Positions 1 to 64,000 of a DNA stretch of 64,000 nt are shown piece by piece. Position 1 is the stretch's first letter. Each line of letters opens with the position of its first letter. This DNA comes from an uncultured Paracoccus sp. (lineage in GTDB: Bacteria; Pseudomonadota; Alphaproteobacteria; Rhodobacterales; Rhodobacteraceae), in the NCBI GenBank assembly GCA_934533075.1, contig CAKTBJ010000001.1, positions 124,001 to 188,000 of the forward strand, in the 5' to 3' direction. The position numbers and the translations under genes are program-made. The notes under the pieces are model-generated. The model did not search any database, was not told where the DNA came from, and worked only from the letters and a program-made list of their open reading frames with translations.

Positions 1-636
1 CCAGTCCTTGGCGCGATAGCTCCACCATGAATAGAGCTTGCCGGCCGGGATGTCCTGCCGGGTCACATCGACCCAGCCGCCGGCCTCCTGCGCGTCGGTG
101 AAGGCCGCGACCTCGACGGGGGTGTGGCTGACGATCTTCAGCAACTGCTTGTGCGACCACACATCGTCCTCCAGCGGGGCGATGTTCAGGTCGCCCACCA
201 GGATCGAGCGCGTGGGCCGGTCGGCGCGGAAGGCGTCGCGCAGATGCGCCACGAAATCCAGCTTCTGGCCGAACTTCTCGTTCAGCGTGCGGTCGGGAAT
301 GTCGCCGCCGGCCGGGACGTAGACGTTGTGGATGGTCACGCCGTTCTCCAGCCGCGCGGCGACGTGGCGGGCATGGCCGAGGCCGGCATAATCCACGTCG
401 CCCGCATCCACGATGGGCAGCCGCGACAGGATCGCCACGCCGTTATAGCCCTTTTGCCCGCGCGCGACCATGTGGGTATAGCCCAGCGCCGCGAACACCT
501 CGGCGGGGATCGCATCCACGGGCGACTTGGTTTCCTGAAGGCAAAGGATATCGGGCGCCTCCGTGCCCAGCAACTGCGCGACCAGATCCTGACGCAGCCG
601 CACCGAATTGATATTCCAGGTGGCGAGGGTGAACAT
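1..636 (-). CDS. xthA: Exodeoxyribonuclease III (C-terminus beyond window)
   Basis: Mg-dependent AP endonuclease and 3'-5' exonuclease of base-excision repair, with the endonuclease/exonuclease/phosphatase fold. The leftward frame opens with FTLATWNINSVRLR, then shows the metal-binding LQETK, the VYVPAGGD strand and VGDLNIAP (catalytic Asp/Asn). It reaches YSWWSYRAKDW at the window edge, all typical of the family. Only 212 codons are present; the family usually has 255-270, so the final Asp-His catalytic strands lie outside. The ATG at 636 is preceded by AAGGAG. It lies head-to-tail, 10 bp beyond the end of the NlpC/P60 gene, so the two may be co-transcribed. Confidence 0.95.
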   Translation of the reverse strand, partial: MFTLATWNINSVRLRQDLVAQLLGTEAPDILCLQETKSPVDAIPAEVFAALGYTHMVARGQKGYNGVAILSRLPIVDAGDVDYAGLGHARHVAARLENGVTIHNVYVPAGGDIPDRTLNEKFGQKLDFVAHLRDAFRADRPTRSILVGDLNIAPLEDDVWSHKQLLKIVSHTPVEVAAFTDAQEAGGWVDVTRQDIPAGKLYSWWSYRAKDW

Positions 637-646
637 GGTCTCTCCT

Positions 647-1449
647 TCAGAGGCGGCGGATGGTCAGCAGCGGCAGCGAGGCCTCGATGCGGGCGCGGCA
701 GGTGGCGATGGGTTCCGTGATCACCGCCATGCCGAAGGCGGTGGCGTGGATCATGGTCTCGGCGTCCAGGGCCATCGCGACATGGCCGGGCCAGAAGAAC
801 AGGTCGCCCGGCCGCGTGGCGCCGGCGGCCTCCTGCCCGATGACCCGTTGCAGGTCGCTGTCGCCGGGGCAGATCACCCCGCAGGCGTTCAGCGAAAGCT
901 GCACGAGGCCCGAGCAGTCGATGCCGTCGCGGCTGTTGCCGCCCCAGACATAGGGCGTCCCGATCAGCAGGCGGGCCACGGAGGGGGCATCCGGCGCGGG
1001 TTGCGCGTCCAGATGCGCGGCGGGGATATGGCCGCCGGTTTCCAGTGCCGCCCAGTCGCCTTCAATGCCGGCCACCGCCACCCTTGCCCCCAGCGACAGC
1101 CGCGCCAGCGGGCGCTGCTTGACCTCGGGCGAGGCATAGACATGCGTGGCCGGCACCGCGACGCGATGGGTGGGCGCGGGCGCGGCGCCGATATGGGTCT
1201 CGTCGACCCAGCCGCAGAACAGGTTCTCGTCCTCGATGAAGGCCCAGCCGTCTTGCCGGTCGATCACCGTCACTGCCCGGCCCAGCAGCATCTGGCGGTC
1301 GCGCGGACCGGCGGGCGCGGTGCAGATGTCGGTCAGCGGCGCGGTGACGCGGGCGGCTTCGCCCGGCGTATAGGCGGGACGGTCGAGGACGCCGCGCAGG
1401 CGTTCCAGCGCCACGCGATCCGTGGCCGGGGTGGTGCGGCGGTCATGGG

Positions 1450-1453
<4 letters not shown>
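647..1453 (-). CDS. NlpC/P60-family cell-wall peptidase
   Basis: Cysteine peptidase of family C40, predicted to cut peptidoglycan stem peptides. The 268-residue protein has bacterial SH3-like segments over roughly residues 30-125 and a C-terminal NlpC/P60 domain. The domain carries the nucleophile in DCSGLVQ (Cys180), the general base in GHVAMALD (His224) and a third polar residue near His236. No signal peptide is visible, as in many alphaproteobacterial YkfC/Spr-like dipeptidyl peptidases that recycle muropeptides in the cytoplasm. Its start overlaps the end of the upstream M17 aminopeptidase by 4 bp, so the two are translationally coupled. The pair could degrade wall or muropeptide peptides together; that link is inference. 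Confidence 0.88.
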
Positions 1454-2847
<1,394 letters not shown>

Positions 2848-2929
2848 GATATCCCCGGATTGCTGGCCGGCCCGGTGCGGGCCGCGCGACAGGCTAGCGC
2901 AGGCGCGGGCGAAAGGCCAAGGGGGGCGG

Positions 2930-4231
2930 CTAGGCCTCGTGCCGGTTGCGCCTCAGCTCCAGCGCCATGTGCAGCCGCGCGCCCAGGTCCAGGAACGGGC
3001 GCGGCGGCACCCGCGGCGGCTGGCCCAGCGACAGCATGTCGCCGATCAGGGGATTGTCCTCGCCCAGCGCCATCTCGGCGGCCAGCATGCCGCCGATGGT
3101 GGCGCGGGTGATGCCGATGCCGTTCTGGCAGGCGGCGGTCCAGACGCGCGGCCCGACCGGGCCGAAGGCCGGGCTGCCGTCGCGCGACAGGCACATGTAG
3201 CCGGCCCAGCTATGCGCGATGGGCACCCCGGCCAGCGCGGGAAAACGCTGGTCGAACAGGCGCTGATGGTCGGCGCGGATATGGGCGCGGCGGGCGGCGG
3301 ACTGGCGCAGCGAGGGGCAGAAGCGCGCACTTTGCCGGATCAGGATGCGGCGGTCGTTGGTGTAGCGCATGGTGATCCCGGCCAGCGCATGCGCCGGGAT
3401 CACGCCCCAGGGCGCCACGCCGCCCAGCGCCGCATGCTCGGCCTCGGTAAGGCGGCGGGTCAGGCTGGCATGGGTGACGATGCTGAGCAGTCGCCCGCGC
3501 CAGAAGCCGAATTGCGGCACCAGGCCGTTGACGCCCAGGATCGCCTTGTCGGCGCGGATGCGGCCCGCCGGCGTCTCGACCACCACCGGGCCGGAGAAAT
3601 CGGCGCGCAGGACCGGGCTGTTCTCGAACAGCGTCACGTTCGCCGGCAGGCTGTCGCCGAGGCCACGGGTCAGCGCCGCCGGGTTCAGCAGCACCGTGCC
3701 GCGCGTGTAAAGCGCCGCGTGAAAATGCCCCGTCCCGAGCCGGGCGCGCAACTCGTCGGCGTCCAGCCATTCGTAATCCTCGCCCAGCCGGTCCAGGGCG
3801 GCGGCATGGGCATCCAGCATCTCGGCCTTGCCGCGCGGGGTCACGGCGGCGTGGAATTTTCCCACCTCGCTCCAGTCGCAGCCGATGCGGTGGCGCTGGA
3901 CCAACCCGCGCAGCGCGGCGATGGCGGCACGCGACAGCCGCCCCCATGCCGCGTCATGCGGGGTTCCGAGGTGATGCAGGTCGATGGCGAAGCCGGAATT
4001 GCGGCCCGAGGCGCCGGCGGCCAGGTCCTGCGCATCGACCAGCGCGATCGCGGCCTCGGGGCGCAGCTCGGCCAGCCGGCGGGCGGCGGCGAGGCCGGCA
4101 TAGCCGGCCCCGATCACCACGACATCCGCCCGCAGATCGCCCTTCAGCGCCGGGCGGGGTGCGCGTGGCGGCAGGCCGTCCAGCCAGCCGTTGCCGGCAT
4201 CGTCCTGCGGAAGCCGGCGAATGCGAATCAT
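2930..4231 (-). CDS. FAD-dependent oxidoreductase (DadA/PuuB-like)
   Basis: A 433-residue flavoprotein of the D-amino-acid/glycine oxidase superfamily, likely oxidising an amine or amino acid. The N-terminal dinucleotide motif VVVIGAGYAGLAAARRL lies near residues 35-52, followed by VDAQDLAAGASGRNSGF, the loop typical of gamma-glutamylputrescine oxidoreductases. The C-terminal part (WAGYMCLSRDGSPAFG, NGIGITRATIGG) fits the substrate and FAD domain. The frame is open far upstream, but the ATG at 4231 is right because it places the FAD motif close to the N-terminus. It diverges from the Tat-exported amine oxidase across a shared 201-bp control region. The exact substrate cannot be read from sequence. 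Confidence 0.85.
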   Translation of the reverse strand: MIRIRRLPQDDAGNGWLDGLPPRAPRPALKGDLRADVVVIGAGYAGLAAARRLAELRPEAAIALVDAQDLAAGASGRNSGFAIDLHHLGTPHDAAWGRLSRAAIAALRGLVQRHRIGCDWSEVGKFHAAVTPRGKAEMLDAHAAALDRLGEDYEWLDADELRARLGTGHFHAALYTRGTVLLNPAALTRGLGDSLPANVTLFENSPVLRADFSGPVVVETPAGRIRADKAILGVNGLVPQFGFWRGRLLSIVTHASLTRRLTEAEHAALGGVAPWGVIPAHALAGITMRYTNDRRILIRQSARFCPSLRQSAARRAHIRADHQRLFDQRFPALAGVPIAHSWAGYMCLSRDGSPAFGPVGPRVWTAACQNGIGITRATIGGMLAAEMALGEDNPLIGDMLSLGQPPRVPPRPFLDLGARLHMALELRRNRHEA

Positions 4232-4432
4232 CGGTCTGCCCCTCTTATCCCTTTGCAAAGGCTTGGCGATTGCGCGCATGGGCAGGTTCGGGCCGGCTGC
4301 CACGGATGCGTGACGAATACCATTGGACCTCTTGTCGCAGTTGTGTTGATCTGGACCCCGGCGCCATTGCGGCGCGCCGCCGCCCGCCCCTCCTCGCGGC
4401 CGGCGGCTTCCGAAACAGATTGGAGAAACAGC

Positions 4433-6028
4433 ATGGGCAACGCAACGGGCATGTCGCGGCGCGACTTGCTGACCCTTGTGGGTTACGCAGCCGGTGCCTC
4501 GGCGATGTATGGCGCGATGGTCAGGATGGGCCATGCCGGCACGTCGAACTATGACGGACCGCTGAAGCTGGAGGGCGATCCGAAAGGCACCTCGGTCCTG
4601 ATCCTCGGCGCCGGGCTGGCGGGGCTGACGGCCGCCTACGAGCTGGGCCGGGCCGGCTACAAGGTGCAGATCCTCGAATACCGCGAGCGGCCCGGCGGGC
4701 GCTGCTGGACGCTGCATGCCGGCGAGACCTATACCGAGCTGGGCGGCTTCACCCAGACCGTCGATTTCGCCGAAGGCAACTACCTGAACGGCGGGCCGTG
4801 GCGGGTGCCGGCGGATCACCACGCGGTGCTGGACTATTGCAAGCGTTTCGGCGTCAGGCTGGAAGCCTTCGTGCAGCGCAACTTCTATGCCTATCTGCAC
4901 AATTCGCAGGCGCTGGACGGCAAGCCGCAGCGTTACCGCGAGGTGGCGGCCGATTTCCGCGGCCAGATCGTGGAGCTGCTGGCCAAGGCGGTCGATCAGG
5001 GCAAGCTGGACGAGGCCGTCACCGATGCCGACGGCGCGGCGCTGGTCGAGGCGCTGAAATCCTACGGCATGCTGAACGACGATCTGGAATATGTCTCCGG
5101 CCCGCATACCTCGGCCTTCCGGGGCTGGAAGAAGCCGCCGGGCGGCGGCGCCGATCCCTGGCCGGAACCGTCCGAGATCATCACCCTGAAGGATCTGGTC
5201 GAGGGCCGGCTGTGGGAATTCCTGCTGGACGGCGACCATATCGACTATCAGCCGTCGATCTTCCAGCCCGTCGGCGGCATGGAGGAGATCGCCCGAGGCT
5301 TCGACCGCGCCATCAAGGCGGAGGTGGGCGAGATCGTCACCTACAACGCCAAGGTCATCCGCATCGAGGGCAGCGACGACGGCGTGTCCGCGACCTGGGT
5401 GCCCGCGGATGGCGAGGGCGAGGAAACCACCGTCACGGCGGATTACTGCATCTGCACCATCCCCTTCTCGATCCTCGGCCAGATCGAGAACAACTTCTCG
5501 ACCGCGATGCAGACCGCCATCGACGGCGTGTATTACGAGGCGTCGATCAAGGTCGGGCTGGAGTTCAAGCGCCGCTTCTGGGAGCAGGACGAGCATATCT
5601 TCGGTGGCATCAGCTATACCGACCTGCCGATCTCGCTGATCTCCTATCCGTCGAACGACTACTTCAGCGACGGGCCGGGCGTGCTGCTGGGCTGCTATTC
5701 CTGGGGGGCGGCGGCCTACAACTTCACCGCCATCCCGCCGGAGGAGCGGATCGAGAAGGCCCTCGAATACGGTTCGCAGATTCACCCGCAATATCGCGAG
5801 GAGTTCAAGGCCGGCGCCTCGGTCGCCTGGCATCGGGTGCCCTGGGTGCTGGGCTGCTATGGCGAATGGCGCGACAAGGAGGGCGATTACGCCGCCGCCG
5901 CCGCGATGGACCAGCGCACGCTGTTGGCGGGGGAACACATGTCCGAACTGCCGGCCTGGCAGGAGGGCGCGGTGCTGTCGGCGCTGGATGCGGTCAAGCG
6001 GCTGCATGCCCATGTCACCCAAGGGTAA
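4433..6028 (+). CDS. Tat-exported flavin monoamine oxidase family protein
   Basis: A 531-residue flavin amine oxidase. The N-terminus has a twin-arginine signal (SRRDLLTLVGYAAGAS, residues 8-23), so the folded flavoprotein should be exported to the periplasm. The FAD motif LILGAGLAGLTAAYELG starts near residue 55, and ERPGGRCWT follows, as in L-amino-acid and monoamine oxidases. The ATG at 4433 is preceded by GGAGAAACAGC and gives the signal peptide directly. A cytochrome c gene starts 13 bp downstream and an exported RidA homologue follows, suggesting that electrons go to cytochrome c rather than to O2, as in the nicotine oxidoreductase NicA2 of Pseudomonas putida. The substrate is unknown. 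Confidence 0.88.
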   Translation: MGNATGMSRRDLLTLVGYAAGASAMYGAMVRMGHAGTSNYDGPLKLEGDPKGTSVLILGAGLAGLTAAYELGRAGYKVQILEYRERPGGRCWTLHAGETYTELGGFTQTVDFAEGNYLNGGPWRVPADHHAVLDYCKRFGVRLEAFVQRNFYAYLHNSQALDGKPQRYREVAADFRGQIVELLAKAVDQGKLDEAVTDADGAALVEALKSYGMLNDDLEYVSGPHTSAFRGWKKPPGGGADPWPEPSEIITLKDLVEGRLWEFLLDGDHIDYQPSIFQPVGGMEEIARGFDRAIKAEVGEIVTYNAKVIRIEGSDDGVSATWVPADGEGEETTVTADYCICTIPFSILGQIENNFSTAMQTAIDGVYYEASIKVGLEFKRRFWEQDEHIFGGISYTDLPISLISYPSNDYFSDGPGVLLGCYSWGAAAYNFTAIPPEERIEKALEYGSQIHPQYREEFKAGASVAWHRVPWVLGCYGEWRDKEGDYAAAAAMDQRTLLAGEHMSELPAWQEGAVLSALDAVKRLHAHVTQG

Positions 6029-6041
6029 GGAGGGAAAAGCC

Positions 6042-6431
6042 ATGCTGAACGCTGTCAAATGGGCGGCCGTGGCCGCCATCGCCGCTACCCCCGCCCTGGC
6101 GCAGGATTTCGTCACCACCGGCGACTGGAGCGCCCCCTTCCCCCAGCAGGGCGGCAAGGCGGTTTATGACGCCGTTTGCGCCGGCTGCCACATGCCCGAG
6201 GGCGAGGGTGCCATCGGTGCCGGCACCTATCCGGCGCTGGCCGGAAACGAGATGCTGGAGGGGCCGGACTATCCGATCTTCATGGTGCTGCACGGCCAGC
6301 GCGCCATGCCGGCCATCGGCTGGATGCTGGACGACCAGCAGGTCGCCGATGTGGTGAACTATATCCGCCACGAACTGGGCAACGCCTTCGAGGGCGAGAC
6401 CACCGCCGCGGACGTGGCCGACGCGCGCTGA
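6042..6431 (+). CDS. Periplasmic c-type cytochrome
   Basis: A 129-residue class I cytochrome c. Residues 1-20 form a Sec signal ending in PALAQ. The single haem-binding motif CAGCH is at residues 46-50, and AMPAIGWM supplies the probable Met axial ligand before the C-terminal helix DQQVADVVNYIRH. A strong GGAGG ribosome site precedes the ATG at 6042. It follows the amine oxidase gene by 13 bp and precedes the ridA-like gene, so it is the obvious electron acceptor for that flavoenzyme. That role is inferred from operon order. Confidence 0.93.
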   Translation: MLNAVKWAAVAAIAATPALAQDFVTTGDWSAPFPQQGGKAVYDAVCAGCHMPEGEGAIGAGTYPALAGNEMLEGPDYPIFMVLHGQRAMPAIGWMLDDQQVADVVNYIRHELGNAFEGETTAADVADAR

Positions 6432-6447
6432 CCGGCGCGCCCCGCGC

Positions 6448-6473
6448 GGGCGGCGGGGATGTCCCTGCCGCCC
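6448..6473 (+). other. Hairpin between cytochrome c and ridA-like genes
   Basis: An 11-bp stem with one G-U pair (6448-6458 with 6463-6473) closes an ATGT loop. No T-run follows, so it is more likely an mRNA-stabilising or attenuating hairpin than a terminator. Confidence 0.55.
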
Positions 6474-6501
6474 GCCCCATTCAGAAGGAAAGGACAGAAG
6501 G

Positions 6502-6984
6502 ATGCTCAGAACCCTTGCGATCGCGGGCGCGATGCTGCTGCCCCTTGCCGCGCAGGCGCAGGACGTGGTGCGCCACAAGATCCCGGATTCCGATTTCCCG
6601 ATCCTGCAGGCCGTCGAGGTGCCGCCCGGCAAGACGCTGGTCTATCTCTCCGGCACGGTGCCGGGGATCGCGGATGCCGCGGCCGATCCCGATACGCCGG
6701 CGGCCTGGGGCGACATGCAGACCCAGACCGTCAGCGTGCTGAACGCCATCGACGCCCAGCTGCGCGGGATGGGGCTGGGCATGGGCGATGTGATCAAGAT
6801 GCAGGTGTTCCTGGTGGCGCCGGAGGACGGGCCGGTCGATTTCGCCGGCTTCATGGCCGGTTACTCGCAGTTCTTCGGCACCGAGGCGCAGCCGAACCTG
6901 CCGGTGCGCTCGGCGATGGTGGTGGATGCGCTGGTGCATCCGCGATGGCTGGTCGAGATCGAGGTGACGGCGGTGCGCCCCTAG
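6502..6984 (+). CDS. Exported RidA/YjgF-family protein
   Basis: RidA proteins hydrolyse reactive enamine and imine intermediates released by amine-oxidising or PLP enzymes. This 160-residue copy has a clear signal peptide (MLRTLAIAGAMLLPLAAQAQ), unlike the usual cytosolic family members of about 130 residues. The conserved Arg that binds the carboxylate is present in LPVRSAM (Arg136), and the C-terminal VEIEVTAV strand is intact. AAGGAAAGGACAGAAGG provides the ribosome site. As third gene after a Tat-exported amine oxidase and a cytochrome c, it is well placed to hydrolyse the periplasmic imine product. That function is inference. Confidence 0.85.
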   Translation: MLRTLAIAGAMLLPLAAQAQDVVRHKIPDSDFPILQAVEVPPGKTLVYLSGTVPGIADAAADPDTPAAWGDMQTQTVSVLNAIDAQLRGMGLGMGDVIKMQVFLVAPEDGPVDFAGFMAGYSQFFGTEAQPNLPVRSAMVVDALVHPRWLVEIEVTAVRP

Positions 6985-7098
6985 GCAGGGCTGCCCCCGC
7001 CGCACCCGCATGCCCTTGCGTCACTTGCCCGTGCCGGGCGCAACCGGCGCGGCAGCGGCGGCGTTGAGGCACAGGTTCCGTTCAAGGGAGGACATGCC

Positions 7099-7389
7099 AT
7101 GACCCCGATCCCCACCCTGCCGCTTGCGGTGCTGGCCGTCTCGCTTCTGGCCGCCTGCGCCACCCAGATTCCGGCCGGGCAGACACCCGGCACCTGCCGC
7201 GCCGGCGATGCCGAGAAGCTGGTGGGCCAGGTCAATCCCTCCGAGGAAGCCATCCTGGCCCTGACCGGCGCCAGCACCCTGCGCCAGTTGGGTCCCGACC
7301 AGCCGATGACGATGGATTACCGTTTCGACCGCGTGACGGTCATCAGGGACCCCGTTACCGGCCGCGTGCTGCGTGCCACCTGTGGTTGA
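7099..7389 (+). CDS. I78-family peptidase inhibitor lipoprotein
   Basis: A small (96-residue) lipoprotein with signal and lipobox (VSLLAAC, Cys17 or so). The remainder matches the I78 (Aspergillus elastase inhibitor-like) family: a Cys near the mature start, KLVGQ, then RQLGPDQPMTMDYRFDRV, and a closing Cys-Gly. The two Cys probably form a disulfide in the periplasm. Role: protection against serine peptidases. It starts 114 bp after the RidA gene with its own AGGGAGG ribosome site, and may or may not belong to that unit. Confidence 0.85.
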   Translation: MTPIPTLPLAVLAVSLLAACATQIPAGQTPGTCRAGDAEKLVGQVNPSEEAILALTGASTLRQLGPDQPMTMDYRFDRVTVIRDPVTGRVLRATCG

Positions 7390-7416
7390 ATGTCCGCCTC
7401 GCCGCATCTGCGTGGC

Positions 7417-7441
7417 GAATATATCATAATGTGAATATATC
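7417..7441. promoter_or_regulatory. Direct repeat GAATATATC upstream of nsrR
   Basis: Two identical 9-mers (7417-7425 and 7433-7441) lie 16 bp apart in a short AT-rich patch. A related ATATATC recurs at 7993-7999, after the regulator gene. The position fits an operator or AT-rich promoter element; no protein is assigned. Confidence 0.4.
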
Positions 7442-7463
7442 GGCTTGTGCCCTGCGGATGCAG

Positions 7464-7477
7464 ACCCTAGCTAGGGT
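7464..7477. promoter_or_regulatory. 14-bp perfect palindrome upstream of nsrR
   Basis: ACCCTAGCTAGGGT is a perfect palindrome 46 bp before the regulator ATG. It contains CTAG, which is rare in such genomes. Rrf2 proteins bind palindromes as dimers and often autoregulate, so this is the best operator candidate. Just downstream, TTTGTGGTT is repeated at 7486-7494 and 7501-7509. Confidence 0.5.
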
Positions 7478-7523
7478 TCCGCTGGTTTGTGGTTCCTGGT
7501 TTTGTGGTTTCGGGCGGTTTGCC

Positions 7524-7955
7524 ATGCAGTTGACGGGTTTTGCTGACTTTGGTGTTCGGGCGCTGATGCGATTGGCCGCGTCGCCCGGCACGGTCCTCAC
7601 TGCGGCCGAAATCGCCGACGAGTTCGGCATATCGCGCAATCACCTGGCGAAAAGCATGGCGGTGCTGGCGCGGGCCGGCTTTATCACCAGCCGCCGCGGG
7701 GGCGGCGGCGCCATGCTGGCACGCCCCGCGGACCAGATCCGGCTGGGCGACGTGGTGTCGGCGCTGTCGGCGAACGTGCCGATGGCCGATTGCTTTCGCC
7801 CGGATGGCGGCACCTGCATGCTGTCCGGCCATTGCGGGCTGCAAGTCCGCCTCGTCAAGGCGCGGGTCGCCTTCATCGCCTCGCTGAACGAATCCACCCT
7901 CGCGGACATCGCCATAGGCCCGATCCAGGCCAAGCACGGCCGACACAACGTCTGA
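7524..7955 (+). CDS. nsrR: Rrf2-family regulator, NsrR-like
   Basis: A 143-residue Rrf2-type transcription factor. The opening MQLTGFADFGVRALMRLA and the recognition helix ISRNHLAKSMAVLARAGF resemble NsrR, the nitric-oxide sensor with an Fe-S cluster. Three Cys (90, 98, 104; pattern C-x7-C-x5-C) are spaced for cluster binding. The frame is open for 46 codons upstream, but MQLT is the conserved family start. Rrf2 relatives such as IscR or RirA are alternatives; the SRNH helix argues for NsrR. No denitrification gene is nearby, so its targets would lie elsewhere apart from likely autoregulation. Confidence 0.8.
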   Translation: MQLTGFADFGVRALMRLAASPGTVLTAAEIADEFGISRNHLAKSMAVLARAGFITSRRGGGGAMLARPADQIRLGDVVSALSANVPMADCFRPDGGTCMLSGHCGLQVRLVKARVAFIASLNESTLADIAIGPIQAKHGRHNV

Positions 7956-8148
7956 ATTCGCATTTTCGTTGCGCTTTACCTGTGGTTGCGGCATATATCC
8001 GCTCATCCCATGCTGCTGTGCGGAAACCGGCACATGACCGGCGGCATTGTGCTGTCACAAGACGCGAGGTGGCCGTGGCGGTTTGGACCTGGGACAGGGT
8101 CGTCCTGACCCGGCTACTCAACTGACAGATGAGTATCGGGACGTAATC

Positions 8149-9234
8149 ATGACAGACTCCAATCAATCCTGGGTGCAAGGCCGCAAGGTGATCGTGACCG
8201 GCGGCGTCGGCTCGGTCGGGCGCGAGCTGGTGCTGAAGCTGATCCGGCAGAAGGCCGGCGTGATCCGGGTGATCGACAACAACGAGAGCGCGCTGTTCGA
8301 CATGGAGACCGAGCTGCACGGCACGCCCGGCCTCGAATTCTTCCATTGCGACATCACCGACGAGCGCGAGATGCGCCGCACCTTCTCGAACATGGACCTC
8401 TGCCTGCATTGCGCGGCGCTGAAGCATGTCCCAAGCTGCGAGCGCAGCCCGTTCTCGGCCGTCAACGTCAATATCGAGGGCAGCGAGGTCGTCGGCCGCG
8501 TGGCGATGGAGGCCGGGCTGGAAAAGCTGATCTTCACCTCCTCGGACAAGGCGGTGAACCCGACGAATGTGATGGGCACCTCCAAGCTGATGGGCGAGCG
8601 GCTGTTCACCGCGATGAACTTCATGCGCTCGAACGACACGCAGACGGTGTTCTCCTGCACCCGCTTCGGCAATGTGCTGGGGTCGCGCGGCTCGGTCGTG
8701 CCGCTGTTCGCGCGCCAGATCGCCCAGGGTGGCCCGGTGACGATCACCGACGAGCGCATGACCCGCTTCGTGATGACGATGGAGCAGGCCGCCGATCTGG
8801 TGATCGAAAGCATGCAGCTGGCCAAGGGCGGCGAGGTCTTCGTCACCAAGATGCCGGTTCTGGCGATCACCGACCTGGCCCGCGCCATGATCGACCTGCT
8901 GGCCCCCGCCTATGGCCGCGACCCCGCCGAGGTCGAACTGGCCGTGACCGGCCCCCGCCCCGGCGAAAAGCTGTGGGAGGAGCTTTCGACCGACGAGGAG
9001 GCCGGCCGCCTGCTGGAGGGCGACCGGTTCCTGGTGGTCATGCCGGCCGGCCACACCGCGCGCCAGCGCGAGATGAAATATGCCTATGACTCGCTGCCGA
9101 TGCAGCGCTCGGAAATGGTTTACCATTCGTCGCGCCAGCCGCGCATGGACCTGGCCGAGATCCGCGACATGCTGCTGATGCCGGGCGTCCTGCCCGAGGA
9201 CGCGGCCGCCGCCCTTGCGACATTGGGCGCCTGA
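8149..9234 (+). CDS. UDP-sugar 4,6-dehydratase, WbpM/CapD/FlaA1 type
   Basis: An extended short-chain dehydrogenase (361 residues) predicted to convert a UDP-HexNAc into its 4-keto-6-deoxy form for surface glycans. The NAD motif is TGGVGSVG (residues 17-24). The active-site segment SSDKAVNPTNVMGTSK (131-146) has Met142 where most SDRs have Tyr, giving the S-M-K arrangement described for WbpM. No transmembrane domain is present, so it resembles the soluble FlaA1/PseB-size proteins. It starts a rightward cluster with a SqdB homologue 32 bp downstream. The upstream 193 bp hold no gene and should contain the promoter. Confidence 0.85.
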   Translation: MTDSNQSWVQGRKVIVTGGVGSVGRELVLKLIRQKAGVIRVIDNNESALFDMETELHGTPGLEFFHCDITDEREMRRTFSNMDLCLHCAALKHVPSCERSPFSAVNVNIEGSEVVGRVAMEAGLEKLIFTSSDKAVNPTNVMGTSKLMGERLFTAMNFMRSNDTQTVFSCTRFGNVLGSRGSVVPLFARQIAQGGPVTITDERMTRFVMTMEQAADLVIESMQLAKGGEVFVTKMPVLAITDLARAMIDLLAPAYGRDPAEVELAVTGPRPGEKLWEELSTDEEAGRLLEGDRFLVVMPAGHTARQREMKYAYDSLPMQRSEMVYHSSRQPRMDLAEIRDMLLMPGVLPEDAAAALATLGA

Positions 9235-9266
9235 GCGCCCCGATAACCGACAGACGGAGATTTTTC

Positions 9267-10418
9267 ATGCGTATTCTTGTTCTTGGTGGCGACGGTTATA
9301 TCGGCTGGCCCACCGCGATGCGGCTGTCCGCGGCCGGCCACGAGGTCATGGCGGTGGACAATTACCTGCGCCGCCGCCTGATGCGGGAAATCGACTGCGA
9401 CGCGCTGTTCGAGGTGCCCAACCTGCATGAGCGCGCCCGCATCTGGCAGGAGAGTTCCGGCCACGAGGTCGCGGTCCGCATCGGCGACCTGGACGAGTGG
9501 GACTTCATCGCCTCGGTCTTTCAGGAGTTCCGCCCCGAGGCGATCATCCATTACGCCGAGCAGCCCTCGGCGCCCTATTCGATGATCGACCGCCGGGCGG
9601 CGCGGCTGACGCTGGACAACAATCTGGGCGTGACCTTCAACACCATCCACGCGATGGCGCAGTTCACCCCCGACGCGCATCTGGTCAAGCTGGGCACGAT
9701 GGGCGAATACGGCACGCCCAATATCGACATCGAGGAAGGCTGGATCGAGATCGAGCACAAGGGCCGCAAGGGCAAGTTCCTGTTCCCGCGCGCCGCCGGC
9801 TCGCTTTACCATACGACCAAGGTGCTGGATACCGATCTGCTGTGGTTCTATGTGCGGATGTGGGACCTGCGCGTGACCGACCTGATGCAGGGTCCGGTCT
9901 ATGGCCTGACCACGAACGAAAGCGGCGAGGACGACCGGCTGTATTCCTTCCTGAACTATGACGAGGTGTTCGGCACGGTGCTGAACCGCTTCATGGTGCA
10001 GGCGGTGGCCGGCTATCCGCTGACCGTCTATGGCAAGGGCGGCCAGACCCGCGGCTATCTGCATCTGAAGGACGCGCTGCAATGCGTGCAGCTGGCGGTG
10101 GAGAACCCCGCCGGTGCCGGCGAGCTGCGGGTGTTCAACCAGTTCGTGGAAACCTTCAGCGTGAACGATCTGGCCGATCACGTCCGCCGGTCCGGCGCGC
10201 GGCTGGGGCTGGATGTCGAGGTGAAAAGCCTGCCCAACCCGCGCAAGGAGGCCGAGGATCACTATTACAACCCCGTGCATACCGGGCTGCTGGAGCTGGG
10301 CCTGAAACCCAATCCGCTGACGCCGGAGGTGATGGACGACATGATGCGGCTGACGATGAAATATCGCGACCGGATCGTGAACGACCGCATCTTCCGCGGC
10401 GTGAAATGGAAGAAATGA
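9267..10418 (+). CDS. sqdB: UDP-sulfoquinovose synthase-like protein
   Basis: A 383-residue NAD-dependent SDR protein very close to plant SQD1 and bacterial SqdB, which make UDP-sulfoquinovose from UDP-glucose and sulfite. Shared hallmarks are GGDGYIGW (residues 8-14), EQPSAPYSMIDR, KLGTMGEYGTPNIDIEEG and YGKGGQTRGYL. The catalytic trio Thr144, Tyr181 and Lys185 matches SQD1 Thr145/Tyr182/Lys186 almost exactly. None of the lipid-side partners (sqdA, sqdC, sqdD) is in the window. It sits instead between a WbpM-type dehydratase and glycosyltransferases, so it may supply a sulfosugar for a surface glycan. A related UDP-sugar epimerase activity cannot be excluded. Confidence 0.82.
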   Translation: MRILVLGGDGYIGWPTAMRLSAAGHEVMAVDNYLRRRLMREIDCDALFEVPNLHERARIWQESSGHEVAVRIGDLDEWDFIASVFQEFRPEAIIHYAEQPSAPYSMIDRRAARLTLDNNLGVTFNTIHAMAQFTPDAHLVKLGTMGEYGTPNIDIEEGWIEIEHKGRKGKFLFPRAAGSLYHTTKVLDTDLLWFYVRMWDLRVTDLMQGPVYGLTTNESGEDDRLYSFLNYDEVFGTVLNRFMVQAVAGYPLTVYGKGGQTRGYLHLKDALQCVQLAVENPAGAGELRVFNQFVETFSVNDLADHVRRSGARLGLDVEVKSLPNPRKEAEDHYYNPVHTGLLELGLKPNPLTPEVMDDMMRLTMKYRDRIVNDRIFRGVKWKK

Positions 10419-10422
10419 ATGT

Positions 10423-10445
10423 CGGCGGCCCCATGCGGGCCGCCG
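10423..10445 (+). other. Hairpin after sqdB-like gene
   Basis: A perfect 9-bp GC stem (10423-10431 with 10437-10445) and 5-nt loop lie 5 bp after the sqdB stop. No T-run follows, so it is a possible attenuator or mRNA-end stabiliser before the next gene. Confidence 0.5.
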
Positions 10446-10470
10446 CTTCCCTACCGACAAGGCCCTGCCG

Positions 10471-12756
10471 ATGACACCGACCCCCAGATCCCACAGCTTC
10501 GCCGCCCATCCCGGCCGCGTCCACGAACTGCGCCTGCTGCTGCGCGCCCGCAATCCCGGCACGGCCCTGCTGCCGGTGCCGCTGAGCCTGCGCTGCCTCG
10601 ACGCGCAGGGCCGGGCGCTGGACTGGCGGCTGGAGACCGGGACGCCGGTCCTGACCCAGCCCGCGCAGGTGCCGGCGTTGCCAGAGGGGGTGACGGGCGA
10701 TGGCGCGGAAGCGGCGGCGATGGTGTCGCTGCTGGTGCTGGCCTCGCCCGACGCGGCCCGGATCGAGGTCGGCGGCTGGGGCGACGGCATCACGGCCGAG
10801 CGGATCGAGTTGCTGGAGACCGCCATCGACTGGTCGGGCCGCGAGGCCGGGCAGCTGGCCACCGCGCGCACGGCCGCCGCCGAGGCCCAGGCCGCGCTGG
10901 CCCGCCGGCACCTGCCCGATACCGATCCCGGCCTGCTGGCCGAAATGCAGGCGCTGGCCGCCGCGCAAGTGGCTGCCTTGCAAGCCTATTTTACCGCCGG
11001 CGGCGATTGGGCGCCGGTGCTGGAGGCGCTGGACAACGCCGAGGCGCGGGCCGATTATCGCCTGCGCTGCGACCGGCTGCGGGCGCAGGCCGAGGCGCCG
11101 CCGCGCCTGGGCTTCATCGGGTCCGAGCGCGGGCGCGAGCGGCTGGAGGCGCTGGCGCATGTCACCTGGCTGCGCGAGGCGGAATGGCAGGACCAGCTGC
11201 GCCACCTGGACCTCGACCTGGTCGTGATCGAGGCCACCGGCGCCTCGGGCGCGGGCGACGAGACCGCCGACTGGGCGCTGGCCTTCGCCGCGCTGGACGG
11301 GGCGCTGCCGGCGCGCGGCGCGGCGCTGATCGAGGCCGCCGGACAGGCCGGCATCCCGGTGCATCTCTGGGCGACGGGCATGCCGGACAAGGCGCCGTTC
11401 TGGCGCGAGGCCGCGGCGCGGGCCAGCCGCGTGATCGCCGAGGGCGAAGGCGACTGGTCCGCCATCGCCCCCGACCACCTGCTGCCGCGCGCGACCGAGC
11501 CGGCGGCGGTCTCGCTGGCGGCGACCGGGCCAAGGGCGCGCGACCTGATGCTGGTGCCGGCGGGATCGGACCTGTATCAATTCCCCGAAATCCGCGCCTT
11601 CGTGAATGCCTGCGGCATGTATGATTGCGTGATCGCGGAATTCACCTACAACTTCGTGACCCCCGCCCTTCAAAAGCTGATCACCAATCCGCGCGCGACG
11701 CTGGTGGGCAGCACCAACCGCGCCGCGCAGCGGCATCTGTTGCAGAATGCCGGCATCGTGCTGCTGCCGGCGCAATCGCTGCGCAGCGACGCGGAATTGC
11801 TGGCGATTGCGATGGATGCGGTGGCCAGCGGCGCGATTCCGGTGCTGATCGGCCGGCCGCGCAGCCCCGAGCCGCTGCTGAACGCGCTGGACGTGGTGCA
11901 TTCCCCGCACGACCTGATGGAGTTGCAGGCGCTCTACCGCATCACCTGGCTGCGCGAGCGGCGGGCGCGGGCGCTGATGCGGCTGGTCTTCCGCCAGCAC
12001 GGCCACAGGTCGGAGCACCGCGCGGCCCTGCTGGGGCGCGATCCGTTCGGGCCGGAACTGGACGCGCCGCGCGTGACGGGGGTTCTGGTGACGAAACGCC
12101 CGCATCTGATCCGGGCCTGCCTGGACAGCTTCCGCCGGCAAAGCTGGGACAACCGCGAGTTGATCGTCGTGTTCAATACCGGCACCCTGCCCGAGGACCT
12201 GCCGGACCTGCGCGAGAACGAGCATGTCTTTGCCCTGCCCGAGGCCGCCAATATCGGCGAATGCCTGAACATGGGCATTGCCGCCGGCACCGGGTGCTAT
12301 TGGGTCAAGCTGGACGACGACGATTATTATAGCCGGCACTACTTCGAGGAAACCGCAATCTATTATCGGTCGAGTCAGGCGGATGTGGTAGGGCGGCAGG
12401 CAGTCTATTATTACCTCTCCGGCGAAGGCGCCTACAAGTCGCGCGAGATCATCGGTGCGCGATGCTATGCGCTGCTGTCGGACGCACCCAGGCTTGCCGG
12501 CGCCACCCTGTCGGGTGATGCGAGGCGCGGCATCGTCCCCTTCTCGCAAAGGGACCGGAATTCGTGTGATACGAATTGGGTCCATAATGTCGCGTCGTCC
12601 GGTGGCCGGATATTCTCGGCGGATTGCACCGGCATGGTTGCCTATCGGGATGCCGATGACAACAAGCACACCTGGAAATTTTCCGGTATCCCGGTTTTCG
12701 TCAATTCTTTCGTGACGCGATCGCCGGATCTTTTCGACCTGATCGAGAGGGCATGA
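10471..12756 (+). CDS. Large glycosyltransferase with C-terminal GT-A domain
   Basis: A 761-residue protein. The C-terminal part (from about residue 535) is a GT2-like domain: VTGVLVTKRPHLIRACLDSFRRQ, then NIGECLNMGI and the metal-binding KLDDDDYYS near residues 613-621. The middle (about 350-500) resembles a GT-B-like or glycosyl-chain module (ATLVGSTNRAAQRHLLQNAG), and the first 340 residues are Ala-rich, helical and unassigned. It probably adds a sugar to a surface glycan. The last 150 or so codons are noticeably less GC-rich than the rest of the gene, hinting at mosaic origin. It overlaps the next gene by ATGA. Confidence 0.75.
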   Translation: MTPTPRSHSFAAHPGRVHELRLLLRARNPGTALLPVPLSLRCLDAQGRALDWRLETGTPVLTQPAQVPALPEGVTGDGAEAAAMVSLLVLASPDAARIEVGGWGDGITAERIELLETAIDWSGREAGQLATARTAAAEAQAALARRHLPDTDPGLLAEMQALAAAQVAALQAYFTAGGDWAPVLEALDNAEARADYRLRCDRLRAQAEAPPRLGFIGSERGRERLEALAHVTWLREAEWQDQLRHLDLDLVVIEATGASGAGDETADWALAFAALDGALPARGAALIEAAGQAGIPVHLWATGMPDKAPFWREAAARASRVIAEGEGDWSAIAPDHLLPRATEPAAVSLAATGPRARDLMLVPAGSDLYQFPEIRAFVNACGMYDCVIAEFTYNFVTPALQKLITNPRATLVGSTNRAAQRHLLQNAGIVLLPAQSLRSDAELLAIAMDAVASGAIPVLIGRPRSPEPLLNALDVVHSPHDLMELQALYRITWLRERRARALMRLVFRQHGHRSEHRAALLGRDPFGPELDAPRVTGVLVTKRPHLIRACLDSFRRQSWDNRELIVVFNTGTLPEDLPDLRENEHVFALPEAANIGECLNMGIAAGTGCYWVKLDDDDYYSRHYFEETAIYYRSSQADVVGRQAVYYYLSGEGAYKSREIIGARCYALLSDAPRLAGATLSGDARRGIVPFSQRDRNSCDTNWVHNVASSGGRIFSADCTGMVAYRDADDNKHTWKFSGIPVFVNSFVTRSPDLFDLIERA

Positions 12757-13637
12757 TGGCAAAGGCAAGAAAATGTATCGGCTCGATGGCGACCTTTCCG
12801 GCGCGTTTCGATATTATCGCAACGACGCTGGCCAGCATCGCGCCGCAGCTCGACCAGCTTTATCTTTATGTCAACGAGGGTTTCGACGATCTGCCGGACC
12901 TGTCGCATCTGCCGAATGTCATTGCGATGGACGCGCGCGAACATGCCGGCGACCTTTCGGCGCGGGGCAAGATATTCCCGCTGCAATCCGTCAGGGACAG
13001 TATCGTCTTCACGCTGGACGACGATTTCATCTATCCGCCTGATTACGTCCGCCGCAACCGTGATATTCTGGAGAGAATGGGCGGGCGCTGCATGGTGACG
13101 ACGCATGGCGGAATCCTGCCGCCGCGCATCGACTGGTATTATGAACGCACGCATGTCTTTCGCTCGTTCGAGAAAGTGCCGGCGCTGCAACTCTGTGCGC
13201 TCGCCGGCAGCGGCACCGCGTGCTACGATCAACGCACGCTGAAGCTGGACCATGCTGCCTTGTTGCGCGAGACGATGGTGGACATCCAGATGAGCCTGGC
13301 AGCCCGTGCGGCGGGTCTGCCGATCTTCGTCGTGCCGCGCGGCGATGAATGGCTGAAGCCGATCTTCGTGCCCGGTCTTTGGGACACGTTCAAACGGTCG
13401 GGCCTGACTCCCCACACCTTTCTGGCCCGCGAAGTCGATTGGTCCTTCGACATCTATGCCGACATCCTGCGCGGCGCCATGAAGCAGGCGGGGGTGACGG
13501 CCGAGGAACTGGGCCTCGACCCCGAACTGGCCGATTGCCTGCATCGCGGCGGGCGGCCTTCGCAATGGCGGCAATCGCTGGTCAGCTATCGGCGGCGCCC
13601 GCAGTACCTGCAATTGCTGGCCCCGGAGCCGGCATGA
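12753..13637 (+). CDS. Putative glycosyltransferase (DDD motif)
   Basis: A 294-residue protein with a GT-A-like opening: CIGSMATFPARFDIIATTLASI, LYLYVNEGFDDLP, then FTLDDDFIYP near residue 90, the expected metal- and nucleotide-sugar-binding motif. The later VDIQMSLAARAAGLPIFVVPR fits the acceptor-side aspartate region. Its coding sequence is less GC-rich than its neighbours up to about 13,200. ATG at 12753 overlaps the previous stop; ATG 12756 is an alternative. It overlaps the following gene by 4 bp, so three genes are translationally linked. The sugar donor is unknown. Confidence 0.7.
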   Translation: MMAKARKCIGSMATFPARFDIIATTLASIAPQLDQLYLYVNEGFDDLPDLSHLPNVIAMDAREHAGDLSARGKIFPLQSVRDSIVFTLDDDFIYPPDYVRRNRDILERMGGRCMVTTHGGILPPRIDWYYERTHVFRSFEKVPALQLCALAGSGTACYDQRTLKLDHAALLRETMVDIQMSLAARAAGLPIFVVPRGDEWLKPIFVPGLWDTFKRSGLTPHTFLAREVDWSFDIYADILRGAMKQAGVTAEELGLDPELADCLHRGGRPSQWRQSLVSYRRRPQYLQLLAPEPA

Positions 13638-15346
13638 GCTGCTATCTGGTCATCGGCACCGGACGCAGCGGCACCTCGCTGGCCATGCAGGCGCTGGCGG
13701 CGCTGGGCGTGACCGTGCCGGGCGAACTGGTGCCGGCCAGCGAGAACAACCTGCGCGGCACCGGCGAGGCCATCGAGTTCCGCGACCAGTGCCGCGACCT
13801 GCACGGCGCGCTGGAGAATTTCGGCGGCTTTCGCCCGGACGGCTGGCTGGACGAGCCGGCCGCCGAGGCGGCCCGCGACTGGATGGCCGGTTTCCTGACC
13901 CGCACCGGCGCCGCCCGCCAGCCCATCGCCCTGAAATTCCCGCTGTCGGGCCTGTTCCTGCCCCTGTGGCAGCAGGCCGCGCAGGAGGCGGCCTGCCCGT
14001 TGCGGCTGGTCTGGGCCACGCGCGGGACGGGGCAGGTGATGCGCTCGCTGGTGGCGGCCTATGGCGCGTCCCCGCGCCGGGCCGCGCAGGTCTGGGGACA
14101 GCGCAGCTACTACCTGCTGCGCGACGCCCCCGACGATACGCTTTTGCTGCCCTTCGAGGGCTGGGCCGCCGATCCCGCCGGACAGGTCGCCGCGCTGGCG
14201 AAGCTGACCGGCGCCCCGGCCGCCGCGCGCAAGCGGGCGGCGGCGCAGTTCTCGGCGCGGCTGGACCATTCGACCGAGGAACCCGCCCCGATGCGCGACG
14301 CCGTGCGGGCGGTGGCGGAGGCGGTGGATGCGATGCTGGCCGGCAAATGCGGCGAACTGGGCAAGCTGGTGGACCGCGACGGGCTGCCTTGGCTGGAGGC
14401 GATGACGGCCCTGTCCGATCTGGTGGTGGCGCTGGTGCCGCGCGCGCCCTTCTCGACGGATGAGACCGAAATGCGGCTGCGCCTGTTGGCGCGGCTGGAA
14501 GAGACTGGTGTAAGGAGTGCGAAGGTGGACGAAGAACTGGGTATATTGTCGAACCGCATCAAAAGCCTGGCGGCCGAGAACCGGACCTTGCGCAGGCAAC
14601 CCCCGGCGGCGCCGGCCATCGGGCCGGTCCACCCCACCGCCGAGCTTGAGGAGAAGCAGGCCGAGATCGAGCGCCTGACCGTCTCCAACCAGCGCCTGGA
14701 CGACGAGCTGGGCGCCGTGCAGGACCAGCTTGCCGCCGAGGTCGCCAAGGCGGCCGAGCTGCGCGAGGCCTTTCAGCGCCTGAGCGCGCAGCGCGACCGG
14801 CTGGAGGAGGAGATCGAGGGCCGCTATCGCCAGCGCCTGAACCTCGCCGAGCGTCGCGACGTGAACCAGGCCAAGCGCATCGAGCAGTTCAGCGCCACCC
14901 GCGAGCGGCTGAACAAGCGCATCGAGGCGCTGACCACCGATAACGGCGCCTTGAAGACCCGCCGGGATACGTTGCTCAAGCGCGTGGATGCGCTGGAAAA
15001 GCAGCTTCAGGCCGTGACGACGCAGCGCGATACCCTGCAAGGCCGCGTCAAGACCCTGACCGAGGCCAACCGTGCCAACGCCGCCCGCTGCGAGGTGCTG
15101 AAGAAGCGGGTCGACATCCTGACCGCCGCCCAGTCGCAGCCGGCGGCGCAGCCTGCCGCGACGCCCGACCTGAATGTGGAGGTGCTGGAGCATGAGCTGG
15201 ACCTCGCCCGGCTGGAGGCCGCGGAGCTGGCCCAGCGGCTGCGCGAGGCCGAGCAGGTGCATGCCGAGGTGCTGAACAGCCGCTCGTGGCGGATGACGCA
15301 GCCGCTGCGCGTGGTGCTGGCCCGGCTGAAGCAGGGGCGGGACTGA
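13634..15346 (+). CDS. Sulfotransferase-like protein with long coiled coil
   Basis: A 570-residue protein with two parts. Residues 1-280 look like a P-loop sulfotransferase: the opening YLVIGTGRSGTSLAMQAL is the 5'-phosphosulfate loop, and RLVWATRGTGQVMRSLVAAYG corresponds to the 3'-phosphate-binding region. Residues about 297-545 are an almost uninterrupted coiled coil rich in Glu, Arg, Leu and Lys. The end (NSRSWRMTQPLRVVLARLK) resembles the tail motif found at the ends of many bacterial glycosyltransferases. The ATG at 13634 overlaps the previous gene by 4 bp. A role in sulfating the glycan made by this cluster is inferred. Confidence 0.7.
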   Translation: MSCYLVIGTGRSGTSLAMQALAALGVTVPGELVPASENNLRGTGEAIEFRDQCRDLHGALENFGGFRPDGWLDEPAAEAARDWMAGFLTRTGAARQPIALKFPLSGLFLPLWQQAAQEAACPLRLVWATRGTGQVMRSLVAAYGASPRRAAQVWGQRSYYLLRDAPDDTLLLPFEGWAADPAGQVAALAKLTGAPAAARKRAAAQFSARLDHSTEEPAPMRDAVRAVAEAVDAMLAGKCGELGKLVDRDGLPWLEAMTALSDLVVALVPRAPFSTDETEMRLRLLARLEETGVRSAKVDEELGILSNRIKSLAAENRTLRRQPPAAPAIGPVHPTAELEEKQAEIERLTVSNQRLDDELGAVQDQLAAEVAKAAELREAFQRLSAQRDRLEEEIEGRYRQRLNLAERRDVNQAKRIEQFSATRERLNKRIEALTTDNGALKTRRDTLLKRVDALEKQLQAVTTQRDTLQGRVKTLTEANRANAARCEVLKKRVDILTAAQSQPAAQPAATPDLNVEVLEHELDLARLEAAELAQRLREAEQVHAEVLNSRSWRMTQPLRVVLARLKQGRD

Positions 15347-15409
15347 CCGGGCTTGCCTTGCGGCCGGGTCCGGGTCAGGCTGGCGCGGACCCCGAGCAGG
15401 CAGGCCGCG

Positions 15410-15547
15410 ATGACCCCAGACCCTTCCGCCGAGATCGAGGCGTTGCTGGCCACGCCCCTGCCCGATGAGGCCTCCGAGGCCGAGCGCGAGGATTTCGCGC
15501 GCGGGCTGGCGGTTCTGGCCGATCTGCTGCGGGCGCTGGATGGGTGA
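15410..15547 (+). CDS. AtzG-like small subunit (DUF4089)
   Basis: A 45-residue acidic protein (PSAEIEALLATPLPDE through FARGLAVLADLLRALDG) that fits the DUF4089/AtzG family. These short helical proteins are encoded next to, and bind, AtzE-type amidases. It ends 8 bp inside the amidase gene, consistent with a coupled two-subunit enzyme. AtzG homologues are usually somewhat longer, near 65 residues, so this is a short version. Confidence 0.7.
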   Translation: MTPDPSAEIEALLATPLPDEASEAEREDFARGLAVLADLLRALDG

Positions 15548-16805
15548 GGTTTCCGCCACGCTGGCGCGGATGCTGGCCCGCATCGACGCGCATGAGGGGC
15601 GGCTGGCGGCCTTTACCTGCGTGATGGAGGAGCAGGCCCGCGAACGGGCCGCCGCCCTGGATGCGCTGCCGGTGGCCGGGCGCGGGCCGCTGCACGGGCT
15701 GGTGCTGTCGGTCAAGGACATCATCGACGTGGCGGGCGTGCCGACCACGGCGGCCTCGTTCAGCCGGCTGGATCACCTCGCCGGCCGGGACGCGCCGCTG
15801 GTCGCCCGGCTGCGGCAGGCGGGGGCGGTGATCCTGGGCAAGGCGAATTGCCATGAATACGCCTTTGGCGGCCCGGCCTTCGACCTGCCCTTTCCCCCGG
15901 CGCGAAACCCCTGGGACGACAGGCTTTTTCCGGGCGGCTCGTCCAGCGGATCGGGGGTGTCGGTGGCGGCGGGGTTCTGCCATGCCTCGATCGGCACCGA
16001 TACTGCCGGCTCGATCCGGCTGCCGGCGCATCATTGCGGCACCGTCGGGCTGAAGCTGGGCCGGCGCCCGGACCTGCTGGACGGCGTGCTGCCGCTTGGC
16101 CCCTCGCTGGACAGCGTGGGACCGCTGGCGCTGTCGGTGGCGGATTGCGCCGCGATCTTCCGGGTGCTGGTGCCGGATGCGGCGGCACCCGCGCGGGCGG
16201 GGCTGGCGATCCCCGAAGCCGGCTGGCTTTCGGCGCTGGATTGCTGCCCCGAAAGCCGCGCCGCCTTCGCCCGCGCCTGCGACGCCGCCCGCGCCGAGGG
16301 CCACGAGCCGACCCCCATCCCCCTGCCGCCGCTGGAGGCATTCCACGCCGCCGGCTCGGTGGTGATGATGGCCGAGGTCGCCCGCGCCTATGCCGGCCCG
16401 GTCCGCGCCCGTTGGCACCGCCACGGCGAGGTCTTCCGCGCCCGTGCGCTGCTGGGCGAGCGCATCCCGCAACGCCTCTACCGCGACGCGCTGGCGCGGT
16501 GTGCGGCGCTGGAGGCGCGGATGGCGGCGGCCCTGGACGGGATGGCGCTGCTGCTGCCCGGATCGGCGCAGGGGGCGGGACCGCTGGCGACGGTGGACAG
16601 GTTCTATTTCCTGCAAAAGCCGAACCTGAACATCCTCGCCAACTGCATTGGTGCCCCGGCATTGTCGCTGCCGGTTTTCCGCGATGCCGCCCGCCGCCCC
16701 TTCGGTGTCCAGATCCTCGCCGCGCAGGGCGCCGAGCCGCAGCTTCTCGCGCTGGGCGCGCGGCTGGAGGCCCGGCTGGCCTATCCGCACGCGCTGCCCC
16801 TGTAG
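15540..16805 (+). CDS. Amidase, AtzE-like amidase-signature family
   Basis: A 421-residue amidase-signature enzyme. The Ser-cisSer-Lys catalytic triad is complete: Lys59 in LSVKDIID, cis-Ser134 in PGGSSSGSG and nucleophile Ser158 in GTDTAGSIRLP. The GGSSSGS form of the loop and the small DUF4089 partner gene upstream point to the AtzE-like group (1-carboxybiuret or related amide hydrolases) rather than GatA. The substrate cannot be told from sequence. The ATG at 15540 overlaps the AtzG-like gene by 8 bp. The gene converges on a GST gene 9 bp away. Confidence 0.85.
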   Translation: MGEVSATLARMLARIDAHEGRLAAFTCVMEEQARERAAALDALPVAGRGPLHGLVLSVKDIIDVAGVPTTAASFSRLDHLAGRDAPLVARLRQAGAVILGKANCHEYAFGGPAFDLPFPPARNPWDDRLFPGGSSSGSGVSVAAGFCHASIGTDTAGSIRLPAHHCGTVGLKLGRRPDLLDGVLPLGPSLDSVGPLALSVADCAAIFRVLVPDAAAPARAGLAIPEAGWLSALDCCPESRAAFARACDAARAEGHEPTPIPLPPLEAFHAAGSVVMMAEVARAYAGPVRARWHRHGEVFRARALLGERIPQRLYRDALARCAALEARMAAALDGMALLLPGSAQGAGPLATVDRFYFLQKPNLNILANCIGAPALSLPVFRDAARRPFGVQILAAQGAEPQLLALGARLEARLAYPHALPL

Positions 16806-16814
16806 CCGGCGGCG

Positions 16815-17402
16815 TCAGTGCTCGCCGGTCTTGCGCACCGCCGGCCGGTCCATGCAGCGCGCCACCCAGCCGCGGATGGCCGGCGTGGCGGGCAGCGCGT
16901 CCCCGAACCAGGCGAAAGGCCCGGCGCAAAGCAGGTCGGCGGCGCTGTAATCCTGCCCCAGCAGATAGGGCCGCCGGGCCAGCACCTCGTCCAGCCGCGC
17001 CAGCGCGGTGTCGTAGTCGCGCAGTGACGCCTCGACCGCCGGATGCCTGATCCCGGCCCAGCCGAGGATGGCGACCGGCTCGAACACGCCCTGATACCAG
17101 ACCAGCCAGGACAGATAGCGCCCGCGCTCCGGGTGGCCGATCGCGCGCCCCAGCCCGGCCTGCGGGAAGCGGTCGGTCAGGTAGAGGACGATCGCCGCGC
17201 GCTCGCGAATCCGGTCCTCGCCATCGGTCAGGTAAGGCACCTTGCCCTCCGGGTGCGGGTTGGCCGGATCGCGCCCGCCGGACCCGTCCCGACGCGGGAT
17301 CGTCACCTCGACCGTGTGGACCCGATCCCCGGCGCCCAGCTCCAGGATCAGTTGCAGGATGCTGGTCGAGCGGCTTTGCGGCGCATGATAGAAGGTCAGC
17401 AT
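16815..17402 (-). CDS. Glutathione S-transferase family protein
   Basis: A 195-residue cytosolic GST. The N-terminal thioredoxin-like half begins LTFYHAPQSRSTSILQLI, with Ser residues at the glutathione-activating position, followed by GKVPYLTDGEDRIRERAAIVLYL (cis-Pro and gamma-Glu binding). The all-helical C-terminal half ends DYSAADLLCAGPFAWFG. The start at 17402 gives the usual N-terminus; the open frame upstream is not conserved. It diverges from a WYL-domain regulator 64 bp away, which may control it. Confidence 0.88.
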   Translation of the reverse strand: MLTFYHAPQSRSTSILQLILELGAGDRVHTVEVTIPRRDGSGGRDPANPHPEGKVPYLTDGEDRIRERAAIVLYLTDRFPQAGLGRAIGHPERGRYLSWLVWYQGVFEPVAILGWAGIRHPAVEASLRDYDTALARLDEVLARRPYLLGQDYSAADLLCAGPFAWFGDALPATPAIRGWVARCMDRPAVRKTGEH

Positions 17403-17466
17403 GGTTTGACTCCGTTGCGGTTTGCCGTCACAGCCTGATGCAACCCTGCTGACATAAGGTGACAGG

Positions 17467-18204
17467 ATGGCCCGCACCGACCGGCTGATGCGCCTGATGG
17501 ACGTGCTGCGCCGCCTGCCCCCGCCGGCGACGGCGGCGCGGCTGGCCGCCGAGACGGGGGTCTCGCAGCGCCAGCTTTACCGCGACATCGCCACGCTGCG
17601 GGCCGGGGGCGCGCTGATCGACGGCGAGGCGGGCGTGGGCTATGTGCTGACCGAGGACCCGGCCCTGCCGCCGCAAAGCTTCTCGCGGCTGGAGATCGAG
17701 GGGTTGCTGCTGGCCGTGCAGGCGCTGGATCGGGTGGGCGATGCCGAGATGGTCGCGGCCGCGCGCGCGGCGATGGCGCGGATCGTGGCCACCCTGCCGG
17801 GGGACCAGCCGCGCCAGGCGCTGCACGCGATCATGCGCAGCTTCTCGGCCGGGCCGGAGCGCGATCCGCCGGTCATCGACCTTGCCGCCCTGCGCCGGGC
17901 CTGCTGGGAGGAGGAGGCGGTGCTTGTCGCCTATACCGACCTGAAGGGCAGCACTTCGCGCCGGCTGATCTGGCCGCTGGGCCTGTCCTATGGCGACCGC
18001 CACCTGATGCTGCTGGCGCATTGCCGGCTGCGCATGGATTACCGCCTGTTCCACGTCAACCGGATCGCCGCGCTGGAACCCACGGCAGAAAGCTTCCGCC
18101 CGCAGCGGGTGGCCCTGATGCGGGACTATGCCCGCGGCCGGTCGGGCAAGGGCGCTGAGGCCCCGGCCGGGCGGCGCAAGCCGTCCGGGGACAAGGCTTC
18201 GTGA
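17467..18204 (+). CDS. HTH/WYL-domain transcriptional regulator (YafY-like)
   Basis: A 245-residue regulator. Residues 3-60 form a DeoR-type winged helix (DRLMRLMDVLRRLPPPATAARLAAETGVSQRQLYRDI is the core). The C-terminal half is a WYL domain (VLVAYTDLKGSTSRRLIWPLGLSYGDRHLMLLAHC), which senses ligands such as nucleic acids or nucleotides. It is divergent from a GST gene, which YafY-type regulators often control; that target is inference. The C-terminal tail is basic. Confidence 0.87.
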   Translation: MARTDRLMRLMDVLRRLPPPATAARLAAETGVSQRQLYRDIATLRAGGALIDGEAGVGYVLTEDPALPPQSFSRLEIEGLLLAVQALDRVGDAEMVAAARAAMARIVATLPGDQPRQALHAIMRSFSAGPERDPPVIDLAALRRACWEEEAVLVAYTDLKGSTSRRLIWPLGLSYGDRHLMLLAHCRLRMDYRLFHVNRIAALEPTAESFRPQRVALMRDYARGRSGKGAEAPAGRRKPSGDKAS

Positions 18205-18249
18205 GCCGCTGCCGGCGCGCGGCAAGGAAAATTCCGGGATGTGTGAAAC

Positions 18250-18326
18250 TGGTCGGAGCGAGAGGATTCGAACCTCCGACCCCCTGCTCCCGAAGCAGGT
18301 GCGCTACCAGGCTGCGCTACGCTCCG
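18250..18326 (-). tRNA. tRNA-Pro (CGG)
   Basis: A 77-nt cloverleaf with encoded CCA on the minus strand. The acceptor stem is CGGAGCG/CGCTCCG, the D-arm has the Pro-typical GCGCAGCCTGGTAGCGC, the anticodon loop is TTCGGGA (anticodon CGG) and the T-arm loop is TTCGAAT. It lies downstream of leuB in the same direction, about 105 bp after its stop. Confidence 0.96.
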
Positions 18327-18430
18327 ACCGTGTGGGGGCAGGTAAACCGCCGCGCCGGCGAATGCAAGCGCAAAGCAGGCCCCCGAAACGATTTGATGCG
18401 CGCCACCCGCTGGCGCCGCGCATCCGCAGC

Positions 18431-19537
18431 CTACACCTCGGCCAGGGCGGCCAGAACCGCGTCGCCCATCGCCGAGGTCGAGACGGGAACCCCGCCTTCC
18501 GGTCCCATCAGGTCGGCCGTGCGCAGGCCGTCGGCCAGCACCTTCTCCACCGCGCGCTCCAGCCGGGCGGCCTCGTCGCCCAGGTCGAAGGAATAGCGCA
18601 GCGCCATCGCGAAGCTGAGGATGCAGGCGATCGGGTTGGCCTTGCCCTGCCCGGCAATGTCCGGGGCGCTGCCGTGGACCGGCTCATACAGCGCCTTGGG
18701 GCGCCCGTTCGGCTGCACCGCGCCCAGGGACGCCGAGGGCAGCATCCCCAGCGAGCCGGTCAGCATCGCCGCCGCGTCCGACAGGATGTCCCCGAACAGG
18801 TTGTCGGTCACGATCACATCGAATTGCCGCGGGTTGCGCACCAGCTGCATGGCGCCGTTGTCGGCATACATGTGCGACAGCTGCACGTCGGGATATTCCT
18901 CGTCATGGACCTTCTGGACGACCTCGCGCCACAGGATGCCCGATTCCATGACATTCGCCTTCTCCATCGAGCAGACGCGATTGTCGCGCTTGCGGGCCAG
19001 ATCGAAGGCCGAGCGGGCGATGCGGGCGATTTCCGATTCCGTGTAACGCTGGGTGTTGATGCCCACGCGCTCGTTGCCTTCGGTGAAGATGCCGCGCGGC
19101 TCGCCGAAATAGACGCCGGAGGTCAGCTCGCGCACGATCAGGATGTCGAGGCCCGCCACGATCTCGCGCTTGAGGGAGGAGAAATCCGCCAGCGCGTCGA
19201 AGCATTGCGCCGGGCGCAGGTTGGCGAACAGGTCCATCTCCTTGCGCAGGCGCAGCAACCCGCGCTCGGGCTTGACGGAAAAGTCCAGGTCGTCGTAGGC
19301 CGGCCCGCCCACGGCGCCCAGCAGCACCGCGTCCACCGCCTGCGCGCGGGCCATCGTCTCGTCGGTCAGGGGGGTGCCGTGCGCGTCGTAGGAGGCGCCG
19401 CCGACCAGCCCTTCCTCGACCGCGATCGTCACGCCGCGATGGGCGCCGAGCCAGTCGATGACCCGGCGCACCTCGGCCATGACTTCGCGGCCGATGCCGT
19501 CGCCGGGCAGGATCAGGACGGAATAAGTGTCGGACAT
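18431..19537 (-). CDS. leuB: 3-Isopropylmalate dehydrogenase
   Basis: NAD-dependent oxidative decarboxylation of 3-isopropylmalate, the third step of leucine synthesis, in the cytoplasm. The 368-residue length is normal. Diagnostic segments are [52 protein letters not shown], the catalytic Lys/Asp helix and [25 protein letters not shown]. The ATG at 19537 follows a GGAGG ribosome site. leuCD is not in the window, so the gene appears to be separated from its pathway partners. Confidence 0.97.
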
Positions 19538-19673
19538 GGGGTTCCTCCGCTGAAATGGGTTGCGAACGCCCTACGGCGCGCCGGTCGGGGCGTCAAGTTC
19601 ACGCCAGTGTGGCTTGCGCTTCGGGCGGGGATGGGGCCGAAATACCCCCCGACGAGGCAGACCGGAGAGCATC

Positions 19674-20066
19674 ATGCACATGGCCAAGGCAGCAATCGCC
19701 GTCCTGTTGATGGGCGGCGCGGCGCAGGCAGCCAGCGGCCGGGTGACGGTGCCGCTGCCCGATACCAGCGGCCTGTCGCGCGAGGAAGGTCAGGCGCTGC
19801 TGGCGGAACTGGCGAATGTGAACGTGATCACCTCGAACTGCCCCGGCTACGAGATCACCGATGGCGAATGGATGCTGATCACCGGCACCGGCGACAAGCT
19901 GGCCGCGCAGCTGGGGCTGGACCCGACCAGCTACGACCGCAGTTTCTACGGCCCGGCCTTCAAGCTGCTGGACGATCCCGGCGCCTGCGACCGCATCGGC
20001 CCGCAGGCGCGGCCGCTGATCGACCGGCTGATCGGCATGGGCGGCAGGCCGGAGGTGGGGCAATAG
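19674..20066 (+). CDS. Small secreted protein of unknown function
   Basis: I do not recognise this 130-residue protein. It has a signal peptide (MAKAAIAVLLMGGAAQAAS) and a mature part with two Cys (NCPGYEITDGEW and DPGACDRIG) that could form a disulfide in the periplasm. The ATG at 19674 is preceded by CGGAGAGC. It diverges from leuB and is followed 73 bp later by a nucleotidyltransferase gene. Confidence 0.7.
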   Translation: MHMAKAAIAVLLMGGAAQAASGRVTVPLPDTSGLSREEGQALLAELANVNVITSNCPGYEITDGEWMLITGTGDKLAAQLGLDPTSYDRSFYGPAFKLLDDPGACDRIGPQARPLIDRLIGMGGRPEVGQ

Positions 20067-20139
20067 GGGCGGAGCAAGGTTCTGCCTGCCGGGCCTCTTC
20101 GCGGATGAGGTCGCCACCGATCGAGGGGGTTTCGTATCA

Positions 20140-20952
20140 TTGGACGAAAGATCGCTGATCGGCGCGCGCGACCGGCTGCTTGAGACGGCCCTGCGGTTCT
20201 TCCGGCGCGATCCGGCTGTGATCGGCGTTTTCCTTGGCGGTTCGCTTGCCGCCGGCACGGCCGATACGTGGTCGGACATCGACCTGCGGGTGGTGGTGAC
20301 GCCCGGCCGCTGGGCCGATTACGTCGCGCGACGCCGCGAGATTCCGGCGCAATGGCCGGGCTTCCTGTTCAATGAATGGCTGCCCGGCGCCCGGCATTGC
20401 GTGTCCCATTTCCGGCCCTTCGGAAAGATCGACATCTTTTATCACGATGCCGCCGCGCTGGCGCCATCTGCCTGGTATCGCCTGCCGATCAAGGTCTTGC
20501 ATGACCCGGAGGGGGTCGTCGCGGACCTTCTGGCGCGCTCACAGGGGCTGCCGTTCGCCGTGACCGGGGACGATCTGGATATCTCGATCAGCAAGGGCCT
20601 GGCGGCGGCGCATGAAACCTATCGGCGCGCGCGGCGCGGCGAGCTGTTCCATGCCCTGTCACTGCTGGACGAGTTGCGCCAGCACATCATGCAGGCCGAT
20701 GACTGGCTGCATGACCGGACCCCGGAAACGGCTGTCCTGGCAAAGTTCGACATGCGCGGAAGCGGGACCGTGCTCGCGGCGCTCGCGGCATCCTATGGTC
20801 CGTGCGAGGTCGGCGCCATCCTGTCGGCGCTGCGCCTGCTGACGGAGGTCTATCGTGCGCAGGTCGTGGCGCTGCACGGCAGGTTCGGCCCTGCGCGGCC
20901 CCTCGCCTCGGATCTGGAGGCGCTGGACATCCTTTGGCCGCAGGAAGCCTGA
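20140..20952 (+). CDS. Nucleotidyltransferase, aminoglycoside adenylyltransferase-like
   Basis: A 270-residue protein with the pol-beta nucleotidyltransferase signature GGSLAAGTADTWSDIDLRV (residues 33-51), including the metal-binding Asp46 and Asp48. A third acidic residue is likely in FGKIDIFYH. The helical C-terminal half resembles LnuB/AadE-type resistance enzymes, which adenylylate antibiotics. The only sensible start is TTG at 20140, after a GAGGGGG ribosome site; no in-frame ATG or GTG lies nearby upstream. Actual resistance activity is not shown by sequence. Confidence 0.7.
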   Translation: MDERSLIGARDRLLETALRFFRRDPAVIGVFLGGSLAAGTADTWSDIDLRVVVTPGRWADYVARRREIPAQWPGFLFNEWLPGARHCVSHFRPFGKIDIFYHDAAALAPSAWYRLPIKVLHDPEGVVADLLARSQGLPFAVTGDDLDISISKGLAAAHETYRRARRGELFHALSLLDELRQHIMQADDWLHDRTPETAVLAKFDMRGSGTVLAALAASYGPCEVGAILSALRLLTEVYRAQVVALHGRFGPARPLASDLEALDILWPQEA

Positions 20953-20973
20953 GCCTCGGCGCCCGTCCGCGGC

Positions 20974-21783
20974 CTAAAGCCCCAGCACATCCGCCATCGT
21001 GTATTCCCCCGGCGGCTTGTCCAGCGCCCACAGCGCGGCGCGGATGGCGCCGCGGGCGAACAGCGCCCGGTCGGTGGACATGTGGCGCAGCACCAGCCTT
21101 TCGCCCGCGCCGGCAAGGATCACCTCATGCTCGCCCACCACGTCGCCGCCGCGCAAGGACGCAAAGCCGATGCCGCCCTCCGGGCGCGCCCCGGTGATGC
21201 CCTCGCGGGCCGGCAGGCGCAGCGCCGACAGCGGCTGGCCCCGTCCCTCGGCCGCCGCCTCGCCCAGCATCAGCGCCGCGCCCGAGGGTGCATCGACCTT
21301 GTGGCGGTGATGGGTCTCCACCACCTCGATGTCCCAGTCCCGCGGCCCGAGGATCGCCGCCGCCTGCCGCACCAGGCCGGCAAGGATGTTCAGCCCCAGG
21401 CTCATGTTCCCGGCCCGCACGATGGGGGCATGGCGGGCGGCGGCGCGGATCGCGGCGAGGTCGGCATCCGAAAACCCGGTGCTGCCGATGACATGCGCGG
21501 CGCGGGCCTGCGCGGCCAGTTCCGCCGTCGCCACCGTCACCGCCGGATTGGTGAAGTCCAGAATGCCCTGCGCCCCGGCGATGGCCTCGATGGGGTCGTC
21601 CGTGACCGTGACGCCCAGGGCGCCGCCCCCCATCGCCACGCCCAGGTCCCGCCCGGCCCAGCCGTGCCCCGGCCGCACCACGGCGCCGGCCAGCCGCAGC
21701 CCCTCGCAGGCCAGCACCTCGGCCACCAGCAGCCGCCCCATGCGCCCGGCGGCGCCCATCACCACGATGCCCGGCAATTCCAT
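20974..21783 (-). CDS. dapB: 4-Hydroxy-tetrahydrodipicolinate reductase
   Basis: NAD(P)H-dependent reduction in the diaminopimelate/lysine pathway, cytoplasmic. The 269-residue protein shows the nucleotide-binding [14 protein letters not shown] at its N-terminus, [10 protein letters not shown], and the active-site signature [18 protein letters not shown] (His and Lys catalytic residues). The frame stays open far upstream, but the ATG at 21783 puts the dinucleotide motif at the N-terminus as in the family. It diverges from rbfA with 78 bp between them. Confidence 0.96.
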
Positions 21784-21861
21784 CGCCTTCACCCTCTTTT
21801 CAGCCCTCGGCCCCGTCCTAGCCCGTTGCGGCGGGCGGCGCGAGGGCCTACATCCCCCGTC

Positions 21862-22275
21862 ATGGCACATGGACGCTTCCATTCCGGGCAAGGCCCCTCG
21901 CAACGTCAGCTTCGCGTCGGCGAGCTGATCCGCCGGCGTCTGTCGGACATCCTGCTGCGCGGCGATGTCCACGACCCCGACCTGAACCGGCATTCGATCA
22001 CGGTCAGCGAGGTCAGTTGCTCGCCCGACCTGAAGGTGGCGACGGCCTATGTCATGCCGCTGGGCGGGCAAGGGGCCGAGGAGGCGCTGGAAGACCTGCG
22101 CCGCAACCAGCCCGAGCTGCGCCATCTGGTCGCCAAGGGCCTGGACCTGAAATATGCGCCGCAATTGCGGTTCCAGATCGACGCCACCTTCGACCGCATG
22201 GACGAGACCCGCCGCATCTTCGCCGACGAGCGCGTGCGCCGCGATGTGGAAGCCGGCGGCGATGACGAGGCCTGA
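21862..22275 (+). CDS. rbfA: 30S ribosome-binding factor A
   Basis: KH-fold factor that binds the 30S subunit and helps mature the 16S rRNA 5' end. The 137-residue sequence has [44 protein letters not shown] and [20 protein letters not shown], all family-typical. Its end overlaps the phosphodiester glycosidase-like gene by 14 bp, and truB follows. rbfA-truB proximity is common, but the glycosidase between them is a less usual insertion. Confidence 0.95.
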
Positions 22276-23047
22276 GGTCTGGAACCGGCTGCGCCAGCGT
22301 CTGGGCGTCGCGGTCGGCATGGTCATGGCGCTGGCGGCGCCGGCCTCGGCGGGGCTGTGCGAGCGGGTCAGCCATGACGGCCACGGCTATGTCGTCTGCA
22401 CGCTGGACGCGGCGGCCGAGCCGGACCTGCGGCTTTGGCTGGATGATGCCGGGGGCCGGGTCTATGGCGAATTCAGCCGCCTGAAGGCCGATCTGCCCGC
22501 AGGCGAGACCCTGCTGTTCGCCATGAATGCCGGCATGTTCCACCCCGATTACCGGCCCGTCGGCCTGTTCGTCGCGGACGGGCGGGAACTGGGCAAGGTG
22601 GTCACGGCGGGCGGCGGCGGCAATTTCGGGCTGCTGCCCAACGGCGTGTTCTGCACCGGCGGCAAGCGCCCCTTCGCGGTCATCGAAAGCAAGGCCTTTG
22701 CCGAGGCGCCGCCGGATTGCCGGCTGGCCACCCAGTCCGGCCCGATGCTGGTCATAGACGGAGAGCTGCATCCGCGCTTCCTCGTCGATGCCTCCAGCCG
22801 CTACATCCGCAACGGGGTGGGCGTGTCCGGGGACGGGCGGACGGCGTGGTTCGCCATTTCCGAGCGCCCGGTGACCTTCCACGAATTCGGGCGCCTGTTC
22901 CGCGACGGGCTGGGCGCGCGCGATGCGCTGTATTTCGATGGTTCCATCTCGCGGCTTTACGCGCCCGAGGTGGGGCGGGCGGATCGCGGCCGGCGGCTGG
23001 GGCCGATCATCGGGCTGGTGGCAGGGGCGGAACCGGAGGCGGATTGA
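22262..23047 (+). CDS. Secreted phosphodiester glycosidase family protein (DUF2233)
   Basis: A 261-residue protein with a signal peptide ending in APASA. The mature part matches the NAGPA/DUF2233 family: [55 protein letters not shown] and the conserved [15 protein letters not shown] near the C-terminus. Family members hydrolyse sugar-1-phosphodiesters or modify cell-wall glycans, so a periplasmic role is expected. The ATG at 22262 lies inside the end of rbfA, implying coupled translation. Confidence 0.85.
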
Positions 23048-23101
23048 CGGCCCCGCCCCGCCCGCGCTATGGGGCCGGCCTTGCAACAATCGGGGGCCGA
23101 G

Positions 23102-24001
23102 ATGGCGCGCAAGAAGGGCCGCGAGATTTCCGGCTGGCTGATCGTGGACAAGCCGGCGGGCGTGACATCGACCGCCGTGGTCGGGCGGGTGCGCTGGGCG
23201 CTGGACGCGAAGAAGGCCGGCCATGCCGGCACGCTGGACCCCGACGCGACCGGGTTGCTGGCCGTTGCCCTGGGCGAGGCCACCAAGACCGTGCCGCTGA
23301 TCTCGGACGCGCTGAAGGCCTATGATTTCCGGGTGATCTGGGGCGCCGAGACGGACACGGACGACGCCAGCGGCGTGCCGGTCCGCGAGAGCACCGCCCG
23401 CCCGGCGCCCGATTCCATCGAGGCCGCGCTGGCCGCCTATCGCGGCGAGATCATGCAGGTGCCGCCGGCCTATTCCGCGGTGAAGGTCGATGGCGAGCGC
23501 GCCTACGACCTCGCGCGCGAGGGCGAGGCGCCGGAACTGGCCGCGCGGCCCCTGTGGGTCGAGGAACTGACCCTGACCGCCACCGGCGAGGGTTGGGCCG
23601 ACCTGCACATGGTCTGCGGAAAGGGCGGCTATGTGCGCGCCATCGCCCGCGATCTGGGCCGTGATCTGGGCTGTTTCGGCCATGTCGGCCATCTGCGCCG
23701 GGTCTGGTCGGGACCGTTCGACCTCGAACATGCCGTGCCATTCGACAGCGTGGACCGCGACAACGCCGCCGCCGTCGAGGCCGCGCTGCTGCCGCTGGAA
23801 GCCGCGCTGACCGACATGCCGCAGATGCGCGCCACGGACATCGGCGCCACCCGCATACGCAACGGCAATCCCGGCGAGGTTCTGGACCATGCCGCTTTCG
23901 GCACGCTGGTCTGGGTCAGCCATGCGGGCCGGCCGCTGTGCATCGGCCGCTACATGGGCGGGCAGGTGCAGCCGGACAGGGTGTTCAACCTGCCCGGCTG
24001 A
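23102..24001 (+). CDS. truB: tRNA pseudouridine(55) synthase
   Basis: Converts uridine-55 of tRNA to pseudouridine. The 299-residue chain has [17 protein letters not shown], the catalytic [16 protein letters not shown] with Asp46, and [25 protein letters not shown] at 23102 follows a GGGGGCCGAG ribosome site; an in-frame ATG at 23069 would add 11 poorly conserved residues. It follows the DUF2233 gene closely and converges on the response-regulator gene. Confidence 0.96.
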
Positions 24002-24006
24002 GGGGG

Positions 24007-24690
24007 TCAGGCAACCAGCTTGTAGCCGCCCGATTCCGTGACCAGCAGCCGCGCGTTCGAGGGATCGGGTTCGATCTTCTGGCGCAGGCGGTAGATATGG
24101 GTCTCCAGCGTGTGGGTGGTCACGCCGGCATTATAGCCCCAGACTTCGTGCAGCAGCACGTCGCGCGCCACCACATCCTGCGCCCGATACAGGAATTTCA
24201 GGATGTTGGTTTCCTTTTCGGTCAGCCGGATCTTGCGCTCCTTGGCGTCGATCAGCATCTTCATCGCCGGCTTGAACGTATAGGGACCAAGCTGGAAGAT
24301 GGCGTCCTCGGACTGCTCATGCGTGCGCAGTTGCGCCCGCAGCCGGGCCAGCAGCACCGGGAACTTGAACGGCTTGGTCACATAGTCGTTCGCGCCCGAT
24401 TCCAGCCCCAGGATGGTATCGGCATCGGTGTCGTGCCCGGTCAGCATCACGATGGGACACTTGACGTTCAGCTTGCGCAGCCGCTTGCACAGCTCGCGCC
24501 CGTCGGTATCGGGCAGGCCGACATCGAGGATCACCAGATCGTAAAGCGCGGCCTTGGCCTTTTCCACGGCCTCGGCGCCGCTGCCGGCCTCGACCACCTC
24601 GAAATCATCGGTCGCGGTCAGTTGTTCGGCCAGGGCCTCGCGCAGATCGTCCTCGTCGTCCACCAGCAGGATCTTTTTCAGTGCGGCCAT
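24007..24690 (-). CDS. OmpR-family response regulator (orphan)
   Basis: A 227-residue two-component regulator. The receiver (residues 5-120) has the acidic pocket VDDED, the phospho-acceptor in LVILDVGLPDTDG, Thr in VMLTGHDT and Lys in VTKPF. A winged-helix DNA-binding domain follows (LTEKETNILKFLYRAQ, THTLETHIYRLRQKIEPD). No histidine kinase gene is adjacent, so its partner is unknown. It is not CtrA or PhoB by its opening sequence. It diverges from ribA, 124 bp away. Confidence 0.9.
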   Translation of the reverse strand: MAALKKILLVDDEDDLREALAEQLTATDDFEVVEAGSGAEAVEKAKAALYDLVILDVGLPDTDGRELCKRLRKLNVKCPIVMLTGHDTDADTILGLESGANDYVTKPFKFPVLLARLRAQLRTHEQSEDAIFQLGPYTFKPAMKMLIDAKERKIRLTEKETNILKFLYRAQDVVARDVLLHEVWGYNAGVTTHTLETHIYRLRQKIEPDPSNARLLVTESGGYKLVA

Positions 24691-24814
24691 GCTTGCCTCC
24701 TGTTCACTTCTTGGGGAAAAGCTGGACATCATGGCCGGCAAGGTCCAGATGCGAGGTGGATTTCTCACGCCGAGTTGTCGCCCGCGCCCGAATTGTTTCA
24801 GATTGTTGCAGGAT

Positions 24815-25885
24815 ATGACCCACGCGACCCCGCTGCTTCCCACCCTGGCCGAGCTTGTGGCGCGGGCGCGGGCGGATTTGCGCATCGGGCTGCCGGTGGC
24901 GGTGGGCGGCTGGCTGGTCGCCGCGCTGGAGGTGCTGGAGGCCCCGCGGCTGGCGGCGCTGCGCGGCCTCGGCCCGGCGCAGATCGTGCTGACCGGCTGG
25001 CGGGCCGAGACGCTGAAGATCGCCGCCTATGACGGCGAGGTGGTGCGGCTGGCGCTGCCTTCGGATGCCGATACCGCGCAGTTGCGGGCGCTGGCCGATC
25101 CGGCGCTGGATCTGGCGCATCCGATGAAGGGGCCGTGGCGCCCGATCCGCGAGGGGGATGCCGAAATCGCCCGCCTCGCCGTGGGGCTGGCCAAGAGCGC
25201 GGAACTGCTGCCGGCGCTGCTGCTGGTCCGGGCCGTGGCGCCCGCCGGCCTGACCGAATTGCCGCCCGGCCCGCTGAAGCGGCAGCTTGCCGCCGAATCG
25301 GTGATGTCGCGGGTCTCGGCGGCCTCGGTGCCTTCGGTCTGGGCCGGGCGCTCGCGGCTTCAGGTGTTCCGCCCCGACGATGGCGGCACCGAGCATTACG
25401 CCATCGAGGTCGGCGATCCGCCCCGCGACCGGCCGGTGCTGGCGCGGCTGCATTCGGCCTGCTTCACCGGCGACGTGCTGGGCAGCCTGAAATGCGATTG
25501 CGGCCCGCAGCTTCATGCCGCGCTGGAGGCGATGCGCGCGGCCGGCAGCGGCGTGCTGCTGTATCTGAACCAGGAGGGGCGCGGGATCGGGCTGGCCAAC
25601 AAGATGCGCGCCTATGCCTTGCAGGATCAGGGCTTCGACACCGTGGACGCCAATCACCGCCTGGGATTCGAGGATGACGAGCGCGATTTCCGCATCGGCG
25701 CCGCGCTGCTGCGGCAGATGGGCTTTTCCTCGGTGCGGCTGATGACCAACAACCCGCGCAAGCTGGACATGATGCGCAGCCACGGCATCGAGGTGGCCGA
25801 GCGCGTGCCCCTGATCGTGCCCTCCAACCCCCTCAACAGCGGTTATCTGGCGACCAAGGCCAGGCGCTCGGGGCATCTGCTATGA
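24815..25885 (+). CDS. ribA: GTP cyclohydrolase II with divergent N-terminal domain
   Basis: First committed step of riboflavin synthesis: GTP to diaminopyrimidine, formate and pyrophosphate. The 356-residue protein has a C-terminal RibA domain with the zinc-binding Cys216, Cys227 and Cys229 (CFTGDVLGSLKCDC), then NQEGRGIGLANKMRAYALQ and DANHRLGFEDDERDF. The first 150 or so residues occupy the place of a RibB (DHBP synthase) domain but lack its recognisable catalytic motifs, so it looks inactive or repurposed. It overlaps the next gene by ATGA. Confidence 0.93.
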   Translation: MTHATPLLPTLAELVARARADLRIGLPVAVGGWLVAALEVLEAPRLAALRGLGPAQIVLTGWRAETLKIAAYDGEVVRLALPSDADTAQLRALADPALDLAHPMKGPWRPIREGDAEIARLAVGLAKSAELLPALLLVRAVAPAGLTELPPGPLKRQLAAESVMSRVSAASVPSVWAGRSRLQVFRPDDGGTEHYAIEVGDPPRDRPVLARLHSACFTGDVLGSLKCDCGPQLHAALEAMRAAGSGVLLYLNQEGRGIGLANKMRAYALQDQGFDTVDANHRLGFEDDERDFRIGAALLRQMGFSSVRLMTNNPRKLDMMRSHGIEVAERVPLIVPSNPLNSGYLATKARRSGHLL

Positions 25886-26412
25886 GGCTGACACCGCAGG
25901 GTCTGGCGGCCTTCGGGCGGGTGATTCCCTGCACGCCGGGCCGGTCAGGCATCCGCGCCGCCGCCGACAAGCGCGAGGGCGACGCGGCCACCCCGGCGGC
26001 GCATCTCCGTGTGACCGCCTGCCTCTATCGCGCCGACCGGATCGCGGCGCCCGCGCCCTGGGCGGTGCCGCTGCGGCTGGGTGACCTGTGGTGCGATGCG
26101 CCCGACCATCCCGCCTATAACCGGCTGGTGCGGGCGCCGCTGGCGGCCTCGCACGAGGTCATGCGCCGCGCCGATCCGCTTTATGACATCGTGCTGGTGA
26201 CGGACTGGAACATGGCGCCGGCGCGGCCCGGCCGGGGCAGCGCCATCTTCCTGCACCAGTGGCGCCGGCCCGGCTATCCCACCGCCGGCTGCCTGGCCAT
26301 GTCGCGCGCAGACCTGCGCTGGCTGGCCGCGCGGGCCGCGCCGGGCACGCCGCTGCTGGTGCCGCCTCTGGCCGGGCGCGCCTTTGCCGCGCGCCGCCAT
26401 GCCGGCGCCTGA
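25882..26412 (+). CDS. L,D-transpeptidase-like (YkuD-fold) protein
   Basis: A 176-residue protein with the YkuD active-site signature: His125 in GSAIFLHQW and Cys137 in PTAGCLAM. YkuD enzymes cross-link peptidoglycan or attach proteins to it. No signal peptide is evident from the ATG at 25882, which is odd for a periplasmic wall enzyme; the N-terminus (LTPQGLAAFGRVIPC) may replace it or the protein may act differently. It is translationally coupled to ribA by a 4-bp overlap. Confidence 0.8.
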   Translation: MRLTPQGLAAFGRVIPCTPGRSGIRAAADKREGDAATPAAHLRVTACLYRADRIAAPAPWAVPLRLGDLWCDAPDHPAYNRLVRAPLAASHEVMRRADPLYDIVLVTDWNMAPARPGRGSAIFLHQWRRPGYPTAGCLAMSRADLRWLAARAAPGTPLLVPPLAGRAFAARRHAGA

Positions 26413-26413
26413 G

Positions 26414-26456
26414 CCGAATCGGCCCCGAAACCGAATCGGCCCGGAAACCGAATCGG
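26414..26456. repeat. 17-bp tandem repeat of CCGAATCGG palindromes
   Basis: CCGAATCGG occurs at 26414, 26431 and 26448, exactly 17 bp apart; the two full units differ by one base. Each 9-mer is an odd-centred palindrome (CCGA-A-TCGG). It lies in the short gap before the PaaK-like gene, so it could be an operator array or a chance minisatellite. Confidence 0.75.
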
Positions 26457-26510
26457 ATTGCCGCGTCGCGGCGCAGGGACTAGGCTGGCCCTCGGTTTTC
26501 GGAGGCGGCG

Positions 26511-27758
26511 ATGAGTTTTTACGACGAGACCGAGACCCGCAGCCGCGGCGAGCGCGAATTCGGCCTCGCCCGTGCGCTGGCGCGGGCGGTGGACGATGCC
26601 AAGCACACCCCCGGCATGGCCCGCGCCCTGCGCGAGATCGAGGCCGAGGACATCGCCAGCCTCGCCGACCTGACCCGGTTGCCGGTCATGCAGCGCGCCG
26701 ATCTGGCCGAGGCGCAGGCGCGCCGCCCGCCCTTCGGCGGCATGACCACCCGCCGCCCGACCGAGTTCGACCATGTTTTCCTGTCCGGCGCGACCTACGG
26801 GCCGGGGCGGCTGGAAAGCGACTGGTGGCGGATGGGGCGGTTCATGCATGCTTCGGACGTGGGCAATGACGACGTGATGCTGAACAGCTTCTCCTATCAC
26901 CTGTCGCCCTGGGGGATGATGTTCGAATCGGGCGCGCGGCAGGTGGGGGCGGTGGTGCTGCCCGCCGGGCCGGGACAGACCGATTTGCAGATACGCGCCG
27001 CCCGCGACGTGGGCGCAACGGTCTATGCCGGCACGCCCGACTATCTGCGCACGCTGCTGGAGCGCGCCGACCAGATGGCGATTCCGCTGGAGATCGTGCG
27101 CGCGGTGGTCGCGAACGGCACCCTCTCCCCCAGCCTGCGCAAGCTGTTCCGCGATCGCGGCATCATGGCGCGGCAATGCTATGCCGGCGCCGATCTGGGC
27201 CTGCTGGCCTATGAATCCGAGGCGATGGAGGGGTTGATCGTCGATGAGCGGGTCATTCTGGAAATCGTGCGCCCCGGCACCGGCGAGCCTGTCCCCGAGG
27301 GCGAGATCGGCGAGGTGCTGGTCACCACGCTGAACCCGGACTATCCGATGATCCGGCTGGCGACGGGCGACCTGTCGGCCATCCTGCCCGGCGAAAGCCC
27401 GTGCGGGCGCACCAATACCCGCATCCGGGGCCTGCTGGGCCGCGTGGACCAGACCAGCAAGATCAACGGCATCTTCATCCATCCCGGCCAGGTCGCCAAG
27501 CTGGTCGCCCGCTTCCCGGAGCTGAACGGCGCCCGCGTCCTGATCGAGCGCGAGGATGACGGCATGGACCGCATGACCGTCCAGCTTGAAACGGCGGCCA
27601 GCGATCCGGCGCCCTATGACGAGGCGATCTTCCAGGCGCTGCGCCTGCGCGGCCGGATCGCGCTGGTCCCGCCCGGCAGCCTGCCGCAGGACGGCAAGGT
27701 GATCGAGGATCGCCGCGCGGCGGAACCCATCCTGCACGACACCGCGCCCGAGATGTGA
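26511..27758 (+). CDS. PaaK-like AMP-binding protein
   Basis: A 415-residue member of the phenylacetate-CoA ligase-like adenylating family, which activates aryl or other carboxylates with ATP. The back half is well conserved: CYAGADLGLLAYES, GEIGEVLVTTLNPDYPMIRLATGD, LLGRVDQTSKINGIFIHPGQ and the C-terminal catalytic-type Lys in LPQDGKVIEDRR. The Ser/Gly-rich P-loop is degenerate (LSGATYGPGRL instead of SSGTTGKP). No PAA catabolic genes are nearby. The ATG at 26511 follows GGAGGCGGCG. Confidence 0.82.
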   Translation: MSFYDETETRSRGEREFGLARALARAVDDAKHTPGMARALREIEAEDIASLADLTRLPVMQRADLAEAQARRPPFGGMTTRRPTEFDHVFLSGATYGPGRLESDWWRMGRFMHASDVGNDDVMLNSFSYHLSPWGMMFESGARQVGAVVLPAGPGQTDLQIRAARDVGATVYAGTPDYLRTLLERADQMAIPLEIVRAVVANGTLSPSLRKLFRDRGIMARQCYAGADLGLLAYESEAMEGLIVDERVILEIVRPGTGEPVPEGEIGEVLVTTLNPDYPMIRLATGDLSAILPGESPCGRTNTRIRGLLGRVDQTSKINGIFIHPGQVAKLVARFPELNGARVLIEREDDGMDRMTVQLETAASDPAPYDEAIFQALRLRGRIALVPPGSLPQDGKVIEDRRAAEPILHDTAPEM

Positions 27759-27894
27759 ATTTCGCTGCGGCGCCGGTGCGCGGGCTGTCGCCGTCCGTCC
27801 CGCCCGCTGGACACGGGCGGCGCCGGTGCCGCCTTCGCCCGCACGGGGTGCCCGCTTGCCCGCATCGCCTGCCCGAAACCTGCACCACCGTTCC

Positions 27895-27943
27895 GCCATC
27901 CGGGGCGCACGGCCGCGCTGCGGGGCCGTGCGCCCCGGATGGC
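27895..27943. repeat. Near-perfect 20-bp inverted repeat
   Basis: Arms at 27895-27914 and 27924-27943 are perfect complements around a 9-nt loop, one of the strongest hairpins in the window. No T-run follows on either strand. It lies in the non-coding gap (27759-28059) between the PaaK-like gene and the rpmJ terminator, where converging transcripts meet. The rest of that gap shows no gene. Confidence 0.8.
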
Positions 27944-27991
27944 CCGCCCATGATTCGCGCCCTTGCCCGGTGCGGTCCCGAACGCGCCCAA

Positions 27992-28018
27992 GAAAAAACC
28001 CGCGCCGAAGCGCGGGTT
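27992..28018 (-). terminator. Rho-independent terminator of rpmJ
   Basis: On the minus strand a perfect 9-bp stem (AACCCGCGC with GCGCGGGTT) closes a TTCG tetraloop and is followed by a six-T run. It lies 42 bp after the rpmJ stop. Confidence 0.92.
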
Positions 28019-28059
28019 CCTGTTCATCCTGTCATCCGCCCGCTTCCGGGCACGGGCGA

Positions 28060-28185
28060 TCAGCCCTGACGCGCCTTGAAGCGGCGATTCGTCTTGTTGA
28101 TGACGTAGATGCGGCCCTTGCGGCGCACGACTTGGCAATCGCGATGCCGGGTCTTGAGTGCGCGCAGCGAATTGCGAACCTTCAT
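28060..28185 (-). CDS. rpmJ: Ribosomal protein bL36
   Basis: A 41-residue, highly basic protein: [18 protein letters not shown], then [23 protein letters not shown]. It is the 41-residue form lacking the Cys-Cys-Cys-His zinc ligands of the shorter form (a single Cys remains). It is part of the large ribosomal subunit near the peptidyl transferase centre. It lies downstream of tRNA-Val in the same direction, with its own terminator after it. Confidence 0.95.
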
Positions 28186-28236
28186 CACTCTGGTCCCTTA
28201 CTGGCGGCGCGGCCCTGCCGGTGCGCCTGAAAACTG

Positions 28237-28260
28237 AAAACCCCCGGACAAACCCGGAGG
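28237..28260 (-). terminator. Hairpin after tRNA-Val, likely terminator
   Basis: On the minus strand an imperfect 7-8-bp GC stem with a TTTG loop is followed by TTTTCAGTTTTC. It lies just past the tRNA-Val 3' end and would separate it, at least partly, from rpmJ. Confidence 0.6.
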
Positions 28261-28269
28261 CGGCGAAAA

Positions 28270-28344
28270 TGGTGGGCGGTACTGGGATCGAACCAGTGGC
28301 CACTACGATGTCAACGTAGTGCTCTACCGCTGAGCTAACCGCCC
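28270..28344 (-). tRNA. tRNA-Val (GAC)
   Basis: A 75-nt cloverleaf on the minus strand with encoded CCA. Acceptor stem GGGCGGT/ACCGCCC, D-arm TAGCTCAGCGGTAGAGCA, anticodon loop TTGACAT (anticodon GAC) and T-loop TTCGATC. Confidence 0.96.
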
Positions 28345-28416
28345 ATCCGTGACGCCGCATGCGCGCCCGGCCCGATTCCCCAGACCCGGCCCGCATGCCC
28401 TGCGTCGGCTTCGGGG

Positions 28417-28445
28417 TCTATACAGAGGCCATTCCGCCTTATCAA
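28417..28445 (-). promoter_or_regulatory. Sigma-70-type promoter of tRNA-Val
   Basis: On the minus strand TTGATA (28445-28440), a 17-bp spacer and TATAGA (28422-28417) lie about 73 bp upstream of the tRNA-Val 5' end. Both boxes are close to consensus with ideal spacing. Confidence 0.75.
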
Positions 28446-28594
28446 GACGGCCGGTCACACTTTTTCGCAAAGCGCGGCGGCGTCGTGCGAGACTGTGCAG
28501 ATTCGTATCCCGTCGGGCCGGCGGGTGCCTCCTGTCGCTTCGGCGCCCACTTTTTCGCTGCCTGCAATCTCACTATGCTGCCTTTCGTGAACTC

Positions 28595-29491
28595 ATGTCG
28601 CATCAAGGTCCCATGTTCGACCAGACCCGCCCGCCGAATTACCGCCTGCGCCGCCCGAAACAGTGGCGCGGGGGGCTGATTCTGGCCTCGCCGCATTCGG
28701 GGCGGGACTATCCCGACTGGTTCCTGGCCCATAGCACGCTGGACCCGCTGGCGCTGCGCGCTTCCGAGGATGCCTTCGTGGACCGGCTGATCGCGCCGGC
28801 GCGGGCGATGGGCGCGGTGGTGCTGTCGGCGCGGGTGCCGCGCTGCGTGGTGGACCTGAACCGCGCTCGCGACGACCTCGACCCCGGTGCCATCGAGGGG
28901 GTGAAGGGCGTGGTCTCGGCCCGGTCCCGCGCCGGGTTGGGGGTGATTCCGCGCGTGGTGGCGCGGGGTCGCGCCATCCGCGCCCGCCCGATCCCCCGCG
29001 ACGAGGCCGAGACCCGGCTGGCGATGCTGTGGCAGCCCTATCACGACGCGCTGGACGCGCTGATGGCCGAGGCGGTGGCCCGGTTCGGGCAGGCGGTGCT
29101 GATCGACGTGCATTCCATGCCGCACGAGGCGGTGGCCCAGATGGCCAGCCCGCCGCAGGTGGTGCTGGGCGACCTGTGGGGCGAATCCTGCGGCGCCTGG
29201 CTGCGCCATGCCGTCGCCGGGGCGGTGGTCGGCGAGGGGCTGAGCCTGTCGCGCAACGTGCCTTTCGCCGGCGCCCATATCCTGACCCGCCACGGCCGCC
29301 CGCTGGCCGGCCGCCACGCGCTGCAACTGGAAATCGACCGCGCGCTTTACATGGACGAGGCGAAGGTCTGCCCGAATCAGAATTTTTCCGCGCTGGCGAC
29401 GAGTTTGGGCAGACTTTGGCAGCGAATTGCGGAACTATGCGACGAGCGGGCGCTTGTCCGTGTGAACAACCTGCCCGGAGGCCCTGAATGA
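28595..29491 (+). CDS. N-formylglutamate amidohydrolase family protein
   Basis: A 298-residue zinc hydrolase of the N-formylglutamate deformylase (HutG2-like) family, which releases glutamate from N-formylglutamate at the end of histidine breakdown or acts on related formyl amides. Signatures are LASPHSGRDYPDWFL, CVVDLNRARDDLD, LIDVHSMPHE and LQLEIDRALYMDE. Start choice is uncertain: ATG 28595 or ATG 28613, the latter with an AAGG before it. The 250 bp upstream hold no other gene but contain the leftward tRNA-Val promoter and an 11-bp direct repeat (CACTTTTTCGC at 28458 and 28548). It overlaps the stomatin gene by ATGA. No hut genes are nearby. Confidence 0.85.
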   Translation: MSHQGPMFDQTRPPNYRLRRPKQWRGGLILASPHSGRDYPDWFLAHSTLDPLALRASEDAFVDRLIAPARAMGAVVLSARVPRCVVDLNRARDDLDPGAIEGVKGVVSARSRAGLGVIPRVVARGRAIRARPIPRDEAETRLAMLWQPYHDALDALMAEAVARFGQAVLIDVHSMPHEAVAQMASPPQVVLGDLWGESCGAWLRHAVAGAVVGEGLSLSRNVPFAGAHILTRHGRPLAGRHALQLEIDRALYMDEAKVCPNQNFSALATSLGRLWQRIAELCDERALVRVNNLPGGPE

Positions 29492-30366
29492 ATCTCAGCC
29501 CACAGATGACGGCGCTGATCGTCATCGCGATTTTCCTGTTCGTGACCATCTCGCTGGCGGTGCGCATCGTGCCGCAATCGGAGAAATACGTCGTCGAGCG
29601 CCTGGGCCGGCTGCGGGCGGTGCTGGGGCCGGGGGTCAACTTCATCGTGCCCTATCTGGACAAGGTGGCGCATCGCATCTCGATCCTGGAACGCCAGTTG
29701 CCCACCAACCGGCAGGACGCCATCACCGCCGACAACGCGCTGGTGCAGGTGGAAACCTCGGTCTTCTATCGCATTCTGGAGCCGGAAAAGACCGTCTATC
29801 GCATCCGCGACGTGGACGCGGCCATCGCCACCACGGTGGCCGGCATCGTCCGCTCCGAGATCGGCATGATGGAGCTGGATCAGGTCCAGTCCAACCGCGC
29901 CCACCTGATCGAGCGCATCAAGGAGGCGGTGGCGAACGTGGTCGACGACTGGGGCATCGAAGTGACGCGGGCCGAGTTGCTGGACGTGAACCTCGACGAG
30001 GCCACCCGCGCCGCCATGCTGCAACAGATGACCGCCGAGCGCGCCCGCCGCGCGCAGGTGACCGAGGCCGAGGGCAAGCGCCGCGCGGTCGAACTGGCCG
30101 CCGATGGCGACCTTTACGCCGCCGAGCAGCAGGCCAAGGCCCGCCGCATCCTCGCCGAGGCCGAGGCCTATGCGACCGAGGCCATCGCGCAGGCCATCGC
30201 CAAGGGCGGTCTGGAGGCCGCGCAGTTCCAGCTTGGCATGCGCCAGGTCGAGGTTCTGGGCGACGTGGCCAAGGGGCCGGGCAAGCAGACGCTGATCCTG
30301 CCCGCCGGCGCCGTGGAATCCTTCGCCGACCTGCTGGGCCGGCTGGGCGGGCGTCCGAAGGCGTAA
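29488..30366 (+). CDS. SPFH/Band 7 stomatin-like membrane protein
   Basis: A 292-residue protein with one N-terminal membrane segment (residues 8-26), then an SPFH/Band 7 domain (VPQSEKYVVERLGRLRAVLGPGVNFIVPYLDKV, QDAITADNALVQVE). An Ala/Glu-rich coiled coil near residues 180-250 probably drives ring assembly. It belongs to the slipin/QmcA group. The NfeD-like gene follows 9 bp downstream, the standard stomatin-NfeD pairing linked to membrane microdomains and quality control. Confidence 0.92.
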   Translation: MNLSPQMTALIVIAIFLFVTISLAVRIVPQSEKYVVERLGRLRAVLGPGVNFIVPYLDKVAHRISILERQLPTNRQDAITADNALVQVETSVFYRILEPEKTVYRIRDVDAAIATTVAGIVRSEIGMMELDQVQSNRAHLIERIKEAVANVVDDWGIEVTRAELLDVNLDEATRAAMLQQMTAERARRAQVTEAEGKRRAVELAADGDLYAAEQQAKARRILAEAEAYATEAIAQAIAKGGLEAAQFQLGMRQVEVLGDVAKGPGKQTLILPAGAVESFADLLGRLGGRPKA

Positions 30367-30375
30367 GGGGGCGGC

Positions 30376-30651
30376 ATGGTCTGGGACTGGACGAACGGAT
30401 GGCTCTGGGTCATCGCCGGGCTGGTGGTGGCGCTGATCGAACTGGTGCTGCCGGGCTATGTGTTCCTCGGCACCGCGATCGCGCTGGTGGTGATGGGGCT
30501 GCTGCTGCTGACAGGAATCTGGGGCGTCGGGCTGCCCGGCACCCTGATCGTGGTGGCGGTGCTGTCCTTCGTCGTCTGGCTGGCGCTGCGGCGCTGGATG
30601 GGCGTCCAGCACGGGCAGGTGCGCATCTGGCGCAAGGACATCAACGACTGA
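30376..30651 (+). CDS. NfeD-like membrane protein
   Basis: A 91-residue short NfeD protein with three hydrophobic segments (WLWVIAGLVVALIELVLPGYVFLG, IALVVMGLLLLTGIWG, LIVVAVLSFVVWLAL). It lacks the long soluble OB domain and protease of full NfeD, like E. coli YbbK partners. It acts with the stomatin-like protein encoded just upstream. Its stop shares one base with the Nudix start (TGATG). Confidence 0.88.
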   Translation: MVWDWTNGWLWVIAGLVVALIELVLPGYVFLGTAIALVVMGLLLLTGIWGVGLPGTLIVVAVLSFVVWLALRRWMGVQHGQVRIWRKDIND

Positions 30652-31073
30652 TGGCCGCGCTGGACATCCTCGGCACCAAGCTGGTGCTGACCTGCGGCGG
30701 CGCCGTGCTGGCGCTGCTGCGCGACGACAAGCCGACGATCCCCTATCCCGGCCATTGGGACCTGCCCGGCGGCGGCATCGACGCGGGCGAGACGCCGCTG
30801 GAATGCGGGCTGCGCGAGTTGGCCGAGGAAACCGGGCTGGTTCTGGTCGCCGAACGCCTGTCGCCGGGCCGGCTGATCGACTGGCCGGGCCGCCCCGGCA
30901 AGGCGATGTGGTTCTTCTGGGGCAGCCTGACCCCGGAGGAGGCCGCCACCGCCCGCCTCGGCGACGAGGGGCAGGAATTGCGGCTGATGCCCCTGGCGGA
31001 ATTTGCCGCCAATCCGTTGACCACCCCGTTTCTGGCGGGCATCGTGCGAGACTCCTTCGGCCTGCGGGTCTGA
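30651..31073 (+). CDS. Nudix hydrolase
   Basis: A 140-residue Nudix enzyme that cleaves a nucleoside diphosphate linked to another group. The Nudix box is complete: GGGIDAGETPLECGLRELAEETGL, with the REL-EE-G pattern binding Mg. The substrate is unknown; mutagenic-nucleotide cleaning (MutT-like) is one option. Coupled to the NfeD-like gene by TGATG. Confidence 0.92.
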   Translation: MAALDILGTKLVLTCGGAVLALLRDDKPTIPYPGHWDLPGGGIDAGETPLECGLRELAEETGLVLVAERLSPGRLIDWPGRPGKAMWFFWGSLTPEEAATARLGDEGQELRLMPLAEFAANPLTTPFLAGIVRDSFGLRV

Positions 31074-31097
31074 ACACACAGCCAGGCGAGGTCCGAC

Positions 31098-31745
31098 ATG
31101 ACGATGAAACTGTGGTGGCGCGAGGGCTGGGGGTCCGCGCTGATCGAGGCGCAGGCCGCCGAATACGGCATCGAACTGGAACGGATCGCGCTGGACGATC
31201 CCGAAACCGCCGAGGATGCGCTGGCGGAATGGATGCGGCTGAACCCGCTGGCGCAATTGCCGACCCTGCTGCTGGAGGACGGGCAGGTGATGACGGAAAG
31301 CGCGGCGATCACGCTGTTTCTGGCCGATCACCTGCACAGCGACCTGCTGGTGCCCGGCCCGGACGCGCCGGAGCGCGCGGCCTATCTGCGCTGGCAGATC
31401 TGGCTGGTGGCCAATGTCTACGCCAATATCAGCATCTTCGACCGCGCCGAAACGCTGGTTCCCGACCCGTTCGAGGCGCGCGGCCTGCGCGAGCGCCTGC
31501 TGGAGCAGCGCAAGGCCCTGTGGGAGCAGGCCGCCGAAGCCGCCGGCACGCCCTGGTTCCTGGGCGAAAGGTTCAGCGCGCTGGACATCTATCTGGCGGT
31601 GATGCTGCACTGGCGGCCGGGGCTGGACTGGGCGGCCGAGCATGTGCCGCGGCTTTACAACATCGCCGCGGCTGCGGCGAAACGCCCCGCCATCGCCCCG
31701 GTGATGGCGCGCAACTTCCCCGAGGGGCTGGGCGCGGGCCTATAG
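31098..31745 (+). CDS. Glutathione S-transferase family protein
   Basis: A 215-residue GST. N-terminal half MKLWWREGWGSALIEAQAAEYG then LAQLPTLLLEDGQVMTESAAITLFLADH, with the cis-Pro and Glu-Ser glutathione contacts. The helical C-terminal half includes WFLGERFSALDIYLAVMLHW. A plain cytosolic detoxification enzyme. The stop lies in CTATAG, which also holds the stop of the convergent pyrF gene (6-bp overlap). Confidence 0.88.
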   Translation: MTMKLWWREGWGSALIEAQAAEYGIELERIALDDPETAEDALAEWMRLNPLAQLPTLLLEDGQVMTESAAITLFLADHLHSDLLVPGPDAPERAAYLRWQIWLVANVYANISIFDRAETLVPDPFEARGLRERLLEQRKALWEQAAEAAGTPWFLGERFSALDIYLAVMLHWRPGLDWAAEHVPRLYNIAAAAAKRPAIAPVMARNFPEGLGAGL

Positions 31746-32426
31746 CCCGGCCAGTTCCGTATTGATCGCCTGCGCCGCCGCGCGCGGGTCGGCGGCCTGC
31801 CAGATCGGGCGCCCGACCACGATGTGATCGGCCCCCGCGCCGATGGCTGCCGCCGGGGTCTCGACCCGCTTCTGGTCGCCAAGGGCGGCGCCCGCGGGCC
31901 GCACCCCCGGCGTCACGATCAGCCCCGAACCGGGCAGCGCGCGGATCGCGGCGGCCTCGCGCGGGCTGGCGATCACGCCATGCGCGCCGGCCTCGAAGGC
32001 GCGGGCCGCGCGCTCCACCGTCAGGTCGTGCAGGTCGCCCGGCGCCATCAGCCCGGCATCCAGGTCGGCCCGGTCCAGCGAGGTCAGCACCGTCACCGCG
32101 AGGATCTTCAGCCCCGAGGCGCCCGCGCCCTCCCGCGCGGCGCGCACCACATGGGGGTCGCCGTGAACGGTCAGGAAATCCAGGTCAAAGCGCGCCAGCC
32201 CGCGCACGGCGGCCTCGATGGTGGCGCCGATGTCGTAAAGTTTCAGGTCCAGGAACACGCGCTTGCCATGCTCGTCCTTCAACTCGCGCGCCAGCGCCAG
32301 CCCGCCGCCGGTCAGCATCCCGAGGCCCACCTTGTAGAAGCCCGCAGCATCGCCCAGCCGTTCGGCCAGCGCCAGCCCCGAGACCGCATCCGGCACGTCC
32401 AGCGCCACGATCAGCCGCTCATCCAT
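31740..32426 (-). CDS. pyrF: Orotidine 5'-phosphate decarboxylase
   Basis: Last step of de novo UMP synthesis. The 228-residue TIM-barrel protein shows LIVALDVPD at the start, the catalytic D-x-K-x-x-D tract in VFLDLKLYDIGAT, and LIVTPGVRP with VVGRPIWQA for phosphate binding. The length is normal. It diverges from clpB. Confidence 0.96.
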   Translation of the reverse strand: MDERLIVALDVPDAVSGLALAERLGDAAGFYKVGLGMLTGGGLALARELKDEHGKRVFLDLKLYDIGATIEAAVRGLARFDLDFLTVHGDPHVVRAAREGAGASGLKILAVTVLTSLDRADLDAGLMAPGDLHDLTVERAARAFEAGAHGVIASPREAAAIRALPGSGLIVTPGVRPAGAALGDQKRVETPAAAIGAGADHIVVGRPIWQAADPRAAAQAINTELAGL

Positions 32427-32472
32427 CGCTATTCTCCATGTGATTTCCCCCCTTTCGCATGTCTTGGCCGCG

Positions 32473-32500
32473 CTTGAAAGGCACCTTTGCGGCCCCTATT
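32473..32500 (+). promoter_or_regulatory. Sigma-32 (RpoH) type heat-shock promoter of clpB
   Basis: CTTGAAA (32473-32479), 13 bp, then CCCCTATTT closely match the heat-shock consensus CTTGAAA / CCCCATNT. It ends about 80 bp before the clpB ATG. Confidence 0.82.
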
Positions 32501-32579
32501 TCGTGATCACAAAGACCCGCAAACGGGCCGTGCCGCCGGGCGGGCGGCCCAAGATCGGGGGCTGAAAGGGGAAATCCAC

Positions 32580-35207
<2,628 letters not shown>

Positions 35208-35225
35208 TCCCCGGCCCATGAACAC

Positions 35226-35256
35226 GCCCTCCGCCCTGACCGGCGGGGGGCTTTTT
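35226..35256 (+). terminator. Rho-independent terminator of clpB
   Basis: A 10-bp GC stem (35226-35235 with 35242-35251, one G-T pair) and 6-nt loop are followed by five T. It lies 18 bp after the clpB stop. Confidence 0.9.
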
Positions 35257-35290
35257 CATGCGCGGCGAAAAAGGATGCTGCGACTGCGAA

Positions 35291-35330
35291 TGTCATGAAA
35301 CCGTCACGGAACCGTCGCATGATTGTCGTC
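35291..35330 (+). promoter_or_regulatory. Pho-box array upstream of pstS
   Basis: Four PhoB-type half-sites sit 11 bp apart: TGTCAT at 35291, CGTCAC at 35302, CGTCGC at 35313 and TGTCGT at 35324. The first pair (35290-35307) matches an 18-bp Pho box best. The array lies 57-96 bp before the pstS ATG, so PhoB, encoded at the end of the operon, likely activates it under phosphate limitation. Confidence 0.88.
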
Positions 35331-35386
35331 GCGCGGGGCTATCCCGGTCGCGGGTCAACGGACCCAGACAAACAGGAGCGACTTGG

Positions 35387-36406
35387 ATGACACCCGCCAA
35401 AATCACCGTTTCGACGCTTGCCGTGCTGGCCGCCACCGCCGGCATGGGCGCCGCCCGCGACCAGATCCAGATCGCCGGGTCCTCGACGGTGCTGCCCTAT
35501 GCGACCATCGTGGCGCAGGCGTTCAAGGACAATTTCGGCCTCAGTGCCGTCGTGGAAGGCGGCGGCTCGGGCGCCGGCATCAAGCAATTCTGCGAGGGCG
35601 TGGGCGACAACACCATCGACATCGCCAATGCCTCGCGCCCGATCAAGACCAGCGAGCTGGAAACCTGCCACGCCAACGGTGTGACCGAGGTGATGGAGGT
35701 CCGCATCGGCTATGACGGCATCGTCTTCGCCAGCGCCATCGACGGCCCCGACTTTGCCCTGACCCCGCAGGACGTGTTCCTGGCGCTGGCAAGGGAAATC
35801 GTCGTGGACGGCAACGTGGTCGCCAATCCCAACACCAGCTGGGCGCAGGTGAACCCGGACCTGCCGGACCAGCCGATCCTGGCCTTCATCCCCGGCACCA
35901 AGCACGGTACCCGCGAAGTGTTCGAGGAAAAGCTGATGCATGCCGGCTGCGAGGCCAGCGGCGCGCAGGAGGCCTTTGCCGCCGCCGATGCCGACGCGGC
36001 CGCCGGCCGATGCGCGGCGATCCGCACCGATGGCCTGTCGGTGGATATCGACGGCGATTATACCGAGACCCTCTCGCGGCTGGACAGCAACCGCGATGCG
36101 GTGGGCGTGTTCGGCCTGTCCTTCTATGAAAACAACACCGACCGGCTGAAGGTGGCGCCCATCGAGGGCGTGGTGCCTTCGACGGAAACCATCGCCTCGG
36201 GCGAATATCCGGTGTCGCGGCCGCTGTTCTTCTACGTCAAGAAGCAGCACATGGAGACCGTCTCCGCGCTGAAGGACTTCGTGGAGTTCTTCGTCTCCGA
36301 CGACATGGCCGGGCCGGGCGGCCCGCTGGCCGATTACGGTCTGGTGCCCGATCCGGCGCTGGCCGAGATTCAGGCCGCCGTCGCCGAACAGGTGGTGATG
36401 CAGTAA
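35387..36406 (+). CDS. pstS: Phosphate-binding protein PstS
   Basis: Periplasmic receptor of the high-affinity phosphate ABC transporter. The 339-residue protein has a signal peptide (VSTLAVLAATAGMGAAR) and IQIAGSSTVLPYATIVAQAF, GGGSGAGIKQFCEG, IANASRPIKTSE and PGTKHGTREVFEEKL, the phosphate-binding loops. It starts after AGGAG at 35375. First gene of pstSCAB-phoU-phoB, behind the Pho boxes. Confidence 0.96.
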   Translation: MTPAKITVSTLAVLAATAGMGAARDQIQIAGSSTVLPYATIVAQAFKDNFGLSAVVEGGGSGAGIKQFCEGVGDNTIDIANASRPIKTSELETCHANGVTEVMEVRIGYDGIVFASAIDGPDFALTPQDVFLALAREIVVDGNVVANPNTSWAQVNPDLPDQPILAFIPGTKHGTREVFEEKLMHAGCEASGAQEAFAAADADAAAGRCAAIRTDGLSVDIDGDYTETLSRLDSNRDAVGVFGLSFYENNTDRLKVAPIEGVVPSTETIASGEYPVSRPLFFYVKKQHMETVSALKDFVEFFVSDDMAGPGGPLADYGLVPDPALAEIQAAVAEQVVMQ

Positions 36407-36411
36407 GCGCC

Positions 36412-36438
36412 GGGCGGGGCCGCATCCCGGCCCCGCCC
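36412..36438 (+). other. Strong hairpin between pstS and pstC
   Basis: A perfect 11-bp GC stem (36412-36422 with 36428-36438) and 5-nt loop begin 5 bp after pstS. No T-run. Such hairpins commonly protect the binding-protein mRNA and lower expression of the permease genes. Confidence 0.7.
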
Positions 36439-36460
36439 CCGCCTTCCGAAAGCGAGAGCG

Positions 36461-37642
36461 ATGCCTTTCATCTGGCTTTTGCCGATCCTGCTGGCGCTGG
36501 CCTGCCTGGGCTGGGCGCTTGGCCTTTGGCGTGCGCGCGCCGTGGTGGGGGGCCGGACCAGCCGCCTGCATTCGCGCCCGCCCTATCACGCGGCGATGGT
36601 CGCGCTGGCCACCGCGCTGCCGCCTCTGGCGCTGGCGATCCTGTGGGGCCTGCTGGCCGGCAAGGCGCCGCCCGCGCTGGTGCTGCTGGGTCTGGCGCTG
36701 GCCGGCATGGCGCTGGCCGCCAGCCGCATTGCCCCGGATCTCCGCGCCCGCAACCATGTCGAGCAGGCGATTCGCGCCGGCCTTCTGGCCTGCTCGCTGA
36801 TCGCCATCGCCACCACCGCCGGCATCGTGCTGTCGCTGGTGTTCGAGAGCGCCCACTTCTTCCGCCTTTACCCGTGGCACGATTTCCTGTTCGGCACGAC
36901 CTGGCTGCCCGCCTTTTCCGGCGGGTCGGAGCTGGGCATCCTGCCGCTGCTGTGGGGGACGCTGTATATCTCGGCCATCGCGCTGGCCTTCGCCGTGCCG
37001 GTCGGGCTGATGGCGGCGATCTACATGGCCGATTACGCATCCCCCCGCATCCGCGGCATGGTCAAGCCGCTGATCGAGGTGCTGGCCGGCATCCCGACCA
37101 TCGTTTACGGCCTGTTCGCGCTGATGACCGTGGGGCCGCTGCTGCGCGACTGGGTGGCAAGGCCCACCGGGTTGGGCGAATCCAGCTCGTCCGTGCTGAC
37201 CGCCGGGCTGGTGATGGGGGTCATGCTGATCCCCTTCGTCAGCTCGCTGTCCGATGACATCATCAACGCCGTGCCGCAGTCCTTGCGCGACGGCAGCCTC
37301 GGGCTGGGCGCGACCAGCAGCGAGACCATCCGCAAGGTGGTCATCCCCGCTGCGCTGCCCGGCATCGTCGGCGCCGTGCTGCTGGCCGCCAGCCGCGCCA
37401 TCGGCGAGACCATGATCGTCGTGCTGGGCGCCGGCGCGATGGCCCGCATCAGCCCCAACCCGTTCGAGGCCATGACCACGATCACCGTGAAAATCGTCGG
37501 GCAGCTGACCGGCGACAACGATTTCGCCTCGCCCGAGACGCTGGTGGCCTTCGCGCTGGGCCTGACGCTGTTCGTGCTGACCCTGGCGCTGAACGTCCTG
37601 GCGCTTTACATCACCCGCCGCTATCGGGAGCAATACGAATGA
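36461..37642 (+). CDS. pstC: Phosphate ABC transporter permease PstC
   Basis: Inner-membrane subunit of the Pst transporter. The 393-residue protein is longer than E. coli PstC (about 320) because of an extra N-terminal region with two or three membrane segments before the ABC-permease core. The core shows LPLLWGTLYISAIALAFAVPVGLMAAIYMADY, EVLAGIPTIVYGLFAL and the cytoplasmic EAA-like loop GLGATSSETIRKVVIPAALPGIVGA. It overlaps pstA by ATGA. Confidence 0.94.
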   Translation: MPFIWLLPILLALACLGWALGLWRARAVVGGRTSRLHSRPPYHAAMVALATALPPLALAILWGLLAGKAPPALVLLGLALAGMALAASRIAPDLRARNHVEQAIRAGLLACSLIAIATTAGIVLSLVFESAHFFRLYPWHDFLFGTTWLPAFSGGSELGILPLLWGTLYISAIALAFAVPVGLMAAIYMADYASPRIRGMVKPLIEVLAGIPTIVYGLFALMTVGPLLRDWVARPTGLGESSSSVLTAGLVMGVMLIPFVSSLSDDIINAVPQSLRDGSLGLGATSSETIRKVVIPAALPGIVGAVLLAASRAIGETMIVVLGAGAMARISPNPFEAMTTITVKIVGQLTGDNDFASPETLVAFALGLTLFVLTLALNVLALYITRRYREQYE

Positions 37643-38943
37643 GTCGCCCCTCGCTGCTGGTGCCCGATCCGCGCACCCGCGCCCGCAATCGCGCCGAGGC
37701 CCGCTTCCGCGCCTATGGCGTCGGCGCGATCGTCATCGCCCTGATGGCGCTGTGCTTTCTGCTGGCGACGGTGCTGCGCGACGGCGTGTCGGGCTTTTAC
37801 CAGACCTATGCCGAAATCCCGGTGCATCTGGATGCCGAACGGCTGGACCCCAACGGCGCCCGCGATCCCGCCGACCTGCGCAAGGTCACCACCATCGGCT
37901 ACAACCGGCTGCTGGCCGGGGCGCTGGCCGGTTGGGTGACCGAGAATCAGCCGGGTATCGAGGGGCTGACCGACAGCGACCTCAGCCGCTTCTTCTCGAA
38001 CCGGGCCGGGGTGGTGCTGCGGGATCGGGTGCTGGCCGATCCCGGCCTGATCGGCCAGACCGTGACCCTGCCGCTGCTGACCTCCTCGCGCGTCGACGGG
38101 GTGTTCAAGGGCCGGGTCACGGCGGAATCCGCCGCGCGCGATTCGCGGACCTCGCCGGCGCAGGTGGCGCTGGCGCAGGCGATGCGCGACCAGGGCGCGC
38201 TGGACACGCGGTTCAACTGGGCCTTCCTGACCGCGCTGGACGGCGCCGACGACCAGGCCGAGACGGCCGGCCTCGGCACGGCGATCATCGGCTCGGCCTA
38301 TATGATGGCGGTGGTGCTGGCGCTGGCTTTGCCCATCGGCGTGGCGGCGTCCATCTATCTGGAAGAATTTGCACCGAAAAACCGGCTGACCGACGTGATC
38401 GAGGTCAATATCGCCAACCTCGCGGCGGTGCCTTCCATCGTGTTCGGCATCCTCGGGCTGGCGGTGTTCATCAATCTGGTGGGCCTGCCGCGATCCGCCC
38501 CCATCGTCGGCGGGCTGGTGCTGGTGCTGATGACCCTGCCCACCATCATCATCACCACCCGCGCGGCGCTGAAATCGGTGCCGCCCAGCATCCGCGACGC
38601 GGCGCTGGGGGTCGGGGCCTCGCGCATGCAGGTGGTCTTCCACCATGTGCTGCCCTTGGCGATGCCCGGCATCCTGACCGGCACCATCATCGGGCTGGCG
38701 CAGGCCCTGGGCGAGACCGCGCCCCTGCTGCTGATCGGCATGGTGGCCTTCGTGCCCTCCTACCCGGAGAGCGTGATGCAGCCCGCCACCGCCCTGCCGG
38801 TGCAGGTCTATCGCTGGACCCAGCAGGCCGACCCCGCCTTCTTCGAGCGCGCCTCGGCCGCGATCATCGTGCTGCTGGCCTTCCTCATGTGCATGAATTT
38901 GCTGGCCATCTGGCTGCGCCGCCGCTTTGAACGGCGCTGGTAA
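37639..38943 (+). CDS. pstA: Phosphate ABC transporter permease PstA
   Basis: Second membrane subunit of the Pst transporter. The 434-residue length exceeds the 280-300 of E. coli PstA owing to a large periplasmic N-terminal insert (about residues 60-200) found in alphaproteobacterial PstA. The core contains [15 protein letters not shown] and the loop [21 protein letters not shown]. Coupled to pstC by a 4-bp overlap. Confidence 0.94.
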
Positions 38944-38959
38944 GACAAGGACAAGACCC

Positions 38960-39724
38960 ATGACCCCGGAAACCAAGGTCAGCGCCCGCGCCGTTCAGGT
39001 CTGGTATGGCGAGAAACAGGCCATCCGCGACGTGGATATCGACATCCGGAACCAGACCGTGACCGCCTTCATCGGCCCCTCGGGCTGCGGGAAGTCCACC
39101 TTCCTGCGCTGCCTGAACCGGATGAACGACACGGTGCCTTCGGCGCGAATCGCCGGGCAGATCCTGCTGGACGGCGAGGACATCTACGACCGCCGCGTGG
39201 ACCCGGTGCAGTTGCGCGCCCGCGTCGGCATGGTGTTCCAGAAGCCGAACCCCTTCCCGAAGTCGATCTACGACAACGTGGCCTATGGTCCCCGCATCCA
39301 CGGCCTTGTCCGCAACCGGGCCGAGACCGACGAGGTGGTGGAAATCGCCCTGCGCGGCGCCGCATTGTGGGATGACGTGAAGGACCGGCTGCACGAATCG
39401 GGCACCGGCCTGTCGGGCGGCCAGCAGCAGCGGCTTTGCATCGCCCGCGCCGTGGCCACCCGCCCCGAAGTGCTGCTGATGGACGAGCCTTGCAGCGCGC
39501 TCGACCCCATCGCCACCAGCCAGATCGAGGAGCTGATCGACCAGTTGCGCGCCGAGTTCGCGGTGGTCATCGTGACGCACTCGATGCAGCAGGCGGCGCG
39601 GGTCAGCCAACGCACGGCTTTCTTCCATCTGGGCAATCTGGTGGAATTCGGCGAGACCGACGACATCTTCACCAATCCGCGCGATCCGCGCACGGAAAGC
39701 TATATCTCGGGCCGCATCGGCTGA
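38960..39724 (+). CDS. pstB: Phosphate ABC transporter ATPase PstB
   Basis: Cytoplasmic ATPase that powers phosphate uptake. The 254-residue chain has Walker [14 protein letters not shown], the Q-loop [18 protein letters not shown] signature [14 protein letters not shown], Walker [14 protein letters not shown] and the H-loop [10 protein letters not shown]. The ATG at 38960 gives the family start; the open frame upstream is not conserved. Confidence 0.97.
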
Positions 39725-39739
39725 GCGCAGGAGCGTATC

Positions 39740-40453
39740 ATGTCCCCCAAAGACCCCCATATCATGACCGCCTTCGACCGCGACCTGGATTCCGTGCAGG
39801 CGCTGGTGCTGAAGATGGGCGGCATGGTCGAGGCCGCCATCGTCGAATCCGCGCAGGCGCTGGAGCATCGCGACAGCGACCTTGCCGATGCGGTGCGCGA
39901 CCGCGACCGCGCCATCGACGCGCTGGAGATGCAGATCAACACCGAGGCCGCGCGCATCATCGCCATCCGCGCGCCGCGCGCCACCGACATGCGCATGGTG
40001 CTGTCGATCATCAAGATCGCCGGCTCGCTGGAGCGGGTGGGCGACTACGCCAAGAACAACGCCCGGCGCAGTCAGGTGCTGACGGGCATGCCGGTGATCG
40101 AGGGCGCGGCGCCCGCCATCCGCCGCATGTCGCTGGCGGTCGAGCGGATGGTGCGCGACGCGCTGGACAGCCATATCCGCCGCGATGCCGAGCTGGCCGA
40201 GGATGTGCGCCTGCGCGATCTGGAAGTCGACCAGATGTATAACGCCCTGTTCCGCGAGTTCCTGACCTACATGATGGAGGACCCGCGCAACATCACCGCC
40301 TGCATGCACCTGCATTTCATCGCCAAGAACATCGAGCGCATGGGCGACCATGCCACCGCCATCGCCGAGCAGGTGATCTATCTGGTGCAGGGCGAGCTGC
40401 CCGATGAGCCGCGCCCGAAAAGCAGCTCGGTCGCGCGGGACGACGGGCAATGA
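39740..40453 (+). CDS. phoU: Phosphate signalling protein PhoU
   Basis: Peripheral membrane regulator that represses Pho signalling when phosphate is plentiful and tunes PstB. The 237-residue protein shows two three-helix PhoU repeats with metal-binding acidic motifs (ERVGDYAKNNARRS and ERMGDHATAIAEQV). It starts 15 bp after pstB and overlaps phoB by ATGA. Confidence 0.96.
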   Translation: MSPKDPHIMTAFDRDLDSVQALVLKMGGMVEAAIVESAQALEHRDSDLADAVRDRDRAIDALEMQINTEAARIIAIRAPRATDMRMVLSIIKIAGSLERVGDYAKNNARRSQVLTGMPVIEGAAPAIRRMSLAVERMVRDALDSHIRRDAELAEDVRLRDLEVDQMYNALFREFLTYMMEDPRNITACMHLHFIAKNIERMGDHATAIAEQVIYLVQGELPDEPRPKSSSVARDDGQ

Positions 40454-41139
40454 CGGCGCTGACCCCCCGCGTTCTGGTGGTCGAGGACGAGGGCGCCCAG
40501 CGCGAGATGCTGCGCTATAACCTCGAAGCCGAAGGCTTCTCGGTCCGCGTGGCCGAGGATGGCGACGAGGCCCTGCTGATGCTGGCCGAGGAGGCGCCCG
40601 ACGTGATCGTGCTGGACTGGATGCTGCCGCATGTCTCCGGCATCGAGATCTGCCGGCGCATCAAGTCCGATCCGCGCAGCCGCGCGATCCCGGTGGTGAT
40701 GCTGTCGGCGCGCGGCGACGAGACCGACCGCGTGCGCGGGCTGGAGACCGGCGCCGACGATTACGTGGTGAAGCCCTATTCGGTGAACGAGCTGATCGCC
40801 CGGCTGCGCACCCAGCTGCGCCGGGTCCGGCCCGCGACGCTGGGCGAAAAGCTGGTGCATGAGGACATTATCCTCGACCCGCTGGAGCATCGCGTGCATC
40901 GCGGCGCCCATACGCTGCATCTCGGTCCCACCGAGTTCCGCCTGCTGGCCACTTTGATGGAGCGCCCCGGCCGGGTCTGGACGCGCGAGCAGTTGCTGGA
41001 TCGGGTCTGGGGCCGCGACATCCATGTGGACATGCGCACCATCGACGTGCATGTGGGCCGGCTGCGCAAGGCGCTGATGGCCCACGGCGCCGCCGACCCG
41101 ATCCGCACCGTGCGCGGCGCGGGCTATTCGCTGGGCTAG
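40450..41139 (+). CDS. phoB: Phosphate response regulator PhoB
   Basis: OmpR-type activator of the phosphate regulon. The 229-residue protein has receiver motifs VVEDEG, VIVLDWMLPHVSG with the phospho-Asp, VMLSARGDE and VVKPYS, then a winged helix (LGPTEFRLLATLMERPGRVWTREQLLDRVWG, TIDVHVGRLRKAL). No phoR kinase gene is adjacent; clpB occupies the place upstream of pstS. The stop shares a CTAG with the convergent FAH-family gene. Confidence 0.95.
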   Translation: MTALTPRVLVVEDEGAQREMLRYNLEAEGFSVRVAEDGDEALLMLAEEAPDVIVLDWMLPHVSGIEICRRIKSDPRSRAIPVVMLSARGDETDRVRGLETGADDYVVKPYSVNELIARLRTQLRRVRPATLGEKLVHEDIILDPLEHRVHRGAHTLHLGPTEFRLLATLMERPGRVWTREQLLDRVWGRDIHVDMRTIDVHVGRLRKALMAHGAADPIRTVRGAGYSLG

Positions 41140-41810
41140 ACGATCCGCGCCTCCAGCACCGGCAGGCCCTCGACCTCGGCGCTGATGCTGTCGCCGCGGG
41201 TCAGGGCGGCCACGCCGGCGGGGGTGCCGGTCATCACCAGATCGCCCGGCCCGATGTCGTAGAGCGTGGCCAGGAAGGCGATCAGCTCGCCCTCGTCGAA
41301 GATCATGTCCGACAGTCGCCCCTGCTGGCGCGGCGTGCCGTTGACCTTGAGGCCGATCCCCGGCCCGGCGGGCGCGCGCGACAGCGGTGCGATGATCGCG
41401 GCATGGTCGAAATCCTTGGCCACGTCCCAGGGCCGGCGCTTGTCCTTGGCCACCGCCTGAAGGTCGCGCCGGGTCAGGTCCAGCCCCACGGCGCGGGCGA
41501 TGACGGCCTGCGCCGCCTCGGCGGGGGCGGTGCCGGCGGGGACGGGCCGGCCGATGGCGAGGACCAGCTCGACCTCGTGATGCAGGTCCTCGGTGCCGGG
41601 CGGGAAGGGAATGTCGCCCGGCGCGCTCAGCGACAGGGGGGTTTTCGTGAAGAAGAACGGCGCGCTGCGGTCGACGGCATTGCCCATCTCGGCGGCGTGC
41701 TCGGCATAGTTGCGGCCGATGCAGAAGATGCGCCGCACCGGAAACAGGGCCGATTCGCCCGTAATCGGCAGGGCGGCTTGCGGTTCGGGCGGGAAAACAT
41801 AGTCGGTCAC
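41136..41810 (-). CDS. Fumarylacetoacetate hydrolase family protein
   Basis: A 224-residue FAH-superfamily protein (YcgM/FahA-like), related to acylpyruvate and 2-oxo-hept-3-ene-dioate hydrolases or decarboxylases. It shows ICIGRNYAEHAAEMG, FTKTPLSLS, the metal-binding HHEVELVLAIGR and KDFDHAAIIAPLS. Mg/Mn-dependent C-C bond cleavage is expected; the substrate is unknown. It overlaps phoB tail-to-tail by 4 bp. The 490-bp region upstream holds no other gene. Confidence 0.9.
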   Translation of the reverse strand: MTDYVFPPEPQAALPITGESALFPVRRIFCIGRNYAEHAAEMGNAVDRSAPFFFTKTPLSLSAPGDIPFPPGTEDLHHEVELVLAIGRPVPAGTAPAEAAQAVIARAVGLDLTRRDLQAVAKDKRRPWDVAKDFDHAAIIAPLSRAPAGPGIGLKVNGTPRQQGRLSDMIFDEGELIAFLATLYDIGPGDLVMTGTPAGVAALTRGDSISAEVEGLPVLEARIV

Positions 41811-42302
41811 GCGGGGTTCCTCCGGCTGCTTGGCCCCATATCAGGGCGCCTGTGGCGGCTTGTCCAGCCTGCGGCGCGGTTATTGTCGGCGTGGATGAAG
41901 GCCGGTGTCCGGGGCTGGCGGGTCGCTTGCCGGTCGTCTTGCGGATCGCGCGGTCCCGGACGGTGTTCCGTCTCGTGACGGCTGATCGACCCGGCCCGGC
42001 TTTGCCGCCACCCATGCCGGGGCGCCACGACCTCCGGTCGCGGGATTGTGGCCCGCTTGCCGCCTGCGCCGGAGGCCGCGCGGTCCGCCATGCGGCATCG
42101 GCTTGCCTGCCCGTCATGCCGGAAGCCGGCCGAAGGGACGAACAGGGCCTGCCCTTGCCTGCGACCTGCCCGCCGACTGCCGAGGGGATCATGCAATCCC
42201 GGACGAAATTGCCTTCCGACCGCTGCCCCGCCAGCTCCCGCCGGCTGTATCCGAAGCCATGCCGGGGCGGATTGTGGGGGCGGGCGCATCGGGCGGTGCG
42301 AT
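41811..42302. other. Non-coding gap with short direct repeat
   Basis: I see no convincing gene in this roughly 490-bp gap between the FAH-family start and the petC terminator. Reading frames here are long only because of high GC. A 13-bp sequence CCATGCCGGGGCG occurs twice (42012-42024 and 42257-42269), each followed by a GATTGTGG within about 30 bp. It must contain the FAH promoter; an untranslated RNA is possible but unproven. Confidence 0.5.
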
Positions 42303-42331
42303 AAAAAAGGGCGCCCGAGGGGCGCCCTTTT
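42303..42331 (-). terminator. Rho-independent terminator of petABC
   Basis: Read on the minus strand: an 11-bp stem (42321-42331 with 42305-42315) and 5-nt loop, followed by a T-run, beginning 17 bp after the petC stop. Confidence 0.9.
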
Positions 42332-42347
42332 ACCGGGTCGGGCCGGA

Positions 42348-43691
42348 TCAGCTCTCCTTGCGGGGATGCTTGATCGGCGACCACAGCTTCTTGTTGGTCA
42401 GGTAGAGCAGCACCGACAGCAGCAGCAGGAACAGCACGGCGACGGTGCCGACCTGCTTGCGCTGCATCATCTTCGGCTCGGCGGTCCACATCAGGAAGGC
42501 CGACACCTCCATCGAAAGGCTGTCCAGATCGTTCGGATGGCCGTCCTGGAACTCCACCGATTCGTCGTCCAGCGGCGGGGGCATGGCGATCCAGCCGCCG
42601 GGGAAGGCGGTGTTGCCGTAGAAGGTCGTGCCAGCCTCCTCCTTGGTCTCGCCGGTATAGCCGGTAAGGACCGCGTGGATGTATTCCGGCCCGCCGATGC
42701 CGCGCAGCAGCTGGTTGATGCCGGTGCCGTAAGGACCGTGGAAGCCGGCGCGGGCCTTGGCCATCAGCGACAGGTCCGGTCCCATCCCGTCCTGGAACGG
42801 AACATGGGGGAAGTTGTCCGACGGCTCGCGCGGAACATCGTCGCCGGTTTCCGGGTCCACCTTGGTGAACTCGGCCGCATAGGCGCGCACCTGGTCCTCG
42901 GGCAGGCCGGGACCGGTGGCGTCGCCCAGCGTGCGCAGCGGGACATATTGCAGCCCGTGGCAGGCGGCGCAGATTTCCGTATAGACCTGCAACCCGCGCT
43001 GAAGCTGGTGCTGGTCATAGGCGCCGAACGGCCCCTCGAAGCTGAAGGCCACGTCGTCGACATGCACGTCATGCGAGCCGCTATCGGCATGGGCCTCCTC
43101 GCCCCCGGCCTCGGCATGGGCTTCCTCGGCCTCGCCCTCGGTCCCGGCGGCCTCGTCGCTTGCTTCCGCCTCATCATCGGCGGCAGCCTCGTCTGCGGCT
43201 TCGTCTGCGGTGGTTTCTTCGGCAGCTCCCTCATCGGTGGCTTCCGCCTCCCCCGCGGGGGCTTCCTCGGCGGCCTCGTCCGTCGCCTCCCCGGCGGCCT
43301 CGTCGCCCGTGGCGTCCTCGGCGGCGGCTTCTTCGGCCCCGTCCTCGGTCGCCTCGTCGGCGGCGGGTTCGCCGGCCTCGGCTTCGTCAGACTCCGGGGC
43401 TGCCTCTTCCGCCGTCTCGGCCGGTGCCTCGGTGGCTTCCGCCTCGGTCGCCTCGGCCTCGTCCGCGGCCGGTTCCCCGGCTGCGGTCTCGTCGGTGGCC
43501 TCGCCCTCGGCGGTCAGGGTCTGCCGGCTGCCGTCGGGATTGACCACATAGGTCGTTCCCGATTCGGGGGCCGTCACCGCGGCGGCGTCGGGCTGGGCCA
43601 GCGGCACGGTCTGCCTGTCCTGGGCCACGGCCCCGCCTGCGGCAAGGGTCAGCGCAGCAACCGCCGTCAGTGTCTTGATGGTCGGAGTCAT
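42348..43691 (-). CDS. petC: Cytochrome c1 with acidic Ala/Glu-rich region
   Basis: Haem subunit of the cytochrome bc1 complex, passing electrons to soluble or membrane cytochrome c. The 447-residue protein has a signal peptide ([17 protein letters not shown]) and then an Ala/Glu/Asp-rich low-complexity region over about residues 60-205. The catalytic domain follows with CAACH near residue 240, IAMPPPLDD with the Met ligand, and one C-terminal membrane anchor ([15 protein letters not shown]). The acidic insert is known in Paracoccus cytochrome c1, whose length is near 450. Third gene of petABC. Confidence 0.97.
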
Positions 43692-43702
43692 CGGTGTCTC
43701 CC

Positions 43703-45019
43703 TCACTCGGCGGAATGCGTGTTGTAATGGGCGGCGAAGTCTTCCTCGATGGTCGCCGGCATCGGCGACGGCTTTTCGACCAGCCCCAGGATGGGCAGGA
43801 TCACGAGGAAATAGGCGAACCAGTAGGCCGAGCCGGCAAGGGCGATATAGGGATAGATCCCCTCGGCCGGCATGGCGCCCACCCACATCAGCACCACGAA
43901 GTCGATGGCCAGCAGCGCGAACCACCACTTGAACACCGGGCGGAACCGGCCCGAGCGCACCCGCGACGTATCCAGCCACGGCACCAGCGCCATCACGATG
44001 ATCGCGCCGAACATCGCCAGCACGCCGAAGAACTTGGCGTCCACGATGCCGAAGGTGACGAAGTTCACCGCCTGCACCAGCCACACGTCGGCGGTGAAGG
44101 CGCGCAGGATCGCGTAGAAGGGCAGGAAATACCATTCCGGCACGATATGCGCGGGCGTCGCCAGGGCGTTGGCCTCGATATAGTTGTCGGGGTGGCCCAG
44201 ATAGTTCGGCATGAAGCCCACCACCGCGAAGAACAGCACCAGCACCACGGCCAGCGCGAACAGGTCCTTGATCACGAAATAGGGCCAGAAGGGCAGGGTG
44301 TCGGCCTCGGCCTCGGCGCGCGAGGTCCGGCGCACCTCGACGCCGGTCGGGTTGTTGTTGCCGGTGTGGTGGAAGGCCCAGATATGGACGATCACCAGCG
44401 CGGCGATGACGAAGGGCAGCAGGTAATGCAGCGCGAAGAAGCGGTTCAGCGTCGGGTTCTCGACCGCCGGGCCGCCCAGCAGCCAGGTCTGGATCGGCTC
44501 GCCCACGCCGGGGATGGCGCCGAACAGGCCGGTGATCACCGTGGCGCCCCAGAAGGACATCTGGCCCCAGGGCAGCACATAGCCCATGAAGGCGGTGGCC
44601 ATCATCAGCACATAGATCAGCATGCCGACGATCCAGGTGACCTCGCGCGGCGCCTTGTAGCTGCCGTAATAGAGGCCGCGGAAGATGTGGATATAGACCG
44701 CGAAGAAGAACAGCGAGGCGCCGTTCGCATGCAGATAGCGCAGCAGGTAGCCGCCGTTCACGTTGCGCATGATATGCTCGACGCGGGCGAAGGCGATCTC
44801 GCTGTTGGCGGCGTAATGCATGGCCAGCACGACGCCGGTGGCGATCATCAGCACCAGGCAGAAGGCCAGCACGATCCCCCAGATCCACATCCAGTTCAGG
44901 TTGCGGGGGGTGGGGATCACCAGGGTGTCGTAGACGAGCGACACGATCGGCAGCCGGCGGTGCAGCCAGCGTTCGAAGCCGGTGCGAGGCTCGTAATGGT
45001 CGTGGGGAATGCCCGACAT
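43703..45019 (-). CDS. petB: Cytochrome b of the bc1 complex
   Basis: Membrane core of the bc1 complex, holding haems bL and bH and both quinone sites. The 438-residue protein has eight membrane helices. Landmarks are NLNWMWIWG, the first haem helix [48 protein letters not shown], and the Qo-site [21 protein letters not shown] ribosome site precedes the ATG at 45019. It lies between the Rieske and cytochrome c1 genes. Confidence 0.98.
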
Positions 45020-45029
45020 GCTTGCCTCC

Positions 45030-45638
45030 TCAGCCCAGCTTGATGGTGGTGTCGTTCACGAAGGCCGCGACGGGAACCGGCAGGTTCGTCGGCGCGGGGC
45101 CTTTGCGGATACGGCCGGCGGTATCGTAATGGCTGCCGTGGCAGGGGCAGAACCAGCCGTCGTAGTCGCCCGCCCCGTCGCCGATCGGCACGCAGCCCAG
45201 ATGCGTGCAGACCCCGATCATCACCAGCCATTCGCCGGCCTCGTCGAGGGTGCGGTTCTGGTCCAGCGCCGGCTCGCCGGGCTTGTTGGCGTTCTCGGCG
45301 CTCTGGTCGATCAGCTGGTTCAGGCTGACCGCGCGGCCCTCCTCGATCTCCGCCTCGGTGCGGCGGCGGATGAAGACCGGCTTGCCCAGCCATTTCACCG
45401 TCAGCTGCGTCCCGACCGCCACGCTGCTGACATCGACCTGGATCGAGGCCAGCGCCTGCACGTCGGCCGACGGGTTCATCTGGTCCACCAGCGCCCAGCC
45501 GGCGGCGCCGGCCGCGACGGCGCCGGCACCGGCGGTTGCGTAATACAGGAAATCGCGTCGCGTGGCCTCATGCTGGCCATCGGGGCCGTTCCCGTGGCCG
45601 ATGGACCGGCCGCCTGCGTGTTCTTCTACGTTGGGCAC
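45030..45638 (-). CDS. petA: Rieske iron-sulfur subunit of bc1 complex
   Basis: 2Fe-2S subunit that takes electrons from quinol at the Qo site. The 202-residue protein has a Tat-type N-terminal anchor ([27 protein letters not shown]) and both cluster loops, [10 protein letters not shown] and CPCHGSHYD. The start is GTG at 45638; no upstream ATG exists, and GGAG lies before it. The N-terminal extension is about 12 residues longer than in P. denitrificans. First gene of petABC; its promoter lies in the 216-bp gap to radC. Confidence 0.96.
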
Positions 45639-45854
45639 GGGTTGATACTCCAGTTCGGGTGCGGCCGGGCGGGCCGATACGACAAGTTGGGCCGCTGATT
45701 GCGCGACCCATCCGTTCGCGTTGTAGCGTTCAAGAAAGCGTCAGTCCAGCACCCCGACCCGCCCCAGGACGCGCAAATCGCCGCGCTTGCGCCATTTTTA
45801 TGGTGATCGAGGCGCGGCGGTCGCGCCGGTGCGCCCCGTTTCGCCGGCGGCGGG

Positions 45855-46646
45855 TCACAGCAGCCCGCCGGCGCGGAAGCTGGTTTCGCGCCCCTTGCCG
45901 ATGATCAGGTGGTCGTGGACGGTGACGCCCATCACCTCGGCGGCATGGGCGATGCGGGCGGTCATGGCGATGTCGGCCTCGCTGGGCGTCGGGTCGCCGG
46001 AGGGGTGATTGTGGACCAGAATCAAGGCGCTGGCATTCAGTTCCAGCGCGCGGCGCATGATCTCGCGCGGATAGACCGGGACGTGATCGACGGTGCCGCG
46101 CGCCAGTTCCTCGTCGGCGATCAGCACGTTCTTGCGGTCCAGATAGAGGCAGCGGAACTGCTCGACCTCGCCATGCGCCATCGCGGTGTGGCAGTAATCC
46201 AGCAGCGCGTCCCAGGACGACAGCACCGGCCGCTGCATCACCCGCGCCCGCGCCAGCCTTTGCGCGGCGGCGGCGACGATCATCAGCTCGCATGTCACGG
46301 CGGGGCCGACGCCCTCGACCTCGGCCAGCCGGGCGGGCGGCGCCGACAGCACCCGGTTGAAATCGCCGAAACGGTCCAGCAGCCGGCGGGCCAGCGGCTT
46401 CACGTCCTGGCGGGGGATGGCGCGGAACAGCACCAGCTCCAGCATCTCGTAATCCGGCAGGGCGGTGGCGCCGCCCTGCATGAAGCGTTCGCGCAGCCGG
46501 GCGCGGTGATCGGCGATATAGGAGGGCAGCCGCGTCTTGCCCGGCGGAAGCGGCACGGGCGCGGCCTCGTCGGTGGGCGACACCGCCGTGGCGGGGCCGG
46601 AAAACAGCGGCAGGGGGCCGTCCGAGAAGAGGCGATTCGGGTCCAT
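45855..46646 (-). CDS. radC: RadC/MPN-domain (JAMM) protein
   Basis: A 263-residue RadC-family protein. An N-terminal helix-hairpin-helix region (LAEVEGVGPAVTCELMIVAAA) precedes the MPN/JAMM metal-binding motif HNHPSGDPTPSEAD near residue 215. The once-proposed role in DNA repair is not established for the family. The extra N-terminal 40 residues are Pro-rich. It lies between dnaJ and petA in the same direction. Confidence 0.95.
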   Translation of the reverse strand: MDPNRLFSDGPLPLFSGPATAVSPTDEAAPVPLPPGKTRLPSYIADHRARLRERFMQGGATALPDYEMLELVLFRAIPRQDVKPLARRLLDRFGDFNRVLSAPPARLAEVEGVGPAVTCELMIVAAAAQRLARARVMQRPVLSSWDALLDYCHTAMAHGEVEQFRCLYLDRKNVLIADEELARGTVDHVPVYPREIMRRALELNASALILVHNHPSGDPTPSEADIAMTARIAHAAEVMGVTVHDHLIIGKGRETSFRAGGLL

Positions 46647-46729
46647 GCGCCGAGCGTTGCACGGCGGCGGTAAAGAAATCCCTAACGCGCGTCCGGCCTG
46701 CCGGGCGGCGGGCCGTCGCCGGTCCCGAA

Positions 46730-47887
46730 TCAGCTGGTCATGCCCTCCCAGAACTCGCGCACCTTGCGGAAGAAGCTCTGGCTGTTGGGGCTGTTGTCGG
46801 CGGCGATCTGGTCGAATTCGCGCAGCAGCTCCTTTTGCCGCGCCGTCAGGTTGACCGGGGTTTCCACGGTCAGCTCGATCAGCATGTCGCCCGGCTCGGC
46901 ATTCATGCCGGCGCCGTGGCGCAGGGGCGGCATGCCCTTGCCGCGCAGGCGCATCTGCCGGCCCGACTGGCTGCCCGGCGGCACCTTCACGCGCGAGCGG
47001 CCGCCGTCGATGGTCGGCACCTCGATCTCGCCGCCCAGCGCCGCCGTGGACATGGCCACCGGCACCCGGCAGGCCAGCATGCGGCCGTCGCGGATGAAGA
47101 TCGGATGCTCGCGCACCTCGACGAAGATATAGAGGTCGCCGGGCGGGCCGCCGCGCAGGCCGGCCTCGCCCTCGCCGGCCAGGCGGATGCGGGTGCCGGT
47201 CTCGACCCCGGCGGGGATGTTGATCGAGAGCGTGCGCTCCTTCTCGACCCGGCCGCTGCCGCCGCAGGACTTGCAGGGATTCTTGATGATCTGGCCCTGG
47301 CCGCCGCAGGTGGGGCAGGTGCGTTCCACCGCGAAGAAACCCTGCTGCGCGCGGACCTTGCCCATGCCGGCGCAGGTCGGGCAGGTCACGGGTTCCGTCG
47401 CGCCCTCGGCGCCGGTGCCGTTGCAGGCCTCGCAGGCGGCCGAGCCGGGCAGGTCGATGGTCTTGCGCAGGCCGGCGAAGGCTTCCTCCAGCGACACCGA
47501 CAGGTCATAGCGCAGGTCCTGCCCCCGGCTGGCGCGCGAACGCGGATTGCCGCCGCCGCGCCGGCCCATCATGTCGCCGAACAGATCCTCGAACACGTCG
47601 GCGAAGGCGGCGCCGAAATCGCCATGCCCGTGACCGCCGCGCCCGCCGAAGCCGCCATTCTCGAAGGCGGCATGGCCGAAGCGGTCATAAGCCGCCTTGC
47701 GCTGCGGGTCCTTGAGGCATTCGTAAGCCTCGTTCACGGCCTTGAACTCGGCCTCGGACCGGGTGCAGTCCGGGTTGTGGTCGGGATGCAGCTGCTTGGC
47801 CTTCTTGCGATAGGCGCGCTTGATCTCCTCGGCGGAGGCGCCGCGGGAGACCTCCAGAACCTCGTAGAAATCCCGTTTCGACATCAT
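46730..47887 (-). CDS. dnaJ: Chaperone DnaJ
   Basis: Hsp40 co-chaperone that stimulates DnaK ATPase and delivers substrates. The 385-residue protein has a J-domain with the HPD tripeptide (QLHPDHNPD), a Gly/Phe-rich linker ([12 protein letters not shown]), four zinc-finger repeats ([32 protein letters not shown]) and the C-terminal substrate domains. ATG 47887 or the adjacent ATG 47884 could be used. It follows dnaK by 88 bp, with a hairpin between them. Confidence 0.97.
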
Positions 47888-47932
47888 CCGTTTACCCCTG
47901 CGCCGCCGGCGCCCGACCGTCCGTCAAAGAGA

Positions 47933-47960
47933 GAACCGGCCCGCATGGGCGGGCCGGCTC
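47933..47960 (-). terminator. Hairpin between dnaK and dnaJ
   Basis: On the minus strand a 12-bp stem (47949-47960 with 47933-47944, one G-T pair) with a CCAT loop is followed by TCTCTTTG. The weak T-run suggests partial termination, making dnaJ less expressed than dnaK. Confidence 0.65.
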
Positions 47961-47975
47961 GGGTTCGTTGCGTCC

Positions 47976-49892
<1,917 letters not shown>

Positions 49893-49978
49893 GGATTGAA
49901 ACCTTTCTTGCGGCGTATCGGCTTTGCGGACCCGTAGCGGCCTCCGCGGCCCGATCCCTGGGTTGAAACTCTGTCTGT

Positions 49979-50009
49979 GCCGGGCCGGTCCGCTGCGGGA
50001 CGGCCCGGC
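49979..50009 (-). other. Hairpin in dnaK leader
   Basis: Arms CCGGGCCG and CGGCCCGG with partial further pairing flank a GC-rich loop in the presumed dnaK 5' leader. No CIRCE element is present, so control is more likely through sigma factor and possibly RNA structure. Confidence 0.4.
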
Positions 50010-50019
50010 TTCGTGGGGG

Positions 50020-50048
50020 TATATAGGAAGGCCATTTTCACGCTGCAA
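50020..50048 (-). promoter_or_regulatory. Candidate dnaK promoter
   Basis: On the minus strand TTGCAG (50048-50043), 17 bp and TATATA (50025-50020) form a sigma-70-type promoter. An overlapping GTGAAAA with CCCCCAC downstream resembles a weak sigma-32 promoter. Either would give a leader of about 120 nt. Confidence 0.5.
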
Positions 50049-50138
50049 GCCGGCCCGAGGGGGATGAGGCACGCAATTTTCGCCCTTTTTCCACCCTTTT
50101 CACGGCGCAGGCCGCGCGCCGGCGCGGGCGGCGGGCGG

Positions 50139-50960
50139 TCAATGCCCGGCCGACCAGCTGAGCGATTCGTGCTTGCGGGTGACGAATTCCAGGATCAGCC
50201 CCAGCATGGCGATGACGATCATGGCATAGAACGGATAGGTCAGGCTGGTGCGCATGGGCGTATAGTTGACGAAGGCATAGCCCCGGCTCTGGTCGATGAT
50301 GTGGAACAGCGGGTTCCACGAGAACATGGGCAGCATGAAGCTGGGCATCAGGTTGGCCAGGAACATCTTGCCGGAAAACACCATGTTGGCGCGCTGGAAG
50401 ACCAGCATGGCCATGCTGACGATCTCCGGCGCCCAGGGGCGCAGCGCCAGCACGACCAGCCCGATCGCCGCCCCCGCGCCCCAGGCCAGCAGGAACATCT
50501 TGATGAAGCCCAGCGGGTATTCGAGGGTGAAGGGCTGATAGACGTAATAGGCCGCCATGATCACCATGCAGGCCAGCGTCTGCCGATACAGCACCGCCAG
50601 CGCCCCGGCGGTGATCGCCACGGCCGAGGTCATCGGCTCGTGCAGGGACATGGTCTTCGCCTGCTTGCCGCTCATGCCCACGGCGGAAATCGTCTGGATA
50701 TGGGTCATGTAGAGGAAGATCCCGCTCATCATGAACACCAGGAAATCCCCGCGCACCGGCGACGAGCGCAGCCCCATGAACATGTAGAGGACCATGAAGG
50801 CCGCGATCATCATCAGCGACTGCATGACGGTCATCGCCAGCCCGACCACCGCGTTGCGATGGCTGCGGCGCAGGTTGAACACCGTCTGGTGATAGACCAG
50901 CATCAGCTGCGACAGCGCCGCCTGGGCCATGTTGCGGTTCTGGCGCGGGACGAAGATCAT
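50139..50960 (-). CDS. ABC-2 type capsule polysaccharide export permease (KpsM/Wzm-like)
   Basis: A 273-residue membrane protein with about six hydrophobic segments (VVGLAMTVMQSLMMIAAFMVLYMFMGL, LVFMMSGIFLYMTHI, AAIGLVVLALRPWAPEIVSMAML and others), matching the ABC-2 permeases that export capsular polysaccharide. The ATG at 50960 follows AGGAG; a later Met (50930) is possible. No ATPase (KpsT/Wzt-like) gene is in the window, so the partner must lie elsewhere. It diverges from cysQ across 153 bp. Confidence 0.85.
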   Translation of the reverse strand: MIFVPRQNRNMAQAALSQLMLVYHQTVFNLRRSHRNAVVGLAMTVMQSLMMIAAFMVLYMFMGLRSSPVRGDFLVFMMSGIFLYMTHIQTISAVGMSGKQAKTMSLHEPMTSAVAITAGALAVLYRQTLACMVIMAAYYVYQPFTLEYPLGFIKMFLLAWGAGAAIGLVVLALRPWAPEIVSMAMLVFQRANMVFSGKMFLANLMPSFMLPMFSWNPLFHIIDQSRGYAFVNYTPMRTSLTYPFYAMIVIAMLGLILEFVTRKHESLSWSAGH

Positions 50961-51113
50961 CGGCGGGCGGCTCCTGTCGTGTCTGGCCGGGCGCTGCCGG
51001 CGAAGGGGGCGCCGGTCCCGGATCGGGGCCTTGCCCTGCCTTCGGAGGAACAGCATAAATAGGCGAGGCGTTGCGATCAAGGAAGACGCAACCTTGTGGT
51101 TGACGAGGTATGA

Positions 51114-51917
51114 ATGGATTTTGACCGCCTGACCGCCGAGATGCGGCGCCTCGCGCTGGATGCCGGCGCCCGCATCATGGAGATCTACGCCGCACCAGAC
51201 TTCGCCGTCCGCGCCAAGGCCGACGCCTCGCCGGTGACCGAGGCCGACGAGCTGGCCGATGCGCTGATTTCCGCCGGGCTGCGCGCGGCCTTCCCCGATG
51301 TGGCGCTGGTGACCGAGGAGCAGGCCGCCACCCATGCCGGGCGCGCGCCCGACCGCTTCCTGATCGTCGATCCGCTGGACGGGACGAAGGAATTCGTCCA
51401 GCGCCGCGGCGATTTCACCGTCAACATCGCCTTCGTCGAGAACGGCGTGCCGCTGCGGGGCGTGGTCTATGCCCCGGCGAGGGAGCGGCTGTTCTATACC
51501 ACCGCCGACGGGCGCAGCGTCGAGGAGCTGGCCCCCTTCGGTCCCCAGCCGGGCCAGACCCGGCCCATCGGCGTGAACCCGATGCCCGACAACCGGGGGT
51601 TGATGGTGGTCGCCTCGAAATCGCATCGCGACCAGACGACCGACGACTACATCGCCCGCTACAACGTGCGGGACATGACTTCGGCCGGCAGCTCGCTGAA
51701 ATTCTGCCTTGTGGCGACGGGCGAGGCGGACCTCTATCCCCGGCTGGGCCGCACGATGGAATGGGACACCGCCGCAGGCGATGCCGTGCTGCGCGGGGCC
51801 GGGGGCATGGTGGTGAATTTCGACGACCAGCAGCGGGTGCTGGCCTATGGCAAGCCGGGATACGAGAATCCCTTCTTCATCGCCTATGCGCCGGGCGTCC
51901 TGCTGGCGGGGGAATGA
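51114..51917 (+). CDS. cysQ: 3'(2'),5'-bisphosphate nucleotidase CysQ
   Basis: Hydrolyses 3'-phosphoadenosine 5'-phosphate (PAP), the by-product of PAPS-using sulfotransferases and sulfate reduction, relieving their inhibition. The 267-residue protein has the Mg-binding motifs VTEEQ, DPLDGTKEF (residues 85-93 region) and EWDTAAGDAVL typical of the inositol monophosphatase superfamily CysQ branch. It overlaps kdsB by ATGA. Its location in a glycan island with sulfotransferase genes fits PAP recycling during sulfation. Confidence 0.9.
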   Translation: MDFDRLTAEMRRLALDAGARIMEIYAAPDFAVRAKADASPVTEADELADALISAGLRAAFPDVALVTEEQAATHAGRAPDRFLIVDPLDGTKEFVQRRGDFTVNIAFVENGVPLRGVVYAPARERLFYTTADGRSVEELAPFGPQPGQTRPIGVNPMPDNRGLMVVASKSHRDQTTDDYIARYNVRDMTSAGSSLKFCLVATGEADLYPRLGRTMEWDTAAGDAVLRGAGGMVVNFDDQQRVLAYGKPGYENPFFIAYAPGVLLAGE

Positions 51918-52717
51918 TGTCCGTCACCATCATCATTCCCGCCCGCCACGCCTCGACCCGCTATCCCGGCAAGCCGCTGGCGGAGTTGCGCGGCGCCTCC
52001 GGGCAGGCGCGCAGCCTGATCCGCCGCAGCTGGGACGCCGCCCGCGCCGTGCCCGGCATCGACCGCGTGATCGTCGCCACCGAGGACACCCGCATCCGCG
52101 ACCATGCCGAAGCCTTCGGGGCCGAGGTGGCCATGACCTCCGACCGGCCGCGCAACGGCACCGAACGCTGCGCCGAGGTGCTGGAAGTCATGGATCTGGA
52201 CCCCGAGATCGTCGTGAACCTGCAAGGCGACGCGCCGCTGACCCCGGCCTGGTTCATCGAGGCGCTGGTGGCGGGCCTGCGCGCCGACCCTTCGGCGGCC
52301 TGCGCCACGCCGGTGCTGCGCTGTTCGGGGCGGATGCGCGCCGACCTTCTGGCCGACCGTGCCGAGGGTCGCGTCGGCGGCACCACCGCCGTGTTCGGCG
52401 CCGACCATCAGGCGCTGTATTTCTCCAAGGAAGTCATCCCCTTCGCCGCCGGTCCCTTCGCCCCCGACGACCCGACGCCGGTCTTTCACCATGTCGGCGT
52501 CTATGCCTATCGCCCCGAGGCGCTGGCCGCCTATGCCGCCGCGCCGGAGGGCGTGCTGGAGCGGCTGGAGGGGCTGGAGCAGTTGCGTTTCCTCGAACAG
52601 GGCCGGCGCATCCGCTGCGTCGAGGTGGAATCGCGCGGCCGGCCGTTCTGGGAGCTGAACAACCCCGCCGATGTGGCCCGGATCGAGGCGATGCTGGCCG
52701 ATCTGGGCGAGGATTGA
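51914..52717 (+). CDS. kdsB: 3-Deoxy-manno-octulosonate cytidylyltransferase
   Basis: Makes CMP-Kdo from CTP and Kdo, for lipopolysaccharide core or for the Kdo linker of ABC-exported capsules. The 267-residue protein shows IIIPARHASTRYPGKPLAEL, VATEDTRIRDHAEAFG, RPRNGTERCAEV, NLQGDAPL and a C-terminal NNPADVARIEAML. Two adjacent ATGs (51914, 51917) are possible. It is coupled to cysQ, and the next gene starts TTG inside its stop. Next to a capsule-type permease, this could be a capsule-specific copy (KpsU-like). Confidence 0.9.
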   Translation: MMSVTIIIPARHASTRYPGKPLAELRGASGQARSLIRRSWDAARAVPGIDRVIVATEDTRIRDHAEAFGAEVAMTSDRPRNGTERCAEVLEVMDLDPEIVVNLQGDAPLTPAWFIEALVAGLRADPSAACATPVLRCSGRMRADLLADRAEGRVGGTTAVFGADHQALYFSKEVIPFAAGPFAPDDPTPVFHHVGVYAYRPEALAAYAAAPEGVLERLEGLEQLRFLEQGRRIRCVEVESRGRPFWELNNPADVARIEAMLADLGED

Positions 52718-53925
52718 GCCGCGACCTCACCGTGATCGTAGCCAGCCGGGGCCGGCCCCGGCTGCTGGCGCGCTGCCTTGCCGCGCTGATGCTGCAAACC
52801 CATCCGAGGCTGGAAATCGTGCTGGTCTCGGATGCCGAGGGGCTGGCGGTGCGCCCCGACCTGCCGCTGAAGCGGGTGGCGTTCGACCGCCCCAACCTGT
52901 CGCAGGCCCGCAACCTGGGCATCGCGCGGGCGGCGGGCCGCATCGTGGCCTTCATCGACGACGACGCGGTGGCGGAACCCTGCTGGGCCGGGGCGCTGGC
53001 GGGCGCCTTCGACGACCCGCAGGTGGTCGCCGCCACCGGCCCGGTGCGCGGGCCGGACGGGGTGGGCTGGCAGGCGCGGGCGGAATGGCTGACCCCGGAC
53101 GGGCCGCAACCCCTGGTTGATGACTCGGCGCGGCTCTGGCTGCCGCGCGCAGGCGGCACGCTGTCGACCATCGGCACCAACTGCGCGTTCCTGCGTGATT
53201 CGCTGGTGGCCGTGGGCGGGTTCGACCCCCTGTTCGCCTTCCACCTTGACGAGAGCGATCTGAATCTGCGCCTGGCTGCGACATTTCCGCGCAGGGCGAC
53301 GGCTTTCGTGCCCCGCGCCCAGGTCGCCCATGCGGCGGCCTCGGGCACCACCCGGCGCGGGGGTGCGCCCGCCAGCCTTGCCGCCGTGGGCCGGTCCGAG
53401 GCCATCTTCGCCCGCCGTCACGGCGCCGGCCCCGGCTGGCGCGATCGCGTCCGTGCCCGCGAAAGGGCGCGGCTTGTGCGGGCGATGCTGGCCGGGCGGC
53501 TGGACCCGTTCCACCTGCCCCGGGTCATGGCCACGCTGGAGACCGGGCTGGCCGAGGGCGAGGCCCTGACGGACATCGCACCCGTCCCGGAGGAAATTCC
53601 TTGGATCTTAACCCCCTTTTCATCCGTTGAGGCGCAAACTCGGCCGCATCGGGTGCTGGCGGGGTGGTATTGGCGGGCCGGCCGCCTGCGCGCCGCCGCC
53701 GCCCGTGCCGCCTCGGACGGGGCGCTGGTCAGCCTCATGCTGTGGTCGCCCGGCTTCCTGCCCCACAGGGAGCGATTCGCGGGCGTGTATTGGGAAAGGC
53801 GGGGGGGAACATGGGGCGCCGGCGCGCCGGGCGACCCGTGGGTCGTGCCCCGCAGGCGGGCGGAACGGGACCGGGCGCTGGCGCGCCTGTGGACCGCCAC
53901 CCGCGCGGACGAGACGCCACCCTGA
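52714..53925 (+). CDS. Glycosyltransferase family 2 protein
   Basis: A 403-residue GT-A transferase. It begins LTVIVASRGRPRLLARCLAALMLQTHP, continues NLSQARNLGIARAAG and has the metal motif VAFIDDDAVAEP near residue 85. FHLDESDLNLRLA supplies the acceptor-side Asp. The last 130 residues are unassigned. The start is TTG at 52714, overlapping the kdsB stop by 4 bp. The sugar transferred is unknown. Confidence 0.83.
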   Translation: MSRDLTVIVASRGRPRLLARCLAALMLQTHPRLEIVLVSDAEGLAVRPDLPLKRVAFDRPNLSQARNLGIARAAGRIVAFIDDDAVAEPCWAGALAGAFDDPQVVAATGPVRGPDGVGWQARAEWLTPDGPQPLVDDSARLWLPRAGGTLSTIGTNCAFLRDSLVAVGGFDPLFAFHLDESDLNLRLAATFPRRATAFVPRAQVAHAAASGTTRRGGAPASLAAVGRSEAIFARRHGAGPGWRDRVRARERARLVRAMLAGRLDPFHLPRVMATLETGLAEGEALTDIAPVPEEIPWILTPFSSVEAQTRPHRVLAGWYWRAGRLRAAAARAASDGALVSLMLWSPGFLPHRERFAGVYWERRGGTWGAGAPGDPWVVPRRRAERDRALARLWTATRADETPP

Positions 53926-54010
53926 CCTTGCGGCGCGCAGGGGCAGGTGGCATGCGAAGAACGGAACAGACTTGCACAAACCCGGATATGTCCGGGGAGG
54001 AGCGGAACGA

Positions 54011-54904
54011 ATGCCTCGGAAGATTACCAAAGCCGTGTTTCCCGTGGCGGGCCTGGGCACGCGATTCCTGCCCGCGACCAAAAGCATCCCCAAGGAAATC
54101 ATGACCCTGGTGGACCGCCCGCTGATTCAATACGCCATCGACGAGGCGCGGGCGGCCGGGATTCAGGAATTCATCTTCGTGACCTCGCGCGGCAAGGGCG
54201 CGCTGGAGGATTATTTCGACCACGCGCACGAGCTGGAAAGCGCCCTGCGCAAGCGCGGCAAGACCGAGCTGCTGGCCCAGCTGCGCGCCACCAACATGGA
54301 TTCGGGCGCGATCGCCTATATCCGCCAGCACAAGGCGATGGGCCTGGGTCATGCCGTCTGGTGCGCCCGCCGCCTGATCCATAACGAGCCTTTCGCCGTC
54401 ATCCTCACCGACGACGTGATCAAGGGCGAGCCGCCCTGCCTCCAGCAGATGATCGAGGCCCATGCCGAGACCGGCGGTTCCATCGTCGCCACGATGGAGG
54501 TGCCGCGCAACCAGGTGTCCAGCTATGGCGTGCTGGATGTCGAGGAGGACATGGGCGCGCTGGTCAAGGTGCGCGGCATGGTCGAGAAGCCCCCGGCGGA
54601 GGAGGCGCCCTCGAACCTCGCGGTGATCGGGCGCTATATCCTGGCGCCGACGGTGATGCGGCATCTGGGCCGGCTGCGCGAGGGCGCCGGCGGCGAGATC
54701 CAGCTTACCGACGCCATCGCGGACGAGATCGCTTCGGGCCGCGGCGTCTATGGCCTGCGCTTCCGGGGCGAGCGTTACGATTGCGGCTCCAAGGCCGGGT
54801 TCCTTCAGGCGACGGTGGCCTTCGGCCTGGCGCGCGAGGAGTTGCGCGACGAGTTTTCGGCCTATCTGACCGATCTGATGGCCAGCCGCATGGCGGCCGA
54901 ATAG
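54011..54904 (+). CDS. galU: UTP-glucose-1-phosphate uridylyltransferase
   Basis: Makes UDP-glucose, the donor and precursor for many surface glycans. The 297-residue protein has AVFPVAGLGTRFLPATKSIPKEIM, PLIQYAIDEARAAGI, GLGHAVWCAR, the Mg site in ILTDDVI and GGEIQLTDAI near the C-terminus. A GGGGAGGAGCGG ribosome site precedes the ATG. galE follows 3 bp later. UDP-glucose is also the substrate of the SqdB-like enzyme in island A. Confidence 0.96.
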   Translation: MPRKITKAVFPVAGLGTRFLPATKSIPKEIMTLVDRPLIQYAIDEARAAGIQEFIFVTSRGKGALEDYFDHAHELESALRKRGKTELLAQLRATNMDSGAIAYIRQHKAMGLGHAVWCARRLIHNEPFAVILTDDVIKGEPPCLQQMIEAHAETGGSIVATMEVPRNQVSSYGVLDVEEDMGALVKVRGMVEKPPAEEAPSNLAVIGRYILAPTVMRHLGRLREGAGGEIQLTDAIADEIASGRGVYGLRFRGERYDCGSKAGFLQATVAFGLAREELRDEFSAYLTDLMASRMAAE

Positions 54905-54907
54905 GGC

Positions 54908-55906
54908 ATGGCCGACCGCGTTCTGGTCACCGGGGGCGCCGGCTATATCGGCGCCCATGCCTGCAAGGTGCTGGCCGGGGCCGGTTTCGTGCCGGTGACC
55001 TATGACAACCTGTCGACCGGCTGGCGCGAGGCCGTGCGCTTCGGCCCCTTCGAGGAGGGCGACCTGGCCGACCGCGCCCGTCTGGATGCGGTTTTCGCCG
55101 CCCACAGGCCGGTGGCGGTGATGCATTTCGCCGCGCTGTCGCAGGTGGGCGAGGCGATGGCGCAGCCGGGCCGCTACTGGCGCGGCAATGTCTGCGCCTC
55201 GCTGACCCTGATCGAGGCGGCGGTGGCGGCGGGTTGCCTCGACTTCGTGTTCAGTTCCACCTGCGCGACCTATGGCGACCACGATGGCGTGGTGCTGGAC
55301 GAGGACACGCCGCAGCAGCCGCTGAATGCCTATGGCGCCTCGAAACGCGCCATCGAGGACATGCTGCGCGATTTCGGCGCGGCGCATGGGCTGCGCAGCG
55401 TGATCTTCCGCTATTTCAACGTCGCCGGCGCCGACCCGGAGGCCGAGATCGGCGAATGCCACGTGCCCGAGACCCATCTGGTGCCGCTGATCCTCGACGC
55501 GATCGAGGGGCGGCGGCCGGCGCTGACCATCTTCGGCGAGGATTATCCCACGCCCGACGGCACCTGTATCCGCGACTATGTGCATGTGATGGACCTGGCG
55601 GAGGCGCATCTGCTGGGCCTGCGCCACCTGCTGGCGCGGAAGGCGGCGGGGGCGGAGGTGTTCTGCCTGGGCACCGGCCACGGCTTTTCGGTGCGCGAGG
55701 TGATCGACGCGGCGGCGCGGACCACCAACCGCGCGGTGCCGGTGCAGGTGGGCGCGCGCCGGGCGGGCGACGCGGTGCAGCTGGTCTGCGGCAGCGCGAA
55801 GGCGGCGTCGGTGCTGGGATGGCGGGCCGGGCGCTCGACGCTGGACCGGATGATCCGCGATGCCTGGCGCTGGCACCAGTCCGGCGGCTATGGCCGGCCC
55901 GGCTGA
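54908..55906 (+). CDS. galE: UDP-glucose 4-epimerase
   Basis: Interconverts UDP-glucose and UDP-galactose, supplying galactose units for glycans. The 332-residue SDR protein has the NAD motif VTGGAGYIGAH, the catalytic Ser in SSTCATYGDHDG, the YxxxK pair in NAYGASKRAIEDML and FRYFNVAGADPE. It follows galU by 3 bp and overlaps the following glycosyltransferase by 17 bp. Confidence 0.94.
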   Translation: MADRVLVTGGAGYIGAHACKVLAGAGFVPVTYDNLSTGWREAVRFGPFEEGDLADRARLDAVFAAHRPVAVMHFAALSQVGEAMAQPGRYWRGNVCASLTLIEAAVAAGCLDFVFSSTCATYGDHDGVVLDEDTPQQPLNAYGASKRAIEDMLRDFGAAHGLRSVIFRYFNVAGADPEAEIGECHVPETHLVPLILDAIEGRRPALTIFGEDYPTPDGTCIRDYVHVMDLAEAHLLGLRHLLARKAAGAEVFCLGTGHGFSVREVIDAAARTTNRAVPVQVGARRAGDAVQLVCGSAKAASVLGWRAGRSTLDRMIRDAWRWHQSGGYGRPG

Positions 55907-57095
55907 GCCTGCCCCGCCGCCGGTCCTGCTGGACGTGTCGCGGCTGGTCTCGCGCATCGGGCGCGGGCATCCGACCGGCATCGACCGCGTGGAAGGTGCC
56001 TGGCTGGGGCATCTGCTGCCCGACCCGCGCACGCGCCTGCTGTGCCGGACGCGGGTCGGGCAACTGATCCTGCCGCCGGCAGCGGGCGCCGCGATCCTGC
56101 GCGCGCTGGGCCTGGCCGAGGATGGCCGCACCGAAAGCCTCGCGCCGCAGCCCCGCCCCGGCACCGGCCGGCTGCGGCGCGAAGCCGGGCTGGCGCGCGC
56201 GGCGCTGGCATGGGCCGGGCGCGACGGCTGGGGGATGCGGCGGGCGCTGAAACGGGCCGGGGTTCCCGGCGATGCGGTCTATCTGAACGCCGGCCACACC
56301 AACCTGACCCACGACCTGATGGCCGCGCTGCCGCTGCGCAAGGCGGTGCTGATCCACGACACCATCCCGCTGGATCATCCGCAATGGACGCGGCCGGGAC
56401 AGGACGCGGCCTTCTGTGCCCGGCTGGGTGCCGCCTGCGACCATGCCGACCTGCTGCTGGCCGTGTCGGCCGCCACCGCCGCGCGGCTCCGGGACTGGCG
56501 CGCGCGGCTGAGCCTGCCCGCCCGCGCCCGCATCGCGGCGGTTCCCATCGGCACCGGCCTTGCCCGTCCCGACATGGCGCATCCCCTTCCGCCCGCGCCT
56601 TATTTCCTGACCCTCGGCACCATCGAGCCGCGCAAGAACCACGCCCTGCTGCTGGACGCCTGGGCGCGCCTGCCCGGCCCGCCGCCGGGCCTGGTCATCG
56701 CCGGCCGGCGCGGCTGGCTGAACGAGGCGGTATTCGCCCGCCTCGATGCGCTGCCTGCCGGCGGTCCGGTCACCGAGGCCCCGGACCTGACCGACGGCGC
56801 CGTCGCCGCGCTGATGGAGGGGGCGCAGGCGCTGCTGTTTCCCAGCCTGGCCGAGGGCTTCGGCCTGCCGCTGACCGAGGCCGCCGCGCGCGGGGTGCCG
56901 ATCCTTGCCCTGGACTTGCATTCCACCCGTGAATTGCTAGGAAATCATGTGCGCTATCTGCCGGACGATGCCGCGATCTGGGCGCAGGCGGTGGAGGATC
57001 TGGCGCGCGCCCCCCGATTCCGGCAGGCCCCGGTCGCGGTGCCGGGGTGGGATGATCATTTTCGGACGGTTCTGGGGTCGCTCGCCGCCCTCTGA
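55890..57095 (+). CDS. Glycosyltransferase family 1 (GT4-like) protein
   Basis: A 401-residue GT-B transferase. The N-terminal half shows LLDVSRLVSRIGRGHPTGIDRVE and KAVLIHDTIPLDHP; the C-terminal donor domain has YFLTLGTIEPRKNHALLLDA and the glutamate motif FPSLAEGFGLPLTEAAARGVPIL. Resembles mannosyltransferases of capsule and O-antigen clusters. It overlaps galE by 17 bp. Confidence 0.87.
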   Translation: MAGPAEPAPPPVLLDVSRLVSRIGRGHPTGIDRVEGAWLGHLLPDPRTRLLCRTRVGQLILPPAAGAAILRALGLAEDGRTESLAPQPRPGTGRLRREAGLARAALAWAGRDGWGMRRALKRAGVPGDAVYLNAGHTNLTHDLMAALPLRKAVLIHDTIPLDHPQWTRPGQDAAFCARLGAACDHADLLLAVSAATAARLRDWRARLSLPARARIAAVPIGTGLARPDMAHPLPPAPYFLTLGTIEPRKNHALLLDAWARLPGPPPGLVIAGRRGWLNEAVFARLDALPAGGPVTEAPDLTDGAVAALMEGAQALLFPSLAEGFGLPLTEAAARGVPILALDLHSTRELLGNHVRYLPDDAAIWAQAVEDLARAPRFRQAPVAVPGWDDHFRTVLGSLAAL

Positions 57096-57111
57096 ACGGA
57101 AGGTTGGCGGC

Positions 57112-58140
57112 GTGAGCGGATTGCTGGCACGAAATCTTTCCGCGTTGCGGCTGCGGGCCAGGCGGCAATACCTGCTGGTGCGCGCCCTGCGCCGCGGCCG
57201 GCAGCTGACCGAGCTGTCCGACCGCACCCGCGCCATCCGTCCCCGCGACCTGCTGGCCTTCGTCACCCTGCGCAACGAAAGGCTGCGGCTGCCCTGTTTC
57301 CTGGACTATTACCGGCGCATCGGCATCGACCATTTCATCGTGGTGGACAACGGGTCCGAGGATGGCGGCACCGAATACCTGCGCGCCCAGCCGGACGTGT
57401 CGGTCTGGCAGACCCGCGCCAGCTACAAGGCGGCGCGCTTCGGGATGGACTGGCTGGTGCTGCTGCAACGGCGGCTGGGGCACGGGCATTGGTGCCTGAC
57501 CGTCGATCCCGACGAGTTCCTGATCTATCCCTATTGCGACACGCGGCCGCTGCGGGCGCTGACCGACTGGCTGGAAGCCTCCGCCATCAAGTCCTTCTCG
57601 GCCATGCTGATCGACGTGTATCCGCGCGGGCCGCTGGATGCCCAGCCGGTCTATCGCGAGGGTCAGAACCCGCTGGAGATCACGCGCTGGTTCGATCCGG
57701 CCAACTATACGATCCGCAAGAACGGCCGCATGGGCAACCTGTGGATTCAGGGCGGCCCGCGCGCGCGGACCTTCTTCGCCGACCAGCCGATGAAGGCGCC
57801 GGCGCTGAACAAGATCCCGCTGGTGCACTGGCACCGCTCCTATGCCTGGGTCAGCTCGACCCATATGCTGCTGCCGCGCTCGCTGAACCTGGTCTATGAC
57901 GCCAAGGGCGGGGAAAAGGTGTCGGGCGGGCTGCTGCATGCGAAATTCCTGTCCACCTTCGCCGACAAGTCCGCCGAGGAGCTGGACCGGCGCCAGCATT
58001 ATTCCGACAGCCACGAATACAGGGCCTATCAGGCCGGGCTGACGCGGGAGGTGGACCTGTGGACCCCGCATTCGCGGGAGTTCCGGGACTGGCGGCAACT
58101 GGAGGAGATCGGCCTGATCTCGCGGGGGAACTGGGCGTGA
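57112..58140 (+). CDS. Glycosyltransferase family 2-type protein
   Basis: A 342-residue protein of the Glyco_tranf_2_4/GT92-like group. Key segments are FVTLRNERLRLPCFLDYYRRIGIDHFIVVDNGSEDGG, the donor motif CLTVDPDEFLIYP near residue 135 and the acceptor-side HWHRSYAWVSST. The start is GTG at 57112 after an AAGG. The stop overlaps the next GTG start (GTGA). The transferred sugar is unknown. Confidence 0.83.
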   Translation: MSGLLARNLSALRLRARRQYLLVRALRRGRQLTELSDRTRAIRPRDLLAFVTLRNERLRLPCFLDYYRRIGIDHFIVVDNGSEDGGTEYLRAQPDVSVWQTRASYKAARFGMDWLVLLQRRLGHGHWCLTVDPDEFLIYPYCDTRPLRALTDWLEASAIKSFSAMLIDVYPRGPLDAQPVYREGQNPLEITRWFDPANYTIRKNGRMGNLWIQGGPRARTFFADQPMKAPALNKIPLVHWHRSYAWVSSTHMLLPRSLNLVYDAKGGEKVSGGLLHAKFLSTFADKSAEELDRRQHYSDSHEYRAYQAGLTREVDLWTPHSREFRDWRQLEEIGLISRGNWA

Positions 58141-59888
58141 CGGCGGCGGCACCCGACCTGCCGCAGGCACCGCGCGGCTGGGACTGGCCGCGCATGCCCG
58201 AGCCGGGGCTGAGCCGGCCGGTGCGGCTGGGCGTGGTCATGCTGTGCCATTCCGAGCTGAGCATCGCCACCGGCCTGGCCCGCCGCTGGGTCGAGGGCGG
58301 CGCGGCGCTGGCCATCCATGTCGATCGCCGCGCCCCCGCCGCCGACGTGGCCCGCATGCGCGGGCTGCTGGCGCCGCTGCCGGACGTGCTGTGGGTCCCG
58401 CGCCGGAAATGCGAATGGGGCACCTTCTCGCTGGTTCAGGCCACCATCGAGGCCGCGCAGGCCCTGCTGGCGGCCTGTCCAGACGTGACGCATGTCGTGC
58501 TGGTCTCGGGCGCCTGCCTGCCGCTGCGGCCGGTGTCGGAGCTGGCCGCCTATCTGGCCCGCACGCCCGAGCGCGACTTTATCGAAAGCGTCACCGTGGC
58601 CGATTCCGGCTGGGTGATCGGGGGGCTGGGCGAGGAGCGGTTCCATTTCCACTTCCCCTTCACCTGGCGCGGCGGCCGGCGCTGGTTCGACCGGCTGGTG
58701 GCCGTGCAGCGCCGGCTGGGGATCAGGCGGCGGCTGCCCAAGGGGCTGAACCCGCATCTGGGCAGCCAGTGGTGGTGCCTGACCCGCCGCACGCTGGCCG
58801 CGATCCTGGACGACCCGCGCCGGCCGGAATACGACCGCTACTTCCGCGGCGTCTGGATTCCCGATGAAAGCTATTTCCAGACGCTGGCGCGGCTGCATTC
58901 GGCGGTGCTGGAAAGCCGCTCGCTGACGCTGGCCAAGTTCGACAGCCAGGGCAAGCCCTATGTCTTCTACAACGATCACCTCGACATGCTGGAGGAATCG
59001 CGCAGCTTCATCGCCCGCAAGGTCTGGCCGCGCGCCGGCTGGCTGCTGTCGCATTTCCCGCGCCCGGCCACCCATCCGCCGCAGCTGGACGAGCCGCAGC
59101 CGGCCCGGATCGAGCGCCTGATCAACGCCGCCGTGGCGCGCGGTCAGCTGGGGCGGCCCGGCCTCTACATGCAAAGCCGCTATCCCGCGCAGGACCGCGA
59201 GAACGGCAAGACCGCCGCGCCCTATGCGCTGTTTCAGGGTTTCGACGATGCCATGCCGGGCTTTCGCGACTGGCTGGCGCCGCTGCTGCCCGAGGCCGAG
59301 ATACACGGCCACCTGTTCGCGCCCGACCGGGTGGAATTCGCCGGCGATGCCGATATCGGGCCGGGCGCGATTTCGGCCAGCGCCGCCTTGCGCGACCATG
59401 ATCCGCAGGGCTTCCTGACCTCGCTGATCCGCATCGCGCCGCGCATGCAGGTGTTCCAGTTCAGCCCACGCGACGGCCAGAAGCTGAACTGGTTCATGGC
59501 CACCGACCCCCATGCCCGCATCGCGGTGATCTCCGGCGCATGGGTGCTGCCGCTGATGCGCTCGGGCATGCCCTTCGACGATGTGCGCCGCATCGCCGCG
59601 CGCCTTCAGACGCTGGAGACCGCGCAGCTGGCCGTCCTGCGCTCGGTCTGGACCAAGGCGCAGGTGCAGCTTTGGGATCTGGCGGACCTGCTGCACGATC
59701 CCGACGCGGTGTTGCGCGCCGCGCTGGCGCCGCTGGGGGTGCGGACGGCGCCGCCGGCGCCGCCGCTGGCCTCGACGGCGGCGCTGGCGGATTTCCTTCA
59801 GGCGCTGCGCAATGCCGGCCTGCGCCCCCATCTTCCGGGCGAGATCGAGGCCCGCCCGTCCCAGGGACCGGAGACCCGCCATGCCTGA
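58137..59888 (+). CDS. Branch/GT14-type N-acetylglucosaminyltransferase, DUF5927-like C-terminus
   Basis: A 583-residue protein. Residues 25-290 match the Core-2/I-branching (GT14) family: VVMLCHSELSIATGLARRW, VDRRAPAADV, RRKCEWGTFSLVQATIEA, VVLVSGACLPL and GSQWWCLTRRTL. Bacterial members often transfer xylose or GlcNAc. The C-terminal 270 residues fit the DUF5927 region seen with this domain in Rhodobacteraceae. The start is GTG, overlapping the previous stop by 4 bp, and its end overlaps the sulfotransferase gene by 8 bp. Confidence 0.82.
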   Translation: MTAAAPDLPQAPRGWDWPRMPEPGLSRPVRLGVVMLCHSELSIATGLARRWVEGGAALAIHVDRRAPAADVARMRGLLAPLPDVLWVPRRKCEWGTFSLVQATIEAAQALLAACPDVTHVVLVSGACLPLRPVSELAAYLARTPERDFIESVTVADSGWVIGGLGEERFHFHFPFTWRGGRRWFDRLVAVQRRLGIRRRLPKGLNPHLGSQWWCLTRRTLAAILDDPRRPEYDRYFRGVWIPDESYFQTLARLHSAVLESRSLTLAKFDSQGKPYVFYNDHLDMLEESRSFIARKVWPRAGWLLSHFPRPATHPPQLDEPQPARIERLINAAVARGQLGRPGLYMQSRYPAQDRENGKTAAPYALFQGFDDAMPGFRDWLAPLLPEAEIHGHLFAPDRVEFAGDADIGPGAISASAALRDHDPQGFLTSLIRIAPRMQVFQFSPRDGQKLNWFMATDPHARIAVISGAWVLPLMRSGMPFDDVRRIAARLQTLETAQLAVLRSVWTKAQVQLWDLADLLHDPDAVLRAALAPLGVRTAPPAPPLASTAALADFLQALRNAGLRPHLPGEIEARPSQGPETRHA

Positions 59889-61269
59889 ACCCTTCCGCCG
59901 CTTCGTGATCTTCGCGGGGATGCGCACCGGCTCCAACCTGCTGGAGGCGACGCTGAACGTCATCAAGCGCGTCACCTGCTTCGGCGAGGCGTTCAACCCC
60001 TACATGCTGGGCTGGCCCGGCAAGGAGGAGCTGAAGGGCATTACGCTGGAACAGCGCGAGGCCGATCCGATGGCGCTGCTGGATGCGCTGTGGGACAAGC
60101 CCGACCACCTGCCGGGTTTCCGCTATTTCCACGACCACGACCCGCGCGTGCTGGATGCGATCCTGGACGACCCGCTTTGCGCCAAGATCATCCTGACCCG
60201 CAACCCGCTGGACAGCTATGTCTCGACCCGGCTGGCCTGGGAGACCAACCAGTGGAAGCTGAACGAGACCGAGACCCCGATCCCGGCCGTCACCACCTTC
60301 GACCCCGCCGAGTTCCGCGAGACTCTGGCCGCGAACGAGGCGTTCCAGCACCGCATCATGGAGCGGTTGCAGGTCACCGGTCAGGCCGGCTTCTGGCTGC
60401 GCTATGAGGATTTGCGGTCCGAGGCGGTGATGACCGGGCTGCTGCACTGGCTGGGCCGCACCGATCTGGAGCGCGTGGTGCCCGCCAGCGACCAGGTGCC
60501 GCAGAATCCGCGCGAGATGTCGGAAAAGGTGGCGAATTTCGACGCGATGGTGGCGGAACTGAACCGCCTCGACCCCTACGACCTGCACGGCATCCCGCTG
60601 TTCGAACCGGCGCGGGGACCGGCGGTGCCGGGCTATCTGGCCAGCGAGGCGGGTGCCGGGCTGCTGTTCATGCCGGTGCGTGGCGGGCCGACGGACCGCA
60701 TCGCGGACTGGTTCGCCGCGCTGGGCGCCACCGAGGGCGACTTCACCCAGAACGGGCTGCGGCAATGGAAGCGCAGGCATCCCGGCCATCGCAGCTTCAC
60801 GGTCCTGCGCCATCCGGTGCTGCGGGCCTGGGACGCCTATCGCGCCGCCGCCGACACCCGCAACCCGATGCTGCGCGAGGCGCTGATCAGCATCCACCGC
60901 GTGCCGCTGGCCGAGCCGGGCGCCGACCTCTCCGACAATCGCGAGCGCGGCATCTTCCTGGCCTTCCTCGATTTCCTGCGCCGGAACCTGAACGGCCAGA
61001 CCCGGCTGCCGACGCAACCCGGCTGGGCCAGCCAGAGCGAGGTTCTGGCCGGCTATGCCCGCTTCATCCCGCCCGACATGCTGATCCGCGAGGACCGGCT
61101 GGCCCGCGACCTGCCGATGCTGGCGCAGGCCGCCGGGCTGGAAGATGCGCCGCCCCTGCCGCCCGCGACCCCGCCCCGCGCCTTCCTGGCCGAGGCCGAG
61201 ATCCTCAAGGCCGCCCGCGCGGCCTATCAGCGCGACTATATCGCCTTCGGTTTCCGCGACGGGTTCTAG
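59881..61269 (+). CDS. Sulfotransferase with two sulfotransferase-like halves
   Basis: A 462-residue protein. The first half is a Stf0/NodH-like sulfotransferase: FVIFAGMRTGSNLLEATLN (PAPS 5'-phosphosulfate loop), FRYFHDHDPRV and IILTRNPLDSYVSTRLA (3'-phosphate site). The second half, from about residue 255, resembles another sulfotransferase family: LLFMPVRG and FTVLRHPVLRAWDAYRAAA repeat the 3'-phosphate pattern, but its P-loop is not obvious. It probably sulfates a sugar of the exported glycan. Its stop lies in a CTAG shared with the convergent DUF2218 gene. Confidence 0.8.
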   Translation: MPEPFRRFVIFAGMRTGSNLLEATLNVIKRVTCFGEAFNPYMLGWPGKEELKGITLEQREADPMALLDALWDKPDHLPGFRYFHDHDPRVLDAILDDPLCAKIILTRNPLDSYVSTRLAWETNQWKLNETETPIPAVTTFDPAEFRETLAANEAFQHRIMERLQVTGQAGFWLRYEDLRSEAVMTGLLHWLGRTDLERVVPASDQVPQNPREMSEKVANFDAMVAELNRLDPYDLHGIPLFEPARGPAVPGYLASEAGAGLLFMPVRGGPTDRIADWFAALGATEGDFTQNGLRQWKRRHPGHRSFTVLRHPVLRAWDAYRAAADTRNPMLREALISIHRVPLAEPGADLSDNRERGIFLAFLDFLRRNLNGQTRLPTQPGWASQSEVLAGYARFIPPDMLIREDRLARDLPMLAQAAGLEDAPPLPPATPPRAFLAEAEILKAARAAYQRDYIAFGFRDGF

Positions 61270-61550
61270 GCGTCCCGCCAGTCCGGCGCCTCGGGCGCCT
61301 CGCGATGGGCAAAGCGCAGCATGTGGCTGATCAGCACGTCGCGGGTGCGGGCGAAGCCGTCCTCGTCCGCCGCCTTGATGGTCAGGCACAGGCCGGTCTC
61401 CGTGGCCTCGGCCGTGACCAGACCGGCGGGGAAATGCATCACCGCGCCGGTGTCCTGCTGCTCGATGGTGATCTTGTGGCCGAAATGCTTGCACATGGTG
61501 CCCAGCAGCGGCAGCGGTCGGGCGGTGGGGAAATCGGCGGTCCTGCGCAT
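61266..61550 (-). CDS. DUF2218 domain protein
   Basis: A 94-residue protein with DUF2218 features: RPLPLLGTMCKHFGHKI, an acidic-hydrophobic middle, and DVLISHMLRFAHRE near the end. Such proteins are often linked to siderophore or iron genes, though none is here; the function is unknown. The ATG at 61550 follows AGGAG. It overlaps the sulfotransferase tail-to-tail by 4 bp. Confidence 0.85.
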   Translation of the reverse strand: MRRTADFPTARPLPLLGTMCKHFGHKITIEQQDTGAVMHFPAGLVTAEATETGLCLTIKAADEDGFARTRDVLISHMLRFAHREAPEAPDWRDA

Positions 61551-61802
61551 CGGGCGCTCCTGTCGGTGGGTTCGTGGCATCCGCCGCATAGCCCGCGCCG
61601 CGCCGGCGGTAAATACCTGAGGAAATCACAAGGAAAAGACTGCCGCCGCCTGTGATGGGCTGCGGGCCACGGCCCCATGCCCGACACAAGTGCAAGGGTC
61701 GGGCCTGCCAGCCATGCACCCCTTGCAGCCGTGCCTTGCGTGGCGCGGCCTTGTGTCGCGCCGGGAACTGGGCAAGATCGCCGGACCCGCCGGAGGATTC
61801 CC

Positions 61803-63050
61803 ATGATCGACAAGCGCCTGTTCACCCCCGTCCTGATCGGGGGTTGCCTGATCCTGCTGCTGAACTTTGCGCTGCGGGCCAGCTATGGCGTGTTCCAGAT
61901 CCCGGTTTCCGACACCTTCGGCTGGCCGCGCCAGGAATTCAGCATCGCCATCGCCATCCAGAATCTGACCTGGGGCCTCGGCCAGCCGATCTTCGGGGCG
62001 CTGGCGGAACGGTTCGGCGACCGGCGCGCGATCATCGCCGGCGTGCTGGCCTATGCCGCCGGGCTGGTGCTGACCGGCATCGTCGCCACGCCGGCGACGA
62101 TGAACCTGGCGCAGGCGATCGTCGGCTTCGGCATCGCCGGCAGCGGCTTCGGCGTGATCCTCGCCGTGGTCGGCCGCGCCGCCAGCGACGAGAACCGCAG
62201 CATCGCGCTGGGCATCGCCACCGCTGCCGGCTCGGGCGGGCAGGTGATCGGGGCGCCGCTGGCGCAATACCTGCTGAACTTCATGCCCTGGCAGCAGGTG
62301 TTCTTCGTCTTTGCCGGCCTGATCATGCTGTGCCTGCTGTTCCTGCCCATGCTGCGCGGCGGTCCCAAGCCCGCCACCCGCAAGGAGCTGGAGGAAAGCC
62401 TGGGCACCGTGCTGCTGCGGGCCATGCGCGATCCGTCCTATATGATGATCTTCGCCGGCTTCTTCTCCTGCGGCTATCAGCTGTCCTTCATCACCGCCCA
62501 TTTCCCGGCGATGGTGACCGAGATGTGCGGGCCGATCAGCGCCGGCGGCGTGCTGGCCTCGCTGGGGATCACCTCCACCTCGGCGCTGGGCGCCTGGGCG
62601 GTGGGGCTGATCGGCTTTGCCAACATCGCCGGCTCGATCATGGCCGGCTGGCTGGGGAAACGCTATTCCAAGAAGTATCTGCTGGCCGGCATCTATACCC
62701 TGCGCACCCTGTTCGCGGCGGCCTTCATCCTGATCCCGATGACGCCGGCCTCGGTGATCCTGTTCTCGCTGGGGATGGGGGCGCTGTGGCTGGCGACGGT
62801 GCCGCTGACCTCGGGGCTGATCGCGCATATCTACGGGCTGCGCTACATGGGCACGCTTTACGGCATCATCTTCCTGTCGCACCAGATCGGTTCGGCGCTG
62901 GGGGTCTGGCTGGGCGGCGTGTTCTACGACCGCTTCCACGACTATAATGCCGTGTGGTGGGTGGGCGTGGGCGTCGGCGCCTTCTCGGCCCTGATCCACC
63001 TGCCGATCCGCGAGAACCGCACCCCCGCCCCGGCGGCAAGCGCGGCCTGA
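61803..63050 (+). CDS. MFS transporter
   Basis: A 415-residue major facilitator protein with about twelve membrane segments. Segments include LIGGCLILLLNFALRASYGVF, LTWGLGQPIFGALAERFGDRRAII (the cytoplasmic loop 2-3 signature) and IGSALGVWLGGVFYDRFHDY. It resembles the monocarboxylate or oxalate-formate antiporter branch, so an organic-acid substrate is possible. The ATG at 61803 follows GGAGG. The 252-bp gap upstream holds no other gene. Confidence 0.88.
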   Translation: MIDKRLFTPVLIGGCLILLLNFALRASYGVFQIPVSDTFGWPRQEFSIAIAIQNLTWGLGQPIFGALAERFGDRRAIIAGVLAYAAGLVLTGIVATPATMNLAQAIVGFGIAGSGFGVILAVVGRAASDENRSIALGIATAAGSGGQVIGAPLAQYLLNFMPWQQVFFVFAGLIMLCLLFLPMLRGGPKPATRKELEESLGTVLLRAMRDPSYMMIFAGFFSCGYQLSFITAHFPAMVTEMCGPISAGGVLASLGITSTSALGAWAVGLIGFANIAGSIMAGWLGKRYSKKYLLAGIYTLRTLFAAAFILIPMTPASVILFSLGMGALWLATVPLTSGLIAHIYGLRYMGTLYGIIFLSHQIGSALGVWLGGVFYDRFHDYNAVWWVGVGVGAFSALIHLPIRENRTPAPAASAA

Positions 63051-63065
63051 GCCGGGGGCGCGGGC

Positions 63066-63653
63066 CTACCGTGCCCGCCCGCAGGCGATCAACTGCTGGC
63101 GATAGCGTTCTGAGCGGTTTCCGACATTCGCCGCCACCTGCATCAGCCAGCCCTTTTGCCGGTGGCTGCCGCGCGCGAAGCCGCTGCGCCCCTCGTGATA
63201 GGCCAGATATTGCGATGCGGCGTCCTGCTTGGAGACGCCCAGCCGCTTCGTGGTGCCATCCATATACCAGCCCATGAAGTCGGTGGCGTCGCGGATGTTG
63301 TCGCGCCGGGCGCGGCGGTTGCCGGTCTCGGCAAGGTATTCCTCCCATGTGCCGTCCAGCGCCTGGCTGTAGCCATAGGCCGAACTCTGCCGCCCGACCG
63401 GGATGATCCCCAGCACGAACTGGTGCGGGGTGCGGGCGTCGCCGACGAATCTCGACTCCTGATGGATCGTCGCCATCTGCACATGCACCGGCACGCCCCA
63501 GCGGCGTTCGGTCTGCTGCATGGCGCGGAAATAGGCCGGGCGTTCGGCCACCAGCGCGCATGCATTGTCCAGATTGCGCGGCGCCGTGGCCTTGCCGCCG
63601 GCACCGCAGGAGGCGACCAGCCCGATGACGGCCAGTTTGAGATACCTGTTCAT
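63066..63653 (-). CDS. Lytic transglycosylase-like lipoprotein
   Basis: A 195-residue lipoprotein with signal and lipobox (IGLVASC, Cys near residue 16). The SLT-type domain has the catalytic Glu in IHQESRFVGD and AYGYSQALDGTWEEY, and the muramoyl-binding AYHEGRSGF. It cuts peptidoglycan from the outer-membrane side. Length is short compared with soluble Slt70. It converges on the MFS gene. Confidence 0.88.
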   Translation of the reverse strand: MNRYLKLAVIGLVASCGAGGKATAPRNLDNACALVAERPAYFRAMQQTERRWGVPVHVQMATIHQESRFVGDARTPHQFVLGIIPVGRQSSAYGYSQALDGTWEEYLAETGNRRARRDNIRDATDFMGWYMDGTTKRLGVSKQDAASQYLAYHEGRSGFARGSHRQKGWLMQVAANVGNRSERYRQQLIACGRAR

Positions 63654-63786
63654 GCTGCCTCTCGTTCTTCTTTTGGGGGCAGTTTATGGGAAAAGCGGTC
63701 CAGAGGGAACGCCAAAGCGCGCAAGCCGCTTTCGTTGGGCGAAACCCGGCTATAGACTGGCCCGGATTTCATCCAAGGGGGATCTC

Positions 63787-64000
63787 ATGTCGGATAACGA
63801 AATCGTCTTCCTGTCGGGCGCGCGCACGGCCATCGGCGGCTATGGCGGCAGCCTCGCGGGCTTCTCGCCCATCGACCTGGCGACCATCGCCACCAAGGCC
63901 GCGATCGAGCGCGCCGGCGTCGGCGCCGACAAGATCGGCACCGTGGTCTTCGGCCACGTCATCAACACCGAGCAGCGCGACATGTATCTGGGCCGGGTGG
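63787..64000 (+). CDS. Acetyl-CoA acetyltransferase/thiolase (N-terminus only)
   Basis: The first 71 codons of a thiolase: EIVFLSGARTAIGGYGGSLAGFSPIDLATIATKAAIERAGV, with VVFGHVINTEQRDMYLGR. The N-terminal thiolase fold is clear, but the catalytic Cys lies beyond the window end. It could be a beta-ketothiolase for PHB or fatty-acid metabolism. AAGGGGG precedes the ATG at 63787. Confidence 0.92.
   Translation, partial: MSDNEIVFLSGARTAIGGYGGSLAGFSPIDLATIATKAAIERAGVGADKIGTVVFGHVINTEQRDMYLGRV

Follow-up and report, generated by a model that had tools for sequence, protein, structure and literature searches.

The window, by which we mean the whole 64,000-nucleotide stretch of Paracoccus DNA analyzed here, contains three neighboring genes whose predicted products are an exported flavoenzyme, an exported cytochrome c and an exported Rid protein. 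This arrangement raises the question of whether the three form a working unit and, if so, what that unit oxidizes and where the electrons go.

Three predicted periplasmic proteins

The three-gene set at 4433-6984 was confirmed as real: a Tat flavoenzyme, a single-haem cytochrome c and a signal-bearing Rid protein are encoded side by side on the + strand, as the initial annotation had described (Table 1), with 13 bp between the oxidase and cytochrome genes and 70 bp between the cytochrome and Rid genes. Scans of 4200-7450 returned no terminator-like site and likewise no promoter, and no NCBIfam model scored above cut-off among the families shown (25 of 74 with the oxidase as query, and all 5 and all 3 with its two partners). 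Gene identities and order, export-type signals and conserved residues, as well as the conservation of the genes as a unit described below, were taken from the sequences themselves. Export of each protein was predicted by eye and with a heuristic based on hydrophobicity (mean of 1.5 or more over 12 residues) that was run with no negative control and is distinct from SignalP.

Table 1. Features of the three-gene set, in window coordinates
Feature	Position	Strand	Details
Tat-exported FAD L-amino acid oxidase/dehydrogenase (LAAO type), predicted	4433..6028	+	531 aa; Pfam PF01593 Amino_oxidase E 2e-54
Twin-arginine signal region MSRRDLLTLVGYAAGASAMYGAMVRMGHAG	4451..4540	+	read from translation; SRRDLL at residues 8-13
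Exported single-haem c-type cytochrome (c6/CcoP-like), export predicted	6042..6431	+	129 aa; PF13442 Cytochrome_CBB3 E 2e-13, PF00034
Exported Rid3-type imine deaminase, predicted	6502..6984	+	160 aa; PF01042 Ribonuc_L-PSP E 9e-16

The best PDB match to the flavoenzyme was 2jae, the Rhodococcus opacus L-amino acid oxidase (E 1.3e-86, residues 48-530), and of the 60 PDB rows shown the top 17 bear the name of an L-amino acid or L-glutamate oxidase, apart from 5ts5 ("Amine oxidase" only). Three residues are invariant in all 53 aligned rows, window included: Arg124 and Tyr422, which we take to lie on the substrate side, Arg pairing with the substrate carboxylate and Tyr also binding the amino acid in LAAO, and Lys373, presumably a flavin-side residue. 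A literature search on the roles of these residues in R. opacus LAAO found nothing. The R. opacus protein, a named oxidase, has the Arg, Tyr and Lys in common with the window enzyme, but the sequence around its Arg is GATR, whereas GPWR is found in 53 of 53 rows of the window family. Given the LAAO-type closest match and the invariant Arg and Tyr, the enzyme is more likely to act on L-amino acids than on simple amines. An [STN]RR motif at most 60 residues upstream of the catalytic core was present in 53 of 56 oxidase rows (53 loci), the exceptions being L032 (KRQ), L043 (RRR, with no S, T or N before it) and the frame-broken L048.

The cytochrome carries a single CAGCH haem motif (residues 46-50), a Met89 that is invariant in 51 of 51 rows, and a predicted Sec-type signal ending ALA-Q. 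Sequence searches matched it to c6/CcoP-like and related cytochromes, while CycN or mitochondrial cytochrome c was named in none of the 43 PDB sequences matching it at E ≤ 1e-3. When eight genomes were searched with the window cytochrome, the copy beside the LAAO gene came out as the best match in all eight.

The Rid protein begins with a predicted signal ending AQA-Q. The solved structures closest to it are PSPTO3006 (E 6.5e-34) and PFL1385 (E 5.3e-22), both classed as Rid3 (PMC5619798 Table 3). The hallmark of this subfamily is conservation of Arg and Glu with Ile replacing Tyr (PMC4433059), and in our alignment Arg136 and Glu152 each occupy 50 of 50 rows and Ile34 46 of 50 (Val in the other four), the equivalence of Ile34 and Glu152 to the RidA Tyr and Glu positions being our own reading. 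The conserved Arg136 to which the initial annotation had pointed is thus invariant, window included. Because the best matches are Rid3 proteins and the Arg/Glu/Ile pattern is present, the window protein is assigned to Rid3 on sequence. PFL_1385 and PSPTO_3006 (PDB 9bkc, 9bka) hydrolyze imines produced by an L-amino acid oxidase: less semicarbazone was formed in their presence when the snake-venom enzyme oxidized L-Leu, Gln, Phe, Met and His (PMC5619798). The words "signal" and "periplasm" are absent from the main texts describing them (PMC5619798, PMC4433059), whereas the window Rid has an export-type N-terminus. OngD, of the chitin pathway, was dropped as prior art for an exported Rid: it is 127 aa long, and in the part of the literature consulted its role is unsettled and the pathway enzymes OngB and OngC are called cytoplasmic.

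Conservation of the gene set

The triad was found in order at 46 of 53 loci, and a cytochrome gene immediately downstream of the oxidase gene at 52 of 53, in one scan that was seeded with the window's own oxidase, so that the sample is biased toward close relatives. The 46 triads include the fused L019 and three loci (L048, L049 and L053) in which the oxidase lies in two frames and was left unmended. Partners were detected with single sequences or profiles of these families; unrelated cytochromes or Rid proteins would therefore be missed. The triad is therefore conserved beyond this strain, the first point on which the initial annotation could have been refuted, and the order kept at so many loci in other genomes argues that the gene set is not a product of chance.

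Six of the 53 loci have an oxidase and an adjoining cytochrome but no Rid directly downstream, making Rid the less constant partner, and in the genomes of L077 and L079 a Rid gene lies about 2.9 kb upstream. Both observations would fit genes that are neighbors by history alone and have no joint function. We consider this explanation very improbable: the same order is kept across Rhodobacterales, Hyphomonas, Roseomonas, Solimonas, Pseudomonas, Arenimonas and some plasmids, while the flanks are unconserved and fusions of cytochrome and Rid exist. In genome G488 the search for a Rid gave no more than a weak match (E 6.4e-8). Of 385 genomes drawn from the class, seven, the chosen centre among them, encode an oxidase at 50% identity or more, and each of the seven has the cytochrome next to it. 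Among 12 oxidases at 35-41% identity, a cytochrome was present in two and a Rid in three, as detected here; most of these enzymes lack both, which indicates that the oxidase fold has no need of the partners. The distances of the three proteins are correlated (r 0.78, 0.79 and 0.64, values reached by 0 of 2000 permutations), as would equally be expected from shared species history.

Seven flanking genes were compared at E ≤ 1e-6 with 71 loci, each with up to about 5 kb of flank. None of the five nearest was found again at any of the 71, and two sugar-nucleotide genes match one locus. Extension of the module to the NlpC/P60, M17 peptidase, DAO oxidoreductase, I78 inhibitor and Rrf2 regulator genes was rejected, each being found at 0 of 71 loci at this threshold. 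A counter-case, known from annotation only and from a record outside the 71, is a P. marcusii plasmid on which an Rrf2 regulator lies about 2.5 kb past the triad, beside hmpA.

Relation to described systems

A lao-cccA-ridA operon (GDI2456-GDI2454) has been described in the plant-associated bacterium Gluconacetobacter diazotrophicus PAL5, where passages of the 2016 report present it as known for indole-3-acetic acid (IAA) production (PMC5053998). The locus, L056, was found with the published RT-qPCR primers, six of six of which match exactly in the G253 stretch and five of six in G221. It has the same three families in the same order and strand, and each product is homologous to its window counterpart (48.7% over 520 aa, 50.5% over 97 aa and 51.7% over 143 aa for oxidase, cytochrome and Rid). 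The Tat signal on its LAAO is given in the published passages, which, including the Results part, hold no mention of Rid export (PMC5053998); signal-like N-termini on its cytochrome and Rid were seen by eye. In two mutants with Tn5 insertions in lao, which also had lower levels of the other two transcripts, indolic products fell by about 96% and most of the tryptophan was not consumed; cytochrome c maturation mutants, cited in the same passages, made 5% of wild-type IAA (PMC5053998).

Since this operon type is already described, the triad is not new; judged by its sequence, the window set is of the lao-cccA-ridA type, a known kind of which it is a good example. The initial annotation's view that it is unusual for an exported RidA to serve a single oxidase gives way for the same reason and because a hydrophobic N-terminus of the exported type is present in 118 of the 120 Rid homologues listed, the query among them. 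Placing the window operon in this family supplies it with many diverse triads, fusions of cytochrome and Rid, and a locus in Dinoroseobacter shibae as further material.

The set had also been likened to NicA2. In Pseudomonas putida S16, NicA2 and Pnao, exported flavin amine oxidase relatives, reduce the operon-encoded cytochrome c CycN and react poorly with O2 (PMC9396064). The functional likeness stands, in that an exported flavin amine oxidase relative (so likened by description) appears to share an operon with an exported cytochrome c. The likeness does not extend to sequence: CycN resembles bovine and yeast cytochrome c (PMC9396064), whereas the window cytochrome, judged by the names of its PDB matches, belongs to another class, and filing the window set with NicA2-CycN was rejected because of this difference. 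The substrates differ as well, and no Rid appears in PMC9396064.

The shared operon logic, together with the label "flavin monoamine oxidase family protein" that annotation pipelines give to many relatives, would suit a dehydrogenase for a non-amino-acid amine such as a polyamine, an aromatic amine or an alkaloid. The names of the best PDB matches, the invariance of Arg124 and the consumption of L-tryptophan by the homologous G. diazotrophicus operon make such a dehydrogenase improbable, and the same lines of evidence, with the invariant Tyr, led us to reject a reading as a general amine oxidase. Of the "periplasmic amine-dehydrogenase module" first proposed, the genomic comparison supports a co-exported oxidoreductase, cytochrome and imine hydrolase as one periplasmic module, but not the word "amine".

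Electron acceptor and fate of the imine

We consider it likely that the three genes encode a lao-cccA-ridA type module for oxidizing L-amino acids in the periplasm, with electrons going to cytochrome c and the imine hydrolyzed by Rid3. The Tat-exported flavoenzyme would convert an L-amino acid to a 2-imino acid, and its reduced FAD would give up two electrons in single steps to the small cytochrome c encoded beside it, from which they would reach a terminal cytochrome oxidase. Rid3, exported alongside, would convert the imino acid to a 2-oxo acid and ammonium before it could react with other molecules. Cytochrome c, rather than O2, would then be the main electron acceptor of the oxidase; this we infer, as we do the exact substrate and the physical contact of the three proteins. 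Literature searches found no electron-acceptor data for the oxidase clade and nothing on a flavin L-amino acid dehydrogenase with a periplasmic cytochrome.

The enzyme might instead be an O2-using, H2O2-making L-amino acid oxidase, for which the cytochrome is a side acceptor or unrelated and Rid alone is the functional partner. The closest relative with a solved structure carries the name oxidase, and Lys373, presumed to face the flavin, is invariant. Chlamydomonas LAO1/LAO2(RIDA) similarly combines a periplasmic L-amino acid oxidase, which deaminates tryptophan, with a RidA-type partner; unlike the window set it is eukaryotic, makes H2O2 and has no cytochrome gene named in its cluster (PMC10805672). 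We nevertheless judge O2 use unlikely, since the cytochrome is the steadier partner (52 of 53 loci versus 46 of 53 for Rid), the adjacent cytochrome was the best match in every genome searched, and G. diazotrophicus makes almost no IAA once cytochrome c maturation is lost (cited in PMC5053998). In D. shibae, moreover, 22 bp separate a cytochrome c oxidase gene cluster from the oxidase-cytochrome pair that follows it, a linkage seen in 0 of 71 other loci; no Rid is annotated beside this pair.

Should the electrons indeed go to cytochrome c, a set of proteins that carry the label "flavin monoamine oxidase" would turn out to be respiratory dehydrogenases of L-amino acids making little or no H2O2, with a bearing on auxin production by plant-associated bacteria and on amino-acid turnover.

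More tentatively, flavoenzyme, cytochrome and Rid might be physically joined in a single periplasmic complex, the oxidase passing its electrons to the cytochrome and its imine to Rid, the last two being fused (cytochrome c, linker, Rid) in some Rhodobacteraceae and other lineages; the exported Rid3 branch might then be devoted to handling the imines of cytochrome-linked amino-acid dehydrogenases. Cytochrome-Rid fusions account for 68 of 120 listed proteins, and none of the papers listed by a literature search is about a RidA-cytochrome fusion, as judged by titles and abstract openings. Both of the two fusions whose upstream DNA was inspected sit downstream of an LAAO gene. These fusions and the D. 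shibae pair behind its cytochrome c oxidase operon are consistent with a working unit. Per genome the fusions are rare: a draw of 295 genomes from the family of G004 yielded none beyond that of the centre itself.

Oxidase, cytochrome and Rid protein of the triad

The coordinates and gene calls of the initial annotation for 4433-6984 were correct: three same-strand genes are found there, spaced by 13 and 70 bp. These gaps, which come with purine-rich, ribosome-binding-like stretches, and a scan around the triad that found no terminator-like site fit a single operon. Gene identities and order, export-type signals, conserved residues and conservation of the set are direct observations.

Genes of the triad and its surroundings in the window
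Gene or product	Position	Strand	Features
DAO-family FAD oxidoreductase	2930-4231	-	divergent
L-amino acid oxidase (LAAO)-type oxidase	4433-6028	+	Amino_oxidase domain; SRRDLL twin-arginine motif
Cytochrome c	6042-6431	+	129 aa; one CXXCH; Sec-type signal
Rid protein	6502-6984	+	160 aa; signal peptide ending AQA-Q
I78 peptidase-inhibitor family protein	7099-7389	+	small, lipoprotein-like; just downstream of the operon
Rrf2-family regulator	7524-7955	+	three Cys in C-terminal part (CFRPDGGTCMLSGHC)
Polysaccharide-synthesis and epimerase proteins, then family 2 glycosyltransferase	8149-12756	+	

In a PDB search, the closest solved relative of the oxidase was the Rhodococcus opacus LAAO (2jae; E 1.3e-86, residues 48-530), and 16 of the best 17 matches (60 rows shown) carry the name L-amino acid or L-glutamate oxidase, the remaining one being called just "Amine oxidase". 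Arg124, Lys373 and Tyr422 (indices 83, 322 and 370 in 2jae) are invariant when 53 rows, counting the window, are aligned with 2jae. We take Arg124 and Tyr422 to hold the amino-acid carboxylate and Lys373 to be the flavin-side lysine; a literature search by residue name returned nothing on the roles of the R. opacus residues. Given these relatives and invariant residues, the "amine" dehydrogenase initially proposed is too broad a description, and L-amino acids are, judging from sequence, the likely substrates. Of 56 oxidase rows, 53 have an [STN]RR motif ahead of the catalytic core. The divergent DAO-family protein shows below-cut-off likeness to models of aminophosphonate oxidoreductase and of L-pipecolate oxidase, and no such neighbour was found beside the triad in 71 loci.

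PDB matches to the cytochrome (43) comprise c6, cbb3/CcoP, quinohaemoprotein-subunit and other small or fused cytochromes. Cys46, Cys49, His50 and Met89, the last being the probable sixth haem ligand, are invariant in 51/51 rows, and by coordinates the best match to the cytochrome was the oxidase-adjacent copy in all eight genomes searched.

The best solved relatives of the Rid protein, PSPTO3006 and PFL1385, are classed as Rid3 in Table 3 of PMC5619798. According to that paper, both lowered semicarbazone formation from five L-amino acids and snake-venom L-amino acid oxidase, indicating that they hydrolyse those imines; by analogy, the window protein may have Rid3 activity. The Rid3 signature retains Arg and Glu, with Ile replacing Tyr (PMC4433059). 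Arg136, correctly identified in the initial annotation, and Glu152 are invariant in 50 aligned rows, window included, and position 34 is Ile in 46 and Val in 4, the pairing of these columns with RidA residues being our own reading. A hydrophobicity heuristic with no negative control placed a hydrophobic segment ahead of the Rid core in 54 of 56 rows, the others being a fused protein (L019) and a row truncated where its locus ends, and in 118 of the best 120 among 3388 homologues at E<=1e-3, query included. A lipobox-like motif in four of the 56 rows (L016, L017, L018 and one of three in L026) suggests membrane-anchored lipoproteins.

A proposed periplasmic dehydrogenase and its precedents

It is quite probable that the module is a periplasmic L-amino-acid dehydrogenase, in which the oxidase would give electrons to its own cytochrome and hand the imine to its own Rid protein; we infer the electron acceptor, the substrate in this host and complex formation. 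Prior papers place the original idea close to an existing proposal. PMC5053998 describes a lao-cccA-ridA operon in Gluconacetobacter diazotrophicus, conserved in Caulobacter and Xanthomonas per OperonDB, and proposes an LAAO assisted by cytochrome c and RidA. Two Tn5 insertions in lao left IAA no longer detectable and most tryptophan unused, and all three transcripts were lower in the mutant tested (PMC5053998); tryptophan use in the window's host would be by analogy. All six primers of that study have exact matches in one stretch of genome G253, whose operon has gene order identical to the window's, 49, 51 and 52% identity, and a Rid with a signal-like N-terminus. Other papers assign Chlamydomonas LAO1 and LAO2/RIDA to the periplasm (PMC10805672), report use of CycN by Pnao and, earlier, NicA2, with poor reaction with O2 (PMC9396064), and already note clustering of FAD amine oxidase genes with RidA, sometimes Rid3, genes (PMC4433059).

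Conservation of the triad

Conservation outside this strain was borne out: among 53 loci collected by scanning genome contigs with the window's oxidase as seed, the triad occurs in order in 46 and the cytochrome directly follows the oxidase in 52. An oxidase without Rid directly after it occurs in L028, L029 (where another oxidase copy has an adjoining Rid), L036, L041, L042 and L043, and L045 has a shortened oxidase with neither partner. Among nine genomes checked for Rid elsewhere, eight gave matches at E<=1e-24, that of L029 being the copy already in the locus; the exception, G488, gave only E 6.4e-8.

A less biased draw of 385 genomes from the class of genome G001 yielded an oxidase at E<=1e-60 in 19. 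Seven, including the centre itself, are at least 50% identical, with the cytochrome adjacent in 7/7 and Rid in 4/7; two more of the seven carry a same-strand Rid ~2.9 kb upstream. The twelve oxidases of 35-41% identity have a cytochrome in two cases and Rid in three. In the class of G006, 3/369 genomes, centre included, have an oxidase at E<=1e-120. One 8-kb stretch of Solimonas marina (L026:559-8247) holds three LAAO, two cytochrome and three Rid genes. Protein distances within the triad correlate pairwise (0.78, 0.79 and 0.64; 31 of 42 usable rows retained, the window among them), values reached by none of 2000 permutations, and shared ancestry would also yield this correlation.

Fusions, plasmids and linkage to cytochrome c oxidase

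The operon kind itself is already known; the parts worth following are the cytochrome-Rid fusion and the cytochrome c oxidase linkage. In an uncultured Sulfitobacter (L019:6557-7555), cytochrome and Rid form one open frame of 332 codons before the stop, with one N-terminal signal and an acidic linker. A search with this protein, using a length window that excludes most separate proteins, found 127 proteins; 68 of the 120 listed (P0124-P0243) are cytochrome-Rid fusions, in every case with the cytochrome first, and the haem motif is lacking in two, whose N-terminus is cut. An internal signal-like segment, kept in some fusions (e.g. P0170) and missing from others (e.g. P0136, P0168), suggests that those retaining it are recent. 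Such fusions are rare per genome: two of 295 genomes sampled from G004's family match, the centre alone being fused, and five of 58 from its genus, two of them fused (G004, G1393), two with separate genes behind an LAAO gene and one with Rid alone in the stretch examined. An LAAO gene lies directly upstream of both fusions with upstream DNA available (L019/L106, L108).

The triad module travels. By tblastn, 36 plasmid records contain the oxidase at E<=1e-60, including those of Paracoccus marcusii, Sulfitobacter, Mesorhizobium and Microvirga as well as an IncP plasmid of Ketogulonicigenium vulgare, which is conjugative. Among five regions with the oxidase that were examined, three contain the complete triad and two the oxidase and cytochrome with no annotated Rid. 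A sixth region, from Komagataeibacter xylinus, lacks an annotated oxidase; its cytochrome and Rid genes lie behind those of insertion sequences. On Dinoroseobacter shibae pDSHI02 (L116:1-8030), an oxidase-cytochrome pair, overlapping by 4 bp, follows a gene cluster for cytochrome c oxidase at a distance of 22 bp, an arrangement absent from all 71 other loci compared. An Rrf2 gene lies near the triad on the P. marcusii plasmid, as in the window, where the three-Cys arrangement of the regulator resembles that of the iron-sulfur NO sensors of this family.
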